Below, in pieces: positions 1-64,000 of a DNA stretch of 64,000 bases. Source of the stretch: Halopseudomonas litoralis (GTDB lineage Bacteria > Pseudomonadota > Gammaproteobacteria > Pseudomonadales > Pseudomonadaceae). The translations under genes and the position numbers were made by a program. Where the stretch lies: NCBI RefSeq assembly GCF_900105005.1, contig NZ_LT629748.1:1798001-1862000 (forward strand), written 5' to 3'. The notes under the pieces were generated by a model, which was given only the letters and a program-made list of their open reading frames with translations, ran no database searches and was not told the DNA's origin. Position 1 is the first letter of the stretch; the number at the start of each line of letters is the position of its first letter.

Positions 1-324
1 GGCACGGTTGATCTCGTCCGCCAACACCAGTTCGGCAAAAATCGGTCCGGGGTGAAAAACGAAAGCGCCGGTATTACGATCGAACACCGAGGTTCCGAGA
101 ATATCCCCGGGCAGCAGGTCGCTGGTGAATTGAATGCGCTGATAACTCAGCCCCATAACCCGCGCCAACGCCTGAGACAGGGTGGTCTTGCCCATGCCCG
201 GCAGATCCTCGATCAGCAGGTGCCCCTTGGCGAGAATACAGGCAACCGCGAGCTTCACCGCGTGCTGCTTGCCCAAGAGTATTCGGTTGATTGCATCCGT
301 TGCGTTACTCAACACATCCTTCAT
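1..324 (-). CDS. MoxR family AAA+ ATPase (N-terminal part, cut by window edge)
   Basis: Translating the minus strand from the ATG at 324-322 gives about 108 residues beginning [19 protein letters not shown]. They contain a P-loop ([12 protein letters not shown], about residues 44-55) and the MoxR stretch [13 protein letters not shown] followed by the start of Walker B (LADEINRA), where the window ends. MoxR ATPases usually act as chaperones that insert cofactors or remodel von Willebrand-domain partners encoded next to them; such partners would lie outside this window. An AGAGGTG Shine-Dalgarno sits just before the ATG. Upstream on the same strand, 161 bp away, is the TAXI-type binding protein. 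The family call is firm; the specific role is unknown. Confidence 0.85.
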
Positions 325-485
325 GTCCACCTCTTTGTTTGCCCAACTGGCAATGTCTGGCGCAACAACGCGGTTCGCGTTGAAACCTCAACAGAGTCTG
401 CTACACATCTTATGGTCCTGCCTGGAGAGTTGAAAGCCCACCGCAATGAGCTGTCACACTCGGTTATCGGAGCCCAGCACCGCAG

Positions 486-1817
486 TCATGCGGCTCTCTC
501 ACTCTGCATCTGCCGCAGCCGGCTGATCATGTACCCCACATGCAGGTGCAGGCTGTACAGCTCATGCGCATAGGACAAGGGCACATCTACTCTGGTCAGC
601 TCATCTTCAAGCTTGATCAGCTTGTCTATCTCCCGCTCCAGAACCTGCAGGATTCCACCATTGTGGATCAGCTTGTCCACCCGCCTCAGGTCGGCATACC
701 AGCGGTAGACACGCGCCCGCATGCGCCATGTATAAAGCGGCCCCATGCTCTTCAACAGCGGCAGCATGATGACAATGAAAGGAATCAACAGCACCACGTA
801 ACGATCGGCTATGGAGGCAATCCAGAATGGCAGGTAACGCTGCAGAACCGGTACGCCATGCTCATGGTAATACGCTGCCTCGCCGCTCAGCTCCAGCTCC
901 ATGGGCTTGGCAGCCGGGAAAGCGCCCGGCGGATCGAGCAGACTGCCGTGGCGCAGTACGTCGGCAGTGGCCTGCAGCACCAACGAGGCCAGGGCCGGGT
1001 GAAAGGCTTCGTTGATGACCAGCGTCGCCACGGGTGACAGCAATGCGGTGCGTTGGGCAGGAATGTTACGTGTCAGGTCAAGCAAGCCCTCCGGAATAGT
1101 CAGGGTATCGAGAAATGGCAGTCTCGCAGCAAGCGCTTCGGTCTGTGCCAGATCAACCAGTTCCAGTTCCGGATCGGCCAGTAGCTGGCGCACCGTCGCA
1201 TTGTCCACCGGCAGCACGAAAAACGCCGCGTCCAGTTCGCCGGCCTGCAGCGCTTCGGCAGACGCCCGCGCTGAGAGCCGCTGCCAGTTGCCCGCTGCTA
1301 CATCCTCTTCACCAGCATGTTCACCAAGCTGGCTGAACACACTGCGAACCACCGCCCAGGTGCCGCTACCCATGCTGCCAACCGACACCCTGCGTTCATG
1401 CAGGTCTACCAGCCGGGAGATTCCCGCATCGCGTCGCTGAAACAGCCATAGCGGCTCGTGATAGATGGCCGCAAGCCCTTCCAGCTGCGAGCGTTGATGC
1501 GCCTCGATCAGGTCGGTGGTGCCGCTCTGGATCAGTCCCAGCTGGACCTCCCCGGAGCCATCGGTCAGCCGCTGCAGGTTCTCCACCGAGCCACTGCTGG
1601 TACGCAGCTCCAGGGTAAGGCCATCCTCATCCAGGCGCTCTTTCAATGCCAGTGCAAATCCGTGATAACCCCCGCTCTCGCCCCCGGTAGTCATGACCAG
1701 CGTACGCGGTGGCGCCGGGTCCAGAAAATGGAACAGCCCCCACGCCAGCAACAGTGCCAGCGGTACAATCCATAAATTGGTGCGAACGAATAACGCGACC
1801 TGTTTCACCACTCGCAT
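486..1817 (-). CDS. Membrane-anchored TAXI-type TRAP solute-binding protein
   Basis: 443 residues. An N-terminal membrane segment (about residues 12-32) is followed by a periplasmic TAXI-family ligand-binding domain opening with TLVMTTGGESGGYHGFALAL and containing VSVGSMGSGTWAVVRSVF. A second hydrophobic segment (about 338-360) is followed by a charged C-terminal region of about 80 residues (RVYRWYADLRRVDKLIHNGG...). Classical TRAP binding proteins are soluble; this form is held in the membrane at both ends, and no TRAP permease gene is visible beside it. The start has a good site (AAGGAGAG). Family members bind small organic anions, but the ligand cannot be read from sequence. The C-terminal tail could signal to a partner; that is inference. 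Confidence 0.8.
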   Translation of the reverse strand: MRVVKQVALFVRTNLWIVPLALLLAWGLFHFLDPAPPRTLVMTTGGESGGYHGFALALKERLDEDGLTLELRTSSGSVENLQRLTDGSGEVQLGLIQSGTTDLIEAHQRSQLEGLAAIYHEPLWLFQRRDAGISRLVDLHERRVSVGSMGSGTWAVVRSVFSQLGEHAGEEDVAAGNWQRLSARASAEALQAGELDAAFFVLPVDNATVRQLLADPELELVDLAQTEALAARLPFLDTLTIPEGLLDLTRNIPAQRTALLSPVATLVINEAFHPALASLVLQATADVLRHGSLLDPPGAFPAAKPMELELSGEAAYYHEHGVPVLQRYLPFWIASIADRYVVLLIPFIVIMLPLLKSMGPLYTWRMRARVYRWYADLRRVDKLIHNGGILQVLEREIDKLIKLEDELTRVDVPLSYAHELYSLHLHVGYMISRLRQMQSERAA

Positions 1818-2024
1818 GCAACTCTCTCCTTCTCAAGAATACGCTGACTCAAATAACCCGAACATGACGGACGCGGCACGACCAGGCAAACGCCAAAACC
1901 AGCGAGGAGCTTGCAAGAAGTTGCCATTCTGGTACTGTCTATCTATGTCGACGTCCTGTCGGCTTCTTTACTTGTTTCCTACATATTATTTTATTGTTCT
2001 CAACAAGGAGTAATGCTGTTCGCC

Positions 2025-2432
2025 ATGAGCAAATCACCTTCTATCGTGCTCACCCGTCTGGATGTACAACGCCTGGATGAGGTGTTGAATACCCTGGACG
2101 CGCCGGTCGACCTCCTGGAAGCGCTCGAAAACGAGATGCTGCGGGCCAAGGTCGTGAGTCATACGCGCGTTGCTCCAGATGTGGTCACCATGAATTCCAC
2201 GGTGCGCTTCGCGGATGAAACCAGTGGCCGCGAAATGGTCCTGACCCTGGTATACCCCGACAAAGCCGGGCCCGAAGGCACTATTTCGGTACTGGCTCCG
2301 GTCGGCATTGCCCTGCTTGGCTTGAAGAAAAACCAGAGCATCGACTGGGTCGGCCCCAACGGTCGCCCGCTCAAGCTCAAGATCATCGACATCGAATACC
2401 AGCCGGAAGCAAGCGGCGACTTTCATTTGTAA
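2025..2432 (+). CDS. rnk: Rnk, regulator of nucleoside diphosphate kinase (GreA/B family)
   Basis: 135 residues starting MSKSPSIVLTRLDVQRLDEVL. It has a short N-terminal coiled region and a C-terminal GreA/GreB-type FKBP-like domain (VTMNSTVRFADETSGREMVLTLVYPDKA ... GTISVLAPVGIALLGLKKNQSIDW). Rnk proteins bind RNA polymerase near the secondary channel, and in Pseudomonas and E. coli influence nucleoside diphosphate kinase and alginate-related regulation. Start choice is open: AAGGAG at 2005-2010 is only 2 nt from an in-frame ATG at 2013 and 14 nt from the ATG at 2025. The family N-terminus (MS...SI.LTRLD) favours 2025. It is convergent with rmuC. Confidence 0.88.
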   Translation: MSKSPSIVLTRLDVQRLDEVLNTLDAPVDLLEALENEMLRAKVVSHTRVAPDVVTMNSTVRFADETSGREMVLTLVYPDKAGPEGTISVLAPVGIALLGLKKNQSIDWVGPNGRPLKLKIIDIEYQPEASGDFHL

Positions 2433-2434
2433 GG

Positions 2435-2451
2435 CCCGGCGCCCTGCCGGG
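2435..2451. terminator. Weak GC hairpin between convergent rnk and rmuC
   Basis: CCCGGC (2435-2440), loop GCCCT, GCCGGG (2446-2451), just after the rnk stop, followed by TCTCGTTGT, a poor T-tract. It may terminate rnk. Confidence 0.35.
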
Positions 2452-2476
2452 TCTCGTTGTGCCCTCTCGACTACCA

Positions 2477-4030
2477 TCAAAGCGTATCTGCTGGCGCATC
2501 GTGCCCGAGTTCAAGCTCGGCACGATCGGTCCAGTGTTCACCCAGTTCGCCTTTCACCGCAACACCCAGCTCCTTGAATTCCTGAACCTGCTTGACCAGA
2601 TTGCCGCGACCGTTGATCAACTGATCCCGCGCTCTGCGGTAAGCCTCACCGGCACGATCAAGTCCCTTCTCGACCTGATCCATGCTGCCGAGAAAGGTGC
2701 GTAACTTGTCGTGGATGCGGGCAGCGCGTTCGGCCAGCTCGGCAGTGTGGCGGTTCTGGTCCTCGAAACGCCATAGCTGACGCACGATATTCAGGCTGGT
2801 CAACAGCGTCGTGGGCGTGGCCACCAGCACATTCTGCTCGATAGCCTTCTGAAACAGGGTTTCATCCGCCTTGAGCGCTTCGACGAAGGCCGACTCTATG
2901 GGCACGAACATGAAAACCATTTCCGGCGCATTGAGCCCCGGCAAGTCGAAATAATTGCGTTCGGAAAGTTCGCGGATACGCTGCCCGAAGGCGTGGACAT
3001 GCTCAGCCAGCGCCACCCGCCGCTCGGTTTCGTCCTCACTGTTGATATAGCGTGTATAGGCATTCAGCGACACCTTGGCATCGATGATCAGATGCTTGTC
3101 CTGGGGCAGATAGACCAGCGCATCGGGGCGCTGGCGCTGGCCGTCGCTGGCGGTCATGCTCACCTCGCGGCGGAAATCGATCCCCGCGCGCAGGCCGGAG
3201 CGCTCCAGCACGTTTTCCAGGATCAGCTCGCCCCAGTTGCCCTGGGTCTTCTTCTGCCCGCGCAGCGCGGTACTCAGATCGTGAGCTTCCTGGGTGATCT
3301 GCTGATTGAGCTGTTTGAGGTGTTGCAGCTCCTGCGCCAGTGCCGCCTGCTGCTGCGTATCCTTGTGGTGGATGTCCTCGACCTTACTGCGGAACTGATC
3401 AATCTGTTCACGGAAGGGTTTGAGCAAGGCGTCCAGTGATTGCTGGCTGGTCTGGGTGAAAGTCTGGCCCTTGGCTTCGAAGATACGCCCGGCCAGCTGT
3501 TCAAACTCCAACTTGAGCTGTTCGCGGCTATCCTTGAGCAATTGCTGTTGCTCATCGAAGTGTTGCTGACGCTGACTCAAGGTGGTCTGCAGAGTGGAAT
3601 GCTCCACTCGCAATTGCTCGTGGGTCTGCTGCAGCTGCAGCAACCGCTGTTCCAGAGTCTGGCGCTCACTCTGCAGTTGTTCACGTTGCCGCTGCTGCTC
3701 CTGGGCCTGGGTCTGGAAGCGCTCGGCGCTACGCTGCCACTCATTGCATTGCCCTTCCGCTTCGCTCAGGCGTGCCGCCAGCCGATCACGCTCGACGCCC
3801 AGGCGGGTCACTGACTCCTGCAGATGCTCAAGGCGGGTCTCCAGACTCAGTTGACCGCCCAGTTGCTGATGCATTTCCAGTTGCTGGCGTCGGCTTTCCT
3901 CCAGCAGTTCGTCGACCCGATCCTGCAGCAGCCGTTCTCGGCGCAGCAATACCCAGCCGGTGAGCAGCCAGCCACCCAGCAGGGCCAGGCTGAGCAAGGG
4001 CAATAGAAATCGCATTTCATTCAAGGGCAT
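2477..4030 (-). CDS. rmuC: RmuC-family DNA recombination protein
   Basis: 517 residues. An N-terminal membrane anchor (about residues 7-28) is followed by a very Gln-rich coiled coil (about 30-210) and then the RmuC domain (GQKKTQGNWGELILENVLERSGL ... RPDALVYLPQDKHLIIDAKVSL), which belongs to the PD-(D/E)XK nuclease-like fold. RmuC limits inversions at short inverted repeats in E. coli; its biochemical activity is poorly known. AAGGAG lies 8 nt before the ATG at 4030, which decides the start over the internal ATG at 4015. It is convergent with rnk. Confidence 0.9.
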   Translation of the reverse strand: MPLNEMRFLLPLLSLALLGGWLLTGWVLLRRERLLQDRVDELLEESRRQQLEMHQQLGGQLSLETRLEHLQESVTRLGVERDRLAARLSEAEGQCNEWQRSAERFQTQAQEQQRQREQLQSERQTLEQRLLQLQQTHEQLRVEHSTLQTTLSQRQQHFDEQQQLLKDSREQLKLEFEQLAGRIFEAKGQTFTQTSQQSLDALLKPFREQIDQFRSKVEDIHHKDTQQQAALAQELQHLKQLNQQITQEAHDLSTALRGQKKTQGNWGELILENVLERSGLRAGIDFRREVSMTASDGQRQRPDALVYLPQDKHLIIDAKVSLNAYTRYINSEDETERRVALAEHVHAFGQRIRELSERNYFDLPGLNAPEMVFMFVPIESAFVEALKADETLFQKAIEQNVLVATPTTLLTSLNIVRQLWRFEDQNRHTAELAERAARIHDKLRTFLGSMDQVEKGLDRAGEAYRRARDQLINGRGNLVKQVQEFKELGVAVKGELGEHWTDRAELELGHDAPADTL

Positions 4031-4211
4031 GGGTCATCTCCTTTGGCTACCGGCATTATCCCTGCGTATGGCCGAATATGTAACCGTGGCCGGTAGCCCG
4101 TAATATGGCCCATCCCCCGGATGGGTTATATGAATGTTGCAGTCTGGCAGGCATCTGCTATGTTCAGACACACCCCTGCACAATAATAATGTCATCGCAC
4201 GAAGGATCGTC

Positions 4212-5537
4212 ATGCTGGACGTGGCCACTGCTTCACACCGCCGGTTATTGCTGGTGGACCCCTGCAGCGCCTGCCTGGAGTTGCAGACACGCCTGAGTAA
4301 TGCCGGATGGGAAGTCATCACGGCGACGCTGGACCATATGGGGCAATCCCCATGCGACCTGGGCATGCTCAGGCTGCAGCCGGCGCATGTTGCCGATCTT
4401 GACCGGCTGAAGAGAACGCTCAATCAGACCGGGATTCAGTGGGTAGTGGCCGTGCCTCGCGAACTGCTCGAGCACCCTGGCGTGGCACAGTTCATTGCCG
4501 AATGGTTCCTCGACTATCACACCCTGCCCTTCGATGATTCTCGCATTCATATCGCCCTGGGCCGCGCCTGCGGCATGGCCCGCCTGCGCCGCCGCTATCA
4601 GCAGCAGGCCTGGCCGAGCGAGGAACTCTTTCTCGGCAACAGTGACGAAGCCCTCGCCCTGCGCAATCTGGTAACTCGCGTGGCGCCGACCGACTCGCCA
4701 GTGATGATCCGCGGCGAAAGCGGCTCGGGTAAAGAGTTGGTTGCCCACGGTCTGCATGCCGGCTCCCGGCGCAAGAATGCAGTCTTTGTCGCGGTAAATT
4801 GCGGCGCCATCCCGGAACATCTGATCCAGTCGGAATTGTTCGGCCATGAAAAAGGTGCCTTCACCGGCGCCCATCAACGCAAGATCGGCCGTATTGAATC
4901 GGCCAATGGCGGCACGCTGTTCCTCGACGAAATCGGCGATCTGCCGCTGGAAATGCAGGCCAATCTGCTGCGCTTTCTGCAGGAGATGCAAATCGAGCGC
5001 GTCGGCGGTACCCAGTCCATCAGTGTCGATGTGCGGGTGCTGGCGGCAACGCATGTGGATCTGGAGAAGGCGGTCAGTGAAGGGCGTTTTCGCGAAGATC
5101 TGTATTACCGCCTGAATGTGCTGGAAGTGCGCACTGCGCCGCTACGCGAACGCCAGGCTGACATCGTGCCCATGGCCACTCACTTCGCTCAGCTGTATAC
5201 CGCGGAAACCGGCTACCGGCCGCGCAACTTCAGCAGCGAGGCGATCAGCGCCATGCTGCACCACAACTGGCCGGGCAATGCCCGCGAGCTGGCCAACCGG
5301 GTACGTCGGGGCATGGTGCTGGCCGAGGGGCGGGAAATCGAGGCGGTGGATCTGGGACTGGCCAGCGCCGCAGAGCCAGAGGTCGAGAGCTTGCAGACCT
5401 GGGTGCTGCGCGCTGAGCGCCAGGCGCTGCATGCTGCTATCAATCACTTTCCCAACAATATGATGCAGGTTGCCCGGCAGCTGGAAATCTCCCGACCAAC
5501 ATTGTATCGGCTGTTGCACAAGCATCATATCCGTTGA
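4212..5537 (+). CDS. VpsR-like sigma-54-dependent transcriptional activator
   Basis: 441 residues from the ATG at 4212 (AGGA 5 nt upstream; an upstream in-frame ATG at 4134 has no site). Residues 9-125 are a receiver-like domain resembling the VpsR/FleQ type and without an obvious phospho-acceptor Asp motif. An AAA+ domain follows with Walker A GESGSGKE (168-175), the sigma-54 contact loop GAFTGA (215-220) and Walker B GGTLFLDE (233-240). A Fis-type helix-turn-helix closes the protein ([15 protein letters not shown]). Family members activate sigma-54 promoters, and VpsR and FleQ bind c-di-GMP. The gene ends 24 bp from the end of fapF, converging on the amyloid operon. That operon has a sigma-54 promoter, so this is its likely activator by inference. 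Confidence 0.85.
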
Positions 5538-5561
5538 GCTGGCCGTCTGGGTCCCGGCCCA

Positions 5562-6806
5562 TCAGAAGTAATAGGGAAACTTCAGGCTCAGGCTGAAATC
5601 CGGCGCATCCGGGGTCAGCCCCATGGACAGATTCGGCACCACCGTCAGCCGATCGCTGGCCGCGAGGGTCATGCCAATGTTGAAATAGGCGGCGTTGGCG
5701 TCACTGCCGTCCACTGTTTGCCAATTCCCTCCATCGTACCTGATACGGCTGCTGCGACTGATCAGCTCGGAGAAGGATATTGACAGACTCATTCGCTCAT
5801 TCAAGGCGAAAGCCATACCCAGCCCGAACTGGAAATAATCCCCCAGCTTGACGCTACCGGGAACCTCGATTTCCCGCTGGGCACTGATGTCGCTGAAATC
5901 CTCGGCAAAGTTATGCGTATAGGCGAGATTGCCGAACACTACTGCCGGATCCAGCGTCTTGACCAACGATATGCCCGCCGTGGCTGACCAGGCGCCATTA
6001 CCGGTCGGCAGCGACTCCGGTACTGTCAGGTTGTCGTTGTCAGGAGACTGGTTCAGCTTGATGCCGTAGGGATGATCACCGGTGGGCGCCTTGACACGAA
6101 GGCTGAATACCGCATCCGGCCGCCCCGGACTTTCATCAAGAAATTTGTAGGCAACGCCGAAACTGATATCCCCCAGCTTCGGACCTCCTTCCACGACCTG
6201 CTCACTGAACGTTGTACTGGCGCCGCCCGCGCCTGCTGATCGATAGGTGGTTTCCCGGTAGATGTAGGGAACGTTGACATCGAACTGCCAACGCTGGCGC
6301 CAGTTATAGCGCGCGGTAAGATCAAATGTGAAGGTGTCGGCATTTATCTCGTCCACGCCTATATTGCCCAGGAAGATCGCATCCAGTGCGAGGAAGCCGT
6401 TGAGAAACAACTGGCGTGTATCGTAATGGCTGTAGGTCAGGCCGGGTTCGATACTGAAGCTGCCCCCTCCGAAAAAGCCGCTGGCTTCCTGATAGAGCGC
6501 CTCCACACTGGGCGCCTGCTCGTTATCATCACGCAAGGATTGCCCATATCCCGACGCGGCGTTGCCCGTGCCCTGACTGGCGGATGCCACACGGGGTGAT
6601 GCCGTGCGGGCAGTGGGCGCCGCAGCGCTCGATGCGCCTTCGATCTGGCGCAAGCGCTGTTCGAGAATCATCAAGGCATTCTGTTGCGCTTCATAGCGCT
6701 GGCGCAACAGCTCGATCTCCTGACGCAACGCACTTTCTTCACTGGTCTGAGCCATCAGATTACCGGTAACTGCCAGCAGCAGTACACAACCAGCCGATCT
6801 GCGCAT
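5562..6806 (-). CDS. fapF: FapF, outer-membrane amyloid export pore
   Basis: 414 residues. A signal peptide (about 1-19, ending NLMAQ) is followed by a predicted coiled coil (about 24-57: [19 protein letters not shown]...), a Ser/Ala/Gly-rich linker and a plug-helix region ([16 protein letters not shown], about 99-114). The rest is a beta-barrel with alternating aromatic strands, ending in FPYYF, a typical outer-membrane C-terminus. In Pseudomonas FapF forms a trimeric barrel whose coiled coil and plug gate secretion of Fap subunits. The start follows AAGGAAG. It is the last gene of the operon; 40 bp separate it from fapE. Confidence 0.93.
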
Positions 6807-6846
6807 GATGTTCTTCCTTGTATGGATTATCTTGTTCAGTTCTTAT

Positions 6847-7593
6847 TCAATACCCACCGGGGCGCAAGGCGCGCAGCTGCTCCAGCGTACAATTGGCCAT
6901 ATCCTGCCCCAACGGCAGATCGCGCAGCGCCACGCTCAATGTCGCCAGATTGCGCACTGTGTTCAGATCGCCACTGAAATTCGCCTGCTGGGTGATGTTG
7001 CCGCCGCCAATCTGCTGCAAGGCGTTGCCCTGACTACCAGCATCCAGGTGGATCTGCAGGCCACCATTGCGAGCGCTGACCAGGACGTTGCCGGCGGCGT
7101 TGGTAAAGCCGCTCGCCCCATCCCAAGGCGTCGCAGCCGCATCGGGCTCCGCCGCTCCTGCCGCCCCTCGGGTGATGACGATGTCGAGATTGTTCAGACC
7201 ATCATTGAAGTCACCCGCGCTGCGCACACTCTGGGAAATACCCTGAACGCCGGTCAGCCCCCCGCCACCCACGATCTGACCGGAGCCGGGCGGCACCGCT
7301 GCACCTTGCCCCTGGCCCTCCGTGTTCGGCATAAGCTCGGTAACGGAAATATGGGGTTGCGCCTGGCCGTCAAGCTGAAAGGTCACTCCAGCACCAATAG
7401 TCTGGCCGGCGCTGTTTTCCCAGGTGCTGCTCATGGTCACGCCAAAATTAATGATGCGCCCCGGTAGCACATAGCGTCCGCGCAGCTGGGCCAACTCGTC
7501 ATCATTCAGCTCCACAGCACGGAAAGGATTGTCGGCACTCGCCGGCAGACTGCAAGCCAGCAGGTATACCGTCAGCCACATACATCGTCTCAT
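6847..7593 (-). CDS. fapE: FapE, exported minor component/chaperone of Fap fibrils
   Basis: 248 residues with a signal peptide ending near SLPASA (about residue 20). The mature protein is Gly/Asn/Gln-rich, with amyloid-like segments (GNALQQIGGGNITQQANFSGDLNTVRN) and a C-terminal stretch with a single Cys (MANCTLEQLRALRPGGY). FapE is reported as a low-abundance secreted fibril component and chaperone. AAGGGAG is 7 nt before the ATG. The assignment rests mainly on position between fapD and fapF and on general composition, because FapE sequences are poorly conserved. Confidence 0.85.
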   Translation of the reverse strand: MRRCMWLTVYLLACSLPASADNPFRAVELNDDELAQLRGRYVLPGRIINFGVTMSSTWENSAGQTIGAGVTFQLDGQAQPHISVTELMPNTEGQGQGAAVPPGSGQIVGGGGLTGVQGISQSVRSAGDFNDGLNNLDIVITRGAAGAAEPDAAATPWDGASGFTNAAGNVLVSARNGGLQIHLDAGSQGNALQQIGGGNITQQANFSGDLNTVRNLATLSVALRDLPLGQDMANCTLEQLRALRPGGY

Positions 7594-7640
7594 GGTCTAC
7601 TCCCTTGTCCGTTGACACCTGCTACCTGTGTGCAGAACAT

Positions 7641-8336
7641 TCAGAAAAAATCACTCTGCAGAAAGCCGAACTCCATCAGTTCGGCATCCTTCACCGGGCT
7701 GAATCGGTCCAGTCGATGACGCGCCGTTAACGGCTCCGGCGGTGTCAGTAGCGCGTTTTCCCGGTCATAGCCGGGCCCAATAAGGGCGAACAGAATGCCG
7801 TTCCAGCCCTGAGCGAATTCGTCGAGCGTCATCTTCTTGTGCCCCAGCACCGGATCGCCGATGTATACCCAACCATCATTGCTGGCTTGCATGACCACGA
7901 AGTGCCGGTAGCCACGGACATCGATCAATACAATGGAGGGTATTTTGACTTCTGACAGTTGAGCTGGCTGCAATCGATACCCGCGAGCTCGCAATCCCAG
8001 AGTCTCCGCATATCGCTTCATATCCAGCATGGAAAACCCCATGCTCTGCACCTGCTGCACATCGGCGCCTGCCAACATGCCCTGAATCACCTTCTCTTCA
8101 CTGAAATCCCGCCCGTAGGCTTCATTCAGTAAGGTCGCCATGGCAGCTGCACCACAACTGAAATCGGTTTGTTGCTGCACCAGATTGGTGAAGCGTCGCT
8201 CACGCATGCTCTCCACTGATTTGAACACCAACCCTCCACCGGGCAAGACCGCAAAGGGCTTCTGCGCGGCCTGCAACGGCATACAACAAAGTGGGATCAG
8301 AAAGCTGCTCAGCAGCAGAATCAATGGGTGCTTCAT
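7641..8336 (-). CDS. fapD: FapD, C39-like cysteine peptidase of the Fap system
   Basis: 231 residues from the ATG at 8336 (AGGTG upstream), with a signal peptide or anchor (about residues 1-25). The C39-type papain-like triad is visible: Cys in QQQTDFSCGAAAMATLL, His in RGYRHFVVMQ, Asp in YIGDPVLG. FapD is needed for Fap assembly and is thought to process or guide subunits in the periplasm. The open frame extends to 8375, but that longer form has no ribosome site and would crowd the fapC 3' hairpin. It lies between fapC and fapE. Confidence 0.92.
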   Translation of the reverse strand: MKHPLILLLSSFLIPLCCMPLQAAQKPFAVLPGGGLVFKSVESMRERRFTNLVQQQTDFSCGAAAMATLLNEAYGRDFSEEKVIQGMLAGADVQQVQSMGFSMLDMKRYAETLGLRARGYRLQPAQLSEVKIPSIVLIDVRGYRHFVVMQASNDGWVYIGDPVLGHKKMTLDEFAQGWNGILFALIGPGYDRENALLTPPEPLTARHRLDRFSPVKDAELMEFGFLQSDFF

Positions 8337-8384
8337 TGTTCGCACCTGTTCATAGTCAGAAAGACCGTGGGCCATAATCAGAAA

Positions 8385-8405
8385 GGACCCGGGAGACCCG
8401 GGTCC
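8385..8405 (-). terminator. Intercistronic stem-loop just after fapC (attenuator or mRNA stabiliser)
   Basis: A perfect 9-bp stem, GGACCCGGG / CCCGGGTCC with a 3-nt loop, starts 8 nt after the fapC stop on the coding strand and is followed by CTTTCTG. Its place between the major subunit gene and fapD suggests partial termination or 3' protection, giving more FapC than FapDEF. The function is inferred. Confidence 0.6.
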
Positions 8406-8413
8406 GGTATCGC

Positions 8414-9238
8414 TTACGGGCAGGCGTAGCAGCCGGCAGCGATGGACAGCGAGTTGCTCTGCTGGTTGGTGCCGCCAGCAGCCACGTTCACACCTACGTT
8501 ACCCGACACGCTGTTGAGCGATCCGAGCAGGTTGGCGTTGTTTTGTACATCCTGGTTGGTGGTGGGTTGCTGGCCAGGGTGACCTCCGCCCCAGTGCCCG
8601 CCATAACCTGAAGCGACCGTACTGAGACTGGAGTCGCCGGCCTCAACTCCGTTGTAGGTGGTGCTGGAAACCGCCAGCTGCATGACTTCGATCGACGCCT
8701 CTGCGTTCTGTGCTTGTTCGGAAGAAGCGATGGTCACATCGTTCTTCTGCTGGTTGAAACCACCAGCAGCCACGTTCAACCCGAGGTTACCCGAGTAGTT
8801 GTTGGCCGTGTTGTTCACTTTCGCATTGTTGGTGACATCCAGGTTCGCCAGCGTGTTACCGGCATTGACCTGACCAACAGCGATAGTGGAGGTGGCGGTA
8901 TTGCCGAAGACAAAATCAGCATCGGCTGTGGAGATCGCAGCGGCGTTGGCCTGCTGGTTGGTATCACCGGCAGCGACGTTGACCCCGGCGTTACCGGAGG
9001 AGTTATGCAGAGCATCCTGCACCAAGGCGTTGTTTTCGGTGCCGTCATTATCCACGCGGTTGCCCAGGCTGACCTGAACATCGAGGATCGATGCCGCGGA
9101 CATGGATGGTTCGCCCTCCGGTTGATTGTTGCCATTGCCAGGCCCGTGATGGTGACCACCACCAGCAGCCATGGCGCCAAATGACAGGGTCGCAGCGACG
9201 GCGAACGCGAGAGGTGCAAGCTTGCTTGTTGTTTTCAT
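8414..9238 (-). CDS. fapC: FapC, major functional-amyloid subunit
   Basis: 274 residues. A signal peptide ends near GAMAA (25), followed by a Gly/His-rich segment. Three imperfect amyloid repeats sit at about 68-104, 137-172 and 232-268, each carrying the core GN.G.NVAAG..NQQ.N...IA, separated by linkers of about 32 and 60 residues. The protein ends GCYACP, with the CxxC (270-273) characteristic of FapC. AAGGAATAG lies just before the ATG. FapC makes up the bulk of Fap fibrils, which stiffen biofilm and cell surface. CxxC and repeat quality distinguish it from FapB upstream. Confidence 0.95.
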   Translation of the reverse strand: MKTTSKLAPLAFAVAATLSFGAMAAGGGHHHGPGNGNNQPEGEPSMSAASILDVQVSLGNRVDNDGTENNALVQDALHNSSGNAGVNVAAGDTNQQANAAAISTADADFVFGNTATSTIAVGQVNAGNTLANLDVTNNAKVNNTANNYSGNLGLNVAAGGFNQQKNDVTIASSEQAQNAEASIEVMQLAVSSTTYNGVEAGDSSLSTVASGYGGHWGGGHPGQQPTTNQDVQNNANLLGSLNSVSGNVGVNVAAGGTNQQSNSLSIAAGCYACP

Positions 9239-9292
9239 GATCTATTCCTTGTGTGGCTATCAATTCAGTATCAGTAGGAACTGCGTATACAA

Positions 9293-9862
9293 CTACTCCA
9301 CCATCCGGATGCTGAGGTTGTTGACCATTCGGTTGCCAACCCCCGCACCCTGATTCAGCTGAACCACACCGCGGCTTTCGGAGAATGCCTGGTCATCTAT
9401 CTCGACCAGACGCTCCCCTGCCCCGTGTAGCTCCGCAGCTGAATTGAACGACGACCCCGCAGCGCTTTGCGCCAGCACACTGTCGTCGAGGCTTTCGGGC
9501 CGCGCACCTGCGCCGAGCCGAAAACCATTGATCTGCTGATTACCTGCGCCAGCGCCCTGATTGATCCCCAGAACGCCGTTGCCATCGCTGAATGATGCGC
9601 CATGGATATGCGCGCGCAGATCAGCTCCTGCGTCGATCGCAAACTCACCCTCGCGATGCTGCCCCACGCTTACCGCAGGCATGGCACCCGCTGAGATGGC
9701 CCGGGCATTGACCTGCTGTTGCAGCTCGCCGCTCGCCTGATTGATCATCAGGTTGCCTTGATAATGTGCCGCACTGCTGTCAATACTGACCTCGGTTCCC
9801 GCTGCCTGTGCTCCCACTGTCAACAGCAAGCCAAGACCCGTCACCGATAATCGAATGCTCAT
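9293..9862 (-). CDS. fapB: FapB, minor/nucleating amyloid subunit
   Basis: 189 residues from the ATG at 9862 (GGAG 8 nt upstream, inside the end of fapA). The open frame runs up to 9955, but that part overlaps fapA and does not look like a signal sequence. A signal peptide ends about residue 21 (GAQAA). Three short repeats lie at about 35-58, 94-117 and 163-186 (core G...INQ..G..NQQ.N). They are more divergent than those of FapC, and there is no CxxC. FapB is thought to nucleate FapC polymerisation. One base separates its ATG from the fapA stop, so translation is probably coupled. Confidence 0.88.
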   Translation of the reverse strand: MSIRLSVTGLGLLLTVGAQAAGTEVSIDSSAAHYQGNLMINQASGELQQQVNARAISAGAMPAVSVGQHREGEFAIDAGADLRAHIHGASFSDGNGVLGINQGAGAGNQQINGFRLGAGARPESLDDSVLAQSAAGSSFNSAAELHGAGERLVEIDDQAFSESRGVVQLNQGAGVGNRMVNNLSIRMVE

Positions 9863-9863
9863 C

Positions 9864-10331
9864 TCAGCGGCTCCGCAATATCTGCAGCGGCCGCAGACCC
9901 TGCTGGACGCTACGGCCGACCTGGCCCCCGGCGCGCCCCGCAGCACCACCGCCATGCCCGGCTGAATTAAAGCCCTTGGCGCCTGCTGCGCTGGGGGCCG
10001 GGTTCATCGCCCCACCGGCAGGCAGCACGCTGAACACCTCAGTGAAGCGGCTCCCACTATTGATGCCGGCAAAATCAGTATCGGAGAGTTCCATCGGAGC
10101 CAGGCCGGAGGTCAGCGCCTTGTTGAGCAACACATCCCGTCTGGGATTGGCTACCTGGGGACGCGGGTCCGGCTTCAGCTCCTGGCGCACCGCAGCACGG
10201 GGCTGCACCTGTCTGGAGATGATAATGTCACCATCTGCGCCATACGCCGGCAGATGACTCACCACACAGATCAGCATCCCCATCAGGCAAACCAGCATCT
10301 GGATCTTCAGTGAGGACAAGTACGTTCTCAT
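9864..10331 (-). CDS. fapA: FapA, first protein of the Fap operon (subunit chaperone/regulator)
   Basis: 155 residues starting MRTYLSSLKIQMLVCLMG, a signal sequence ending near PAYGA. The mature protein is low-complexity and Gly/Ala-rich at the C-terminus (GAKGFNSAGHGGGAAGRAGGQ). FapA is periplasmic; its deletion changes the FapB/FapC composition of fibrils in Pseudomonas. An ATG at 10376 is in frame, but it would lie 2 nt from the predicted sigma-54 transcription start and has no ribosome site, so the ATG at 10331 is preferred although its own site is weak (GGAC). Confidence 0.85.
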   Translation of the reverse strand: MRTYLSSLKIQMLVCLMGMLICVVSHLPAYGADGDIIISRQVQPRAAVRQELKPDPRPQVANPRRDVLLNKALTSGLAPMELSDTDFAGINSGSRFTEVFSVLPAGGAMNPAPSAAGAKGFNSAGHGGGAAGRAGGQVGRSVQQGLRPLQILRSR

Positions 10332-10388
10332 GACATGGCGTCCGAATTGGCTGTTGTTGTAAGTGATACCCTTCATGACTTGGATAGG

Positions 10389-10404
10389 AGCAATGTCCGT
10401 GCCG
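10389..10404 (-). promoter_or_regulatory. Sigma-54 (-24/-12) promoter of fapA
   Basis: On the minus strand CGGCACG-GACA-TTGCT matches the consensus TGGCACG-N4-TTGCW at all but the first base, with the exact GG-to-GC spacing. The predicted start is near 10378, giving a leader of about 47 nt to fapA. Confidence 0.88.
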
Positions 10405-10423
10405 GAAATAGAATACTATTTAA

Positions 10424-10436
10424 TTTCAAGCACTTA
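10424..10436. promoter_or_regulatory. Candidate IHF site upstream of fapA promoter
   Basis: TTTCAAGCACTTA matches WATCAA-N4-TTR with one mismatch, in AT-rich DNA at about -52 from the predicted start, where IHF bends many sigma-54 promoters. Confidence 0.45.
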
Positions 10437-10467
10437 TAATAACCACAGACGCTCCGAGCGAGGCGAG

Positions 10468-10485
10468 TGTTTCACTCTTGAAACA
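10468..10485. promoter_or_regulatory. Palindromic candidate activator site (UAS) for the fap operon
   Basis: TGTTTCA-CTCT-TGAAACA is a perfect 7+7 bp palindrome centred about 100 bp upstream of the predicted start, a usual distance for enhancer-binding proteins. A further single TGTTTCA lies at 10619-10625. The 10405-10686 stretch holds no believable gene. Confidence 0.5.
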
Positions 10486-10686
10486 GCCAGCGACAGGAAG
10501 CTACACAGAATCCGCCTGTAAGCCGCAGAACACCGAGTAGATCCCGGATTCCGGGTAGTCTCGAAATTGATACAGTTGGCTGGCGACAGCGGCTTTGCTG
10601 ACTTGCAGCGGGAAAAGGTGTTTCAGATATGAGTAAGGCGGGGAAAACAGCGGTCAGCGGGTAGAAAATCATGCACGAAAGAGACA

Positions 10687-10709
10687 CTGCGCCGGAGGGA
10701 CCGGCGCAG
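10687..10709 (-). terminator. Terminator after nrdJb
   Basis: Stem CTGCGCCGG / CCGGCGCAG with a 5-nt loop, followed on the minus strand by TGTCTCTTTC. It lies 17 bp beyond the nrdJb stop. Confidence 0.7.
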
Positions 10710-10725
10710 CAGGAAGGTCAGTAGA

Positions 10726-11421
10726 TCAACCGCACTTGCTGTCACCGCAAGCCAGACAGGTCAGACAACCGTCCATCTGTACTGCCGCCTTGGTGTGGCA
10801 CTTGCCGCACATCTGCGCACCGGCGGGATAGGCTTCGGCACTGTCATCGCAATCGGCTGCGGCCTGCGCCGGTGCGCTGGCACTGAGGAACTCGGCGCGC
10901 TTCTGTTCCAGATAGGCGCGCTGGTGCTCGTCCATCTCGTCTTCAAGCATGCCGATGCGCTTGAGGTGCTGCTCCAGCACATCGCCGATTTCTGCCACCA
11001 GCGAGGGCATCCAGCGGCCTCCGCGCTTCATGTAGCCGCCTTTGGGGTCGAATACGCTGTTCAGCTCCTCGACCAGGAAGGTGCAGTCACCGCCCTTGCG
11101 GAACACCGCAGAGATGATCAGCGTCAGCGCCGAAATCCACTGGTAATGCTCCATGTTCTTCGAATTGATGAAGATCTCGAAGGGGCGGCGGGTCTCGTGG
11201 TCGCTGCCGGGGTTGAGCACCACGTCATTGATGGTGACGTAGATGGCATGCTCGGAGGTCGGGGTCTTGATCTTGTAGGTCGAGCCTTCGAGGAACTCGG
11301 GGCGCTTGAGTTTCTCATGCATCTCGACGTAAGTCGGCGCAGCCGGTTCGGGCGCCTTGGCCGGCTCGTCCGGCTTGACCACTGCGTAGTCGACAATCTT
11401 GCTGGTTATCTTGAGTGCCAT
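10726..11421 (-). CDS. nrdJb: NrdJb, small polypeptide of split class II ribonucleotide reductase
   Basis: 231 residues, the separate C-terminal part of the B12-dependent reductase. It includes PFEIFINSKNMEHYQWISALTLIISAVFRKGGDC, and its tail carries paired cysteines (MCGKCHTKAAVQMDGCLTCLACGDSKCG), as in the Zn-ribbon and redox tail of class II enzymes. In Pseudomonas the enzyme is encoded as NrdJa and NrdJb and works without oxygen dependence. The start at 11421 (AGGA 8 nt upstream) is better spaced than the ATG at 11427. It is 76 bp downstream of nrdJa, same operon. Confidence 0.93.
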   Translation of the reverse strand: MALKITSKIVDYAVVKPDEPAKAPEPAAPTYVEMHEKLKRPEFLEGSTYKIKTPTSEHAIYVTINDVVLNPGSDHETRRPFEIFINSKNMEHYQWISALTLIISAVFRKGGDCTFLVEELNSVFDPKGGYMKRGGRWMPSLVAEIGDVLEQHLKRIGMLEDEMDEHQRAYLEQKRAEFLSASAPAQAAADCDDSAEAYPAGAQMCGKCHTKAAVQMDGCLTCLACGDSKCG

Positions 11422-11497
11422 GTCCATCTTCCTTGCCCTGCAATACGGCAGGGCTGTATTTGTATTGTTACCAGGTCGTCAATTGGGCGCCAGCGGC

Positions 11498-13651
11498 TCA
11501 GAACTTGCCGTAATAGCCTTCCTTGAGCGCATCATACAGGTTGGCTGCCGAGTGCATCTCGCCGTCGTATTCGATCTCTTCTCCACCCTTGGCCTCGATG
11601 ATGCTGCCGTCTTCCAGTTTGAAGCGATAGGTGGTGTTGGCCAGATCCTGCTCCTTCACCAGTACGCCCTGGAAGGCTTCCGGGTTGAAACGGAAGGTCG
11701 TGCAGCCTTTCAGCCCCTTGTGGTAAGCGTACAGGTAGATGTCCTTGAAATCCTCGTAGGGATAATCCGTCGGCACGTTGGCAGTCTTGGAGATCGACGA
11801 GTCAATCCACTTCTGCGCCGCCGCCTGCACGTCCACGTGCTCGGTGGGCTTCACGTCATCGGCGGCGATGAAGTACTCCGGCAGGTTGCGCGAGGCGGCT
11901 TCCATGTCCGGCAGCGCCTGGGGATCGATGAATTCGCGGTAGGCCAGCAACTCGAAGCTGAACACATCGACCTTTTCCTTGGACTTCTTGCCTGCGCGGA
12001 TCACGTTACGGAAATAGTGATGGGCGAAGCTCGGCTCGATACCATTGGAGGCGTTGTTAGCCAACGACAGGGAAATGGTCCCGGTCGGAGCAATCGAGCT
12101 GTGGTGAGTGAAGCGCGAGCCGTGCTCGGTCAGTGCCTCGACCAGTGCCGCGTCCTCACCCGCGACCTGCTGCATGTAACGGCTGTATTTGGCCCACAGC
12201 ACCTTGCCCTTGACCTTCTGGCCGATCTTGAAACCGTCCGTCTTCATTTCCGGACGCTTAGCCAGCATGGCCCCGGTCACGGTGAACTCTTCTTCCATGA
12301 TCGGCGCCGGGCCTTTCTCTTCGCTCAGTTTCAGGCCGGTGCGCCAGCCCTGCAGGGCCATTTCCTTCGACACCTGTTCGGTGAATTCCAGCGATGCGGC
12401 ATCGCCATAGCGCATGCGCAGCATGGTCATGGTCGAACCCAGGCCAAGGAAGCCCATGCCGTGACGGCGTTTGCGGAAGATCTCGTTGCGCTGCTCTTCC
12501 AGTGGCAGGCCGTTGATCTCGACCACGTTGTCCAGCATGCGGGTGAAGATGTCGACTACCTTGCGATACTCGTCCCAGTCGAACCGCGCCTTTTCAGTGA
12601 AGGGATCGCGCACAAACAGGGTCAGGTTGATCGAGCCCAGCAGGCAGGCGCCATAGGGCGGCAGCGGCTGCTCACCACAGGGGTTCGTGGCGCGGATCTC
12701 TTCGCAGAACCAGTTGTTGTTCATCTGGTTGACCCGGTCTATCAAGATGAAGCCCGGCTCGGCGAAGTCGTAGGTGGAGGTCATGATCATGTCCCAGATG
12801 CGCCGCGCCTTCATGGTGCGGAACACCCGGCAGGCGATCAGGCCATCTTCGCGGGTGACGTAACGCTCGTTGCTGGGCCATTCGCGCCAGATCACCTGCT
12901 TGGGATCATTGATGTCCACGCCATCAGCTTCGGCCTCCCCTTCGCTCAGCGGGAAGGCCAGCTTCCACTCGCTGTCGGCCTCCACCGCCTGCATGAACTC
13001 CTCGGTGATCAGCAGCGACAGGTTGAACTGGCGCAGGCGACCGCCCTCACGCTTGGCGCGGATGAAGTCCGCCACATCCGGATGACCGACATCGAAAGTC
13101 GCCATCTGCGCGCCACGACGGCCGCCAGCCGACGATACGGTGAAGCACATCTTGTCGTAGATATCCATGAACGACAGCGGGCCGGAAGTATAGGCGCCAG
13201 CGCCGGATACATAAGCACCGCGGGGCCGCAGAGTGGAGAATTCATAGCCGATGCCGCAGCCGGCCTTCAGCGTCAGACCGGCCTCATGCAACTTGGACAG
13301 GATGTCGTCCATGGAGTCGCCGATGGTCGCCGACACGGTGCAGTTGATGGTCGAGGTGGCGGGCTTGTGCGCCAGCGCGCCGGCATTGGAAGTGATTCGG
13401 CCAGCGGGGATCGCACCGTGGCGCAGCGCCCAGAGAAACTTGTCGTGCCACTCTTCGCGCAGCTTCGGAAGCTCGACCTCGGCCAAGGCGCGGGCGACCC
13501 GCTGATAGGTCTCATCGACAGTCTGGTCGATGGCGACACCTTCCTTGGTCTTGAGCCGATATTTGGTATCCCAGATATCTTCCGAGGCCGGCTGCATGGG
13601 GAGGCTGGTTACGACATTATGCAGACGTTGAACCTTGGCTGTTTGACTCAT
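11498..13651 (-). CDS. nrdJa: NrdJa, adenosylcobalamin-dependent ribonucleoside reductase, catalytic subunit
   Basis: 717 residues making deoxyribonucleotides from ribonucleotides with adenosylcobalamin as radical source. Visible are the N-terminal WDTKYRLKTKEG, the loop ITSNAGALAHKPATSTINC, the catalytic-site segment ATNPCGEQPLPPYGACLLGSIN and the downstream APTGTISLSLANNASNGIEPSF. AGGAG is 6 nt from the second of two tandem ATGs (13651); the first is at 13654. Transcription is probably controlled by NrdR through the boxes just upstream. The continuous antisense frame on the plus strand is a codon-bias shadow. Confidence 0.95.
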   Translation of the reverse strand: MSQTAKVQRLHNVVTSLPMQPASEDIWDTKYRLKTKEGVAIDQTVDETYQRVARALAEVELPKLREEWHDKFLWALRHGAIPAGRITSNAGALAHKPATSTINCTVSATIGDSMDDILSKLHEAGLTLKAGCGIGYEFSTLRPRGAYVSGAGAYTSGPLSFMDIYDKMCFTVSSAGGRRGAQMATFDVGHPDVADFIRAKREGGRLRQFNLSLLITEEFMQAVEADSEWKLAFPLSEGEAEADGVDINDPKQVIWREWPSNERYVTREDGLIACRVFRTMKARRIWDMIMTSTYDFAEPGFILIDRVNQMNNNWFCEEIRATNPCGEQPLPPYGACLLGSINLTLFVRDPFTEKARFDWDEYRKVVDIFTRMLDNVVEINGLPLEEQRNEIFRKRRHGMGFLGLGSTMTMLRMRYGDAASLEFTEQVSKEMALQGWRTGLKLSEEKGPAPIMEEEFTVTGAMLAKRPEMKTDGFKIGQKVKGKVLWAKYSRYMQQVAGEDAALVEALTEHGSRFTHHSSIAPTGTISLSLANNASNGIEPSFAHHYFRNVIRAGKKSKEKVDVFSFELLAYREFIDPQALPDMEAASRNLPEYFIAADDVKPTEHVDVQAAAQKWIDSSISKTANVPTDYPYEDFKDIYLYAYHKGLKGCTTFRFNPEAFQGVLVKEQDLANTTYRFKLEDGSIIEAKGGEEIEYDGEMHSAANLYDALKEGYYGKF

Positions 13652-13722
13652 CATATTCTCCTGGAATCAGTGTTTTACGGGCTTGACAAACGCGCGCGCC
13701 GCCTCTTCCCTGCGCCCGAAAA

Positions 13723-13777
13723 CCACTACTGGTTGTGCATAAGTGCGAATCCTAGCCCCAGATATAGTTAATATCAA
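13723..13777 (-). promoter_or_regulatory. nrdJ promoter with two NrdR-like boxes
   Basis: Minus-strand -35 TTGATA (13777-13772), 17-bp spacer, -10 TAGGAT (13754-13749). Two 16-bp sites resembling the NrdR box (ACACWATATATWGTGT) lie at 13755-13770 and 13723-13738, 16 bp apart. The first fills the -35/-10 spacer exactly and the second covers the transcription start, an arrangement suited to repression by NrdR-ATP/dATP. The matches are imperfect. Confidence 0.6.
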
Positions 13778-13837
13778 CAGCAAAGAAAGACTGATTTTCA
13801 CTTCAAGGGGCTTGACTTGCGCGGACGCCGCAAAGGC

Positions 13838-14428
13838 TCAGGCGGAGGCCACCGAGCCATCTATCGGAAAGAAAATGCCGTCACTCCAGACGCCGATGCG
13901 CGACTGACCCTCAACCTTTTCATCGACCGCCAGGTCAGCCAACTCATAGAACACATTGCGATGAATCAGCGCCTGTAGATTACTGCGCAGCAGCACATAA
14001 GGTGACGGCTCATGGGTATCGGTATCGACCCGGACGGTAATCGGATGCTCTTCGCCAGCCACCATGCTGTGGCCCAGGCTGGTAAAGAATGTCAGCCGCT
14101 GTTCCCGGCCCTGCCCCTCCACCTCCAGCCGTACCGCAACGAAAGGCACATCATCAACCTTGATCGCCCAACGCTCTACCGGCGTGACCAGGTAGTAGCG
14201 ACCGTCCTCATCCAGCCGCAGGATGCCTGAGAACAGCTGCGCCAGCGATTTACGGCTGATGGGCCCGCCTTCGTGATACCAAGTGCCGTCGCGGGTGATA
14301 TGCATGTCCAGCTCGCCAATGAATTCCGGGTGCCACAGATGCACCGGGGCCGGGTCGCGGGCGTCTCCCGTAGTTGATTCCGGCAGGCTGTCGAGCAGCG
14401 ATTGGGGTGGTGGTTGTCGATTGTCCAT
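13838..14428 (-). CDS. DUF1285 domain protein
   Basis: 196 residues. The body from about residue 30 (LWHPEFIGELDMHITRDGTWYHEGGPISRKSLAQLFSGIL) to the C-terminus is the DUF1285 fold, common in Pseudomonas. No signal peptide or membrane segment, so it is probably cytoplasmic. Function is unknown; the repeated DG.WYHEG.PI and YYLVTP.E motifs are family features, not catalytic signatures I recognise. It follows the DUF4823 lipoprotein gene by 33 bp and is probably in the same transcript. GAGG precedes the ATG. Confidence 0.85.
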   Translation of the reverse strand: MDNRQPPPQSLLDSLPESTTGDARDPAPVHLWHPEFIGELDMHITRDGTWYHEGGPISRKSLAQLFSGILRLDEDGRYYLVTPVERWAIKVDDVPFVAVRLEVEGQGREQRLTFFTSLGHSMVAGEEHPITVRVDTDTHEPSPYVLLRSNLQALIHRNVFYELADLAVDEKVEGQSRIGVWSDGIFFPIDGSVASA

Positions 14429-14461
14429 GGTTTGCCTCGATGTCGGGGTGGATCAGGCCGC

Positions 14462-15076
14462 TCAGCGGCTGCCCAGCAGTTGACGGGTATAGTCTTCCAT
14501 CGGTTCCCGCAGCAGATCTTCCGGGCGGGATTTGTAGAAGGCGAGAAAGCCAGTGCGACTGTTGATGGTGGCAAAGTCGATGACCCGTTCGGTGCTGGCT
14601 TCCAGCAGCATCAACTGCAGCACCACCTGATCACGCCCCACATCGCCATCGCTGGCCTGCTGTGCTGTCTGCTGCGCACTGGCGCTGCTCTGAGCACTGG
14701 CGAAGCGGGTGTACAGCAGATAATCGAGCCCCTGCTGACGGGTCCGGGCCAGCGCCTCATCCAGCCCCAGCGGCTGCTCGGCGCGGCGCACCATGGGGAA
14801 CACCTGCACCGCAGCGGCAAAGCCTTCCTCGGCAAGAATATTCGGCCGCGCATAGGCATGGCCGACCGGCACGAAATGACTCTGTGCGATATAGAGGCGG
14901 GAGTCGGCCTGCAGGCGGAAGTTGCCACTGCGGCTGATCTGGTAACGATCCAGCAACCCGGCGTCACTGAGGTAGAAACGTCCTTCCTCCTTCATCTGCG
15001 AAGGTGTACAGCCCACCGCCAGCGATGCCAGCGCCAGTACGGCGGTGATCCGGGATAGCCCTATGGTCATTTTCAT
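14462..15076 (-). CDS. DUF4823 lipoprotein
   Basis: 204 residues with a lipoprotein signal: hydrophobic stretch then LAVGCTPSQ, lipobox Cys about residue 23. The mature part (YLSDAGLLDRYQISRSGNFRLQADSRLYIAQSHFVPVGHAYARP...) is the DUF4823 family found in pseudomonads. Its ATG overlaps the stop of the radical SAM gene (ATGA), so the two are translationally coupled. A Ser/Ala/Gln-rich loop (SAQSSASAQQTAQQAS) lies in the middle. Function is unknown. Confidence 0.85.
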   Translation of the reverse strand: MKMTIGLSRITAVLALASLAVGCTPSQMKEEGRFYLSDAGLLDRYQISRSGNFRLQADSRLYIAQSHFVPVGHAYARPNILAEEGFAAAVQVFPMVRRAEQPLGLDEALARTRQQGLDYLLYTRFASAQSSASAQQTAQQASDGDVGRDQVVLQLMLLEASTERVIDFATINSRTGFLAFYKSRPEDLLREPMEDYTRQLLGSR

Positions 15077-15972
15077 AGTCCACGCATCCGTTCCGGGCGC
15101 AGCCCAGCTTGTTCTGGTTGTTGGATGGCTTGGCGCACCTGCGCCTGCAGGCGCGGCTTGTCAGCGCCCAGCACGCCTTTCAATACCAGATAGTTGGAGG
15201 CGTGATCACTGCGAAAGACCGTATCGGTCAACTCCAGTGCATTCAGAAACTGTTCGATCTCACGAAACAGCCCAGCCTGATCCAGTGGCTGAAAGTCCGG
15301 AAACTGCGCCTGGTAACGGGCCAGACCATTGGGAAAGCTGACCACCAGGGTGGATAGAAAGTCCGGCTGGGTCAGATTCATCAACCGCGCCGAATTCAGC
15401 GCGTGCTGCTCACTCAGGCTGTGCCCACCCAGACCATTGAGAATCATCACCGATGTCTTCAGCCCGGCCTCTTTGGCCTTCAACAGAGCATCCGCGGTGG
15501 AATCGAAGGTCTCGCCCTTGTTGACGCGCTGGAGCACTTCATCATCACCGGACTCGGCGCCGACATAGAGCATCTGCAAGCCGGCTTCATGCAACTCCCT
15601 GAGCTCCTCCACGGATCTGCGTCGCAGGTTGCGCGGCAGGCAATACGAGGTCACCCGCTGCACTTCCGGCATGTGTTCGCGGATCGCCTGCAGAATACGC
15701 AGCAGGCGGTGTGTCGGCAGGACCATGGCGTCGCCGTCGGCAAGAAACACCCGTTGCACGATCAACTGCTCACCACTGCGGCGGATCTCATCCAGCACCT
15801 GCTGCTCGTCACGCGCGCGAAATTTCTTCTGCGGCGCGGTGTACATGTCGCAAAAAGTGCACTGATTCCACGAGCAACCATTTGTCACCGGCAGGATCAG
15901 CGAATGCGCCTCGCTCGGCGGCCGGAATACCGGCTCGATGTAGTCGATGGGAAAACGGGCCTGACCAGACAT
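15073..15972 (-). CDS. Radical SAM protein
   Basis: 299 residues. The 4Fe-4S cluster motif is CSWNQCTFCDM (spacing C-x4-C-x2-C), near residue 33. It is followed by FLADGDAMVLPTHRLLRILQAI (the GGE-like SAM region) and MLYVGAESGDDEVLQRVNKGE, which mark an Elp3/HemN-like TIM barrel; the substrate is not evident. The start at 15972 is chosen because GGAG lies 6 nt upstream, while an ATG 12 bp earlier has none. It overlaps the DUF4823 gene by 4 bp. Confidence 0.85.
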   Translation of the reverse strand: MSGQARFPIDYIEPVFRPPSEAHSLILPVTNGCSWNQCTFCDMYTAPQKKFRARDEQQVLDEIRRSGEQLIVQRVFLADGDAMVLPTHRLLRILQAIREHMPEVQRVTSYCLPRNLRRRSVEELRELHEAGLQMLYVGAESGDDEVLQRVNKGETFDSTADALLKAKEAGLKTSVMILNGLGGHSLSEQHALNSARLMNLTQPDFLSTLVVSFPNGLARYQAQFPDFQPLDQAGLFREIEQFLNALELTDTVFRSDHASNYLVLKGVLGADKPRLQAQVRQAIQQPEQAGLRPERMRGL

Positions 15973-16157
15973 GGAGCACTCCATAACAAAGTTCGCCGTG
16001 CAGTTTACAGGATAGTCCGTCGAACTCCTTCCCCGCCTTCCTCTTTACCATCACCCGTATGGGTTTGGCGCGCACTGGCCGATTCTTTTAAGGTTTGCAT
16101 GCCAATAGAAGGCGTTGTGCCAGGGTCCTCGGCTGAATAATCAAACGGATAAAAACA

Positions 16158-17840
16158 ATGCTTAAGAAAACCAGTACCACACCCACCCACTTGCTCCTGT
16201 CCTCTCTGTCCGCCATGGTGATGGCCGCCAGCCTGAGCGGCTGCCTTTCTGGCGGCGGTGGATCGAGCAACAGCGACAGCGGCGCGCCCGCCAACCCGCT
16301 GAAGGTCACCACCGAACAGGGTGACTATATCGGCATCGAGCATGACGGCATGCGTGTGTACCGGGGCATCCGCTACGGGGTCGCCGAGCGTTTCGCCGCG
16401 CCCGAGTTGCCGCCGACACATCAGCAGGCCATTGAACTGAGCGAGACCTTCGGTGCCAACTGCCCGCAGGCCGACAGCCCCTTTGGTGAAGCAAGCCTGG
16501 ATGAGAACTGTCTGTTCTTGAACGTGTATGCCCCGCAGGAGCCTGGCGAATACCCGGTGATGGTGTGGATTCACGGTGGCGCCTTCATCTACGGTTCCGG
16601 CGGTGCCAGTTACGACCCGGTCAGGCTGGTGGATCAGGACGTGGTGGTAGTGACACTCAACTACCGTCTGGGCGCACTGGGCTTTCTGCCCCATGCCGCG
16701 CTGGGCGACGCCAACTTCGGGCTGCAGGATCAGCAGCTGGCGCTTGCATGGGTGCAGAACAACATCGAGCGGTTCGATGGAGATGCGGGTAATGTCACAA
16801 TTTTCGGCGAATCTGCGGGTGGGCACAGCGTACTGAGTCAGATCGCTTCGCCGGAGGCAGCAGGTCTTTTCCACAAGGCCATAGTGCAGAGTGGCTCCTA
16901 TAATGGCGCTCAGGTTCCGCTGACGGACACAGCTTACGGCCCAGTGACCATTCCAGGGGGTCAGACACTTTTCGGCGTTCCCACCGTGGCGCAAACCGAT
17001 TGCGCAAACGCGACGGATGATCAACTGCCGGCCTGCCTGAAAGAACTGACGGTGGCCGAGATCCTGGCGGCCCAGCCCGGTAATATTCTTCCCGTCACCG
17101 GCACCGAGACCTTACCTCTATCCATCAACCAGGCACTGGCCAGTGACAATTTCAACAAGATACCAGTGATGATGGGCAGCAACCTGGATGAAGGCGCACT
17201 GTTCAGCCTGCTGGCCGCACTGGAAGGTGCCGACTTCACCACCCCGGCAGGCTATCAGGCCGCAGTTGCCACGCTGCTTGCGGAAGATCCGACGCTGGAT
17301 GTAGCCAGTATCGCTCAGCATTATCTGAACCAGAGCCTGGCCGCCGACAGCGCCTCGCCCTTCATGGATGCCCATTCCGCCATCGGCACCGACTGGCGGT
17401 TCAACTGCCCCAACGATACACAGTGGGGTCTGCTGCAAGGCAAGGTGAATACCTGGGGTTACTGGTTCACCGACCGCAACGCACCAAGCATAATCGGACC
17501 AGTGCCCTTCCCGCTCGGTGCAGCGCACTCCTTCGAGATTCAGTACGTACTGAGTTCAGAAGACACCTTGAAGGAGCGCGGCGCTGGCGAAAACCAACTG
17601 GCGCTGGCGCGGGAGATGGCTGGTTATTGGGTCAACTTTGCCAAATACGGTGATGATCCGGCTATTGGCCCCAACGCCACCGATGGCGCCGCAGAGGCAA
17701 TCGAATGGCCCCGACTGAACGGCGACGGTCAGATCCTGCGTCTCGATGCACCAACCCCGGCTGTGGTAGCCATAGACGACTTCCGCGATACCCATCAGTG
17801 CGCTTACTGGGCCAATCCACCTAAAATACAGGTGAACTGA
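16158..17840 (+). CDS. Type-B carboxylesterase, predicted lipoprotein
   Basis: 560 residues. A lipoprotein signal (SLSGCLSGGGGSSNSDSG, lipobox Cys about 29) and a flexible Gly/Ser linker lead into an alpha/beta-hydrolase of the carboxylesterase/cholinesterase family. It shows the oxyanion motif WIHGGAFIYGSGG, the nucleophile GESAGGHS, the acid in NLDEGALFS and the His in GAAHSFEIQY. It would hydrolyse carboxylic esters at the cell envelope; the substrate is unknown. Its stop is 3 bp from the stop of the convergent amidohydrolase. The ribosome site is weak (GGAT). Confidence 0.9.
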   Translation: MLKKTSTTPTHLLLSSLSAMVMAASLSGCLSGGGGSSNSDSGAPANPLKVTTEQGDYIGIEHDGMRVYRGIRYGVAERFAAPELPPTHQQAIELSETFGANCPQADSPFGEASLDENCLFLNVYAPQEPGEYPVMVWIHGGAFIYGSGGASYDPVRLVDQDVVVVTLNYRLGALGFLPHAALGDANFGLQDQQLALAWVQNNIERFDGDAGNVTIFGESAGGHSVLSQIASPEAAGLFHKAIVQSGSYNGAQVPLTDTAYGPVTIPGGQTLFGVPTVAQTDCANATDDQLPACLKELTVAEILAAQPGNILPVTGTETLPLSINQALASDNFNKIPVMMGSNLDEGALFSLLAALEGADFTTPAGYQAAVATLLAEDPTLDVASIAQHYLNQSLAADSASPFMDAHSAIGTDWRFNCPNDTQWGLLQGKVNTWGYWFTDRNAPSIIGPVPFPLGAAHSFEIQYVLSSEDTLKERGAGENQLALAREMAGYWVNFAKYGDDPAIGPNATDGAAEAIEWPRLNGDGQILRLDAPTPAVVAIDDFRDTHQCAYWANPPKIQVN

Positions 17841-17843
17841 TCC

Positions 17844-18896
17844 CTACCTGGCGGCTGCTGCTTCGGCAGTCGCCTTCCCTTCCGATTCATCGTGCTTGGC
17901 GGCCGGTAGTATCGCCAGGAAATTACTCCCCGCCACCTTGTGCGCCACCGCCTCGGGCAAGGCGTCGAGGAAGACGTCGAACCCGGTCATGTATTCCCCC
18001 AAGCTGCCGAACTTGCCCACCACATCCGAGCCGATCATGAAGCGGTCCGGGAAGCGCTCCACCAACTGCAGCCAGCGCGGATCCGGCTCGCCTTTGCTGT
18101 CCAGCAGATAAGGCTCGAGCATGGTCCAGGACAGGTCGATATACAGGTTCGGATACAGACCCAGCAGCCGCTCCACCTCATCGTGGAGGAATGTGAGCTT
18201 TTCCTGATGTCGATGAATCTCCTTACTGGTTCCGGCATGAGCCCAGATGAAACGCACCTGGGGATGGTCGCGCAAGGGCTCTTCGAGCTCCGGCAGATAC
18301 AGCGGGTTGCGTTCGCGCTTGGAGGTGATATTGCTGTGGATCATGACCGGCAGATCATATTCGGCCGCCAGGTAGTAGACCCGGTGCATCGCCTCGCTGT
18401 TGGCCCGGGGCGTGTCGCCGGCAGTCAGGGCGGTCAGATCATCATGGCGGGTGAATACTTCACCGATGCCCTGCCACATGCCCGGATACATTTCCAGCAT
18501 GCGCCGAACATGCTCGTCAGCGTTCTTGTCATTGGGATTGAAACCGGACATGAAAGGATGGAAACGCTGGCGCTGCTCCTCGTCCAACTGCTCCAGAGCA
18601 TGGGCCACTATCGTATCGGTGGCGCTGTACCAATAAACGGCAGCATCATCGCCGGCGTAATAACGCGGCCGGCGGGGTTCGTCTTCATGCCACTTCTTGG
18701 CTACCGACACACCACTGATCATGACGTGCTGGATACCGTGCTTATCCATCTGCTGGAGCAACTCCGCCATGCCGTCGGTTTCCTGAAAGAAATCCACGTA
18801 GTGCAGGTGCATGTCGGTATAACGGTAATCACGCGCGTCGGCGGGGACTGCCGACAAGGCGGCAATCAGGCACAGGGCAGAACGTAAGGATGGCAA
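17844..18896 (-). CDS. Exported amidohydrolase-family (amidohydrolase_2-like) protein
   Basis: 350 residues, TTG start (AGGA 9 nt upstream; no ATG available). A signal peptide (LCLIAALSAVPADA) precedes a TIM-barrel metal-dependent hydrolase: YTDMHLHYVDF (HxH metal ligands), MIHSNIT, RFIWAHAGTSKEIH, and RFMIGSDVVG (the late Asp). Members include decarboxylases and lactonases; the reaction here cannot be told. The periplasmic location is unusual for this family. The C-terminus is a charged Glu/Ala tail. Confidence 0.8.
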   Translation of the reverse strand: MPSLRSALCLIAALSAVPADARDYRYTDMHLHYVDFFQETDGMAELLQQMDKHGIQHVMISGVSVAKKWHEDEPRRPRYYAGDDAAVYWYSATDTIVAHALEQLDEEQRQRFHPFMSGFNPNDKNADEHVRRMLEMYPGMWQGIGEVFTRHDDLTALTAGDTPRANSEAMHRVYYLAAEYDLPVMIHSNITSKRERNPLYLPELEEPLRDHPQVRFIWAHAGTSKEIHRHQEKLTFLHDEVERLLGLYPNLYIDLSWTMLEPYLLDSKGEPDPRWLQLVERFPDRFMIGSDVVGKFGSLGEYMTGFDVFLDALPEAVAHKVAGSNFLAILPAAKHDESEGKATAEAAAAR

Positions 18897-18964
18897 GTGG
18901 GCATTCCTGTTGAAATCGGTTGCCCGGTAGACCTGCCGCTTCGCGCCAAGTTCACCAACCGCCC

Positions 18965-19603
18965 TCAGACAGGCTCGCCATCCTTCCTGCGTTTGGAGCG
19001 GTTACCCATGCGCACGCCGATATCCATCAGAAATTGCATGTAGCCTTCTTTGTCCTCGATCACATCCTGCCAGAACGGCGAGTGATACATGGACATGGCG
19101 CCATGCACCATCGCCCAGGCTGCGCAGTAGTGGAAGTACGCAGGGACGTCCTCCAGCTTGCCTTCATCTATCCGCTCTTGAATCACGCCGGTCAGATGGT
19201 TGAAGTTCGATGCACGGATGCGGTGCAGCTCCTCGACCAGCTCCGGCATCTGGTTGGTCTTGACCACCTTTTCCTCAAGACGATCAAACAGGCGGTAGCG
19301 CTCGGGATCACTCATGCGAAAGGCAAAATATTCGCGCGACAGTGCCTCCCGATCCGCTTCTATATCCTCGGAATGTAGCAGCTCGGCCAGATCGCGCTCG
19401 TAATCGAGCATCAGCCGCAGGTAGATTTCGGCCTTGGACTTGAAATGCTTGTAGATGGTGCCCTTGCCGATCCCCACGTCATCGGCAATCATTTCAACCG
19501 TGACGCTGTCCTCTCCCTGCTCCAGGAACAGACATAAGGCCGAAGCCAGAATCTCCTGTTCGCGACGCTGGAATTCCCGAACCTTGCGTGATTCTTTCTG
19601 CAT
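18965..19603 (-). CDS. TetR/AcrR family transcriptional regulator
   Basis: 212 residues from the ATG at 19603 (AGGT 7 nt upstream). The frame stays open to 19750, but that extra part overlaps the divergent promoter region. An N-terminal helix-turn-helix (ASALCLFLEQGEDSVTVEMIADDVGIGKGTIYKHFKSKAEIYLRLM, about 20-65) is followed by a helical ligand domain. It is divergent from the aminotransferase-like gene at 19774, with repeats in between. By position it resembles the TetR gene next to rgsA in P. aeruginosa (PA2957, from memory). The ligand is unknown. Confidence 0.88.
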   Translation of the reverse strand: MQKESRKVREFQRREQEILASALCLFLEQGEDSVTVEMIADDVGIGKGTIYKHFKSKAEIYLRLMLDYERDLAELLHSEDIEADREALSREYFAFRMSDPERYRLFDRLEEKVVKTNQMPELVEELHRIRASNFNHLTGVIQERIDEGKLEDVPAYFHYCAAWAMVHGAMSMYHSPFWQDVIEDKEGYMQFLMDIGVRMGNRSKRRKDGEPV

Positions 19604-19651
19604 CTGCTTACCTGCATGAGCGTGACGATGGGAATACATTATGCCAATTTC

Positions 19652-19687
19652 ATGACCAGTTGCACACTTCTGGTATTTATATGACCA
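19652..19687. promoter_or_regulatory. Repeats in the TetR/aminotransferase divergent region (possible operator)
   Basis: ACCAG-N10-CTGGT inverted repeat at 19655-19674, and two direct ATGACCA copies at 19652-19658 and 19681-19687. They lie between divergent genes, where a TetR protein would bind. Weak, unscored evidence. Confidence 0.35.
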
Positions 19688-19773
19688 TAAATTCACTCCC
19701 CAGCTATATCGCGTTCCGTTTATCGCCAGGCACGCTATCATCAAACCCAATGCAACCTGGACAGGACCTGACC

Positions 19774-20937
19774 ATGCTCCATGATTTACAGTGGGATATT
19801 GAATTCCCCCAAGACCCGCACCTCTGCTATCTGAACCATGCTGCCGTAGCCCCCTGGCCGAAACGTGCGGCTGATGCAGTCACGGCATTCGCCCGGGAAA
19901 ACATCACCCGAGGAGCACAGGACTATCCCCGCTGGATCCAGCTGGAACACCGTCTTCGCGGTCAGTTTCAGTCCCTGCTGAATGCACCGAGCAAAGGGGA
20001 TATCGCCCTGGTGAAGAACACCTCCGAGGCCCTGTCACTGGTGGCCATGGGGCTGGACTGGCTGGCGGGAGATGAGGTGCTGCTCAGTGACCAGGAATTC
20101 CCTTCCAATCGCATCCCCTGGCAGGCGCTGGAAGGTCGCGGCGTGATTGTCCGTCAGGTCAGCCTCGATGGCGAGGACCCCGAAGCCGCTCTGATAGCGG
20201 CAATGGGACCGGCAACCCGTCTGCTGAGTATCAGCTCCGTGCAATATGCCAGCGGCCTGCGCATGGATCTGGAGCGCCTCGGTCGCGCCTGCCGCGAGCG
20301 CAATATCCTGTTCTGCGTCGATGCCATCCAGTCATTGGGCGCTCTACCCTTCGATGTGCAGGCTATCGATTGTGACTTTGCCATGGCTGACGGACATAAA
20401 TGGTTGCTTGGCCCTGAAGGTCTGGGCGTCTTCTACTGCCGCCGTGACGCCCGTGATCGCCTCAAACTGACCCAGTTCGGCTGGCACATGGTCGAAGCCA
20501 TGGGTGATTACGATCGTGAAGATTGGGTGCCCGCGAGTACCGCACGACGTTTTGAGCCGGGCAGCCCCAATACGCTGGCCCAGCACGCGCTGTCGGCCAG
20601 CCTGGATTTATTGCTCGAAGTCGGTAGCAAACGGATCCAGGAAGCACTGCAACAGCGTACTGCCTATCTATTGCAGTCGCTCGGCGGCATAACCGGCATG
20701 CGCATCCTCAGTCCAACCGCACCGGAGCGCCGCGCGGGTATCGTCACCTTCACCATCGCCGGCTGTGACAACACCTGGTTGTACCAACAGCTGAAAGAAG
20801 CCGGTGTGGTCTGCGCCGAGCGTGGCGGTGGTATTCGCTGGTCGCCGCATTTCTACACACCCCAACAGGTGCTGGACAATGCCTTGAACATTCTCAAACG
20901 AGCTCTGACTCAAGACAGAACTGACGCGTCACGATAA
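19774..20937 (+). CDS. Class V aminotransferase-like PLP enzyme
   Basis: 387 residues starting MLHDLQWDIEFPQDPHLCYLNHAAVAPWP (AGGA 7 nt upstream). It is a fold-type I PLP enzyme of the class V/cysteine-desulfurase-like group: FCVDAIQSLGALPFDVQAIDCDFAMADGHKWLLGPEGLGVFYCR contains the PLP Asp and the Schiff-base Lys (DGHKW), and RFEPGSPNTLAQHAL is the usual late motif. No SufS-type catalytic Cys loop is obvious, so it may be a lyase or kynureninase-like enzyme. Upstream ATGs at 19750 and earlier lack ribosome sites. Confidence 0.85.
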   Translation: MLHDLQWDIEFPQDPHLCYLNHAAVAPWPKRAADAVTAFARENITRGAQDYPRWIQLEHRLRGQFQSLLNAPSKGDIALVKNTSEALSLVAMGLDWLAGDEVLLSDQEFPSNRIPWQALEGRGVIVRQVSLDGEDPEAALIAAMGPATRLLSISSVQYASGLRMDLERLGRACRERNILFCVDAIQSLGALPFDVQAIDCDFAMADGHKWLLGPEGLGVFYCRRDARDRLKLTQFGWHMVEAMGDYDREDWVPASTARRFEPGSPNTLAQHALSASLDLLLEVGSKRIQEALQQRTAYLLQSLGGITGMRILSPTAPERRAGIVTFTIAGCDNTWLYQQLKEAGVVCAERGGGIRWSPHFYTPQQVLDNALNILKRALTQDRTDASR

Positions 20938-21017
20938 GCCTGCCGCCCTTATTCCGAATAGATTTAACGAAGAGGACAATTCGACTGGAAATGTCGTAAA
21001 AGTCGGCAATACTTATC

Positions 21018-21138
21018 ACATCAGGTGCGGTACCTCCCCCAAGTATTGCACCTGACAGAAACGGACCCTGTCCGTTTCTGTATCACTCCTAATGGTCTTG
21101 ACCCGAATTTCTCCCCCGGAATTCGGGTTCTTTTTTTA
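21018..21138 (+). ncRNA. rgsA: RgsA (P16) small RNA
   Basis: About 120 nt with three consecutive stem-loops: TCAGGTGC/GCACCTGA (21021-21055), an 11-bp stem with a 3-nt loop (21056-21080), and a terminator hairpin with a T-tract (21101-21138). An AATACT -10-like element at 21008-21013 places the start at the first stem; no good -35 is seen, as for RpoS promoters. Loops are C-rich (CCTCCCCC, CTCCCCC), able to pair with Shine-Dalgarno sequences. RgsA of Pseudomonas is about this length, RpoS-dependent, and in P. aeruginosa lies between PA2958 and tatD (from memory), the same setting as here apart from the IS, pirin and wrbA. Confidence 0.72.
21101..21138 (+). terminator. Rho-independent terminator of rgsA
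   Basis: ACCCGAATT (21101-21109) pairs with AATTCGGGT (21120-21128), followed by TCTTTTTTT. Confidence 0.9.
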
Positions 21139-21240
21139 GTGCTCCTCATGCCAACAAATCGAATCAATAGATAATTAAGAGGCGAAAATTGCGCTATGAA
21201 CCGGCATTAAACAGATAGATCATAACTCCATCAGGTCGAA

Positions 21241-21265
21241 CCTGTTCTATCGACCTCAATAGAAC
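21241..21265. promoter_or_regulatory. Left part of a palindrome split by the IS66 insertion
   Basis: CCTGTTCTAT (21241-21250) and the remnant ATAGAAC (21259-21265). Removing the IS and one target copy restores CCTGTTCTAT-N8-ATAGAACAGG directly before the pirin ribosome site. The full right arm now survives only beyond the IS, at 23282-23291. It looks like an operator of a dimeric repressor. Confidence 0.6.
21258..21265. repeat. Left target-site duplication of IS66 element
   Basis: AATAGAAC, repeated exactly at 23281-23288; 8 bp is the size produced by IS66-family elements. Confidence 0.95.
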
Positions 21266-21285
21266 GTAACCGCTCCATAAACCCC
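21266..21285. repeat. IS66 left terminal inverted repeat
   Basis: Exact inverse complement of 23261-23280 over 20 bp; begins with GTAA as usual for IS66. Confidence 0.95.
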
Positions 21286-21318
21286 ACCTACAACTAACGT
21301 TCTGTTCGCGCCATGCTG

Positions 21319-21348
21319 ACCTCCGATATTCCCTCTGGAGGTTTTTTT
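21319..21348 (+). promoter_or_regulatory. Hairpin with T-tract covering the tnpB Shine-Dalgarno
   Basis: ACCTCC (21319-21324) pairs with GGAGGT (21337-21342), followed by six further T. GGAGG is also the tnpB ribosome site, 8 nt from the ATG. Transcripts entering from outside would fold, terminate and hide the site, which would protect against transposase expression by impinging transcription. The role is inferred. Confidence 0.55.
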
Positions 21349-21349
21349 C

Positions 21350-21709
21350 ATGATGCGCCCTGGTGCCAAGGTTAAAAAAGTCTACCTGTACCCGAAGCCG
21401 GTGGACTTCAGAAAGTCCATCGACGGGCTGTCAGCCCTGGTCGAGCTGGATATAAAGGCGGCGGCGTTCGACCCGGTGCTGTTTGTGTTTCTCAACCGGG
21501 CGCGCAACAGGGTTAAGATCCTCTATTGGGAGCGCAACGGTTTCTGTCTCTGGCTCAAGCGTCTGGAGGCCGAACGGTTCAAGGCGCCACCGGATATCCG
21601 GGACGATGCTATCGAGCTGACCGCAGAGGAGTTGAACTGGATGCTCGACGGTTTTGACCTGTGGCGTAACCGACCGCACAAGGTGTTGAGGCCGCGTTAT
21701 GTAGCCTGA
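21350..21709 (+). CDS. tnpB: IS66 accessory protein TnpB (Orf2)
   Basis: 119 residues with the family pattern [24 protein letters not shown] ... [28 protein letters not shown]. TnpB is needed for IS66 transposition but its biochemical job is not settled. It is full length and followed by tnpC after 19 bp. Translation starts at 21350 after GGAGG; the next codon is also ATG. Confidence 0.95.
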
Positions 21710-21728
21710 CGCTGGTATAATCCACGGC

Positions 21729-23246
21729 ATGATTTCGCTCCCCGACATCCTGCCGAACGACCCGGATCAGCTCAAGCATTTGCTGATGCAGATGCAATCT
21801 CGCGTATCGCAGTTGCAGGAAGAAAACACGCTGCTGCGTCAGCGTCTATTCGGGCGCAAGTCAGAGCAAAGTGCTGATCCGAATTCTCCGCAGCTGGGCA
21901 TGTTCAACGAAGCCGAAAGCCTGGCCAATGAAACATCCGCTGAAGATGACGAAGAAACGGTTGCTCCCGTATCGGTGAAGAAGCGTGGCAAGCGTAAGCC
22001 GCTACCAGCAGAACTGCCGCGCATTGAAGTGGTACATGAGCTGCCCGAGCATGAACTGACCTGTGACTGCGGTTGCCGTAAGCAGGCCATCGGTGAAGAA
22101 ACCAGCGAGCAGCTGGAAATCATCCCGATGCAGATCCGGGTGATTAAACACATCCGCAAGGTCTACGCCTGCAAGGGGTGTGAAACCGCTCCGGTCACTG
22201 CCGATAAACCTGCTCAACTGATCGAAAAGAGCATGGCCAGCCCCAGCGTACTGGCCATGCTGCTAACCACCAAGTATGTCGATGGCGTTCCGCTACACCG
22301 CTTCGAGAAAGTGCTGAGTCGCCACGGCATCGAACTGTCCAGGCAAACACTGGCTCGCTGGGTCATCCAGAGCAGTGAGCACCTGCAACCGCTGGTCAAC
22401 CTAATGCGTGACAGGCTGCTGGCGGGCCCACTGATCCACTGCGATGAAACTCGCCTGCAAGTGCTGAAAGAACCGGATCGTGATCCGACCAGTCAATCCT
22501 GGATGTGGGTGCAGACGGGCGGGCCGCCCGATAATCCGGTTGTGCTGTTTGATTACACATCCAGCCGTGCCCAGGATGTACCCTTGCGCTTGCTTGAAGG
22601 CTATCAAGGCTACCTGATGACCGATGACTACGCGGGCTACAACGCCGTGGCCGAACAAGCCGGCATCGAACGGCTGGGCTGCTGGGCGCATGCCCGACGC
22701 AAGTTCATCGAAGCACAAAAAGCGCAGCCTAAAGGTAAGACCGGGCGCGCCGATATGGCGCTGAGCCTGATCAACAAGCTGTACGGCATTGAGCGTGAAG
22801 GCAAGGATGTAAACGCCGGGCAACGCCTGCTGCTGCGCCAGCAGAAAAGTGAACCGGTACTGACTCAGCTCAAAGCCTGGCTGGATAAGACGCATGGTCA
22901 GGTAACGCCGCAAAGTGCACTGGGTAAAGCAGTCGGCTATCTGGCCAGCAACTGGAGCAAACTGATCCGCTACACCGAGGCTGGGCACCTACCGATCGAC
23001 AATAACCCTGCCGAGCGCGCCATCCGCCCATTCGTCATCGGTCGTAAAAACTGGCTGTTCAGCGATACGCCGAAGGGTGCTCACGCCAGCGCCCTAATCT
23101 ACAGTCTGGTCGAAACCGCCAAGGCTAACGGACAGGAACCCTATGCCTGGCTGCGGTATGTGTTGGAACGACTGCCGCTGGCCAGTAACGCCGAAGAACT
23201 GGAAGCTCTGCTACCCTGGAACTGCGGGCAGGTCGCTGTTTACTGA
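21729..23246 (+). CDS. tnpC: IS66 transposase TnpC (DDE type)
   Basis: 505 residues. A leucine-zipper-like start ([31 protein letters not shown], about 17-47) is followed by a Cys-rich zinc-finger region (CDCGCRK ... CKGCE) and the DDE catalytic core: [22 protein letters not shown] and [11 protein letters not shown] supply the acidic residues. C-terminal IS66 domain is present. No frameshift. The ribosome site is poor, so translation probably depends on tnpB read-through or coupling. Confidence 0.95.
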
Positions 23247-23260
23247 TCCCGTTGCAAGGC

Positions 23261-23280
23261 GGGGTTTATGGAGCGGTTAC
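23261..23280. repeat. IS66 right terminal inverted repeat
   Basis: GGGGTTTATGGAGCGGTTAC, perfect complement of the left end. Confidence 0.95.
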
Positions 23281-23288
23281 AATAGAAC
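23281..23288. repeat. Right target-site duplication of IS66 element
   Basis: AATAGAAC, matching 21258-21265. The pirin Shine-Dalgarno (AGGAGGT) starts at the very next base. Confidence 0.95.
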
Positions 23289-23300
23289 AGGAGGTATGCA

Positions 23301-23999
23301 ATGATCGAACTGCGTCCTTACCAAGAGCTCGGCGGCGCCCAGCATGGGTGGTTGGAAACACGCCACCATTTCTCCTTTGCTGAATATCATGATCCCAAGC
23401 GCATGCACTGGGGGCATCTGCGGGTATGGAATGATGACATCATCGCGCCCCACTCGGGCTTCCCCGGACATCCGCACCGAGATATGGAAATCATCACCTA
23501 TGTACGCGCCGGTGCCATTACCCACCGCGATCACCTCGGCAATGAAGGTCGCACCGTGGCCGGTGATGTACAGGTAATGAGCGCCGGCACCGGCATCGCC
23601 CACAGTGAATTCAATCATGAAGATGAGGAAACGCGACTCTTCCAGATCTGGATCCTGCCCAACGAAAAGGGCTTACCGCCCAACTGGGGTACCCGGCAGT
23701 TTCCAAGGAACGAGCGCAGCGGTACTTTCATCACCCTGGCCAGCGGCTTGCCTGAGGACGCCGAGGCCCTTCCGATCCGCGCGGATGCGCGTCTGGTCGC
23801 TGCCACACTAAAAGCCGGTCAGACAGCCGACTATCAGCTTGCGCCGGGACGCAAGGCGTATCTGGTACCCGCCTCGGGCAGGGTCGACATCAACGGCGTG
23901 AAGGCCGAGATGGGAGACGGAGTCGCCATCCAAGACGAAATCCTTCTGCGATTCACCGCCGAAGACGAGAGTGAAATCGTGCTGGTGGATGTTGCATAA
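23301..23999 (+). CDS. Pirin family protein (bicupin)
   Basis: 232 residues: SFAEYHDPKRMHWGHLRVWNDDIIAPHSGFPGHPHRDMEIITYV, then THRDHLGNEG and VMSAGTGIAHSEFN. The His and Glu residues of FPGHPHRDMEI and GIAHSEF form the cupin metal site, as in YhhW-type quercetinases. The role is probably dioxygenase or redox-related; the substrate is unknown. AGGAGGT is 5 nt from the ATG. The IS66 insertion ends 8 bp before this ribosome site, so the native promoter lies 2 kb away. wrbA follows by 80 bp, and the pairing with a quinone reductase is common. Confidence 0.92.
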   Translation: MIELRPYQELGGAQHGWLETRHHFSFAEYHDPKRMHWGHLRVWNDDIIAPHSGFPGHPHRDMEIITYVRAGAITHRDHLGNEGRTVAGDVQVMSAGTGIAHSEFNHEDEETRLFQIWILPNEKGLPPNWGTRQFPRNERSGTFITLASGLPEDAEALPIRADARLVAATLKAGQTADYQLAPGRKAYLVPASGRVDINGVKAEMGDGVAIQDEILLRFTAEDESEIVLVDVA

Positions 24000-24079
24000 G
24001 CAGCTGTAACTGTCTGAACAAAGCTGGAAAAGACTGACTCCAATGGTTGGATCAGCGACCCTGAAAAAGAGGAAACGAA

Positions 24080-24679
24080 ATGACCAAGGTACTAGTGCTC
24101 TACCATTCCATGTACGGCCATATCGAAACCATGGCCGGTGCGATTGCCGAAGGTGCGCGCAGCGCAGATGGGGTTGAAGTCACAGTCAAACGCGTCCCGG
24201 AAACCATGAATGCCGAGGCCTTTGCCGCCGCGGGTGGCAAGACCGATCAGCAAGCTCCGGAAGCCAGCCCCGCCGAACTGGCCGATTACGATGCGATCAT
24301 CGTCGGCACGCCGACCCGTTTCGGCAACATGACCGGTCAGATGCGCAACTTCTTCGACCAGACTGGTGGCCTCTGGGCCAAGGGCGCATTGGCTGGCAAG
24401 ATAGCCAGCGTATTCACGTCCACCGGCACCGGTGGCGGTGAGGAGATGACTATCACCTCCACCTGGACCACCCTGGCGCACCACGGCATGATCATAGTGC
24501 CCATCGGCTATACCACCCCGGAACTGTTTGACGTGTCGCAGGTGGGCGGCGGCACACCCTATGGTGCCTCCACCATTGCCGGGGGTGATGGCTCACGCCA
24601 GCCGGACGACCGGGAACTGGCCATTGCGCGCCATCAGGGTAAGCACGTGGCGCAGATCGCCAGCAAGCTGACCAGCTGA
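24080..24679 (+). CDS. wrbA: WrbA, NAD(P)H:quinone oxidoreductase type IV
   Basis: 199 residues, flavodoxin-like, FMN-dependent two-electron reduction of quinones. Visible features: [23 protein letters not shown] (phosphate loop), [27 protein letters not shown], and [17 protein letters not shown] (FMN contacts), with the family length. AGAGGAAACGAA precedes the ATG. It probably shares a transcript with pirin and may be affected by the same IS. One base separates its stop from that of the convergent tatD. Confidence 0.96.
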
Positions 24680-24680
24680 G

Positions 24681-25460
24681 TCAGACTGCTGTCAGGGGGA
24701 ACAGCCGATGGAAGTTTGCCGTGGTGTTCTCCCACAGTCGTTCCAGCGGCTCGTCGCGCAGCTCAGCGAGAAAGGCCGCCACTTCACAGACGAACTGCGG
24801 CTCGTTGGGCTTGCCACGATGAGGTACGGGCGCCAGATAGGGTGAGTCCGTCTCAACCAGCAGCCGGTCGGCGGGAATACGCCGCGCTACTTCCCGCAGC
24901 GCCTCGGCATTGCGGAAGGTGACGATACCCGACAGGGAAATGTAATAACCCATATCCAGCGCCGCGCGGGCCATATCCCAATCTTCAGTGAAGCAGTGCA
25001 GCACCCCGGCATTCGCCAGATCAGCCTCACGCAGCATGCTCAGTGTATCCGCCCGCGCTTCGCGGGTGTGAATGATCACCGGTTTGCCCGTGGTGCTGGC
25101 AGCCTGCAGATGACAGTGGAAGGAATCCTGTTGCGCCTGAGCCATATCCGGCTGGTAATGGTAGTCCAAGCCGGTTTCGCCGATGGCCGCTACCCGCGGG
25201 TGGTCCAGCGCCTCGAGCAGCCAAGCCAGATCGGTCGGATCATTGCGAGCCAGGTCCAATGGATGAATCCCCACGCTGCACCATACATCTTTGTATTGCT
25301 CGGCCAGTTGCTTGACCACAGGTGCATTGGCCGCATCCACACCGATGCAGAGAAACTTGCCGACGCCGCGTTCGCGAGCGGCATTCAGGGCGTTGTCCAG
25401 GGAGCCGTCGTGGGCGGTGAGATCGAGTCGGTCGAGATGGCAGTGGGAATCTATCAGCAT
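24681..25460 (-). CDS. TatD family metal-dependent hydrolase
   Basis: 259 residues. MLIDSHCHLDRLDL carries the HxH metal motif; further signatures are CSVGIHPLDLA, AIGETGLDYHYQ, KPVIIHTREA, VLHCFT and LLVETDSPYLAP. TatD proteins are DNases or related hydrolases. The frame can also start at a GTG (25466) that overlaps the pilZ stop as GTGA; the ATG at 25460 is 2 nt after that stop. Corresponds to PA2959 in my recollection of the P. aeruginosa order. Confidence 0.93.
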   Translation of the reverse strand: MLIDSHCHLDRLDLTAHDGSLDNALNAARERGVGKFLCIGVDAANAPVVKQLAEQYKDVWCSVGIHPLDLARNDPTDLAWLLEALDHPRVAAIGETGLDYHYQPDMAQAQQDSFHCHLQAASTTGKPVIIHTREARADTLSMLREADLANAGVLHCFTEDWDMARAALDMGYYISLSGIVTFRNAEALREVARRIPADRLLVETDSPYLAPVPHRGKPNEPQFVCEVAAFLAELRDEPLERLWENTTANFHRLFPLTAV

Positions 25461-25462
25461 AG

Positions 25463-25819
25463 TCACATGGTATGGGTCGGGCGGTCGGACTTGAGCGCGC
25501 CGGCCAGGTAGGTTTCGATTTTGCTGCGGGCCGTATTGTCCTGATCACTGAATTGCACACCGATACCAGCCGCACGGTTGCCCTGTGCGCCTCGCGGTGT
25601 AATCCAGATGACCTTACCCGCCACCGGGATCTTTTCCGGCTCCTCCATCAGATTGAGCAACATGAATACTTCATCGCCCAGCTGATAGGCTTTGTTGGTG
25701 GGAATAAACATCCCGCCATGTTTTACAAAGGGCATGTAGGCAGCATACAGCACCGACTTGTCCTTGATGGTCAGTGAAAGAATGCCGTTGCGGGGTCCTG
25801 GCGCAGTCGCAATGCTCAT
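25463..25819 (-). CDS. pilZ: PilZ, type IV pilus assembly protein
   Basis: 118 residues, a single short PilZ domain: MSIATAPGPRNGILSLTIKDKSVLYAAYMPFVKHGGMFIPT ... GKVIWITPRGAQGNRAAGIGVQF. It lacks the N-terminal RxxxR needed for c-di-GMP binding, as in the founding PilZ of P. aeruginosa, which works with FimX and PilB in pilus extension. It sits between holB and tatD as in other Pseudomonas. Confidence 0.95.
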   Translation of the reverse strand: MSIATAPGPRNGILSLTIKDKSVLYAAYMPFVKHGGMFIPTNKAYQLGDEVFMLLNLMEEPEKIPVAGKVIWITPRGAQGNRAAGIGVQFSDQDNTARSKIETYLAGALKSDRPTHTM

Positions 25820-25855
25820 ATCGTTGTCCTTTTTTGATACTTCGGCAGGTTCAGA

Positions 25856-28548
<2,693 letters not shown>

Positions 28549-28552
<4 letters not shown>

Positions 28553-29394
28553 CTTAAAACCTGCTTTGCCAAGGTTTGGATAACCCGTGTGTGAGGCCCG
28601 ACAGACCACTGCCTGTCTTCCAGCGCGACTACCGGCCAGACACCGAAAACGCTGTTGCAGCAGAATACTTCCGCGCTGCGCAGTAGCTCGTCACGGCTGA
28701 TTGTCCGCTGTACCACACCCTCCCCCATCCCATCCAGATTCTCAACCAGAAAGTCCCGCATGACGCCTCGTACCCCACACTGGTCGAGCGCAGGCGTCAG
28801 CCAGCAATCATCCAGGCGGACAAAGAGATTGCTCATGGTGCCTTCAATCGGGTTGCCGGCGAGATCGCAGACCAACCCCTCGGCATAAGCAGCACCTTGC
28901 CACTCGCTGCGCGCCAGGACCTGCTCCAGTCGATTGAGATGCTTGATTCCGGCCAGCAGGGGCTGATTGCCCAAACGGGTCATGCAGGGATAGAGGCGGA
29001 TGCCCTGCTCGGCATGCTGTGGCGAGTAGGCTGGCAGTGGGGAGGACTGCAGAATCCGCGTAAGCTCTGGCTGCGGCGGCATGGCATAACCACGCAGGGA
29101 CTCGCCCCGCGTGATCGTCAGCTTGATGAGCCCATCGCCGATCTGCTTCGCCAGTTGCTCGATTTCGCTACGGATCAGTGTCAGATCCAAAGGCAGGCGC
29201 AAGACCTGCGCGCCCCTGGCCAGACGCCGGAAATGATAGTCCGACAGCGGTGACGTGCCGCGGCGAACCTGAATGGTCTCAAACAACCCATCACCGTAGG
29301 CCAGGCCGCGATCCCGCACCGAAACGAGGCTGGCCGGTACACCATTGACCAGACAGTCGGTTACGGTAGGTGCGGCCTTCCCGGTGATGTTCAT
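28549..29394 (-). CDS. pabC: Aminodeoxychorismate lyase
   Basis: 281 residues, fold-type IV PLP enzyme releasing 4-aminobenzoate from aminodeoxychorismate for folate synthesis. Features: RGLAYGDGLFETIQV, the PLP Lys in LAGIKHLNRLEQVLA, and the glutamate/anion site EGTMSNLFV. The ATG overlaps the fabF stop by one base. The fabF-pabC-mltG-tmk-holB order is the standard gammaproteobacterial cluster. Confidence 0.95.
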
Positions 29395-30632
29395 CAGAGA
29401 CGGCGGAACACCAGGCTGCCGTTTGTGCCACCGAAGCCGAAGGAGTTGGACACCGCTACGTCCAGCTGTCGCGCCTGGGCTTCGTGAGCCACATAATCCA
29501 GATCACAGCCCTCGCCTGGGTTATCCAGGTTGATGGTCGGCGGAGCCACCTGATCGCGCAGCGCCAGAATACTGAAGATGGCTTCAACCGCGCCGGCAGC
29601 GCCCAACAGGTGACCGGTCATGGACTTGGTCGAACTCATGGCCAGCGCCCGAGCATGATCGCCGAATACACTGGCCACTGCGCGGGTTTCAGCCAGGTCA
29701 CCGGCCAGAGTGGAGGTACCGTGAGCATTGATGTAGCCCACCTGCTCAAGCTGCACACCGGCATCACGCAGAGCGTTGCTCATGCACATGGCAGCACCGC
29801 GGCCATCTTCCGGAGGTGCGGTCATATGATAGCCGTCGCCACTCATGCCAAAGCCGATCAGCTCGGCATGGATATGCGCACCACGCGCCTTGGCGTGTTC
29901 ATATTCTTCCAGCACCACAGCGCCGGAGCCGTCGGACAGGACAAAGCCGTCACGCTCGGCGTCCCAGGGACGACTGGCCTTGGTCGGCTCATCATTACGA
30001 GTCGACAGCGCCCGCGCCGCACTGAAACCGCCCAGACCCAGACCGCTGGTTGCCATCTCGGAACCACCGGCAATCATCACGTCCGCTTCGCCATAGGCGA
30101 TGTTGCGCGCCGCCATGCCAATGCTGTGGGTACCCGTGGTGCAAGCGGTAGTCAAGGCGTAGTTGGGACCGCGCAGGCCATACTGGATGGACAGGTAGCC
30201 GGCAACCATGTTAACGATCGAGCCCGGCACAAAGAAGGGCGAAATGCGTCGCGGACCGCTGTTCAACAGCAATTCGTGGTTGCGCTCGATATTGGTCAGA
30301 CCACCGATACCGGAGCCCATGGACACACCGATACGGTCACGATTGTCATCGGTGATATCCAGCCCTGCATCATTCAGTGCCTGAATGCAGGCCGCAATGC
30401 CGTACTGGATGAACAGATCCAGCTTGCGCGCCTCTTTGGCCGACATATAGGGCTCGATATCGAAATCGCGGATCGAACCGCCAAAACGGGTGCCAAACGC
30501 ACTCACGTCCATATGTTCGATAGGGGCGATACCGCTTTGGCCCGCCAAAGCCGCTTGCCAGCTGCTTTCAACCGTATTCCCCAGCGGGGTCAACATGCCC
30601 AGGCCGGTTACCACGACGCGTCTACGCGACAA
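29394..30632 (-). CDS. fabF: Beta-ketoacyl-ACP synthase II
   Basis: 412 residues; condenses malonyl-ACP with acyl-ACP. The catalytic Cys is in [14 protein letters not shown], the two His in [11 protein letters not shown] and [15 protein letters not shown], and Gly-rich [14 protein letters not shown] is near the C-terminus. N-terminus [16 protein letters not shown] is typical. It is separated from acpP by a strong terminator hairpin, so it may have its own promoter or rely on read-through. Confidence 0.97.
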
Positions 30633-30757
30633 GGGAGACTCCTTAATTCAACATTCGACAGCGGGCTATTGTCCGCATAAAGGGCCGACGCGGCAACTGA
30701 ATGATGCTCACCCGCCAGTCACCAGTTATTACAGAAGTATTCTATAAAGCGAGCACA

Positions 30758-30800
30758 AACAAAAAGACCGCAGCTCTGATACCAGGACTGCGGCCTTTTT
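30758..30800. terminator. Bidirectional-looking terminator between acpP and fabF
   Basis: GACCGCAG (30766-30773) and CTGCGGCC (30788-30795), flanked by AAAAA and TTTTT on either side; on the minus strand it ends acpP with TCTTTTTGTTTG. Confidence 0.85.
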
Positions 30801-30822
30801 GATCTGCAAACAGACTGCGTGA

Positions 30823-31059
30823 TTACTTCTGAGCGGAGTTCACGTAGTTGATTGCTTCCTGCACGGTGGTGATCTTCTCGGCTTCTTCATCCGGAATTTC
30901 GGTCTCGAATTCTTCTTCGAGGGCCATCACCAGCTCAACGGTGTCAAGGGAGTCAGCGCCAAGATCTTCAACAAAGGAAGCACTGTTGGTTACTTCATCT
31001 TCTTTGACGCCGAGCTGCTCGGCAACGATTTTCTTGACGCGTTCTTCGATGGTACTCAT
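30823..31059 (-). CDS. acpP: Acyl carrier protein
   Basis: 78 residues, very acidic; the phosphopantetheine Ser is in [15 protein letters not shown] (about residue 37). Central carrier of fatty-acid and lipid A acyl chains. It has its own predicted promoter and a strong terminator, consistent with very high expression. Confidence 0.98.
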
Positions 31060-31111
31060 ACCTTGTTCTCACTCCTGATTTTGCAGTTCCGATAAGCCGG
31101 ACTGCGGGTAG

Positions 31112-31139
31112 TTTATAGAAAGAATTCCCGAGATTTCAA
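31112..31139 (-). promoter_or_regulatory. Sigma-70 promoter of acpP
   Basis: Minus strand TTGAAA (31139-31134), 16-bp spacer, TATAAA (31117-31112); about 45 nt leader to acpP. Confidence 0.65.
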
Positions 31140-31241
31140 GCTGGAAATGCTTCTGTGTCAAAATGGCCCGGTCCGAACGCTCTGCGTCGGGCCGGATTTC
31201 CACCAGATAGATCCATCATTCACCCGCAGGCGGATGATGGT

Positions 31242-31985
31242 TTATCCCATGAACATACCGCCATTGACCGGAATAGTTGCTCCGGTAATGTATCCAGCCG
31301 GCTCACCGGCAAGAAACGCTACCACTGCGGCAATTTCCTCGGCCTGGCCGAGACGCCCCAATGGAATCTGCTCAAGCATGACTGAACGCTGATTGTCGTT
31401 CAGGGCACGCGTCATGTCCGTATCAATGAATCCAGGCGCCACCGCATTCACGGTGATACCCCGCGAACCGACCTCACGGGCCAGTGCACGCGCAAAACCC
31501 TCCATGCCCGCCTTGGCTGCAGCATAGTTGGATTGTCCCCCATTGCCCATACCGGCGACAACGGAACTGATGCAGATGATACGCCCCCAACGGGCTTTGG
31601 TCATGCCGCGCAATACCGCCTTGGACAGACGGTAAACCGAGCCCAGGTTGGTGCTGATCACATCATCCCACTCATCATCTTTCATCCGCATAAGCAGATT
31701 ATCAGCGGTGATACCGGCATTATTGACCAAGATGGCTGGCGCAGCGAAATCCGCAGCAATGCGCTCAAGCACCTCGGAAACCGATGCCGGGTCACGCACA
31801 TCCAGCTTCATGCCAGTACCTTGATAACCCGCCGCAGTCAGTTTCTCGGCAATGGATTGTGCACCGGATTCACTGGTAGCGGTACCGATGACGATAGCGC
31901 CCTGGGCTGCCAGAGCATGGGCGATGGCCTGACCGATCCCCCGACTGGCGCCGGTAACCAGCGCTACTTTTCCTTCCAGACTCAT
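31242..31985 (-). CDS. fabG: 3-oxoacyl-ACP reductase
   Basis: 247 residues, NADPH-dependent short-chain dehydrogenase. NADP loop VALVTGASRGIGQAIA, NNAG motif LVNNAGITADNLLMRM, catalytic Ser and YxxxK in CISSVVAGMGNGGQSNYAAAKAGMEGF, and PGFIDTDMT. AAGGAG is 7 nt before the ATG at 31985. The frame extends to 32024 inside fabD, without a site. It reduces the FabF/FabB product. Confidence 0.97.
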   Translation of the reverse strand: MSLEGKVALVTGASRGIGQAIAHALAAQGAIVIGTATSESGAQSIAEKLTAAGYQGTGMKLDVRDPASVSEVLERIAADFAAPAILVNNAGITADNLLMRMKDDEWDDVISTNLGSVYRLSKAVLRGMTKARWGRIICISSVVAGMGNGGQSNYAAAKAGMEGFARALAREVGSRGITVNAVAPGFIDTDMTRALNDNQRSVMLEQIPLGRLGQAEEIAAVVAFLAGEPAGYITGATIPVNGGMFMG

Positions 31986-31986
31986 A

Positions 31987-32934
31987 TCAAACTCCTTGGG
32001 CAAACCGGGCAGCCGCGGCAGCAAAGCCGTCCGCAGTGTCCAGATTGTGAGTGGCGACGCCCTTGGCGCAGCGCTTGTTCAGGCCCGACAACACCTTGCC
32101 GGGTCCGCATTCGACCAGGTCGGTGACGCCCTGGCCAGCGATGTATTCAATGCTCTCCACCCAGCGAACGGGGCTGTACAACTGCTCAACCAACTGCTGG
32201 CGCAGCGCGTCGAGATCCGCTGCCGGTCGGGCCGTTACGTTCTGCACCAGGGTGATATCCGGCTGCTGCCAGCTCAGCTGGGAAAAGTCCTGCGCCAACT
32301 GCTCGGCCGCCGGCCTCATCAATGCACAATGCGACGGCACACTGACGGGGAGCGCGATCGCGCGCTTGGCACCGGCATTCTTGCAGGCTTCGGTCGCACG
32401 CTGCACCGCGGCCGCCTGACCAGCAATAACGACCTGGCCCGGCGCGTTGAAGTTAACCGCACTGACCACCTCACCCTGCGCCGCCTCACTGCATAGCTGG
32501 ATAATCTGCTCATCAGCCAGCCCGAGAATGGCCGCCATGCCACCCTCACCTTCCGCCACCGCCTGCTGCATCAACTGACCACGACGCTCAACCAGACGCA
32601 GCGCATCAGCAAAGCCGATGACACCGGCGGCGACCAGCGCGGAATACTCGCCCAGGCTGTGACCGGCAACATACGCCGGACGCGCATCACTATGGGCCAA
32701 CCACAGGCGCCACAATGCAATGGAGGCCGCCAGTATCGCCGGCTGGGTACGGTCGGTCCGGTTCAGCTCGGCCTCCGGACCGTTCAGGCAAAGTTGCCAC
32801 AGGTCGTAGCCCAGCGCATCAGCGGCCTCGACAAAGGTGTCGCCAATCAGGCTGTGCTGCTCGGCCAGACCGGCCAGCATGCCGACAGCCTGCGACCCTT
32901 GTCCGGGAAATACGAAAGCGAGGGTTTGAGTCAT
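31987..32934 (-). CDS. fabD: Malonyl-CoA:ACP transacylase
   Basis: 315 residues. FVFPGQGSQAVGM at the start, nucleophile Ser in AGHSLGEYSALVAAG, catalytic His in SVPSHCALM, and the Gln/Arg contacts in LVERRGQLMQQAV. Supplies malonyl-ACP. GGAAGG precedes the ATG. The gene lies immediately upstream of fabG. Confidence 0.97.
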   Translation of the reverse strand: MTQTLAFVFPGQGSQAVGMLAGLAEQHSLIGDTFVEAADALGYDLWQLCLNGPEAELNRTDRTQPAILAASIALWRLWLAHSDARPAYVAGHSLGEYSALVAAGVIGFADALRLVERRGQLMQQAVAEGEGGMAAILGLADEQIIQLCSEAAQGEVVSAVNFNAPGQVVIAGQAAAVQRATEACKNAGAKRAIALPVSVPSHCALMRPAAEQLAQDFSQLSWQQPDITLVQNVTARPAADLDALRQQLVEQLYSPVRWVESIEYIAGQGVTDLVECGPGKVLSGLNKRCAKGVATHNLDTADGFAAAAARFAQGV

Positions 32935-33000
32935 GCAACCTTCCTCATTTATTTATTGATGGAAACAATTCGTCTTAGGATGACCACATGGTCACACAGG

Positions 33001-34023
33001 TCACAACAAGTCGCTACGACAACGCACCAACCGCTCGGCGATACGTTGCGGCATATCTGATTGACAGGCCCGCACAGCCTGCGCGATGGCAACCTCCAAC
33101 GCATACTGGTCCGCGTTGCCGTGGCTTTTGACCACTACGCCTTGCAGGCCGAGCAGAACAGCGCCATTGTAGCGGTCGGGATCAAGGCGCTCGCCCATCG
33201 GCTTCAGCGCCCGCCGTAGCAGAGGACCCAACAGGCGCAATATGAAGTTGCCCGACAGCGCACGCCCCAACTCGGCTTGCATATAACTTGCCAATCCTTC
33301 ACTGGCCTTGAGCAACACGTTGCCGACGAAGCCATCGCAGACCACCACATCGGCACGATCCTGAAACAACTCATGACCTTCTATATGGCCAATGTAGTTC
33401 AGTGTTCGGCTGTCACGCAGCAATTCCGAGACCTCGCGCACCCGCAACGACCCCTTGTTGATTTCGCCGCCGATATTCAGCAATCCAACCCGCGGCTGCT
33501 GAATATCGGTCAGCTCGGCCACCGCTTCCGAGCCCATCACGGCAAACTCGAACAACTGCCGTGCCGAGCAATCCACATTCGCTCCGAGATCCAGCACATG
33601 GCAGAATTTTCCGGCTACCGGCAAAGCGGCCATGATCGCTGGACGCTGAATCCCGTCCACCGTACCCAGCAGGGTTTTCGACAGGACCATGAGCGCACCG
33701 GTATTGCCGGCACTCAGGCAGCCATCCGCCACACCGTCACGCACCTGCTCGATAGCCACACGCATGGAGGCATCGCGCTTATTGCGCAGCACACTGGCAG
33801 GTAGGTCGTTGGCGAGAATGGTTTCGGAAGTGTGAACAAAGCTGATACGGTCGCCAGGAAGGCGGTGCTTCTGACAGAGACTGGTCATGGGCTCGGGCGA
33901 ACCAACCAGCACGACGCTCAACCCGGGAATCTGCTGAAGGCAGCGGGCGACGGCGGGAATAATGCAACGGGGACCGAAGTCCCCGCCCATCACATCAATC
34001 GCTAAACGGACTGACGTGGACAA
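33001..34023 (-). CDS. plsX: PlsX, phosphate acyltransferase
   Basis: 340 residues; makes acyl-phosphate from acyl-ACP for phospholipid synthesis. VRLAIDVMGGDFGPRCIIPAV, SAGNTGALMVLSKTLLG, CDGFVGNVLLKASEGLA are family blocks. The first codon is TTG (34023), three bases after the rpmF stop; the N-terminal alignment of the family supports it, since the next ATG falls within the conserved DVMGGD motif. Confidence 0.94.
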   Translation of the reverse strand: MSTSVRLAIDVMGGDFGPRCIIPAVARCLQQIPGLSVVLVGSPEPMTSLCQKHRLPGDRISFVHTSETILANDLPASVLRNKRDASMRVAIEQVRDGVADGCLSAGNTGALMVLSKTLLGTVDGIQRPAIMAALPVAGKFCHVLDLGANVDCSARQLFEFAVMGSEAVAELTDIQQPRVGLLNIGGEINKGSLRVREVSELLRDSRTLNYIGHIEGHELFQDRADVVVCDGFVGNVLLKASEGLASYMQAELGRALSGNFILRLLGPLLRRALKPMGERLDPDRYNGAVLLGLQGVVVKSHGNADQYALEVAIAQAVRACQSDMPQRIAERLVRCRSDLL

Positions 34024-34026
34024 GAC

Positions 34027-34209
34027 TTATTCGTCGTTGTCCTTGTTGACCACCTGGCGGCCACGATAGAAGCCGTCCGGGGACACGTGGTGACGAAGGT
34101 GAGTCTCGCCGGTAGTTTGATCTACGGACAGAGCCGCCGAGGTCAGTGCGTCGTGCGAACGACGCATACCACGTGCGGAACGAGACTTTTTGTTCTGCTG
34201 TACAGCCAT
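34027..34209 (-). CDS. rpmF: 50S ribosomal protein L32
   Basis: 60 residues, [22 protein letters not shown]..., as in gammaproteobacteria. The zinc-finger cysteines of some L32 forms are absent, so this is the zinc-independent type. The yceD-rpmF-plsX order is conserved. Confidence 0.97.
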
Positions 34210-34228
34210 GACTTTAAGCTCCTAAGCT

Positions 34229-34750
34229 TCAGGTATCACGTTTCAACTTGGCCAACACACTGAAGGGGTTGGGCTTTTCAGCTTCTTCCTCAGGCTCCGC
34301 CGTATCAGGCTGGTAGCCTGGCGGGTGCTGACATGTTTGCATCGGATGCATCGGCACTGCTGGCAATGCCAGCAGCAGTTCATCTTCGATCAGCGCGTGC
34401 AGATCGAGTGCCTCGTCATCCACAATAACCGGTTCATAATGGCGGGGCAGATTTTTCGCCGCCTCGTCACTCGTTACAAAACCCACATCACAATCGGTAT
34501 CCAGCGTCAGTACGACCTGATCAAGACAACGCTGACAAATCTGCGCAACCTCGACCTGGTAATGCCCGTGCATGGTGTTGATTCCCTGCTCGTCCCGCAC
34601 GAATGCGAGCTCCACCTGAACATCTCCGGCAGGAGCGTCAAGCAAGGCGCTGAGACGGGGCATGTTGGCGGTGGGCACAGTCCCTTTCAGAACGATTTCA
34701 CGGTCAACCAGCCGACGTGGCTCTATGTGTGCAGGTATGGGGTCAGACAT
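34229..34750 (-). CDS. yceD: YceD/DUF177 family protein (23S rRNA accumulation protein)
   Basis: 173 residues. The central CQRCLDQVVLTLD (CxxC) and DLHALIEDELLLALPAVPMH are DUF177 signatures. YceD in E. coli and plants is needed for 23S rRNA accumulation; it is co-transcribed with rpmF. Divergent from maf, with a 124-bp shared promoter region. Confidence 0.92.
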   Translation of the reverse strand: MSDPIPAHIEPRRLVDREIVLKGTVPTANMPRLSALLDAPAGDVQVELAFVRDEQGINTMHGHYQVEVAQICQRCLDQVVLTLDTDCDVGFVTSDEAAKNLPRHYEPVIVDDEALDLHALIEDELLLALPAVPMHPMQTCQHPPGYQPDTAEPEEEAEKPNPFSVLAKLKRDT

Positions 34751-34874
34751 AAGCGCGCAATTCTAGGCACCACGGGGGCTGCTGTCAAAACTATTTGATG
34801 AATAAACCACAGTCTCGGCACCGCCGGGACGGATGAGGCTAGAATAACCCCATTTCCTACCCAAGGACCACAAG

Positions 34875-35453
34875 ATGAGCAATCTGGTTCTCGCCTCCAG
34901 CTCTCCCTATCGACGCGCCCTGATCGAGCGCCTCGGCCTGCCTTTTCAACACGCTGCACCCGATGTGGACGAAACACCGCGAGTCGGCGAAACACCGACG
35001 CAACTCACGCTGCGCCTGGCGCTGGACAAAGCGCGCGCCCTGGCAGATCGCTTCACCAGCCACCTCATCATAGGGTCGGACCAGGTACTGCTACTCGATG
35101 GCCAGCCGGTCAGCAAGCCAGGCGACCATGCCAGCGCACGGGATCAACTCAGGCGCTGCAGCGGCCGCAACGTACAATTCACCACCTCCCTGTGCCTGCT
35201 CAACAGTGCCACCGGCCAGTATCAACTGACCAGCGAGCCCTTCAGCGTCAGCTTCCGCGAGCTGGATGACGCCAGCATCGAGCGCTACCTGGAGCGCGAG
35301 AAGCCCTATGACTGCGCCGGCAGCTTCAAGGCAGAGGGATTGGGCATATCACTGTTCCGCGCCCTGCAAGGCGACGACCCGAACAGCTTGATCGGACTAC
35401 CGCTGATCAGGCTATGCGAGATGCTGCGCAATGAAGGTCTGCAACTCCCCTAA
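34875..35453 (+). CDS. maf: Maf-like nucleotide pyrophosphatase (YceF type)
   Basis: 192 residues: NLVLASSSPYRRALIERLGLPF, then LIIGSDQVLLLDG and DCAGSFKAEGLGISLF. Maf/YceF proteins hydrolyse modified NTPs such as m7GTP. AAGGA is 8 nt before the ATG. Located beside yceD as in PA2972 (from memory). Convergent with sppA. Confidence 0.93.
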   Translation: MSNLVLASSSPYRRALIERLGLPFQHAAPDVDETPRVGETPTQLTLRLALDKARALADRFTSHLIIGSDQVLLLDGQPVSKPGDHASARDQLRRCSGRNVQFTTSLCLLNSATGQYQLTSEPFSVSFRELDDASIERYLEREKPYDCAGSFKAEGLGISLFRALQGDDPNSLIGLPLIRLCEMLRNEGLQLP

Positions 35454-35524
35454 AACACCTCGGGTGGTCGAGCATCCGCTCGACGACAGGCTTCGGCCCG
35501 TCGGAAACAGGTGTGCGCAGGCTT

Positions 35525-36526
35525 TTATTGCAGTGTCGGCGCCGTCAGCCCCAGATGAGTGGCCAGGGTATTACCGATACTGGTGCCCAACTGGCGTGAG
35601 AAGCGCTGGAATGGCGACTCGCGGTGGGTAAAGTCGACCAGCTCTTCGGTGCCGACAATATCCCGCGCCACTGCCGAGGCACTGGATAAACCATCGATCA
35701 GCCCCAACTCCAGCGCCTGCTCTCCCGACCACACCAGCCCGCTGAACATATCCGGATGCTCCTGCAGCCGATCGCCCCGGCCCTTTCTGACCTGATCAAT
35801 GAATTGCTGATGGGTAGTCTGCAACACGGTCTGCCAGAACTCGCGCTCATCCTGGCGCTCCGGCTGGAAGGGATCGAGAAAGGCCTTGTGCTCGCCGGCA
35901 GTGTAGGTGCGCCGCTCAACACCCAGCTTGTCCAGCGTCTCGACAAACCCGAAGCCAGCTGCAGTCACGCCAATGGAACCGACCAAACTGGCCTTGTCGG
36001 CATAAATCTCATCAGCTGCGGCAGCTATATAATAGGCACCCGAGGCACCGATATCAGCGATCACCGCGTAGACCTTGATGTCCGGATGCAAGGCGCGCAA
36101 CCGTTGAATCTCGTCGTAAACGTAGCCTGACTGTACCGGACTACCCCCCGGACTATTGATGCGCAGCACCACCCCACGGGTCTGCTCATCCTTGAAGGCG
36201 CGACGCAAACTGGTGACCAGATTATCTGCACTGGCCTCCTGCTTGTCGGCAATGGTCCCGCGCACCTCGATCAATGCAGTATGCGGCTTGCCGGTGGCCG
36301 CGCCGCTGTCCAGGCCGGCAAAAGGCGAGAACATGAACAGCATGCCGAGCAGGTAGAGAAACGTCAGACTCTTGAAAAAAATCCCCCACCGTCGCGAACG
36401 CCGCTGCTCCTGTACCGATGCCAGCAGGGTTTTCTCCAACAACTCCCAGGCCTTTCTGTCTTCCTTTTGCGCCTTGATCTCGCTGCGCTCAACCATAGGC
36501 GCCTCAGTCCATTTATCCTGCTGCAT
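35525..36526 (-). CDS. sppA: SppA, signal peptide peptidase (S49, short form)
   Basis: 333 residues. A cytoplasmic tail is followed by one membrane segment (WGIFFKSLTFLYLLGMLFMFSPF, about 48-70) and a single S49 domain: LRINSPGGSPVQSGYVYDEIQRL, IGASGAYYIAAAADEIYADKASLVGSIGV (nucleophile Ser in the latter). The Lys partner comes from the second half, as in the homo-oligomeric short SppA. Degrades leftover signal peptides. GGGAG precedes the ATG at 36526. Confidence 0.93.
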   Translation of the reverse strand: MQQDKWTEAPMVERSEIKAQKEDRKAWELLEKTLLASVQEQRRSRRWGIFFKSLTFLYLLGMLFMFSPFAGLDSGAATGKPHTALIEVRGTIADKQEASADNLVTSLRRAFKDEQTRGVVLRINSPGGSPVQSGYVYDEIQRLRALHPDIKVYAVIADIGASGAYYIAAAADEIYADKASLVGSIGVTAAGFGFVETLDKLGVERRTYTAGEHKAFLDPFQPERQDEREFWQTVLQTTHQQFIDQVRKGRGDRLQEHPDMFSGLVWSGEQALELGLIDGLSSASAVARDIVGTEELVDFTHRESPFQRFSRQLGTSIGNTLATHLGLTAPTLQ

Positions 36527-36529
36527 CCA

Positions 36530-37204
36530 TTATGCTCCCGCTAATTGACTGGATCTGAACCGGGGCAAGGCCCAGCCGTGAAATTCATCGAACGAATCGA
36601 CACAATGCACCGGACGGCAACGCAGCAGCTGCGCATGGGTCATCGCTCCGTAGGTAACCGCCACCGGGCACACACCCGCATTGTGCCCCATACGAATATC
36701 AAACTCGCTATCGCCAACCATGCAGGTGTCAGCAGGCGTTACCCCCAGCTCAGCGAGAATCTCCTCGATCATCATCGGATGCGGCTTGCCGGCGGTTTCG
36801 TCAGCGCAGCGAGTAATATCGAAATAATCTTCCAGGCCATGCGAGGCCAGCATGCGATCCAGCCCCCGACGCGCCTTGCCCGTTGCGACCGCCAGATGGA
36901 ATCCGCGGGCGCGCAAAGCCTCCAGAGCCACTCCTACACCATCGAAGAGCGGCGAAGGATCACGCTCCAGCGCCAGATAGTTATCAGCGTAGGCCTCGAT
37001 CAGCCGGCCCGACAGAAGCGGGTCGAGGATATCCGGATAGAGCACCGTAACGGCATCCGGCAATGCCAGGCCAATGATATCGCGCACCTCACGCGCGGAG
37101 CGCACGGGCAGGTCGACATCCACCGCGGCACGCTGCATGGCGAAGACAATATTATCGATGGAGTTGGCCAAGGTGCCGTCCCAATCAAAAATCAGGGTAT
37201 TCAT
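36530..37204 (-). CDS. HAD-IA family hydrolase (phosphoglycolate phosphatase-like)
   Basis: 224 residues from the ATG at 37204 (AAGGAC upstream; the frame to 37366 overlaps rluC). Motif I NTLIFDWDGTLANSID, motif II LAVATGKARRGL, motif III GKPHPMMI, motif IV CMVGDSEFDIRMGHNAG. Probably a small-molecule phosphatase; located between rluC and sppA as in PA2974 (from memory). Confidence 0.92.
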   Translation of the reverse strand: MNTLIFDWDGTLANSIDNIVFAMQRAAVDVDLPVRSAREVRDIIGLALPDAVTVLYPDILDPLLSGRLIEAYADNYLALERDPSPLFDGVGVALEALRARGFHLAVATGKARRGLDRMLASHGLEDYFDITRCADETAGKPHPMMIEEILAELGVTPADTCMVGDSEFDIRMGHNAGVCPVAVTYGAMTHAQLLRCRPVHCVDSFDEFHGWALPRFRSSQLAGA

Positions 37205-37205
37205 A

Positions 37206-38177
37206 TCAGTCCTTATCCAGCTGGCGCAGCGTGCGATCCCAGACTTCGCCAGGCTCGGCAGCGACCTGCAACCGCCCCCCTTCCGGCAAGGAAGACTCGA
37301 GGGATACCGCATGCAAAAACAACCGCTTACCGCCTTTTTCTCGAATGATTCTGGAAAACTCATCATCCCCGTATTTGGGGTCGCCAGCTATCGGATGACC
37401 TGCATGACGGGCATGGACCCTGATCTGATGGGTTCGCCCGGTGATCGGACGCGCCTCTACCAGCGTCGCAAAGTCGCCGAAGCGCTGCACAACGCGAAAT
37501 TCGGTCAGCGACTCCTTGCCCTCCGGATTGACCTCGACCATGCGCTCGCCGGAGCGCAGATTGTTTTTCAGCAGCGGTGCATGCACCTTCTTTACCGTCG
37601 CCGGCCAGCGCCCGCGTACCAGCGCCAGATAACATTTGGTGACACCCTTGCCCGCTCCATCGCCCCGCAACTCCGCATGCAGATGGCGCAACATGCTGCG
37701 CTTCTTGGCGATCATCAGACACCCGGAGGTATCCCGGTCCAACCGATGCACCAACTCCAGCTGCTGGGAGTCGGGGCGCAACTGGCGCATTGCCTCGATA
37801 ACCCCGAAATTCAGCCCGCTGCCACCATGCACAGCCAGGCCGGCCGGCTTGTTGACCACAATCAGTCCCTTGTCTTCGTAGAGGATACTGCTTTCCAGCG
37901 CATTGAGAATGCCCTGACCTACCAGTGCCGGCTCATCTGGCTGCGGCAGACGCACAGGCGGAATACGGATACTGTCGCCCGCCTGCAAGCGATATTCAGG
38001 CTTGATGCGCCCCTTGTTCACACGCACCTCACCCTTGCGCAGAATGCGATAGATGAGCGTACGCGGCGCCCCCTTGAGGCGGGTCAGCAAATAATTGTCG
38101 ATTCGCTGACCGGCCTGGTCTTCTGTGATCAGGTCGGTCTGCACGGTAGCGGAGATAACGGATTGTTCGATTTTCAT
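37206..38177 (-). CDS. rluC: RluC, 23S rRNA pseudouridine synthase
   Basis: 323 residues from the ATG at 38177. An S4 RNA-binding domain ([34 protein letters not shown]) is followed by the RluA/RluC catalytic domain with [15 protein letters not shown], whose Asp is catalytic, and [24 protein letters not shown]. Modifies 955/2504/2580 (E. coli numbering). Alternative ATGs at 38192 and 38249 lack ribosome sites. Divergent from rne, as usual. Confidence 0.94.
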
Positions 38178-38204
38178 CGGCGCATGATACATTTTTTCAT
38201 GCAA

Positions 38205-38233
38205 TTGAAGCACTTGATTAATACTGCTATAGT
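38205..38233 (+). promoter_or_regulatory. Sigma-70 promoter of rne
   Basis: TTGAAG (38205-38210), 17-bp spacer, TATAGT (38228-38233); start expected near 38240. Confidence 0.7.
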
Positions 38234-38239
38234 CCGACG

Positions 38240-38714
38240 AGCTGCGCAAAAGGCAGCTGGAGAACAGAAGCAGTCGAAGCGATTGCCGGCACTCCCAGAA
38301 ACATTGATGTAGAGCCTTCGCCAGGCAGGAAAAGCACCGCCGGCGAACCTCGATAAAACACGCTGCAGGCCACAGGCCGGCAGAATATCAACCCGCTCCC
38401 CCGGAAGACGACGAGCGGCACCGATTCAGATGGGCAAGTGATTAGGTGGAGATGCACAGCTTCAGGATGATGTGACGAGCGCTGACACTTGCAATTATGT
38501 GTGTCCCCGTCCCCAGTCCGGCTGATTCCTCCCTAAAAGTTAAGTTTCTCTGTACTCGCCATAACAGACTGAACTGCTGTTGCCCGACGGCACGGCAATT
38601 TTGAATTCTGAACAAGGGCAAGGTTGGCCCAAGCAGAAACACGCCTGACACCTAACGGAAGAATCAGGTGCCGTACTCGTGTTCCGGAAAGCATTGGAAA
38701 CACAACGGTACTTC
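38240..38714 (+). promoter_or_regulatory. Long 5' leader of rne
   Basis: About 475 nt between the predicted start and the rne ATG with no credible gene. In E. coli the rne leader is about 360 nt and RNase E binds it to limit its own synthesis; this leader could do the same. A short inverted repeat (GACACCT...ATCAGGTG, about 38646-38671) lies near the 3' end. No clear riboswitch seen. Confidence 0.55.
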
Positions 38715-41700
38715 ATGAAAAGAATGCTGATCAACGCAACTCAGCCAGAAGAGTTGCGCGTTGCACTGGTAGATGGCCAGAAACTCTACGACCTGGATAT
38801 TGAATCCGGCGCACGGGAACAGAAAAAATCGAACATCTACAAGGGTCGTATCACCCGTGTAGAAGCCAGCCTGGAAGCCGCCTTCGTCGACTTCGGCTCC
38901 GAACGCCACGGCTTTCTGCCGCTGAAGGAAATCTCCCGCGAGTACTTCACCAAGCAGCCCGAAGGCCGCGTCAACATCAAGGAAGTGCTCAAGGAAGGCC
39001 AGGAAGTCATCGTCCAGGTCGACAAGGAAGAGCGCGGCAACAAAGGCGCAGCGCTGACCACCTTCATCAGCCTGGCCGGTCGTTACCTGGTATTGATGCC
39101 CAACAACCCCAGAGCAGGTGGCATTTCCCGCCGCATCGAAGGTGAAGAGCGCAACGAATTGCGCGAAGCCCTCAACAGCCTCAACGTTCCCGCCGACATG
39201 GGCATGATTGTCCGGACCGCCGGTCTCGGCCGCAGCGCAGAGGAAATGCAATGGGATCTGGATTATCTGCTGCAGCTGTGGGAAGCAATCAAGACCGCCT
39301 CTGCCGAGCGTAGCGGTGCATTCCTGATCTACCAGGAAAGCAACGTCATCATTCGCGCCATCCGCGATTACCTGCGCCAGGATATCGGCGAAGTGCTGAT
39401 CGACAGTGAGACCGTCAAGGAAGAAGCACTCAACTTCATCAGTCAGGTCATGCCGCAGTATGCGAGCAAGGTCAAACTCTACGAAGATCCTGTGCCGCTG
39501 TTCAATCGCTTCCAGATTGAAAGCCAGATCGAAACCGCCTTTGATCGCGAAGTTAAGCTGCCTTCCGGCGGCTCGATCGTCATCGACCATACCGAAGCGC
39601 TGGTATCCATCGATATCAACTCGGCACGTGCCACCAAGGGTAGTGACATCGAGGAAACCGCACTGCAGACGAACCTGGAAGCGGCCGAAGAGATCGCCCG
39701 CCAGTTGCGCCTGCGTGATATCGGCGGCCTGATCGTCATCGACTTCATCGACATGACCCCCGCGAAGAATCAGCGCGCCGTTGAAGAGCGCGTGCGTGAA
39801 AGCCTCGAAGCCGACCGTGCCCGCGTTCAGGTGGGTCGTATCTCCCGCTTCGGCCTGCTGGAAATGTCTCGCCAGCGTCTGCGCCCATCGCTTGGCGAAA
39901 CCAGCGGTATCGTCTGCCCCCGCTGCAACGGCCGCGGCACCATCCGTGACGTCGAGTCCCTGTCCCTGTCGGTGCTGCGTTTGATCGAAGAAGAAGCGCT
40001 GAAAGACCGTACCGCAGAAGTTCGTGCTCACGTGCCGGTTTCCATCGCCACCTTCCTGCTCAACGAGAAGCGCGACGTTCTGGCGAAAACCGAAGCCCGC
40101 ACCAAGGTGCGCCTGCTGGTACTGCCTAACGCCCACATGGACACACCGCATTTCGAGGTCCAGCGCCTGCGCGACGACCAGGAAGCCGTGCTCAACGGCG
40201 AGTCCAGCTACAGCATGAGCAGCACCGAAGCTGAGCATGAAGAGCCGGTGCAAGTCAGCCAGACCCGCGCCATCGTGCGCCAGGAAGCGGCCGTTAAGAC
40301 ACCTGCCCATTCGCGCCCCGCTCCAACCCCGGCTCCTGCCCCCGCTCCGGTTGCCGCAGCGAACAAGGCCATCCAGGAATCCCAGCCGGGCCTGATCAAG
40401 AGTCTGATCAAATCGTTGGTCGGCATCTTTGCCAGCGACGACAGCCAACCCGAGAAAACCGAGCAGCCTGCTCCCCAGGCCAACCGGAAACCCGCCGGGG
40501 ATGACAGCCGCAACAATGAGCGTCGCAGCAACCGGAACCGCCGGCCGCGGCCCGACCGCGACGGACGCAGCGATACACGTGGCGGCGCACGCAATAGCGC
40601 ACGCAGTGGCGAGTCCACTAGCGAGCGCAACGACAAGCCCCAGCGTACCGAGCGCAAGACCAGCGACGCGGTAGCCAGCACCGAAGCGCCCGCACAGACT
40701 GCCAGCAAACCGACAGAAGGCGCCAGCCGTCGTCGTCGCCGCAGCCCCAGTGCCAATGCTGCTACCAGCACCGAGAGCACCGAACAACACGCCACCTCGA
40801 CTGCGCAGGAGCAAAGCCGCGAAGAGCGTCGTCCCCAGCCCCAAGCCGAACGGACTGCGGTGAAGGATGAGGAGCTGCCTGCCGGCCAGACCAATGACCA
40901 GGCTGATAGCGAGAACACTGCCGAGGGCGATCGCCCTAAGCGTCGCTCGCGCAATAGCCAGCGTCGTCGCAACAACCGTCGCAGCCGTTCCACTCAGGAC
41001 GAGAACAACGGTGACAATGCAGCCAATGCAACCACCACCGACGCGTCCAGCAACGACACTGCTGGCACCTCGACCGGTGATGAGCAGAAAACGGCCGCAA
41101 GCGCCGAGGTAGTTGTGCCGGTTTCCGCTGCGATTGCCGTTACTGAGGCCGTCGCCGCCAGTGAAGGTCATGAGCCGGCAGAGATGATCAATGAGCCTGC
41201 TGTCGAAGCAGCAGCCCCAGCTGTTGCCCAGACACCTGCCGAAGCACCTGTCGAGGCTCCGGAAGATATCCGGCAACCCGTCGAGGCAGGCCTGACTCAG
41301 GCAGTCTCCGACATCGAGCAGTCGATTGAAAATGCGGTAGAAGCCTTCACCCAGCAGTCCCAGCGCGACGATGCCGGCAACCAGGTTCAGCCCGAGCCGG
41401 AAACCGCTGCAGCTGAGCCGACGCCGGAAGCAGCACCGGAACCGCAGGTTGCCGAACAGCCCGCCGCGCCTGTTGCCGCCGAACCGGAGCCTGCCCCAGT
41501 AGCCGAAGAGACCACAGTGGTCACCGAAGCGCCTGTAGCTCAGACACCGGAAGCTGAACCAGCGCCGGTCGCTGCGGAACCACAAGCTCCGGTCGAGGCT
41601 CAGGAACAGCCGCAGGAGCCGAAGCAGGAACAGCAGGAACAGCAGAAGCCCGCTCCAGCGCCGCAGGCAACCGAGCAGCAGATTCCTGCACTCACTGAAA

Positions 41701-42101
41701 GCGGTCGCGCGTTCAACGATCCACGTGAGATCCGCAAACGCCGCATGGAAGCCAAGCGCCTGGCTGAGCAGCAGGCTGAAGCAGACGCCAAGAGCGAAGC
41801 GCCAACAGCAGCCGCTGAAACCAGCGCCGAGCCTGCAGCCGAAGCCCCAGCGCAGCAGCCCGCCGAGCCGGTGAGCGAAGCCATGGCCGAAGCACAGGAA
41901 GTCATCGAGCAGGTCGAGGAAGCCAAGCCCGGCACCAATGAGCAGCCAGCACCGGCGAGCACATCGGATGAGGCCGCAGCGGACGTCGCCCTCCCCGATA
42001 CCGACGTAGCCGAGGTTCCAGAACATCCGGCAACCAGCACGCCGGAGCAGCAGGAAGCGCCGGAAAAGGGCGACAATCACTCTGAAACACCTAAGAGCTG
42101 A
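38715..42101 (+). CDS. rne: Ribonuclease E
   Basis: 1128 residues from ATG 38715 ([22 protein letters not shown], the standard N-terminus; an upstream in-frame ATG at 38679 is not conserved). Order: S1 domain ([21 protein letters not shown]), 5' sensor, DNase I-like catalytic domain ([21 protein letters not shown]), Zn-link CPRCNGRG (about 400), then a long disordered half with an Arg-rich RNA-binding tract (about 595-640) and Pro/Ala/Glu/Gln low-complexity sequence to the end. The disordered part is the degradosome scaffold. The site GGAAA is distant (about 13 nt), which may mean weak translation under autocontrol. Confidence 0.97.
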
Positions 42102-42116
42102 TTTTCAGCGCAGCAA

Positions 42117-42150
42117 CAAAAAGGGGATGCCATTGGCATCCCCTTTTTTA
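42117..42150. terminator. Terminator after rne
   Basis: GGGGATGCC-ATT-GGCATCCCC followed by TTTTTT and preceded by AAAAA, so usable from both directions (rne and murB are convergent). Confidence 0.92.
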
Positions 42151-42200
42151 TTCACATCAGCTATACCGTACTGCCGGCTTAAGCCCCGAACCTGCCTGTA

Positions 42201-43226
42201 TCAACCACCTACCAGCAGCGGCTCCATCTCCAGCTCGACACCAAACCGGCTCAGCACATCCTGCTGGATATCAGCGGCCAGCGCCATGACCTCCATCCCC
42301 CGGGCGCCGCCGTAGTTGACCAACACCAGTGCCTGCTGCCGATGCACGCCTACATGCCCCTGACAATGCCCCTTCCACCCAGCTTGCTCTATGAGCCAGC
42401 CGGCTGCGAGCTTCACGCTGCCGTCAGGTTGCGGGTAATGCGGCAGCTCGGGCCAGCGTTCGAGCAGAGCCGCTGCACACTCTGCGGTTACCAGGGGATT
42501 CTTGAAGAAACTCCCGGCATTACCCAGCTCTGCCGGGTCAGGCAGTTTCGAGCGACGAACCTGGCAGACCAGCTGACTGATCACCCGACTGTCAGGCCGC
42601 TGCAATCCCGTGCTTTTCCAAGCCGCCGCCAAGGGAGCGTAATCCAGTCTCGGTATCGGCTGGGTACTCAACCGCAGGCGCACCCGTAGTATGACGAAGC
42701 GGCCTGGATGCTGCTTGAATACACTGTCGCGGTAGGCAAACCGGCAGGCCTTGCGCTCGAACTGCTGGACCTCCCCGGTAGTACGATCCAACGCATCGAG
42801 GCTATCGAACACATCGCACAACTCAACGCCGTAGGCACCGATATTCTGTACCGGGGCGGCACCAAGGGTGCCTGGAATCAGGGACAGGTTTTCCAGGCCA
42901 TGGAAGCCATGATCCAGACTCCAGCAGACCCACTGGTGCCAGTTCTCCCCGGCCTCACCTTCGATGACCACACTGCCCGGACGGCGGGCCAACACCCGGC
43001 GCCCGCGACTGCGCATAGCGATTACCAAGCCAGGCAGAGGGCCGGCCAGCACCATATTGCTGCCACCACCCAACAGGGTCACCGGCCAATCGTGCTGTCT
43101 TGCCATGTCCAATGCGTGACGCAGCTGGGAATCATCTTCGACCAGCACCAATCGCTCGGCCTGCTCGCTGATCCCGAAGCTATTGAGCTCGCGCAAATCG
43201 GCCCGGGAAATGATCTCCGGTAACAT
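42201..43226 (-). CDS. murB: UDP-N-acetylenolpyruvoylglucosamine reductase
   Basis: 341 residues from the ATG at 43226, overlapping the kdsB stop by one base. FAD enzyme: VTLLGGGSNMVLAGPLPGLVIAM, SLIPGTLGAAPVQNIGAYGVEL (FAD and substrate), catalytic Ser in ELGNAGSFFKNPLV. Type I MurB. Reduces the enolpyruvyl group in UDP-MurNAc synthesis. The frame up to 43334 lies within kdsB. Confidence 0.95.
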   Translation of the reverse strand: MLPEIISRADLRELNSFGISEQAERLVLVEDDSQLRHALDMARQHDWPVTLLGGGSNMVLAGPLPGLVIAMRSRGRRVLARRPGSVVIEGEAGENWHQWVCWSLDHGFHGLENLSLIPGTLGAAPVQNIGAYGVELCDVFDSLDALDRTTGEVQQFERKACRFAYRDSVFKQHPGRFVILRVRLRLSTQPIPRLDYAPLAAAWKSTGLQRPDSRVISQLVCQVRRSKLPDPAELGNAGSFFKNPLVTAECAAALLERWPELPHYPQPDGSVKLAAGWLIEQAGWKGHCQGHVGVHRQQALVLVNYGGARGMEVMALAADIQQDVLSRFGVELEMEPLLVGG

Positions 43227-43987
43227 CAGCGCGAGGCCAGTAGTTGGCGCACCCGCTGCAGGTCCTCGGCGGTATCTACCCCAGCCGGAGGCACCTCGCA
43301 GGCGTCGGCGACATGGATACGACAACCGAACCATAATGCGCGCAACTGCTCCAGCGACTCAGCGGTCTCCAGCGGGCTCGCCGGCCACGTCACATAATCG
43401 TGCAGAAAATCCACCTTGTAGGCATATAAACCGATATGCCGGCGGAAAGGGATTCCCTGTGGCAACGTGGCCGGGCGACCATCGGCAAAATCATCTCGAC
43501 ACCAGGGCATGGGCGCGCGACTGAAATACAGTGCAAAACCCTGCTGATCAGTGACGACCTTGACCGCGTTGGCATTGAACAGCGTCTCGATGTCCTCCAG
43601 CGGCTCGGCCAGGGTAGCAATGCTCGCCGCCGGGAAGGCTCGCAGATTGCCCGCGACCTGGTCAATGAGCGCGGGAGGGATCAGCGGCTCATCACCCTGG
43701 ACATTCACCACATGGGCATCGGCATCCAGGCCCAGTTGAGTTACCACCTCCTGCAGCCGGTCGGTGCCGGAGGGGTGATCAGCACGGGTCAGGACGACAT
43801 CCGCCCCGAACTCACGACAGACCTCGACGATGCGCGGATCGTCCGTCGCTACCGTCACGGAAGCTGCCGAACTCTTGCCGGCCTGCTCCCAGACATGACG
43901 GATCATCGGCTTGCCGGCGATATCCTGCAGCGGTTTTCCGGGCAGGCGAGTGGAGGCGTAACGGGCAGGTATGATGACGTGAAACAT
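43226..43987 (-). CDS. kdsB: CMP-KDO synthetase
   Basis: 253 residues; activates KDO for lipid A core assembly. [28 protein letters not shown] (nucleotide loop), [12 protein letters not shown] and [12 protein letters not shown] are family motifs. It follows the trm112-like gene by 2 bp (TGATCATG). Confidence 0.96.
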
Positions 43988-43989
43988 GA

Positions 43990-44175
43990 TCAGTGATCCA
44001 GCCTCTCATCGGCGTCCAGCGCGCGCGCCTCGGTCTCCAGCATGACGGGAATACCGTCACGCACCGGGAATGCCAGGCCGTCGGCGCGGCACCACAGTTC
44101 AGTCTTGTCCTGATTCTGTACCAGCGGGCCCTTGCATAGCGGGCAGGCCAGGATATCGAGCAGTTTGGGATCCAT
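43990..44175 (-). CDS. Trm112/YcaR family small zinc-binding protein
   Basis: 61 residues, [18 protein letters not shown] (CxxC) with a later single Cys, in the usual lpxK-ycaR-kdsB position. The longer frame to 44262 lies in lpxK. Function in bacteria is not established; the eukaryotic relative activates methyltransferases. Confidence 0.9.
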
Positions 44176-44188
44176 CGTCAGACTCCGG

Positions 44189-45220
44189 TCAGGGGGAAAT
44201 ATTCCGGCTGGACGGCAAATGGCTGTCCAGTCTTTCATGCAATGCCGCAGCAAAAGCGGCACTCAGTTGCGCGTCGACACGCAGAAACCACCAGTGCTCC
44301 CGCGCAAAGCTCACGCATTTTACCGCGTCCTTTTCGGTCATGATCAGCGGTTCGCCATGATCGAATTCGGCAAAACTCTCAGCATTGTAACGGGCATGAT
44401 CGGCGAAGGCGTGCAGTGTCGGCACCAGGGCCAGATTCTCCAGCGTTTTGCAGAAGCGCTGAGGGTTGCCGATGCCGGCGACCGCTTGGACTCCGGGATG
44501 AGACTTCCACTCGGCCGGCTTGATCCTTTGTCCGGTTTTCAGATTAACCAGTTCCGTCGCCTGCAGCTGCATGGCGAAGGCACCAGCAGTATCCACCTCA
44601 GCACCGTTGCGCACTACCAGATCCACCGAGTCCAAGCGGGAGGCCGGTTCGCGCAGCGGGCCTTCCGGCAGACAGCGGGCATTGCCCAGCCCGCGTGCAT
44701 GGTCAAGCATGACCAGTTCCAGCGTGCGACCCATGCGATAGTGCTGCAGGCCGTCATCGCTGATGATCACGTCAACCTCGGCGTGCTCCAGCAAATGCCG
44801 CCCTGCCCGCGCCCGATCCGGGTCGATTATCACCGGCACCTGGCAGCGGCCAGCGATCAATAGCGGCTCGTCACCAACCTGTTCCGGCCCGTCCTCAGCA
44901 GGCTGAATACGCCACGGCAACGAGGGCGGTTGCGCACCATAGCCACGACTGATGACGCCTACCCGCAAGCCGCGGGCACGCAGGTGCTCGACCAACCAGA
45001 TCACCATGGGCGTCTTGCCCGTACCACCGAGGGTGATATTGCCCACCACAATCAGCGGCACTGGCGGTTGCCAACTCGCTTCGGGATTGTCCAGATAGCG
45101 CTGTCGACGGTTCAGCGCGACCCGCTGGTACAGCTGCGATAGCGGGCGCAGCAGTACCAGCCAGCTGCGCTTTCCGTACCAGGAGCGCAGCATGAAGTTT
45201 TCCAGCGAGAAGCGCTTCAC
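44189..45220 (-). CDS. lpxK: Tetraacyldisaccharide 4'-kinase
   Basis: 343 residues; phosphorylates lipid A precursor. P-loop [41 protein letters not shown] and TEKDAVKC motifs. The frame starts at GTG 45220, which overlaps the exbD stop (GTGA); an ATG at 45193 with GGAA upstream is an alternative. Part of the exbB-exbD-lpxK-ycaR-kdsB-murB run. Confidence 0.94.
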
Positions 45221-45648
45221 TGCCCCTGCGCTTCCAGCGCGTTGGTGGTCAGGCGCAGACGGCTGAAGCCCTGTTGGCCGGCGGCATCCATCACGGTGAT
45301 AACCGACTGGTGCGGCGTCTTGGCATCGGCGGTAATCACCACGGGTAACGCCTTGTCACCACCAGACTCACGCTGGAGTGCGGTCTGCAGGGTATCGAGC
45401 CCGGGGTTGATCAAGGCCTTGCCATTGATCATGACCTCTCCCGCAGCCGAGATGAGTACTTCGATCTGTTCCAGCGTGCGATTTTCCACCGGATCGCCGG
45501 AAGCCGATTCCGGCAGGTCGAGTTTCAGCTGGGTTTCGCGGGTAAAGGTAGTAGAGACCATGAAAAAGATCAGCAACAGGAACACCACATCGATCAGCGG
45601 TGTCAGGTTAACGCTGACCTCCTCCCGGTGGGTACGTCGAAAGTTCAT
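45217..45648 (-). CDS. exbD: ExbD/TolR family biopolymer transport protein
   Basis: 143 residues. A membrane helix follows NLTPLIDVVFLLLIFFMVSTTF with the conserved proton-path Asp (about 20), then a periplasmic domain. It pairs with ExbB next door; no TonB is present. Members in this location are often annotated only as ExbD-like and may energise an unknown partner. Confidence 0.92.
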   Translation of the reverse strand: MNFRRTHREEVSVNLTPLIDVVFLLLIFFMVSTTFTRETQLKLDLPESASGDPVENRTLEQIEVLISAAGEVMINGKALINPGLDTLQTALQRESGGDKALPVVITADAKTPHQSVITVMDAAGQQGFSRLRLTTNALEAQGQ

Positions 45649-45651
45649 GGC

Positions 45652-46347
45652 TCAGTTCCCTTTGGCCGTGCTGGCAGGCCGCTGGGTTGCCGCACGCGTT
45701 GCAGAACCGTTGCCATTTGGCTCCGCATCCCGATTGCCCTGCACAACCTCCACCAACTTGGTAGCTTCCTGCTCCATGGCGACCACCAGCTCATCGACCC
45801 GGCGGACAAAGAAACGATGGAAGAACAGGGCCGGAATCGCGACGGTCAAGCCGGCAGCGGTGGTGATCAGCGCCTTGGAGATACCACCGGCCAGAACAGC
45901 CGTGTTACCGGTACCTTGCACCATCACGGCGGTGAACACGTCAATCATGCCGATCACCGTGCCCAACAGACCGAGCAGCGGGGTGATGGCGGCGATGGTA
46001 CCCAGGGTATTTAGGTAGCGCTCAAGCTCATGGATGACCTTGGTTGCGGCCTCCTGAATGCTTTCCTTCATGATCTCCCGACCATGCCGGGTATTGGACA
46101 GACCGGCAGCCAGGATCTCGCCCAGCGGCGAGTCGGCGCGCAGCGACTTCAATCGGCTCGCATCGAGCTGACCTTCCTTGACCCAGCGCCAGACCTGCCC
46201 CAGCAGATTGGCCGGAGCAACGCGACTGCTGCGCAGCGCCCACAGGCGTTCAAAAACGATGGCTACAGCTACAACGGATGACAATACGATCGGCAACATC
46301 AGCCAACCACCGGCACTGATCAGTTCCCACACAGGCGTTCCCTCCAA
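45652..46347 (-). CDS. exbB: ExbB/MotA/TolQ family proton channel protein
   Basis: 231 residues, three membrane segments (about 12-30, 107-130, 150-172: TLGTIAAITPLLGLLGTVIGMIDVF and KALITTAAGLTVAIPALFFHRFF) with the ExbB pattern. It forms the proton-driven motor with ExbD. Downstream of comEC by 34 bp. Confidence 0.93.
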   Translation of the reverse strand: MEGTPVWELISAGGWLMLPIVLSSVVAVAIVFERLWALRSSRVAPANLLGQVWRWVKEGQLDASRLKSLRADSPLGEILAAGLSNTRHGREIMKESIQEAATKVIHELERYLNTLGTIAAITPLLGLLGTVIGMIDVFTAVMVQGTGNTAVLAGGISKALITTAAGLTVAIPALFFHRFFVRRVDELVVAMEQEATKLVEVVQGNRDAEPNGNGSATRAATQRPASTAKGN

Positions 46348-46381
46348 AATTTATCTACTCTAGCATGCACCCCGTGCCTGT

Positions 46382-48661
46382 TCAGCCACCTGGGGACGCA
46401 GCTTGATCTTCATGCCAGAAGCGTCGTGCACGCTCTCGCCAGGACCATTCCCGGCGGGTCTTCCCTGTGTCGTCCAGGACAAAGCGTATCGCTCCGGCGG
46501 TGGCAGTATAAACCGGTTCGGCTTCCAGTTCGCGGTATCGTTCCACAACCAGGGGGTGTGGATGGCCATACTGGCTGTGCCGCCCCGCGCTGAACACCAC
46601 CCAGCGCGGATTCACCGCTCGGATGAAGGCGTAGGATGACGAACTCCGACTGCCATGGTGAGGCGCCAGCAACAGATCAGCGGTCAATGGCCTGTCGAGC
46701 ATCTGATACTCGCCGCGGATACCCAGATCACCGGGCAGCAGCACCGCGCTGTTGCCGACAATCACCCGCAGCACGCAGGACTGCTCATTGGGCGGCGCAG
46801 GTGGCGGCGGGCTGTACAACACCTCGAAGCGGACGCCGTCCCACTGCCAGTGGTCGCCGGGCATGCAGGGCTGCGCCTGCAGCACCGGTTCGATATCGGC
46901 ATGTTGTCCCGCCAAGACCCGCGCCACCGGCAAATGGGCTGCCACGAAAGGCGCGCCTCCAGCGTGATCATTATCAGCATGGCTGAGCAGCAGCGTATCC
47001 AGCTTGCGCACGCCCAGCGCCATCAACGCCGGATGTACAACCGCCTCACCCAGATCGAAGCCACTGCTGAACCGGGCTCCGGTGTCGTACAGGAGATCAT
47101 GATTCTCGGTTTGCAGCAGCACCGACAACCCCTGCCCCACGTCCAGCACCGTGACCCAGAGCTGACCGGGCGGCGGACGCTGCTGAGCCGGCAGCAGCAA
47201 AGCCAGAAGACACAGCGTGGCGGGCAGCCAGAGTATGCGCGCTACCGGGCTCAACAGTGCGGCAATACCCGCCAGGCCAAGCAGAAAACCTGGCCATCCG
47301 GGCTCCGCGAGACGCTCGGGGTCACGCAACTGTGCTATCCAGCCAAGCCCATCAAACAGCCAGTTCAAGGCAACCGCCGCCGCTTTCAACAACCAGGGGA
47401 AATCCAGCAGCAGCTCCAGTAATGTACCCAACAATGCTGCAGGAACCACCAGCAGGCTGACCCATGGAATCGCCACTACATTGGCCAGCGGCGCCGTCAG
47501 GCTTGCCGGCATACTCCAGAGCATCAACCAGGGCCATAGACCGATAAAGACCACCCACTGCGCTCTGCCCCAGCGCCACCACAGCGAGGGTGCGCCCAAT
47601 CTGGCGCCCATGCCATACAGCAACAAGCCAACTGCGACAAAGGACAACCAGAATCCAGCCCGCAAGGGCGCAGCAGGATTGAGCGCCACCACTGCGGCAA
47701 AGGCCACCAACCAGAAAGTCCACAGTCGAGGCTGGCGATAGAGCAGACGAATCAACAGAGCCAGCACTATCATCAACAATGCGCGCTGCACCGGCACCCC
47801 GAATCCAGCCAGCAACGCATACAAGCCGGCGATAGGAATCACCAGCACGATAGCCAACCATGATCGCGGCCACGGCCAGGCCAGCCATCCGAAACGTCCC
47901 AGCAGGGTTACCAGTCCGAATACCGCCGCTGCCAGCATGCCCACATGCAAACCTGAAATAACCATGAGATGGCTGGTTCCCGTGGCCTGCAGCACCAGCC
48001 AGTCCTCGCGCGCGAGCACGCTCTTGTCCCCCACCACCAGCGCTATCAATCTGACGCCGCCGGGCTGCTGTTCCAGCACCGCGGAAACCCGCGACCGAAT
48101 TTCGCTGCGCAGCGCCGCGAAACCGGCAAACCGGGGCGCCTCGCTGATCCGTTCGCCACTGCGAATACTGCCCAGCGCACCGATGCCCTGGGCATATAGC
48201 CAGGCTTCATAATCAAAGCCGCCGGGGTTGGCCATACCAGCGGGACGCCGCAGGGTTATCTCGAAACGCCAGGACTCTCCGGGATTGACCGGCTGGCCAT
48301 CAAACCAGTGCACTCGCATCGGTGGCAACGGCTGATCATTTTCCGCCAGGCGCACCTTGTCCAAGGCAAACCGCCAGCCGGTTTCAGTGGCCTCCGGCAG
48401 TCCGTCGACCTGCGCCACCACCGTCACTCGGATACCATCCAACGCCGGCGTCAGGCGCTGCGCCAATAAATGATGGTGAAACAGACAGGACCAGAACAAG
48501 CCGACACACAGGACGATCAGCCAGCGCAGGCGGCGACGGCGACATAGCAGCAGCGCCAGACACAGCAGCAGCGCGGGCAACCAGACAGGCGGCAATTCAC
48601 CGAGCCCCAGAGGCAACAGCATGCCAGCTATCAGTGCTGTCAGCAGCAGCGGCACATCCAT
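46382..48661 (-). CDS. comEC: ComEC/Rec2 DNA-uptake channel protein
   Basis: 759 residues. N-terminal membrane segments and DUF4131 region, central competence domain (LIALVVGDKSVLAREDWLVLQATGTSHLMVISGLHVGMLAAA), and a C-terminal metallo-beta-lactamase-like domain with LLLSHADNDHAGGAPFVAAH and LLAPHHGSRSSSSYAFI. Moves single-stranded DNA across the inner membrane in natural transformation. Full length and intact. Divergent from the DUF2062 gene. Confidence 0.93.
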   Translation of the reverse strand: MDVPLLLTALIAGMLLPLGLGELPPVWLPALLLCLALLLCRRRRLRWLIVLCVGLFWSCLFHHHLLAQRLTPALDGIRVTVVAQVDGLPEATETGWRFALDKVRLAENDQPLPPMRVHWFDGQPVNPGESWRFEITLRRPAGMANPGGFDYEAWLYAQGIGALGSIRSGERISEAPRFAGFAALRSEIRSRVSAVLEQQPGGVRLIALVVGDKSVLAREDWLVLQATGTSHLMVISGLHVGMLAAAVFGLVTLLGRFGWLAWPWPRSWLAIVLVIPIAGLYALLAGFGVPVQRALLMIVLALLIRLLYRQPRLWTFWLVAFAAVVALNPAAPLRAGFWLSFVAVGLLLYGMGARLGAPSLWWRWGRAQWVVFIGLWPWLMLWSMPASLTAPLANVVAIPWVSLLVVPAALLGTLLELLLDFPWLLKAAAVALNWLFDGLGWIAQLRDPERLAEPGWPGFLLGLAGIAALLSPVARILWLPATLCLLALLLPAQQRPPPGQLWVTVLDVGQGLSVLLQTENHDLLYDTGARFSSGFDLGEAVVHPALMALGVRKLDTLLLSHADNDHAGGAPFVAAHLPVARVLAGQHADIEPVLQAQPCMPGDHWQWDGVRFEVLYSPPPPAPPNEQSCVLRVIVGNSAVLLPGDLGIRGEYQMLDRPLTADLLLAPHHGSRSSSSYAFIRAVNPRWVVFSAGRHSQYGHPHPLVVERYRELEAEPVYTATAGAIRFVLDDTGKTRREWSWRERARRFWHEDQAASPGG

Positions 48662-48762
48662 GCTCAGAAATATCCTGTCATTGTGATTTGTGACGACGGT
48701 GGTGGTCGGGCACCTATATTAGGGGCATAATTACAACTTACCCTTCCCGCGATCAGTCTGTG

Positions 48763-49287
48763 ATGCCGCGCCAGCTACTCAAACGCTACATGCCCAGCCC
48801 GGAACGGATCAAACGCAGCAAGTCACTGCGCTTCATGGGGACCATTCTTCATGATCCGAATCTCTGGCACATTACCCGTCACAGCGTTGCCCGGGCGATG
48901 GCTACGGGCCTGTTTGTTGCCATGCTGCCGATCCCGATGCAGATGCTGCTGTCCGCCTGCATAGCGGTGACCGCCCGGGCGAATCTGCCGATGTCGATCG
49001 GACTGGTCTGGCTCACCAACCCGATCACCATGCCGCCGGTATTCTTCATGCAGTACAAGATCGGCACCCTGCTGCTGGGCACACCTGAACGCAGCATGCC
49101 GATGGAGTTGTCGATCACCTGGCTGGCAGCAGAGATTCAGCATATATGGCAGCCCATGCTGCTGGGCTCGCTGCTGTCGGGGATAGTGCTGGCCAGCATT
49201 GGCTACGCTGGCACTCTGTTGTATTGGCGTTTCTGGGTCGCACGCAACTGGCAGCGTCGCAAAATGCGACGCCGTCGTCAGTCTTAG
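48763..49287 (+). CDS. DUF2062 membrane protein
   Basis: 174 residues with DUF2062 features: LHDPNLWHITRHSVARAMATGLFVAMLPIPMQMLLSAC ... LVWLTNPITMPPVFFMQYKIG. Two or three membrane segments and a basic C-terminus (RRKMRRRRQS). A GTG immediately upstream (48760) could also start it. Function unknown; same place as PA2985 (from memory). Confidence 0.87.
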   Translation: MPRQLLKRYMPSPERIKRSKSLRFMGTILHDPNLWHITRHSVARAMATGLFVAMLPIPMQMLLSACIAVTARANLPMSIGLVWLTNPITMPPVFFMQYKIGTLLLGTPERSMPMELSITWLAAEIQHIWQPMLLGSLLSGIVLASIGYAGTLLYWRFWVARNWQRRKMRRRRQS

Positions 49288-49317
49288 AGTCTATTGGCTA
49301 AAGTCTGTTGCCGCCCG

Positions 49318-50004
49318 TCAGGCTGGTTGCTGTACCAGACAACCTTCATTCAGCGTCAGCACCCGATCCATCTGTCCCGCCAGGGCCAGATCATGGGTCA
49401 CCACCAGAAATGCCGTATTCAGCCGCTGACTGAGCTCCAGCATCAGTTGCTGGACACCTCGCGCCGTGTGCTGATCCAGGTTGCCGGTAGGCTCGTCGAG
49501 CAGTACGCAAGCTGGCTCATTGATCAGCGCCCGGGCAATGGCCACCCGCTGACGTTCACCACCAGACAGCTCTGCCGGCTTGTGCCCGGCGCGGGCTGAT
49601 AAACCAACCCGCTCAAGCATCGCCAGTCCCCGCTCACGCGCCTCACTTATCGGTGTGGAACCGATAAGCAATGGCGTACAGACGTTCTCCAGCGCGGTGA
49701 ACTCGGCCAGCAGATGATGGAACTGATAAACGAACCCCAGTCCGGTATTACGCAACCGGCCGCGCTCGGCCTCCTTGAGTGCGGACATCTGCTGCCCCGC
49801 CAGCCACACCTCGCCGGTACTGGGCGTATCCAACCCACCCAGCATGTTCAGCAGCGTGGTCTTGCCCGACCCGGAGCTGCCGACAATGGCGATGCGCTCA
49901 CCGGCACGCAGGACAAGATCAATCCCACCCAATACCTGCAGCTGTTGCGGGCCCACCGCGTAATGCTTGCTCAGTTTCCGGCATTCCAGTACTACTTCAG
50001 TCAT
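49318..50004 (-). CDS. lolD: LolD, lipoprotein-releasing ABC ATPase
   Basis: 228 residues from the ATG at 50004, overlapping the permease by 8 bp. Walker [18 protein letters not shown], signature [15 protein letters not shown], Walker [13 protein letters not shown]. Powers extraction of lipoproteins for LolA. The frame to 50040 lies in the permease gene. Confidence 0.95.
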
Positions 50005-51241
50005 AACGCAAGGCCTCCGCCGGTTCGGTACGGGATGCACGCCAGGCCGGGTACAGGGTAGCCAGAAAGCTCATCCCCAGCGCCGCAGTGCAGATGATCA
50101 CAACATCCGTCCAGATCAGCTGGGACGGCAGATAACTGATGAAATACACATCAGAGCTTAGGAACTGGGTACCCAGCAGACGTTCCAGCCCCGCTACCAG
50201 TGCCGACACATTGAGCGCCGCGAGCACACCAAGGATGCCACCGGTCAAAGTACCGACCACTCCGATGACCGACCCCTGCACCATGAAGATACCCATGATG
50301 GTGCCCGGCGAAGCCCCGAGGGTGCGCAGAATGGCGATATCGGCTTTCTTGTCCGTCACCACCATGACCAGCGTGGAAATGATATTGAAGGCCGCCACCG
50401 CCACGATCAGCAGCAGCAATAGCCCGATCATGGTCTTTTCCATGCGAATGGCGGCAAACAGGTTGCCGTGGCTGCGCGTCCAGTCCTGGGCGTAGTAATC
50501 GCCCGGCAGTTGCCCTACCAGCTCCCAGGCCACCTGTGGCGCGCGGAACAGGTCATCCAGGCGCAAGCGTACTCCTTGCATCTGACCCGGCTCCCAGCGG
50601 CTCAAACGCGCAGCGTCACCGGCATGGATCATGGCCATCGAGCCGTCCAGCTCAGCGCCGACCTTGAATACACCGGTGACGTGAAAACGTTTCAAACGCG
50701 GGAAGACACCTGCCGGCGTTACCGAGGCTTCCGGCATGACGAAGGTCAGCTTGTCACCGACCCCCACATTGAAACGTTTGGCAATCAGCTCACCGATGAT
50801 GATGCCGAATTCGCCATCGGCCAGGTCACTCAAGGCTCCCGCCTGCATATGCTGGTCAATGATGGAAACCTCGGCCTCCGCCTCGGGAATCACCCCGCTG
50901 ACCAACACCGGCGCGACGCTGCCATTGTGTGTCAGCATCCCCTGCAGCTGGATGAAGGGGGCCGCTGCGGCCACCTCCGGGTGCGCTTCCAGCTCGGTCA
51001 CCAATGACCGCCAATCGTCGATTGGTTGATAGCCATTGATGCTGGCATGCGGCACCATGCCGAGGATGCGGGTACGCAGCTCACGGTCGAAACCGTTCAT
51101 TACCGACAGCACCAGGATCATCACCAGCACACCGAGCGTCAGACCCAGCATGGAGATCAGAGAGATAAAGGATATGAAATGGTTACGACGTTTGGCGCGC
51201 GTGTAGCGCAGTCCGATAAAAAACGGCAAAGGTCTGAACAT
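49997..51241 (-). CDS. lolC: LolC-type lipoprotein-releasing permease (only one present here)
   Basis: 414 residues, four membrane segments (about 25-50, 272-300, 316-345, 378-400) and a large periplasmic domain. [28 protein letters not shown] matches the Hook of LolC that recruits LolA, and the N-terminus [28 protein letters not shown] is LolC/E-like. No second permease gene (lolE) lies beside lolD. It could be a single-permease (LolF-like) homodimer, or lolE is elsewhere. Confidence 0.88.
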
Positions 51242-51337
51242 GGAATACCAATTGTTACCTAGTGGGAAAAGCCCGGAAGACTGGCAGTTCGGGCTGTCAT
51301 GTTACACTGAATCCCGTTTTGGTAAACGGGGCTGATC

Positions 51338-51922
51338 ATGCAAAAAGACACTCCATATGACGTGCATGCTGGTTACTTCCAGATCCAGGATCAGTTGGCG
51401 CTGGATTATCGCCCGGCCAATGCACCGACCGACGGCCAGGCATCCCAGCCCGAACAGTCGCCACTCTTCGGCTTGCTCGGCGAACTGCACCTGTTGGACC
51501 ACGAATCCCAGCACCTGTTGCGTCAGGTAGGCGAACGCGACCGCAATCTCGCTGCCTATCTGAAGATCCTCGGCAAACGGGTCGAGTTGATCGGCCGCGC
51601 ACTGGCGCTGCAGATGACCGATGACATGGGCGCACCGGTGGCTGTTACCCTGAGCGAGGCCGGCCTGGGTTTTTCGGCGTGTGACGCCCTGGAGGTGGGT
51701 AGCTGGATCAGTCTGCGCCTGCTATTGCCTACGCCGGTTGGCCTGAGCGCACCTGCCAGAGTAGTCGATTGTGCACTCGACAACGCTTCCGGACGGTATC
51801 TGATACAGGTAAGCTTCGAACAGCTCAATGATGCCCAGCGCCAGCTGCTGGCCCGGCATATTGTTCAGAAACAGGCACAGGAAATCCGTGCCGCGAAAAA
51901 CAACGAAAGGACCTCGACATGA
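51338..51922 (+). CDS. PilZ-domain protein
   Basis: 194 residues. N-terminal helical part (about 35-95) and a C-terminal PilZ-like domain (GAPVAVTLSEAGLGFSACDALEVGSWISLRLLLPTPVGLSAPARVVDC). The RxxxR motif needed for c-di-GMP is not clear, so binding is uncertain. Overlaps the start of the next gene by 4 bp (ATGA). Same place as PA2989 (from memory). Confidence 0.8.
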   Translation: MQKDTPYDVHAGYFQIQDQLALDYRPANAPTDGQASQPEQSPLFGLLGELHLLDHESQHLLRQVGERDRNLAAYLKILGKRVELIGRALALQMTDDMGAPVAVTLSEAGLGFSACDALEVGSWISLRLLLPTPVGLSAPARVVDCALDNASGRYLIQVSFEQLNDAQRQLLARHIVQKQAQEIRAAKNNERTST

Positions 51923-52212
51923 ATCATCTTCTGCCCCTGGTGTTCGCCTCCACCTTACTTGCTGCCGCGTCCGTACAAGCCGAGACCCTGACCATCCCTG
52001 TTGGCCAGCAGGCTTCCAGCCAACAGGTCAGTCTGCCGCAACGCGGCACCAGCACCAGTGCAGTCAGGCAGCAACATGGCGAGCCGGTTACCCGTCATGG
52101 CGCGGTTGGCGAACCGCCGATCAGCCGCTGGGGCTATGCCGGCTTCAGCGTGTATTTCGAGTACGACAAGGTCGTACATAGCGTGCGTCAGCACAAGACG
52201 GCGAGCAACTGA
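51919..52212 (+). CDS. Small secreted conserved protein
   Basis: 97 residues with a signal peptide ending SVQA (about 21). Mature part ends ISRWGYAGFSVYFEYDKVVHSV, similar in pattern to small proteins often labelled phosphodiesterase in pseudomonads. I cannot assign a function. Coupled to the PilZ-domain gene upstream and glpQ 8 bp downstream. Confidence 0.75.
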   Translation: MNHLLPLVFASTLLAAASVQAETLTIPVGQQASSQQVSLPQRGTSTSAVRQQHGEPVTRHGAVGEPPISRWGYAGFSVYFEYDKVVHSVRQHKTASN

Positions 52213-52220
52213 GGGCAAGC

Positions 52221-52964
52221 ATGCTCATATACGGTCATCGCGGCGCCCGTGGCGAAGCCCCGGAAAATACCCTGCCCAGCTTCCGCAAGGCAATGGAGGC
52301 TGGCGTTACCCGGGTGGAACTGGATCTGCACCTGTCATCGGACCATCAGTTGATGGTCATTCATGATCCTACACTCAAGCGCACCACAGGTATCAAGGGC
52401 AAGGTCGCTGCCCATACCGCTGCCGAACTGATACGTCTCGATGCCCGTCACGGCCTTGCCGAATGGCCAACCCCCTGCCCCATTCCCACACTTGAACAAC
52501 TGTTTCGCAGTTGCCCCGAGTTCGAGCACTATCAATTGGAGGTCAAAAGCGGATCGACCGTACAATCGCGCCGGGTAATCGAGGCGATCACTGCATTGGT
52601 CGGCGATTATGCTCTGCAAGATAAGGTCGTGATCACCTCATCCAGCCGCACCCTGCTCAAATACGCGCAGCAAATTGACTGCGCATTGCCCACCGGGCTG
52701 GTCGAGGAATATGGTTTTCTGGATCCAGTGAAAAGCGCACTGCGATATGGCTGCCGCTTTCTGGCACTGAACTGGAAACTGTGCAATCCGGCCAGAATCA
52801 AGCAGGCGCAACGTCGTGGCCTGCACGTCTCGGTGTGGACAGTGAATGACCCGCAACTGATGCTCAAGCTCGAGGAGATGGGAGTGGACAGTCTGATCAC
52901 CGATGTGCCGCAGTTGGCAATGAGGGTGCTGAAAGGCCAGAGTCCATCCCGGCTAACGGAATAA
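52221..52964 (+). CDS. glpQ: Glycerophosphodiester phosphodiesterase
   Basis: 247 residues, no signal peptide, so a cytoplasmic UgpQ-like form. Active-site motifs IYGHRGARGEAPENTLPSF, VELDLHLSSDHQLMVIHDPTLKRTTG, and the late VSVWTVNDPQLMLKLEEMGVDSLITD. Cleaves glycerophosphodiesters to glycerol-3-phosphate and an alcohol. GAGGG precedes the ATG. Confidence 0.93.
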   Translation: MLIYGHRGARGEAPENTLPSFRKAMEAGVTRVELDLHLSSDHQLMVIHDPTLKRTTGIKGKVAAHTAAELIRLDARHGLAEWPTPCPIPTLEQLFRSCPEFEHYQLEVKSGSTVQSRRVIEAITALVGDYALQDKVVITSSSRTLLKYAQQIDCALPTGLVEEYGFLDPVKSALRYGCRFLALNWKLCNPARIKQAQRRGLHVSVWTVNDPQLMLKLEEMGVDSLITDVPQLAMRVLKGQSPSRLTE

Positions 52965-52973
52965 AAGCCAGCC

Positions 52974-53003
52974 CGCCGTGTCGAGGTGCTACTCGACACG
53001 GCG
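52974..53003. terminator. Hairpin between convergent glpQ and sthA
   Basis: CGCCGTGTCGAG / CTCGACACGGCG, 12-bp perfect stem, 6-nt loop. T-tract (CTTTTATT) only on the minus strand. Confidence 0.7.
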
Positions 53004-53012
53004 CCTTGACGG

Positions 53013-54410
53013 TCAGAACAGCCGGCCGAGACCGTCCAGCGCTGCTACCCGGTAGGCTTCAGCCATGGTCGGATAATTGAAGGTGGTGTTGACGAAATAC
53101 TTGATGGTATTGGCCTCACCTTCCTGGCTCATGATCGCCTGACCGATATGCACGATCTCGGATGCCTGATCGCCGAAGCAGTGAATGCCCAGCACTTGCA
53201 GGGTTTCGCGATGGAACAGGATCTTCAGCATGCCTACCGGCTCGCTGCTGATCTGCGCCCGGGCCATGTTCTTGAAAAATGCCTGACCGATCTCATAGGG
53301 CACCTTCTCGCTGGTCAGCTCGCTTTCGGTTTTGCCCAGCGAGCTGATCTCCGGAATGGTGTAGATGCCGGTCGGCACATCATTGACGAAACGCCAACTG
53401 TCATGCTCGACAATATTGCCCGCAGCCGAGCGTCCCTGGTCAAATGCCGCACTGGCCAGGCTCGGCCAGCCGATGACATCGCCGGCCCCATAGATATTCG
53501 GCACACTGGTGCGGTAATTCTCATCCACCAGCACCTGACCACGGCTGTTGACCTGCAGTCCGACATTTTCCAGCCCCAGACCAGCAGTATTGCCAGAGCG
53601 ACCATTGCACCAGAGCAGCGCATCGGCCTTGATCTTCTTGCCTGATTTCAGATGCAGCACCACACCACCGCCATCCAGGCCTTCGATCTTCTCGTATTCT
53701 TCATTATGGCGAATGAGTACAGTGTTATTGCGCAGGTGATAGCTCAGCGCGTCCGAGATCTCATCATCCAGAAAGCTCAGCAGACGATCACGGTTATGAA
53801 TCAGATCCACCTTCACACCGAGCCCACAGAAGATCGACGCGTACTCACAGCCAATCACCCCTGCCCCATAGATGATCAGGTTACGCGGGGTGTGATTGAG
53901 TTTGAGAATGGTGTCGCTGTCATAGATCCGCGGGTGGTTGAAGTTGATATCCGCCGGACGGTAGGGGCTGGAGCCGGTCGCAATGATGACATCCTGCGCT
54001 ATCAGGCGATCAACAGCGCCTTCGGCGTTGACCAGCTCAATGGTATGCGCGTCGGCAAAGCTGCCCTTGCCGAAAAACAGATCGATACGATTGCGGGCAT
54101 AGTAGCTGTTTCGGGACGTGACCTGCCGGGTGATGACCTTCTCGGCGCTCTTGAGCACGTCAGGGAAGGAAAATGCACGTGGTTCACCAATCGCTCGGAA
54201 CATCGGATTGGTGTTGAAATGAATGATCTGTTTGACCGAATAACGCAACGCCTTGGATGGAATAGTCCCCAGATGAGTGCAATTCCCCCCCACCATGCTG
54301 CGCTCTTCGACTACTGCCACGCGACGGCCGTTTTTTGCCGCATTGACTGCAGCCCCTTCTCCGGCAGGGCCAGAGCCCAGCACCACCACATCATAGTTAT
54401 AAACAGCCAT
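53013..54410 (-). CDS. sthA: Soluble pyridine nucleotide transhydrogenase
   Basis: 465 residues, FAD flavoprotein exchanging NADPH and NAD+. [47 protein letters not shown] (the second redox Cys of related disulfide reductases is replaced, typical of SthA), [42 protein letters not shown]. Adjacent to the nqr maturation genes. Confidence 0.96.
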
Positions 54411-54457
54411 TCAATTCGGTCCTGTAACAATACTGAACATGTCTCGCCACGCCTTGC

Positions 54458-54700
54458 TTACTTCCTGGGCTTGCCCTGTGTGGCGTCGTAGGCGAGTGCC
54501 GCCGCGCCAGTCGGACCGGTTTCCTGCCGGGATTCATCACACTTCTTCGGATTACCGCCACAGATACCGCAGCTGCTATCCACCCCGACCGCACCAATGC
54601 CCCCGCAGGAACCCGCAATCGGCGGACGCCCCATCATGACACCAACAGCCATACCGGCAACGCACAGCAGCATTACCGCAAAAGCCAGTACCCAGACCAT
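54458..54700 (-). CDS. nqrM: NqrM, Na+-NQR maturation protein
   Basis: 80 residues: an N-terminal membrane helix (WVLAFAVMLLCVAGMAVGVMMG) then a Cys cluster SCGGIGAVGVDSSCGICGGNPKKC, thought to deliver iron for the NqrD/NqrE site. At the end of the nqr operon, 3 bp after apbE. Confidence 0.93.
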   Translation of the reverse strand: MVWVLAFAVMLLCVAGMAVGVMMGRPPIAGSCGGIGAVGVDSSCGICGGNPKKCDESRQETGPTGAAALAYDATQGKPRK

Positions 54701-54703
54701 GAT

Positions 54704-55726
54704 TTACTCCTTGCTCTCTTGCAGAGCGATGAATTGGGGTGTGCTTCTGGAAACGAAGCCATCCCCTTTGCGAATAACAAACAATGCTGGAAGCTCGTGC
54801 TTGACAGCATACTCCCACCCGGTCTGCGAACCCATGACCAGCAGGACCGTGGACATGCCATCTGCCCAGGCAGCGGACGGATGAAAAACCGTCACCGCAG
54901 CCAGATCATGCATCACCGGTTTGCCGGTGACCGGATCGAAGGTGTGTGAGTAACGATGACCTTCATGTTCGAAATAATTCCGATAATCACCGGAGGTGGA
55001 TACACCGTAGCCACGTAGCGGCAATATTACCTGGGCAACCCGACTGTCATCGCGTGGCTCTTCCACGGCGATACGCCAGGGCCTGCCACCCGGTTTGCTG
55101 CCACCCGCCTTCAGCTCGCCGGTAATCTCCACCATATAATCTTTGATACCCATGTCCGCCAGGTGTTCCACCACCTGATCGACCATGTAGCCAGCAGCGA
55201 TACCGCTGATATCCACCTGCAACGCGGTGTCCTTGCACAACTGACCGTCGCGCACGTGCAGATGTTCATGACCGGTGAGCGCCACGGCCTCGGCCAACTG
55301 CTGCTCATTCGGTACGTTCTGAGAAACCCCGTCACCATGGAATCCCCACAACCGCAGCAATGGGGCTAGCGTCAGATCAAAGCGGCCTCCGCTCTCCTGA
55401 TGCAGGTCCTCGGCCAATAGCACGATATCCAGAATCGCCTGCGGCATGGCCTGGCAGGTGCCGGCTGGCGCTGCATTGAAACGCGACAGCTCGGAGGTCG
55501 GCCGCCAGGTCGATGCGACGCTCTCGAACTCCTCCAGCAATGCATCGACCGAGGTCATGACCTCGGCCGGCTCGGGACTCAGCTGCGAGCCGACCCATTT
55601 TATCGAGTAAGTGCTGCCCATGGTCGAGCCGTAAATTTCGGAAACCGGCTCGGCAGAATTGAAACAGCCCGTCAGGGCTGCTGCCAGGGCAACAACACCG
55701 ACGGGCCGGATGATGCGACTCCACAT
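54704..55726 (-). CDS. apbE: ApbE, FAD:protein FMN transferase
   Basis: 340 residues, lipoprotein signal (VALAAALTGCFNS, Cys about 21). ApbE motifs: YGSTMGSTYSIKWVG, ISGIAAGYMVDQVVEHL, GGSKPGGRPWRIAVEEP, TSGDYRNYFEHEGHRYSHTFDPVTGKPV. Attaches FMN to Thr in NqrB and NqrC. Start at 55726 is 1 nt before the nqrF stop codon on the map; ATGs at 55744 and 55783 are alternatives. Confidence 0.95.
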   Translation of the reverse strand: MWSRIIRPVGVVALAAALTGCFNSAEPVSEIYGSTMGSTYSIKWVGSQLSPEPAEVMTSVDALLEEFESVASTWRPTSELSRFNAAPAGTCQAMPQAILDIVLLAEDLHQESGGRFDLTLAPLLRLWGFHGDGVSQNVPNEQQLAEAVALTGHEHLHVRDGQLCKDTALQVDISGIAAGYMVDQVVEHLADMGIKDYMVEITGELKAGGSKPGGRPWRIAVEEPRDDSRVAQVILPLRGYGVSTSGDYRNYFEHEGHRYSHTFDPVTGKPVMHDLAAVTVFHPSAAWADGMSTVLLVMGSQTGWEYAVKHELPALFVIRKGDGFVSRSTPQFIALQESKE

Positions 55727-55727
55727 A

Positions 55728-56951
55728 CTATCCGCCGAAGTCATCGAGCAGGATATTCTCGGGCTCCACTCCCAAGTCCTCAAGCAGCTTGATCACCGAG
55801 GCGTTCATCATCGGCGGTCCGCACATGTAGAACTCGCAATCTTCCGGTGCCGGGTGGTCCTTGAGGTAATTCTCGAACAAGACGTTATGGATGAAGCCCG
55901 TAGGCCCTGTCCAATTGTCTTCCGGCAGCGCGTCGGACAACGCCAGGTGCCACTCGAAGTTGTCATTTTCTTCGGCCAGCTTGTCGTATTCCTCGACGTA
56001 GAAAGCCTCACGCAACGAGCGTGCACCATACCAGAAGGAGATCTTGCGCTTGGTCTTGAGTCGCAGCAGCTGATCCATGATATGCGAACGCATCGGCGCC
56101 ATACCGGCACCGCCGCCGACGAATACCATTTCCGCGTCGGTATCCTTGGCAAAGAACTCACCGAAGGGTCCATACACGGTGATCTTGTCACCCGGCTTCA
56201 GATTGAACACATAGGATGACATCTGCCCCGGCGGCACATCATCTCGACCCGGCGGCGGCGTAGCCACACGGATGTTGAATTTGACGATACCGCGCTCTTC
56301 CGGGTAGTTCGCCATGGAATAGGCGCGAATTACCGTCTCGTCAACCTTGGACACGTAGCGCCAGACATCGAACTTGTCCCAATCACTCTGGAATTCCGGC
56401 TGAATATCGAAATCCCTGTAATTGACCGTGTGCGGCGGACATTCCAGCTGTACATAGCCGCCAGCGCGGAAGTTGACGTTCTCACCCTCGGGCAGACGCA
56501 GGGTCAACTCCTTGATGAAGGTGGCCACGTTCGGGTTGGAATCAACCTCGCATTCCCACTTCTTGACCCCGAAAATCTCTTCCGGAATCTCGATTTTCAT
56601 GTCCTGCTTGACCGGAGCCTGGCAAGACAGCCGCCAGCCTTCCTTCGCTTCACGGCGGGTGAAGTGCGACTCTTCGGTCGGCAGCATTTCGCCACCGCCC
56701 GATTCGACCACGCACTTGCACTGGGCACAGGTACCGCCACCACCACAGGCAGAGGACAGAAAGATACCGTTGGACGCCAGGGTCCCCAGCAGCTTGCCAC
56801 CAGCCGGCACGGTAATGGTGCGCTCGCCGTTGATCTCGATGCTGACATCACCACTGCTCACCAACTTGGAGCGGGCAATCAGGATGACTGCCACCAGCAC
56901 CAGCACGATCGCTGTGAACATGCCGATGGCGAGAAAAATTTCATAGTTCAT
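55728..56951 (-). CDS. nqrF: NqrF, NADH-binding subunit of Na+-NQR
   Basis: 407 residues. N-terminal membrane helix ([21 protein letters not shown]), 2Fe-2S ferredoxin domain ([21 protein letters not shown], then SCQAPVK), FAD domain ([15 protein letters not shown]), NAD domain ([25 protein letters not shown]). Entry point of electrons from NADH. Confidence 0.97.
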
Positions 56952-56966
56952 CTGCTCACTCCATCC

Positions 56967-57574
56967 TTACAGCTGTACGCCAGAGAAAGACATGAAGCCC
57001 AGCGACATCAGTCCGATTGTAATGAAGGTGATGCCCAGGCCCTGCAGTCCATCGGGAACGTCGCTGTACTTGAGCTTCTCGCGGATCGCCGCCAACAGTG
57101 CGATGGCCAGAGCCCAGGACGTACCGGAAGCGAAGCCATAGACCACACTCTCGGACAGGTTGTAATCGCGTTCCACCATGAACAAGGTGCCGCCCATGAT
57201 GGCGCAGTTCACCGTGATCAGTGGCAGGAACACGCCCAGCGCGTTGTAGAGCGCCGGCACGAACTTGTCCAGCAGCATCTCGAGAATCTGTACGATAGCC
57301 GCAATCACACCGATATAGCTCAGCAGACCGAGGAAGCTGAGGTCCACGTCAGGCAGACCGGCCCAGGCCAGCGCCCCATCCTTGAGCAGATAGGTATAGA
57401 TCAGGTTGTTCGCCGGCACCGTGATGGCTTGCACCACGATGACCGCAATACCCAGACCGATAGCCGTCTCTACCTTCTTGGAAATGGCAATGAAGGTACA
57501 CATGCCGAGGAAGAACGCCAGCGCCATGTTCTCCACGAACACGGCTTTGACGAACAGGCTGATGTAATGCTCCA

Positions 57575-57575
<1 letters not shown>
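56967..57575 (-). CDS. nqrE: NqrE, membrane subunit of Na+-NQR
   Basis: 202 residues, six membrane helices, starting [30 protein letters not shown]. Contains the Cys residues that with NqrD hold an iron centre (MCTF; NCAI). Its ATG overlaps the nqrD stop by one base (TAATG). Confidence 0.97.
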
Positions 57576-58243
<668 letters not shown>

Positions 58244-58245
58244 GA

Positions 58246-59037
58246 TCAAGCCTCCCCTGAGCGCAGGTTATCAATAAAGGGACCGAAGCCGTTCTCGCCC
58301 AGCCAGTACTGCAACAGGTTGTTGACCCCGTTGGCTGTCAGCGTGGCCCCGGCCAGACCGTCGATCTGATGGTCGGCATTCGGGCTGGCAGAATCGACAC
58401 TACCCTTGATTACGCGAATGGCCAGTTGACCTTCGTCATTGAAGATCTCCTTGCCAGGCCACAATCCACGCCAGTTGGGGTTATCCACTTCCCCTCCCAG
58501 ACCGGGAGTCTCGGCATGCTGGTAAAAGCCGAAACCCTGCACCGTGTTCAGGTCACCCTGCAGGGCCATGAAGCCGTGCAGTGTTGACCACAAACCATAG
58601 CCGCGAACGGGCAGAATCAGCGTTTCCATCTGCTGCTCATCGTTTTCAACCATATAGACTACACTGTAGTTTTCACGCCGATTGATCGAGGCGACATCCT
58701 CAGCGCCGGACAGATTCTCCGACAGTGCCGGATCCTTGGCAGCCGCCAGTGGATCAAAGGTCTGCGCATCGAACTCATCGCTGAACTTTCCGGTTTCCAG
58801 ATCAACCAGACGGGCAACAATGCGCTCATTGAACAGGGTCTTGACTTCGGATCCGCTCATGGAAGCCTCTCCGAGGCCAGCGATAGCCAGGATATTGCGC
58901 TGCTTGTCCAGCAGGCTGTTCTCAACCTGGATCGGGCGCAGCGCGACTGCCGCGCCTGCCACAAATACCGAACAGACCAGACACACCAGCAGGGCCACTA
59001 CCAGCGTACGGACGGTGGATTCTTTTTGACTAGACAT
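58246..59037 (-). CDS. nqrC: NqrC, FMN-bearing subunit of Na+-NQR
   Basis: 263 residues. N-terminal membrane helix and a periplasmic domain with [14 protein letters not shown]; the Thr in GATL carries covalent FMN added by ApbE. The family usually shows SGAT; here it is AGAT. Overlaps nqrB by 8 bp. Confidence 0.96.
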
Positions 59038-60241
59038 TACGCGCCAGCCTCCGCTTGATATTGGCTTGAACGATGAAGTGATCGATCAGCGGTGCACACA
59101 GGTTGGCGAACAGGATCGCCAGCATCATGCCTTCCGGGAAGGCTGGGTTGACCACGCGGATCAGGACTACCATGACGCCGATCAGCCCACCGAAGATCCA
59201 TTTGCCAAGATTGGTCATCGAGGCAGATACCGGGTCGGTCGCCATGAAGATCATGCCGAAGGCAAAACCACCGGTGACCATATGCCAATACCACGGCATG
59301 GAGAACATCGGATTGGTATCCGAGCCCAGGGCGTTGAACAGCATGCTCAGCGCGATCATACCGATCATCACCCCAGCAACAATGCGCCAGGAGGCAATCT
59401 TGGTCATCAGCAGTACCGCACCACCAATGAAGATCGCCAGGGTGCTGGTTTCACCAATGGAGCCGTGCATGGTGCCGATGAAGGCATCCATCCAGCTCAA
59501 GCCACCACTGATCAGCGCATCAACACCGCCGGCACCGGCCATGCTCAGCGCGGTAGCGCCAGCGAAGCCATCAACCGCGGTCCAGACCGCATCACCGGAA
59601 AGCTGCGCCGGATAGGCAAAGAACAGAAAGGCGCGGCCGGTCAGTGCCGGGTTGAGGAAGTTCTTCCCGGTACCACCGAAAATCTCCTTGCCGATAACCA
59701 CACCGAAGCTGATGCCGAGGGCGACCTGCCACAACGGAATGCTCGGCGGCACGATCAACGCGAAGAGTACCGAGGTAACGAAGAAACCTTCGTTTACTTC
59801 ATGCTTGCGGATGGAAGCGAACAATACTTCCCAGAAACCGCCGACGATGAAGGTCACCGCGTAAATAGGTACGAACCAGGTGGCACCGTGGACTATATTG
59901 TCCCAGATGCTGCCCGGCTCAAACCCGGCGAACATGCCGATCACGCCAATACGCCAGTTGTCCTGATCCGCCAGCAGTTCAGGATTGACCGCAAAGATGT
60001 TGTTGGCCTGGAAGCCGACGTTCCACATACCGAAGAACATGGCTGGAAAAGTACACAACCAGACCGTGATCATCATGCGCTTGAGGTCGATGCCGTCACG
60101 CACGTGAGCAGTGGTTCTGGTTACGCTTGAGGGCTTGTACAGAAAGGTATCGGCTGCTTCGTAAAGCGCATACCACTTCTCGTGCTTACCGCCCTTTTCA
60201 AAATGATGCTCGATCTTGTCAAGAAAACTGCGCAGTCCCAT
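59030..60241 (-). CDS. nqrB: NqrB, Na+-channel and FMN-bearing subunit of Na+-NQR
   Basis: 403 residues, about ten membrane helices, riboflavin and covalent FMN. The flavinylation site is in [14 protein letters not shown] (Thr). [28 protein letters not shown] is a family signature. Main Na+-conducting subunit. nqrA is 3 bp upstream. Confidence 0.97.
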
Positions 60242-60244
60242 TGA

Positions 60245-61582
60245 TCAACCCTCCTTCTCAATGCGCGTGAGATTGTCACGCAGGATCGGGCCATACTCGT
60301 ACTTGCCTGCACATACGTAACTGCATAGCGCGAGATCTTCTTCGTCCAGTTCCAGACAACCCAGCTTCTGAGCCATCTCGGTATCACCGACGATCAGATA
60401 ACGCAGCAATTGTGTCGGCAGGATGTCCAGCGGCATGATTTCTTCATAGTTGCCGACCGGAATCATGGCGCGAGGGCTGCCATTGGTGCTGGTGGTGAAG
60501 TTGAACAACTTGGACGGGGCCAGTTTCGAAACGAAGATGTTCAGAATCGAGTGCTTGTCCGTACCGGCGCGCAGGTAGTGCAGCATTTCACGGTAATTGC
60601 CTTCCAGTAACACCGAGACCTGCAGATGGTAGCGCCCCAGATACATTGCCGCACCGCGGGCCACCCGGCCGCCCAGCACGGAACCGGAAATGACGCGGTT
60701 ATTACCTGGCTTCATTTCACCGGCCACAAGCTCTTCCAGATTGGCGCCGAGGAGAGTGCGCAGCAGACGTGGGCGTTCCACCTGCGGACCGCCGAGCGCG
60801 ACGACGCGTTCCGCCGACAGTTTACCGGTGGTAAATAACCGGCCGACGGCAACCACATCCTGATAGTTTATATGCCAGGCCTGACGGTTCTCACTGACCG
60901 GGTCCAGCATGTGGATGTGGGTGCCCGGCAGACCAGCCGGATGCGGGCCGGCAAAGCTTTCGGTGCGCACACCGGCAATGTTCTCGCCGGGGATCGCTGC
61001 GCCATCGGCTTTGCACAGCCAGACGCCAGCCAGGCGAGCCAGCACTTTCAGCCCGTTTTCGAAGTCAGCAGCACAGGTCTGCAGCACGACAGCCGGATCG
61101 GCAGCAAGCGGATGGGTATCGATGGCGGTAACAAAAATGGATACGGGCTTGGCATCGACCGCTGGCACCTTACTGTACGGACGGGTGCGCAGCGCGGTCC
61201 AGAGGCCGGAGCGGATGAGCTTTTCCCGCACGGATTGCGAGTCGAGCCCTTCCAGGCTGTCGGCGGCATGGCTGCCGAAGTCGATGGCATCGTCGCCCTC
61301 GACATCGATCACGACGGACTGCAGCACGCGTTTCTCACCGCGATTGACTGCATTGACAACCCCGCTGACGGGCGCAGTGTAGAGCACCCCCGGTGTTTTT
61401 TTGTCACTGAACAGGATCTGTCCTGCTTGCACCCGATCGCCGGCCTGTACTTCCATCGTAGGTTTCATACCGTGGTAATCGAAACCTATGACCGCAACGC
61501 TTCTGACTGGACGGGCGTCCTCAATACGTTGCTCGGGTGAGCCGGTGATTGGCAGATCCAAGCCCCGTTTGATGTTTATCAT
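60245..61582 (-). CDS. nqrA: NqrA, cytoplasmic subunit of Na+-NQR
   Basis: 445 residues beginning [37 protein letters not shown] and [27 protein letters not shown] are typical. Quinone-interacting subunit without a redox cofactor. First gene of an eight-gene operon (nqrABCDEF-apbE-nqrM). The candidate promoter lies in the 318-bp gap upstream. Confidence 0.97.
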
Positions 61583-61715
61583 ACGAATAGCCTAATCACA
61601 TAGGGAATTGTTAAGGGTAATGGCTGACGCTTGGAGCGCTGGCAATCGGCTCTGCTGAACCTGAAAGGAGGAGAATCAGACGACGCGACCACAACCCGAC
61701 CAAAAAATCCCGTTA

Positions 61716-61721
61716 AGTATA
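61716..61721 (-). promoter_or_regulatory. Possible -10 of the nqr operon
   Basis: TATACT on the minus strand without a good -35 at 17 bp; would give a leader of about 130 nt. An alternative start nearer the ANR-like box is possible. Confidence 0.35.
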
Positions 61722-61804
61722 AAGAGCATGGCTGGTCAAAGCTACTCGATACCCGGTTTTTTCAGGCTTTCCTGAGACATGTTGTCGCAACCAGAGCGAA
61801 GCAT

Positions 61805-61818
61805 TTGATCTGCATCAA
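61805..61818. promoter_or_regulatory. Perfect ANR/FNR-type box between gap and nqrA
   Basis: TTGAT-CTGC-ATCAA, exact consensus, in the gap upstream of nqrA. It overlaps by 2 bases a 9-bp inverted repeat (61817-61838, AAGCCGCCG/CGGCGGCTT). The target is most likely nqr, about 100 bp upstream of the possible -10; other spacing is open. Confidence 0.6.
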
Positions 61819-61861
61819 GCCGCCGGTGTCGGCGGCTTCACCAGGGTAGAAATAGACCCAT

Positions 61862-61889
61862 GAAAAAAGGCGCCGAAGCGCCTTTTTTC
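61862..61889. terminator. Terminator after gap
   Basis: GGCGC-CGAA-GCGCC flanked by AAAAAA and TTTTTT, working on both strands; 12 bp beyond the gap stop. Confidence 0.92.
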
Positions 61890-61900
61890 ATTGCCGGATG

Positions 61901-63340
61901 TTACGCCGGGAAAGCCGGGGAATTGACGCTGGCCAAGTCCTCCAGAATCCGCACAACCTGACAGCTGTAACCGAACTCGTTGTCATACCAGACGTACAGA
62001 ATGACCCGATTGTCGTTGCAGATGGTCGCTTCGGCATCCACCACACCCGCATGGCGCGAACCGACGAAGTCGGTTGAGACCACTTCCTGACTGTTGGTGA
62101 AGTCGATCTGCTTGTGCAGCTCGGAATGCAGCGCCATGTGACGCAGGTAATCATTCACCTCATCACGATCGGTCGACTTTTCCAGGTTCAGGTTGAGGAT
62201 GGCCATGGACACGTTGGGTGTCGGTACGCGAATGGCGTTACCGCTCAACTTGCCGGACAGCTCCGGCAGCGCCTTGGCCACCGCCTTGGCTGCACCGGTT
62301 TCGGTGATGACCATGTTCAGCGCGGCGCTGCGGCCACGGCGATTACCCTTGTGGAAGTTGTCGATCAGATTCTGGTCATTGGTATACGAGTGAACGGTCT
62401 CCACGTGACCATTGACGATACCGTACTTGTCATGAATGGCCTTGAGCACCGGCACAATGGCGTTGGTGGTACAAGACGCCGCAGAAACGATCTTGTCTTC
62501 CGGAGTGATGGTGCCGTGGTTGATACCATGCACGATATTCTTCAGGTCGCCCTTGCCTGGCGCAGTCAGCACCACGCGGGATACGCCCGGGCACTTGAGA
62601 TGCTGGGACAGGCCGGCTTCGTCGCGCCACACACCGGTGTTATCCACGACGATAGCATCGTTGATGCCGTAGGAGGTGTAATCGATGCTGCTCGGATCGC
62701 CGGCATAGATCACCTGGATCTGGTTGCCATTAGCGGTCAGCGTGTTGCTCTCTTCATCGATGGTGATGGTGCCCTGGAAGGAACCATGCACCGAATCGCG
62801 GCGCAGCAGGCTGGCACGCTTGGCCAGGTCATTCTCAGCACCTTTGCGCACCACGATAGCCCGCAGACGCAGCCCATCGCCAGCACCCGCCTTCTCGACC
62901 ATGATGCGCGCCAGCAGACGGCCAATGCGACCGAAGCCATACAGCACCACATCGCGACCCTGGCGCTTCTCACCCTTGCGGCCAATGACACTGGTCAGTT
63001 CCTTGCGCAGGAAGCTGTCAAGGTCGCCATTGCCTTCCGCCGCATACTTGCCGGCCAGACGGGCCAGATCGATGGAGGCAGGCCCCAGATCCAGGTCCAA
63101 CAGGGCCTTGATCAGCGGAAAGGTGTCATGCACCGACAGTTCGTTGTCATCAATCTGACGAGCGAAACGGTGAGACTTGAGCAGGCTGATAACGGAGCGA
63201 TTAACCAGGCCGCGGCCATAGATGGAAGTGACCACGTTGTGTTCACGGTACAAACGCCCAATCAACGGGATCATCGCTTCGGCTGTCGCTTCGCGGTCAG
63301 TCCAGTTTTCCAGACATTCATCGTATTTGGCTTGAGTCAC
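61901..63340 (-). CDS. gap: Glyceraldehyde-3-phosphate dehydrogenase, N-terminally extended
   Basis: 479 residues against about 335 for ordinary GAPDH; about 125 extra residues at the N-terminus (MTQAKYDECLENWTDREATAEAMIPLIGRLYREHNVV...). The standard domains follow: VVLYGFGRIGRLLARI (NAD loop), catalytic Cys in SAASCTTNAIVPVL, His in ETVHSYTNDQN, and WYDNEFGYSCQVVRI. The long form is known from Pseudomonas (PA3001-type). Convert G3P and 1,3-BPG; the preferred direction or cofactor is not readable here. Confidence 0.93.
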   Translation of the reverse strand: MTQAKYDECLENWTDREATAEAMIPLIGRLYREHNVVTSIYGRGLVNRSVISLLKSHRFARQIDDNELSVHDTFPLIKALLDLDLGPASIDLARLAGKYAAEGNGDLDSFLRKELTSVIGRKGEKRQGRDVVLYGFGRIGRLLARIMVEKAGAGDGLRLRAIVVRKGAENDLAKRASLLRRDSVHGSFQGTITIDEESNTLTANGNQIQVIYAGDPSSIDYTSYGINDAIVVDNTGVWRDEAGLSQHLKCPGVSRVVLTAPGKGDLKNIVHGINHGTITPEDKIVSAASCTTNAIVPVLKAIHDKYGIVNGHVETVHSYTNDQNLIDNFHKGNRRGRSAALNMVITETGAAKAVAKALPELSGKLSGNAIRVPTPNVSMAILNLNLEKSTDRDEVNDYLRHMALHSELHKQIDFTNSQEVVSTDFVGSRHAGVVDAEATICNDNRVILYVWYDNEFGYSCQVVRILEDLASVNSPAFPA

Positions 63341-63419
63341 GGCTGTTCCTTCCAGGTCATGGGAGCTAAAGGGCCAATATTATGCGGTGAGCAGCCGATA
63401 GAGGCAATCACCGAACGCA

Positions 63420-63454
63420 TAACGGCTGTCCAGCCTATTCTGGAACAGCCGTTA
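63420..63454. repeat. Long hairpin between terC-like gene and gap
   Basis: TAACGGCTGT / ACAGCCGTTA with an inner CCAG/CTGG, 10 bp beyond the terC-like stop on the minus strand. No T-tract follows, so it is not a classical terminator. Confidence 0.5.
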
Positions 63455-63464
63455 CAGCACTCTC

Positions 63465-64000
63465 TCAGGTCGATTTCCGGCGGGTAGTGTACAGCGACAA
63501 CAGCACGCCGCCGGCCAGCAGCCCGAAGGTAACACCCAGGGAAACACCCGCATGTATCTTGATATCCAGGCCATGCACCAGGATCTTGACACCGATGAAG
63601 ATCAGCACCAGCGCCAGCGCATACTTGAGGTAGACGAAACGGTGCATCATCGCCGCCAGGGCGAAGTACAACGAACGCAGTCCCAGAATGGCGAAGATGT
63701 TCGAGGTATAGACGATGAACGGATCCTGAGTGATGGCGAAAATCGCCGGAACGCTGTCCACAGCGAACACCAGGTCAGCGAGCTCGATCAGTATCAGCGC
63801 CAGAAACAGCGGTGTGGCAAACAACACCACCTTGCCGGCCTTGTCAGGCATGCGCACGAAGAACTTCGGGCCATGCAGATCATCGGTAACGCGGAAATGC
63901 CGGCGAATGAAACTGACCATGCGGTTCTGCGACAGATCAGGATGCGATTCCTCGTCCTTGCTGAAGAACATCTTGATACCGGAGAACAGCAGGAACACGC
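63465..64000 (-). CDS. TerC-family membrane protein (C-terminal part, cut by window edge)
   Basis: About 178 residues visible, reading through the right edge. Segments LLFSGIKMFFSKDEE, FFVRMPDKAGKVVLFATPLFLALILIELADLVFAVDSVPAIFAITQDPFIVYTSNIFAILGLRSLYFAL are typical of TerC/Alx proteins, with acidic residues in the helices (ELADLVFAVDS) suited to metal binding. The first residue of the visible frame (GTG at 63998) is not the true start. Family members are linked to manganese export or metallation; the specific role is unknown. Confidence 0.9.
   Translation of the reverse strand, partial: VFLLFSGIKMFFSKDEESHPDLSQNRMVSFIRRHFRVTDDLHGPKFFVRMPDKAGKVVLFATPLFLALILIELADLVFAVDSVPAIFAITQDPFIVYTSNIFAILGLRSLYFALAAMMHRFVYLKYALALVLIFIGVKILVHGLDIKIHAGVSLGVTFGLLAGGVLLSLYTTRRKST

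Follow-up and report, generated by a model that had tools for sequence, protein, structure and literature searches.

The closest described counterpart of the locus studied here is the fap amyloid system of Pseudomonas fluorescens PF07. There, brfA (an ORF of 1,326 bp) lies next to fapA-F on the downstream side and in reverse orientation, the level of fap transcripts falls when either brfA or rpoN is lost, and the -24/-12 promoter of fapA has been placed by 5'-RACE (PMC9207406). A further report describes the PF07 BrfA as a c-di-GMP-sensing sigma-54 activator of fapA (PMC13101488). Our locus comes from another genus and lies in a window of 64,000 nt (the whole stretch of DNA that was analysed) from Halopseudomonas litoralis (GCF_900105005.1, NZ_LT629748.1 positions 1,798,001 to 1,862,000). 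The two loci share six fap genes, a convergent regulator beyond fapF, the same regulator ORF length of 1,326 bp and a -24/-12 promoter of fapA. Since the PF07 arrangement has been published, the brfA-fap pair is already known as a kind.

All six minus-strand ORFs of the operon exceed the equivalog cut-offs of the curated NCBIfam models: fapF, encoding the amyloid secretion channel (5562..6806; NF058560, 735 bits, cut-off 700), fapE (6847..7593; NF058559, 350.3 bits, cut-off 250), fapD, encoding a C39 peptidase (7641..8375; NF058616, 380 bits, cut-off 330; PF03412), fapC, encoding the main fibril subunit (8414..9238; NF058558, 267.9 bits, cut-off 195), fapB, encoding the minor subunit (9293..9862; NF058557, 211.7 bits, cut-off 190), and fapA, encoding the chaperone (9864..10331; NF058617, 128.1 bits, cut-off 110). 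The preliminary description, made from the letters of the window alone, had claimed a complete fap operon, and this is borne out by the curated models; we regard the locus as a fapA-F functional-amyloid operon, of which fibril formation itself is predicted. The real start of fapD may lie further inside the ORF than 8375, and that of fapB was picked at 9862 in an ORF which, as listed, extends to 9955. The ORF of fapA is open as far as 10376; the start at 10331, preferred by eye, is probably the one used, because the ATG at 10376 would leave a leader of only ~2 nt if the transcript starts at 10378. Elsewhere in the window (10726-13654), a vitamin B12-dependent ribonucleotide reductase is encoded in two ORFs, one for the NrdJ_Z part (718 aa) and one for a separate 233-aa C-terminal piece.

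The plus-strand gene at 4212..5537 encodes a BrfA-type activator of 441 aa, with a VpsR-type pseudo-receiver, an AAA+ domain with the GAFTGA motif and a Fis-type HTH. The domain search finds the VpsR domain (PF20161) at 36.1 bits (cut-off 23.7) together with a sigma-54 AAA+ domain and HTH_8; GAFTGA is intact at residues 215-220, and the gene adjoins fapF in convergent orientation (4212-5537 versus 5562-6806). An activator with GAFTGA that converges on fapF, as originally claimed, is thus what the domains, the motif and the gene coordinates reveal. The epithet "VpsR-like" from the same description suits the N-terminal domain but not the mode of action, as VpsR acts free of RpoN, whereas here GAFTGA is combined with a -24/-12 promoter. 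With Arg in the place where the acceptor Asp would be expected, phosphorylation of the receiver-like domain is unlikely. FleQ of Pseudomonas possesses an LFRS motif for c-di-GMP, located before the AAA+ domain. A separate FleQ-like gene (L004, named by eye) is present in the H. litoralis genome, and the alignment with its product reveals that LFRS is not kept in the protein encoded at 4212-5537, so that binding of c-di-GMP is not readable from the BrfA sequence. In total, the genome contains 12 matches to the activator family.

The sigma-54 -24/-12 element (10389..10404, minus strand), identified by a motif scan with one mismatch and anchored in 71 non-redundant fap promoters, predicts a fapA transcript start at ~10378. 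Although it is the sole one-mismatch match in the window, the scan returned 10 matches at <=2 mismatches versus 16.7 in shuffles, i.e. fewer than expected by chance, and therefore the element by itself is weak evidence; what carries the sigma-54 claim is that the element sits in front of fapA and is conserved among fap promoters. An IHF-like site with one mismatch (10424..10436, plus strand, coordinates converted by hand) has its centre at 39 bp, counted from the G in the -12 GC, which places it at ~-52. Further upstream lies the proximal BrfA box, a palindrome (10468..10485) centred 85 bp from the -12 G, and beyond it two boxes with 2/12 mismatches each, at 10557..10574 (174 bp) and 10619..10636 (236 bp). 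The promoter had been drawn with a one-mismatch sigma-54 element at 10389-10404, an IHF-like site at about -52 and a perfect TGTTTCA-N4-TGAAACA palindrome, and all three have withstood the scans, the palindrome with 0 mismatches.

Within the window, the palindrome pattern at <=3 mismatches is not rarer than chance. The pattern TGTnTCAn4TGAnACA, whose two free positions in the arms were picked after the loci had been seen, occurs in the 3.99-Mb genome in one exact copy and at one site with one mismatch, while the backwards-pattern control gives one site at <=1 mismatch. The one-mismatch site, at an ORF that looks transporter-like by eye, was rejected as a second clear target in this genome; the sigma-54-like matches near it are weak (13.0 and 13.5, compared to 15.0 for the window element) and lie 0.4 and 1.2 kb off. 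Across the genus, 7 of 14 fapF genomes have the exact box at their fap promoter, and eight further exact boxes are scattered over 37 genomes, close to the 0.24 per genome expected by chance (hand estimate). Autoregulation of brfA via the box was likewise rejected: just two of the 72 fap-linked loci contain even a 2-mismatch box within the 400 bp before brfA.

For the family-wide comparison a fap stretch was fetched for 75 of the 112 fapF genomes, our own included. All fetched stretches with fapB, including the window, supplied 77 promoters (74 fapF stretches, as well as L053, L095 and L104, which are without fapF), from which six near-copies (L051, L099, L106, L115, L130 and L132) were dropped to leave 71 non-redundant ones; distances are measured between the centre of the box and the G in the -12 GC. 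The box TGTnTCA-n4-TGAnACA, with <=2/12 mismatches, is found at 84-87 bp in 52 of these 71, compared to 0.01 expected on average and a maximum of 1 in 100 first-order resamplings; anywhere in 420 bp it is found in 70 (expected: 0.83 on average, 6 at maximum). At the best offset between 83 and 88 bp, the box has 0, 1, 2, 3 or 4 mismatches in 31, 12, 9, 16 and 3 promoters, respectively; hence it is present in 71/71 at <=4 mismatches, and the 19 with 3-4 mismatches include the genus members L049 and L052. Both arms are kept, with G2 and C17 invariant in all 71, while the middle four bases vary freely. Two or three boxes between 60 and 300 bp are found in 58/71 promoters, and a spacing of 61-63 bp, as between the upper two boxes of the window, is also seen in L040-L044 and L053. 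Between the box and -24, the best match to the IHF motif has <=1 mismatch in 54/71 promoters versus 7% of shuffles; in 52/71 this match sits at 39 bp, always on the same strand. Among three named Pseudomonas with regulators ~60% identical to ours (L202-L204), P. cedrina (L203) resembles our locus in the convergent arrangement of the two genes and in a perfect box at 85 bp, with 60% identity between the regulators.

The distribution of the two genes points to the same partnership. In the genus sample (37 genomes, ortholog threshold E <= 1e-100), a brfA ortholog is present in 14/14 fapF genomes and in 1/23 without fapF (G028), which gives a Fisher value of 2.5e-9, uncorrected for relatedness and with eight distant genomes excluded from the count. 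In the family sample (298 genomes, drawn evenly), we defined strong fapF by >600 bits, which selects 112 genomes, 107 of them above the curated 700, and not the 147 with any match at E <= 0.001. An ortholog of brfA is present in 112/112 of those genomes, 13 have the ortholog only, 173 have neither, and none of the 298 searched has strong fapF without the ortholog. The genes are adjacent and convergent in 65 of the 70 fetched stretches that hold both, with a median gap of 64 bp, and 2.3-2.7 kb separates them in the remaining five. As to the five fetched fapF stretches without brfA, one ends at a contig end (G259), and the other four genomes have brfA elsewhere (G197, G254, G269 and G284), with the box still at the fapA promoter. 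The proposal that the adjacent regulator is a dedicated fap switch is therefore supported by the 112/112 co-occurrence, the kept box and, in PF07, a brfA that activates fap from the same position. Two genomes contain a second cluster (L095 and L104) with matches to fapABCDE, no fapF in the stretch, and a second brfA and box of its own.

Outside the family, a class sample of 369 genomes includes, besides our own, 16 with a fapF relative (E <= 1e-60), none of them above the curated cut-off. The best BrfA match of the genome lies inside the fap stretch in 13 of the 16; in G559 it lies elsewhere and the second best adjoins the second fapF, the only match in G455 is partial and sits at a contig end, and the match in G307 is of generic level. 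Eight of the 17 fap stretches outside the family (L175, L176, L179, L180 and L182-L185) contain a box with <=2 mismatches whose distance to the best sigma-54 element is 83-87 or 156-167 bp; L177, L181 and L189 contain boxes without an anchor chosen in the distance scan, and the box scan found none in L178, L186, L187, L188, L190 and L191 (L187-L191 were judged from the box scan alone). The prediction that the palindrome would be kept where regulator and operon co-occur is thus supported by 52/71 promoters inside the family and 8/17 stretches outside it. In 9/17 of the latter, brfA precedes fap on the same strand, so the neighbourhood was rearranged while the pairing held. The comparison as a whole suggests that the box, its spacing and the brfA-fap partnership are old and widely shared.

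The 13 family genomes with the ortholog but without strong fapF comprise G028, G058, G163, G170, G287 and eight in which BrfA has no GAFTGA; in these orphan genomes, fapF was sought genome-wide and fapA-F in the fetched stretches. In G028 (L053, with L205 seemingly on the same contig), a brfA with an in-frame stop adjoins fapA, fapB and fapC, no fapD-F were found there, and the regulator and operon seem to be decaying together. In G058, G163 and G170 (L118-L120), brfA retains GAFTGA, and a short ORF, the frame of which is broken in one copy, stands behind a sigma-54 promoter that has the upper boxes and lacks the proximal one: no box is found near 85 bp at <=3 mismatches, whereas those at 169-170 bp, with 1 mismatch, and at 146-147 bp, with 2, are retained. 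We rejected this ORF as a new BrfA target; it looks like a fapA-fapC relic left by an internal loss, because it resembles the latter portion of FapC (for L119 versus the L072 FapC, E 4e-23 and 34% over 221 columns) and, weakly, the start of FapA. G287 keeps GAFTGA and has no box of <=1 mismatch in the fetched stretch. Exact boxes elsewhere in the orphan genomes were left out of the evidence; those common to two genomes lie inside stretches 84-95% identical, and one in G287 precedes, by eye, an ammonium-transporter-like ORF.

GAFTGA has been lost, by substitution or by loss of the loop, in ten fetched brfA genes that have no fap nearby (L055-L059, L121-L123, L127 and L128), i.e. those of the eight family orphans and of the more distant G133 and G145, as opposed to 0/72 fap-linked ones (70 GAFTGA, 2 GSFTGA). 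The GAFTGA-less relatives retain the HTH, and none of their ten fetched stretches contains a box of <=1 mismatch. In the BrfA tree, from which the broken L053 was excluded, the loss label changes at least three times; three changes could, according to the tool, equal one gain and two losses, and the placement of L055 is unsure. Separate losses appear the simplest explanation, because GAFTGA-bearing fap-linked rows stand between. Substitution ratios of 0.02-0.10 in the GAFTGA-less groups (12 pairs, nine genes, three groups, the largest of which is close to saturation at synonymous sites) are to be compared with 0.03-0.11 for fap-linked brfA (nine pairs). This purifying selection, in a comparison that covered L056-L059, L121-L123, L127 and L128, indicates that these nine of the ten genes probably retain a function, perhaps one independent of sigma-54. 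Genomes of the same family also contain a distant BrfA-like group (L124-L126 and L129), in which the motif reads GSFTGA and the HTH end differs. It is tempting, albeit somewhat against the odds, to consider the switch (BrfA, the ~85 bp box, IHF and the sigma-54 element) as an old inherited cassette of Gammaproteobacteria, whose BrfA, after fap loss, repeatedly became VpsR-like and sigma-54-free through loss of GAFTGA, while the HTH was kept and selection on the gene remained purifying. If this is true, repeated loss of GAFTGA represents a natural route to VpsR-type proteins. The GAFTGA-less genes under selection offer a testable case of activators changing their mode of action.

For the window itself, we propose with high confidence a fapA-F amyloid operon with a dedicated BrfA-type enhancer-binding protein acting through the box, IHF and the sigma-54 element. 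Weighing against it are the 19/71 promoters with 3-4 mismatches in the proximal box, the imperfect upper copies in the window, the stretches of other families without a box at the expected distances, the LFRS motif missing from BrfA, the low number of sigma-54-like matches in the window and the 13 family genomes with the ortholog but without strong fapF. The protein encoded at 4212-5537 would bind the TGTnTCA-n4-TGAnACA box at 10468-10485, as judged from conservation of the site, and probably, more weakly, those at 10557-10574 and 10619-10636; c-di-GMP would render it active, by extension from the PF07 report; IHF would bend the DNA at 10424-10436; the GAFTGA loop would contact the sigma-54 RNA polymerase at 10389-10404, and ATP hydrolysis by the activator would lead to a transcript starting near 10378.

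With 12 activator-family matches in the genome, the box could belong to another factor, e.g. a different enhancer-binding protein, with the neighbour acting elsewhere or only indirectly on fap; the three fap-less genomes that keep brfA and a boxed promoter indicate that the neighbour may have further targets. We consider this improbable, given the ortholog in 112/112 fapF genomes, the specificity of the box to fap promoters, the missing <=1-mismatch boxes in the fetched stretches of the 10/10 GAFTGA-less orphans and the abolition of fap expression upon loss of brfA in PF07 (PMC9207406). Somewhat less improbable, but still unlikely, is that the pair is correct and either responds here to a signal other than c-di-GMP or acts like VpsR via sigma-70: the FleQ LFRS motif is missing from BrfA and VpsR works free of RpoN (PMC5552954), but GAFTGA is kept in 72/72 fap-linked rows (two as GSFTGA), the -24/-12 element stands at a fixed distance from the box, and the PF07 BrfA is reported to be a c-di-GMP sensor (PMC13101488). 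Finally, all the promoters are related and the resampling made no correction for descent, so one may ask if the box and its spacing reflect only common descent of the promoter rather than binding. We find this highly improbable, because the four central bases of the box are free to vary whereas both arms are kept, the promoter set was cleared of near-copies, and other families show the same distances although there brfA stands upstream of fap in 9/17 stretches.

The preferred reading, of a dedicated BrfA-type activator acting on fapA, replaces a guess drawn from a single sequence by a rule that has been tested, whereby every searched family genome with strong fapF has a BrfA-type activator (112/112), and the box at a fixed distance provides a means to find fap control in other bacteria and to test it by point changes. 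We found no paper describing the box, the distances with the IHF site, the reach beyond the family or the GAFTGA-less orphans; a likely place for the box (Guo 2024, Microbiol Res 287:127864) lay outside the search. What is new here is the test of co-occurrence and box conservation put forward in the preliminary description, with the GAFTGA-less orphans as the more novel side result. Among the known systems, VpsR of Vibrio cholerae acts without RpoN (PMC5552954), whereas the protein encoded at 4212-5537 keeps GAFTGA and, judging by sequence, faces a sigma-54 promoter. BerB of Burkholderia cenocepacia resembles the BrfA type in being an enhancer-binding protein with GAFTGA and a c-di-GMP effector that works with RpoN on a biofilm gene, but differs in its target, berA rather than an amyloid operon, and in being described as without an N-terminal input domain (PMC5552954). 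As for the DNA site, the one reported for SypG of Vibrio fischeri, TTCTCANNNTGMDWN (PMC10162802), has the TCA-gap-TGA core in common with the box, but a three-base gap, other flanks and other target genes.
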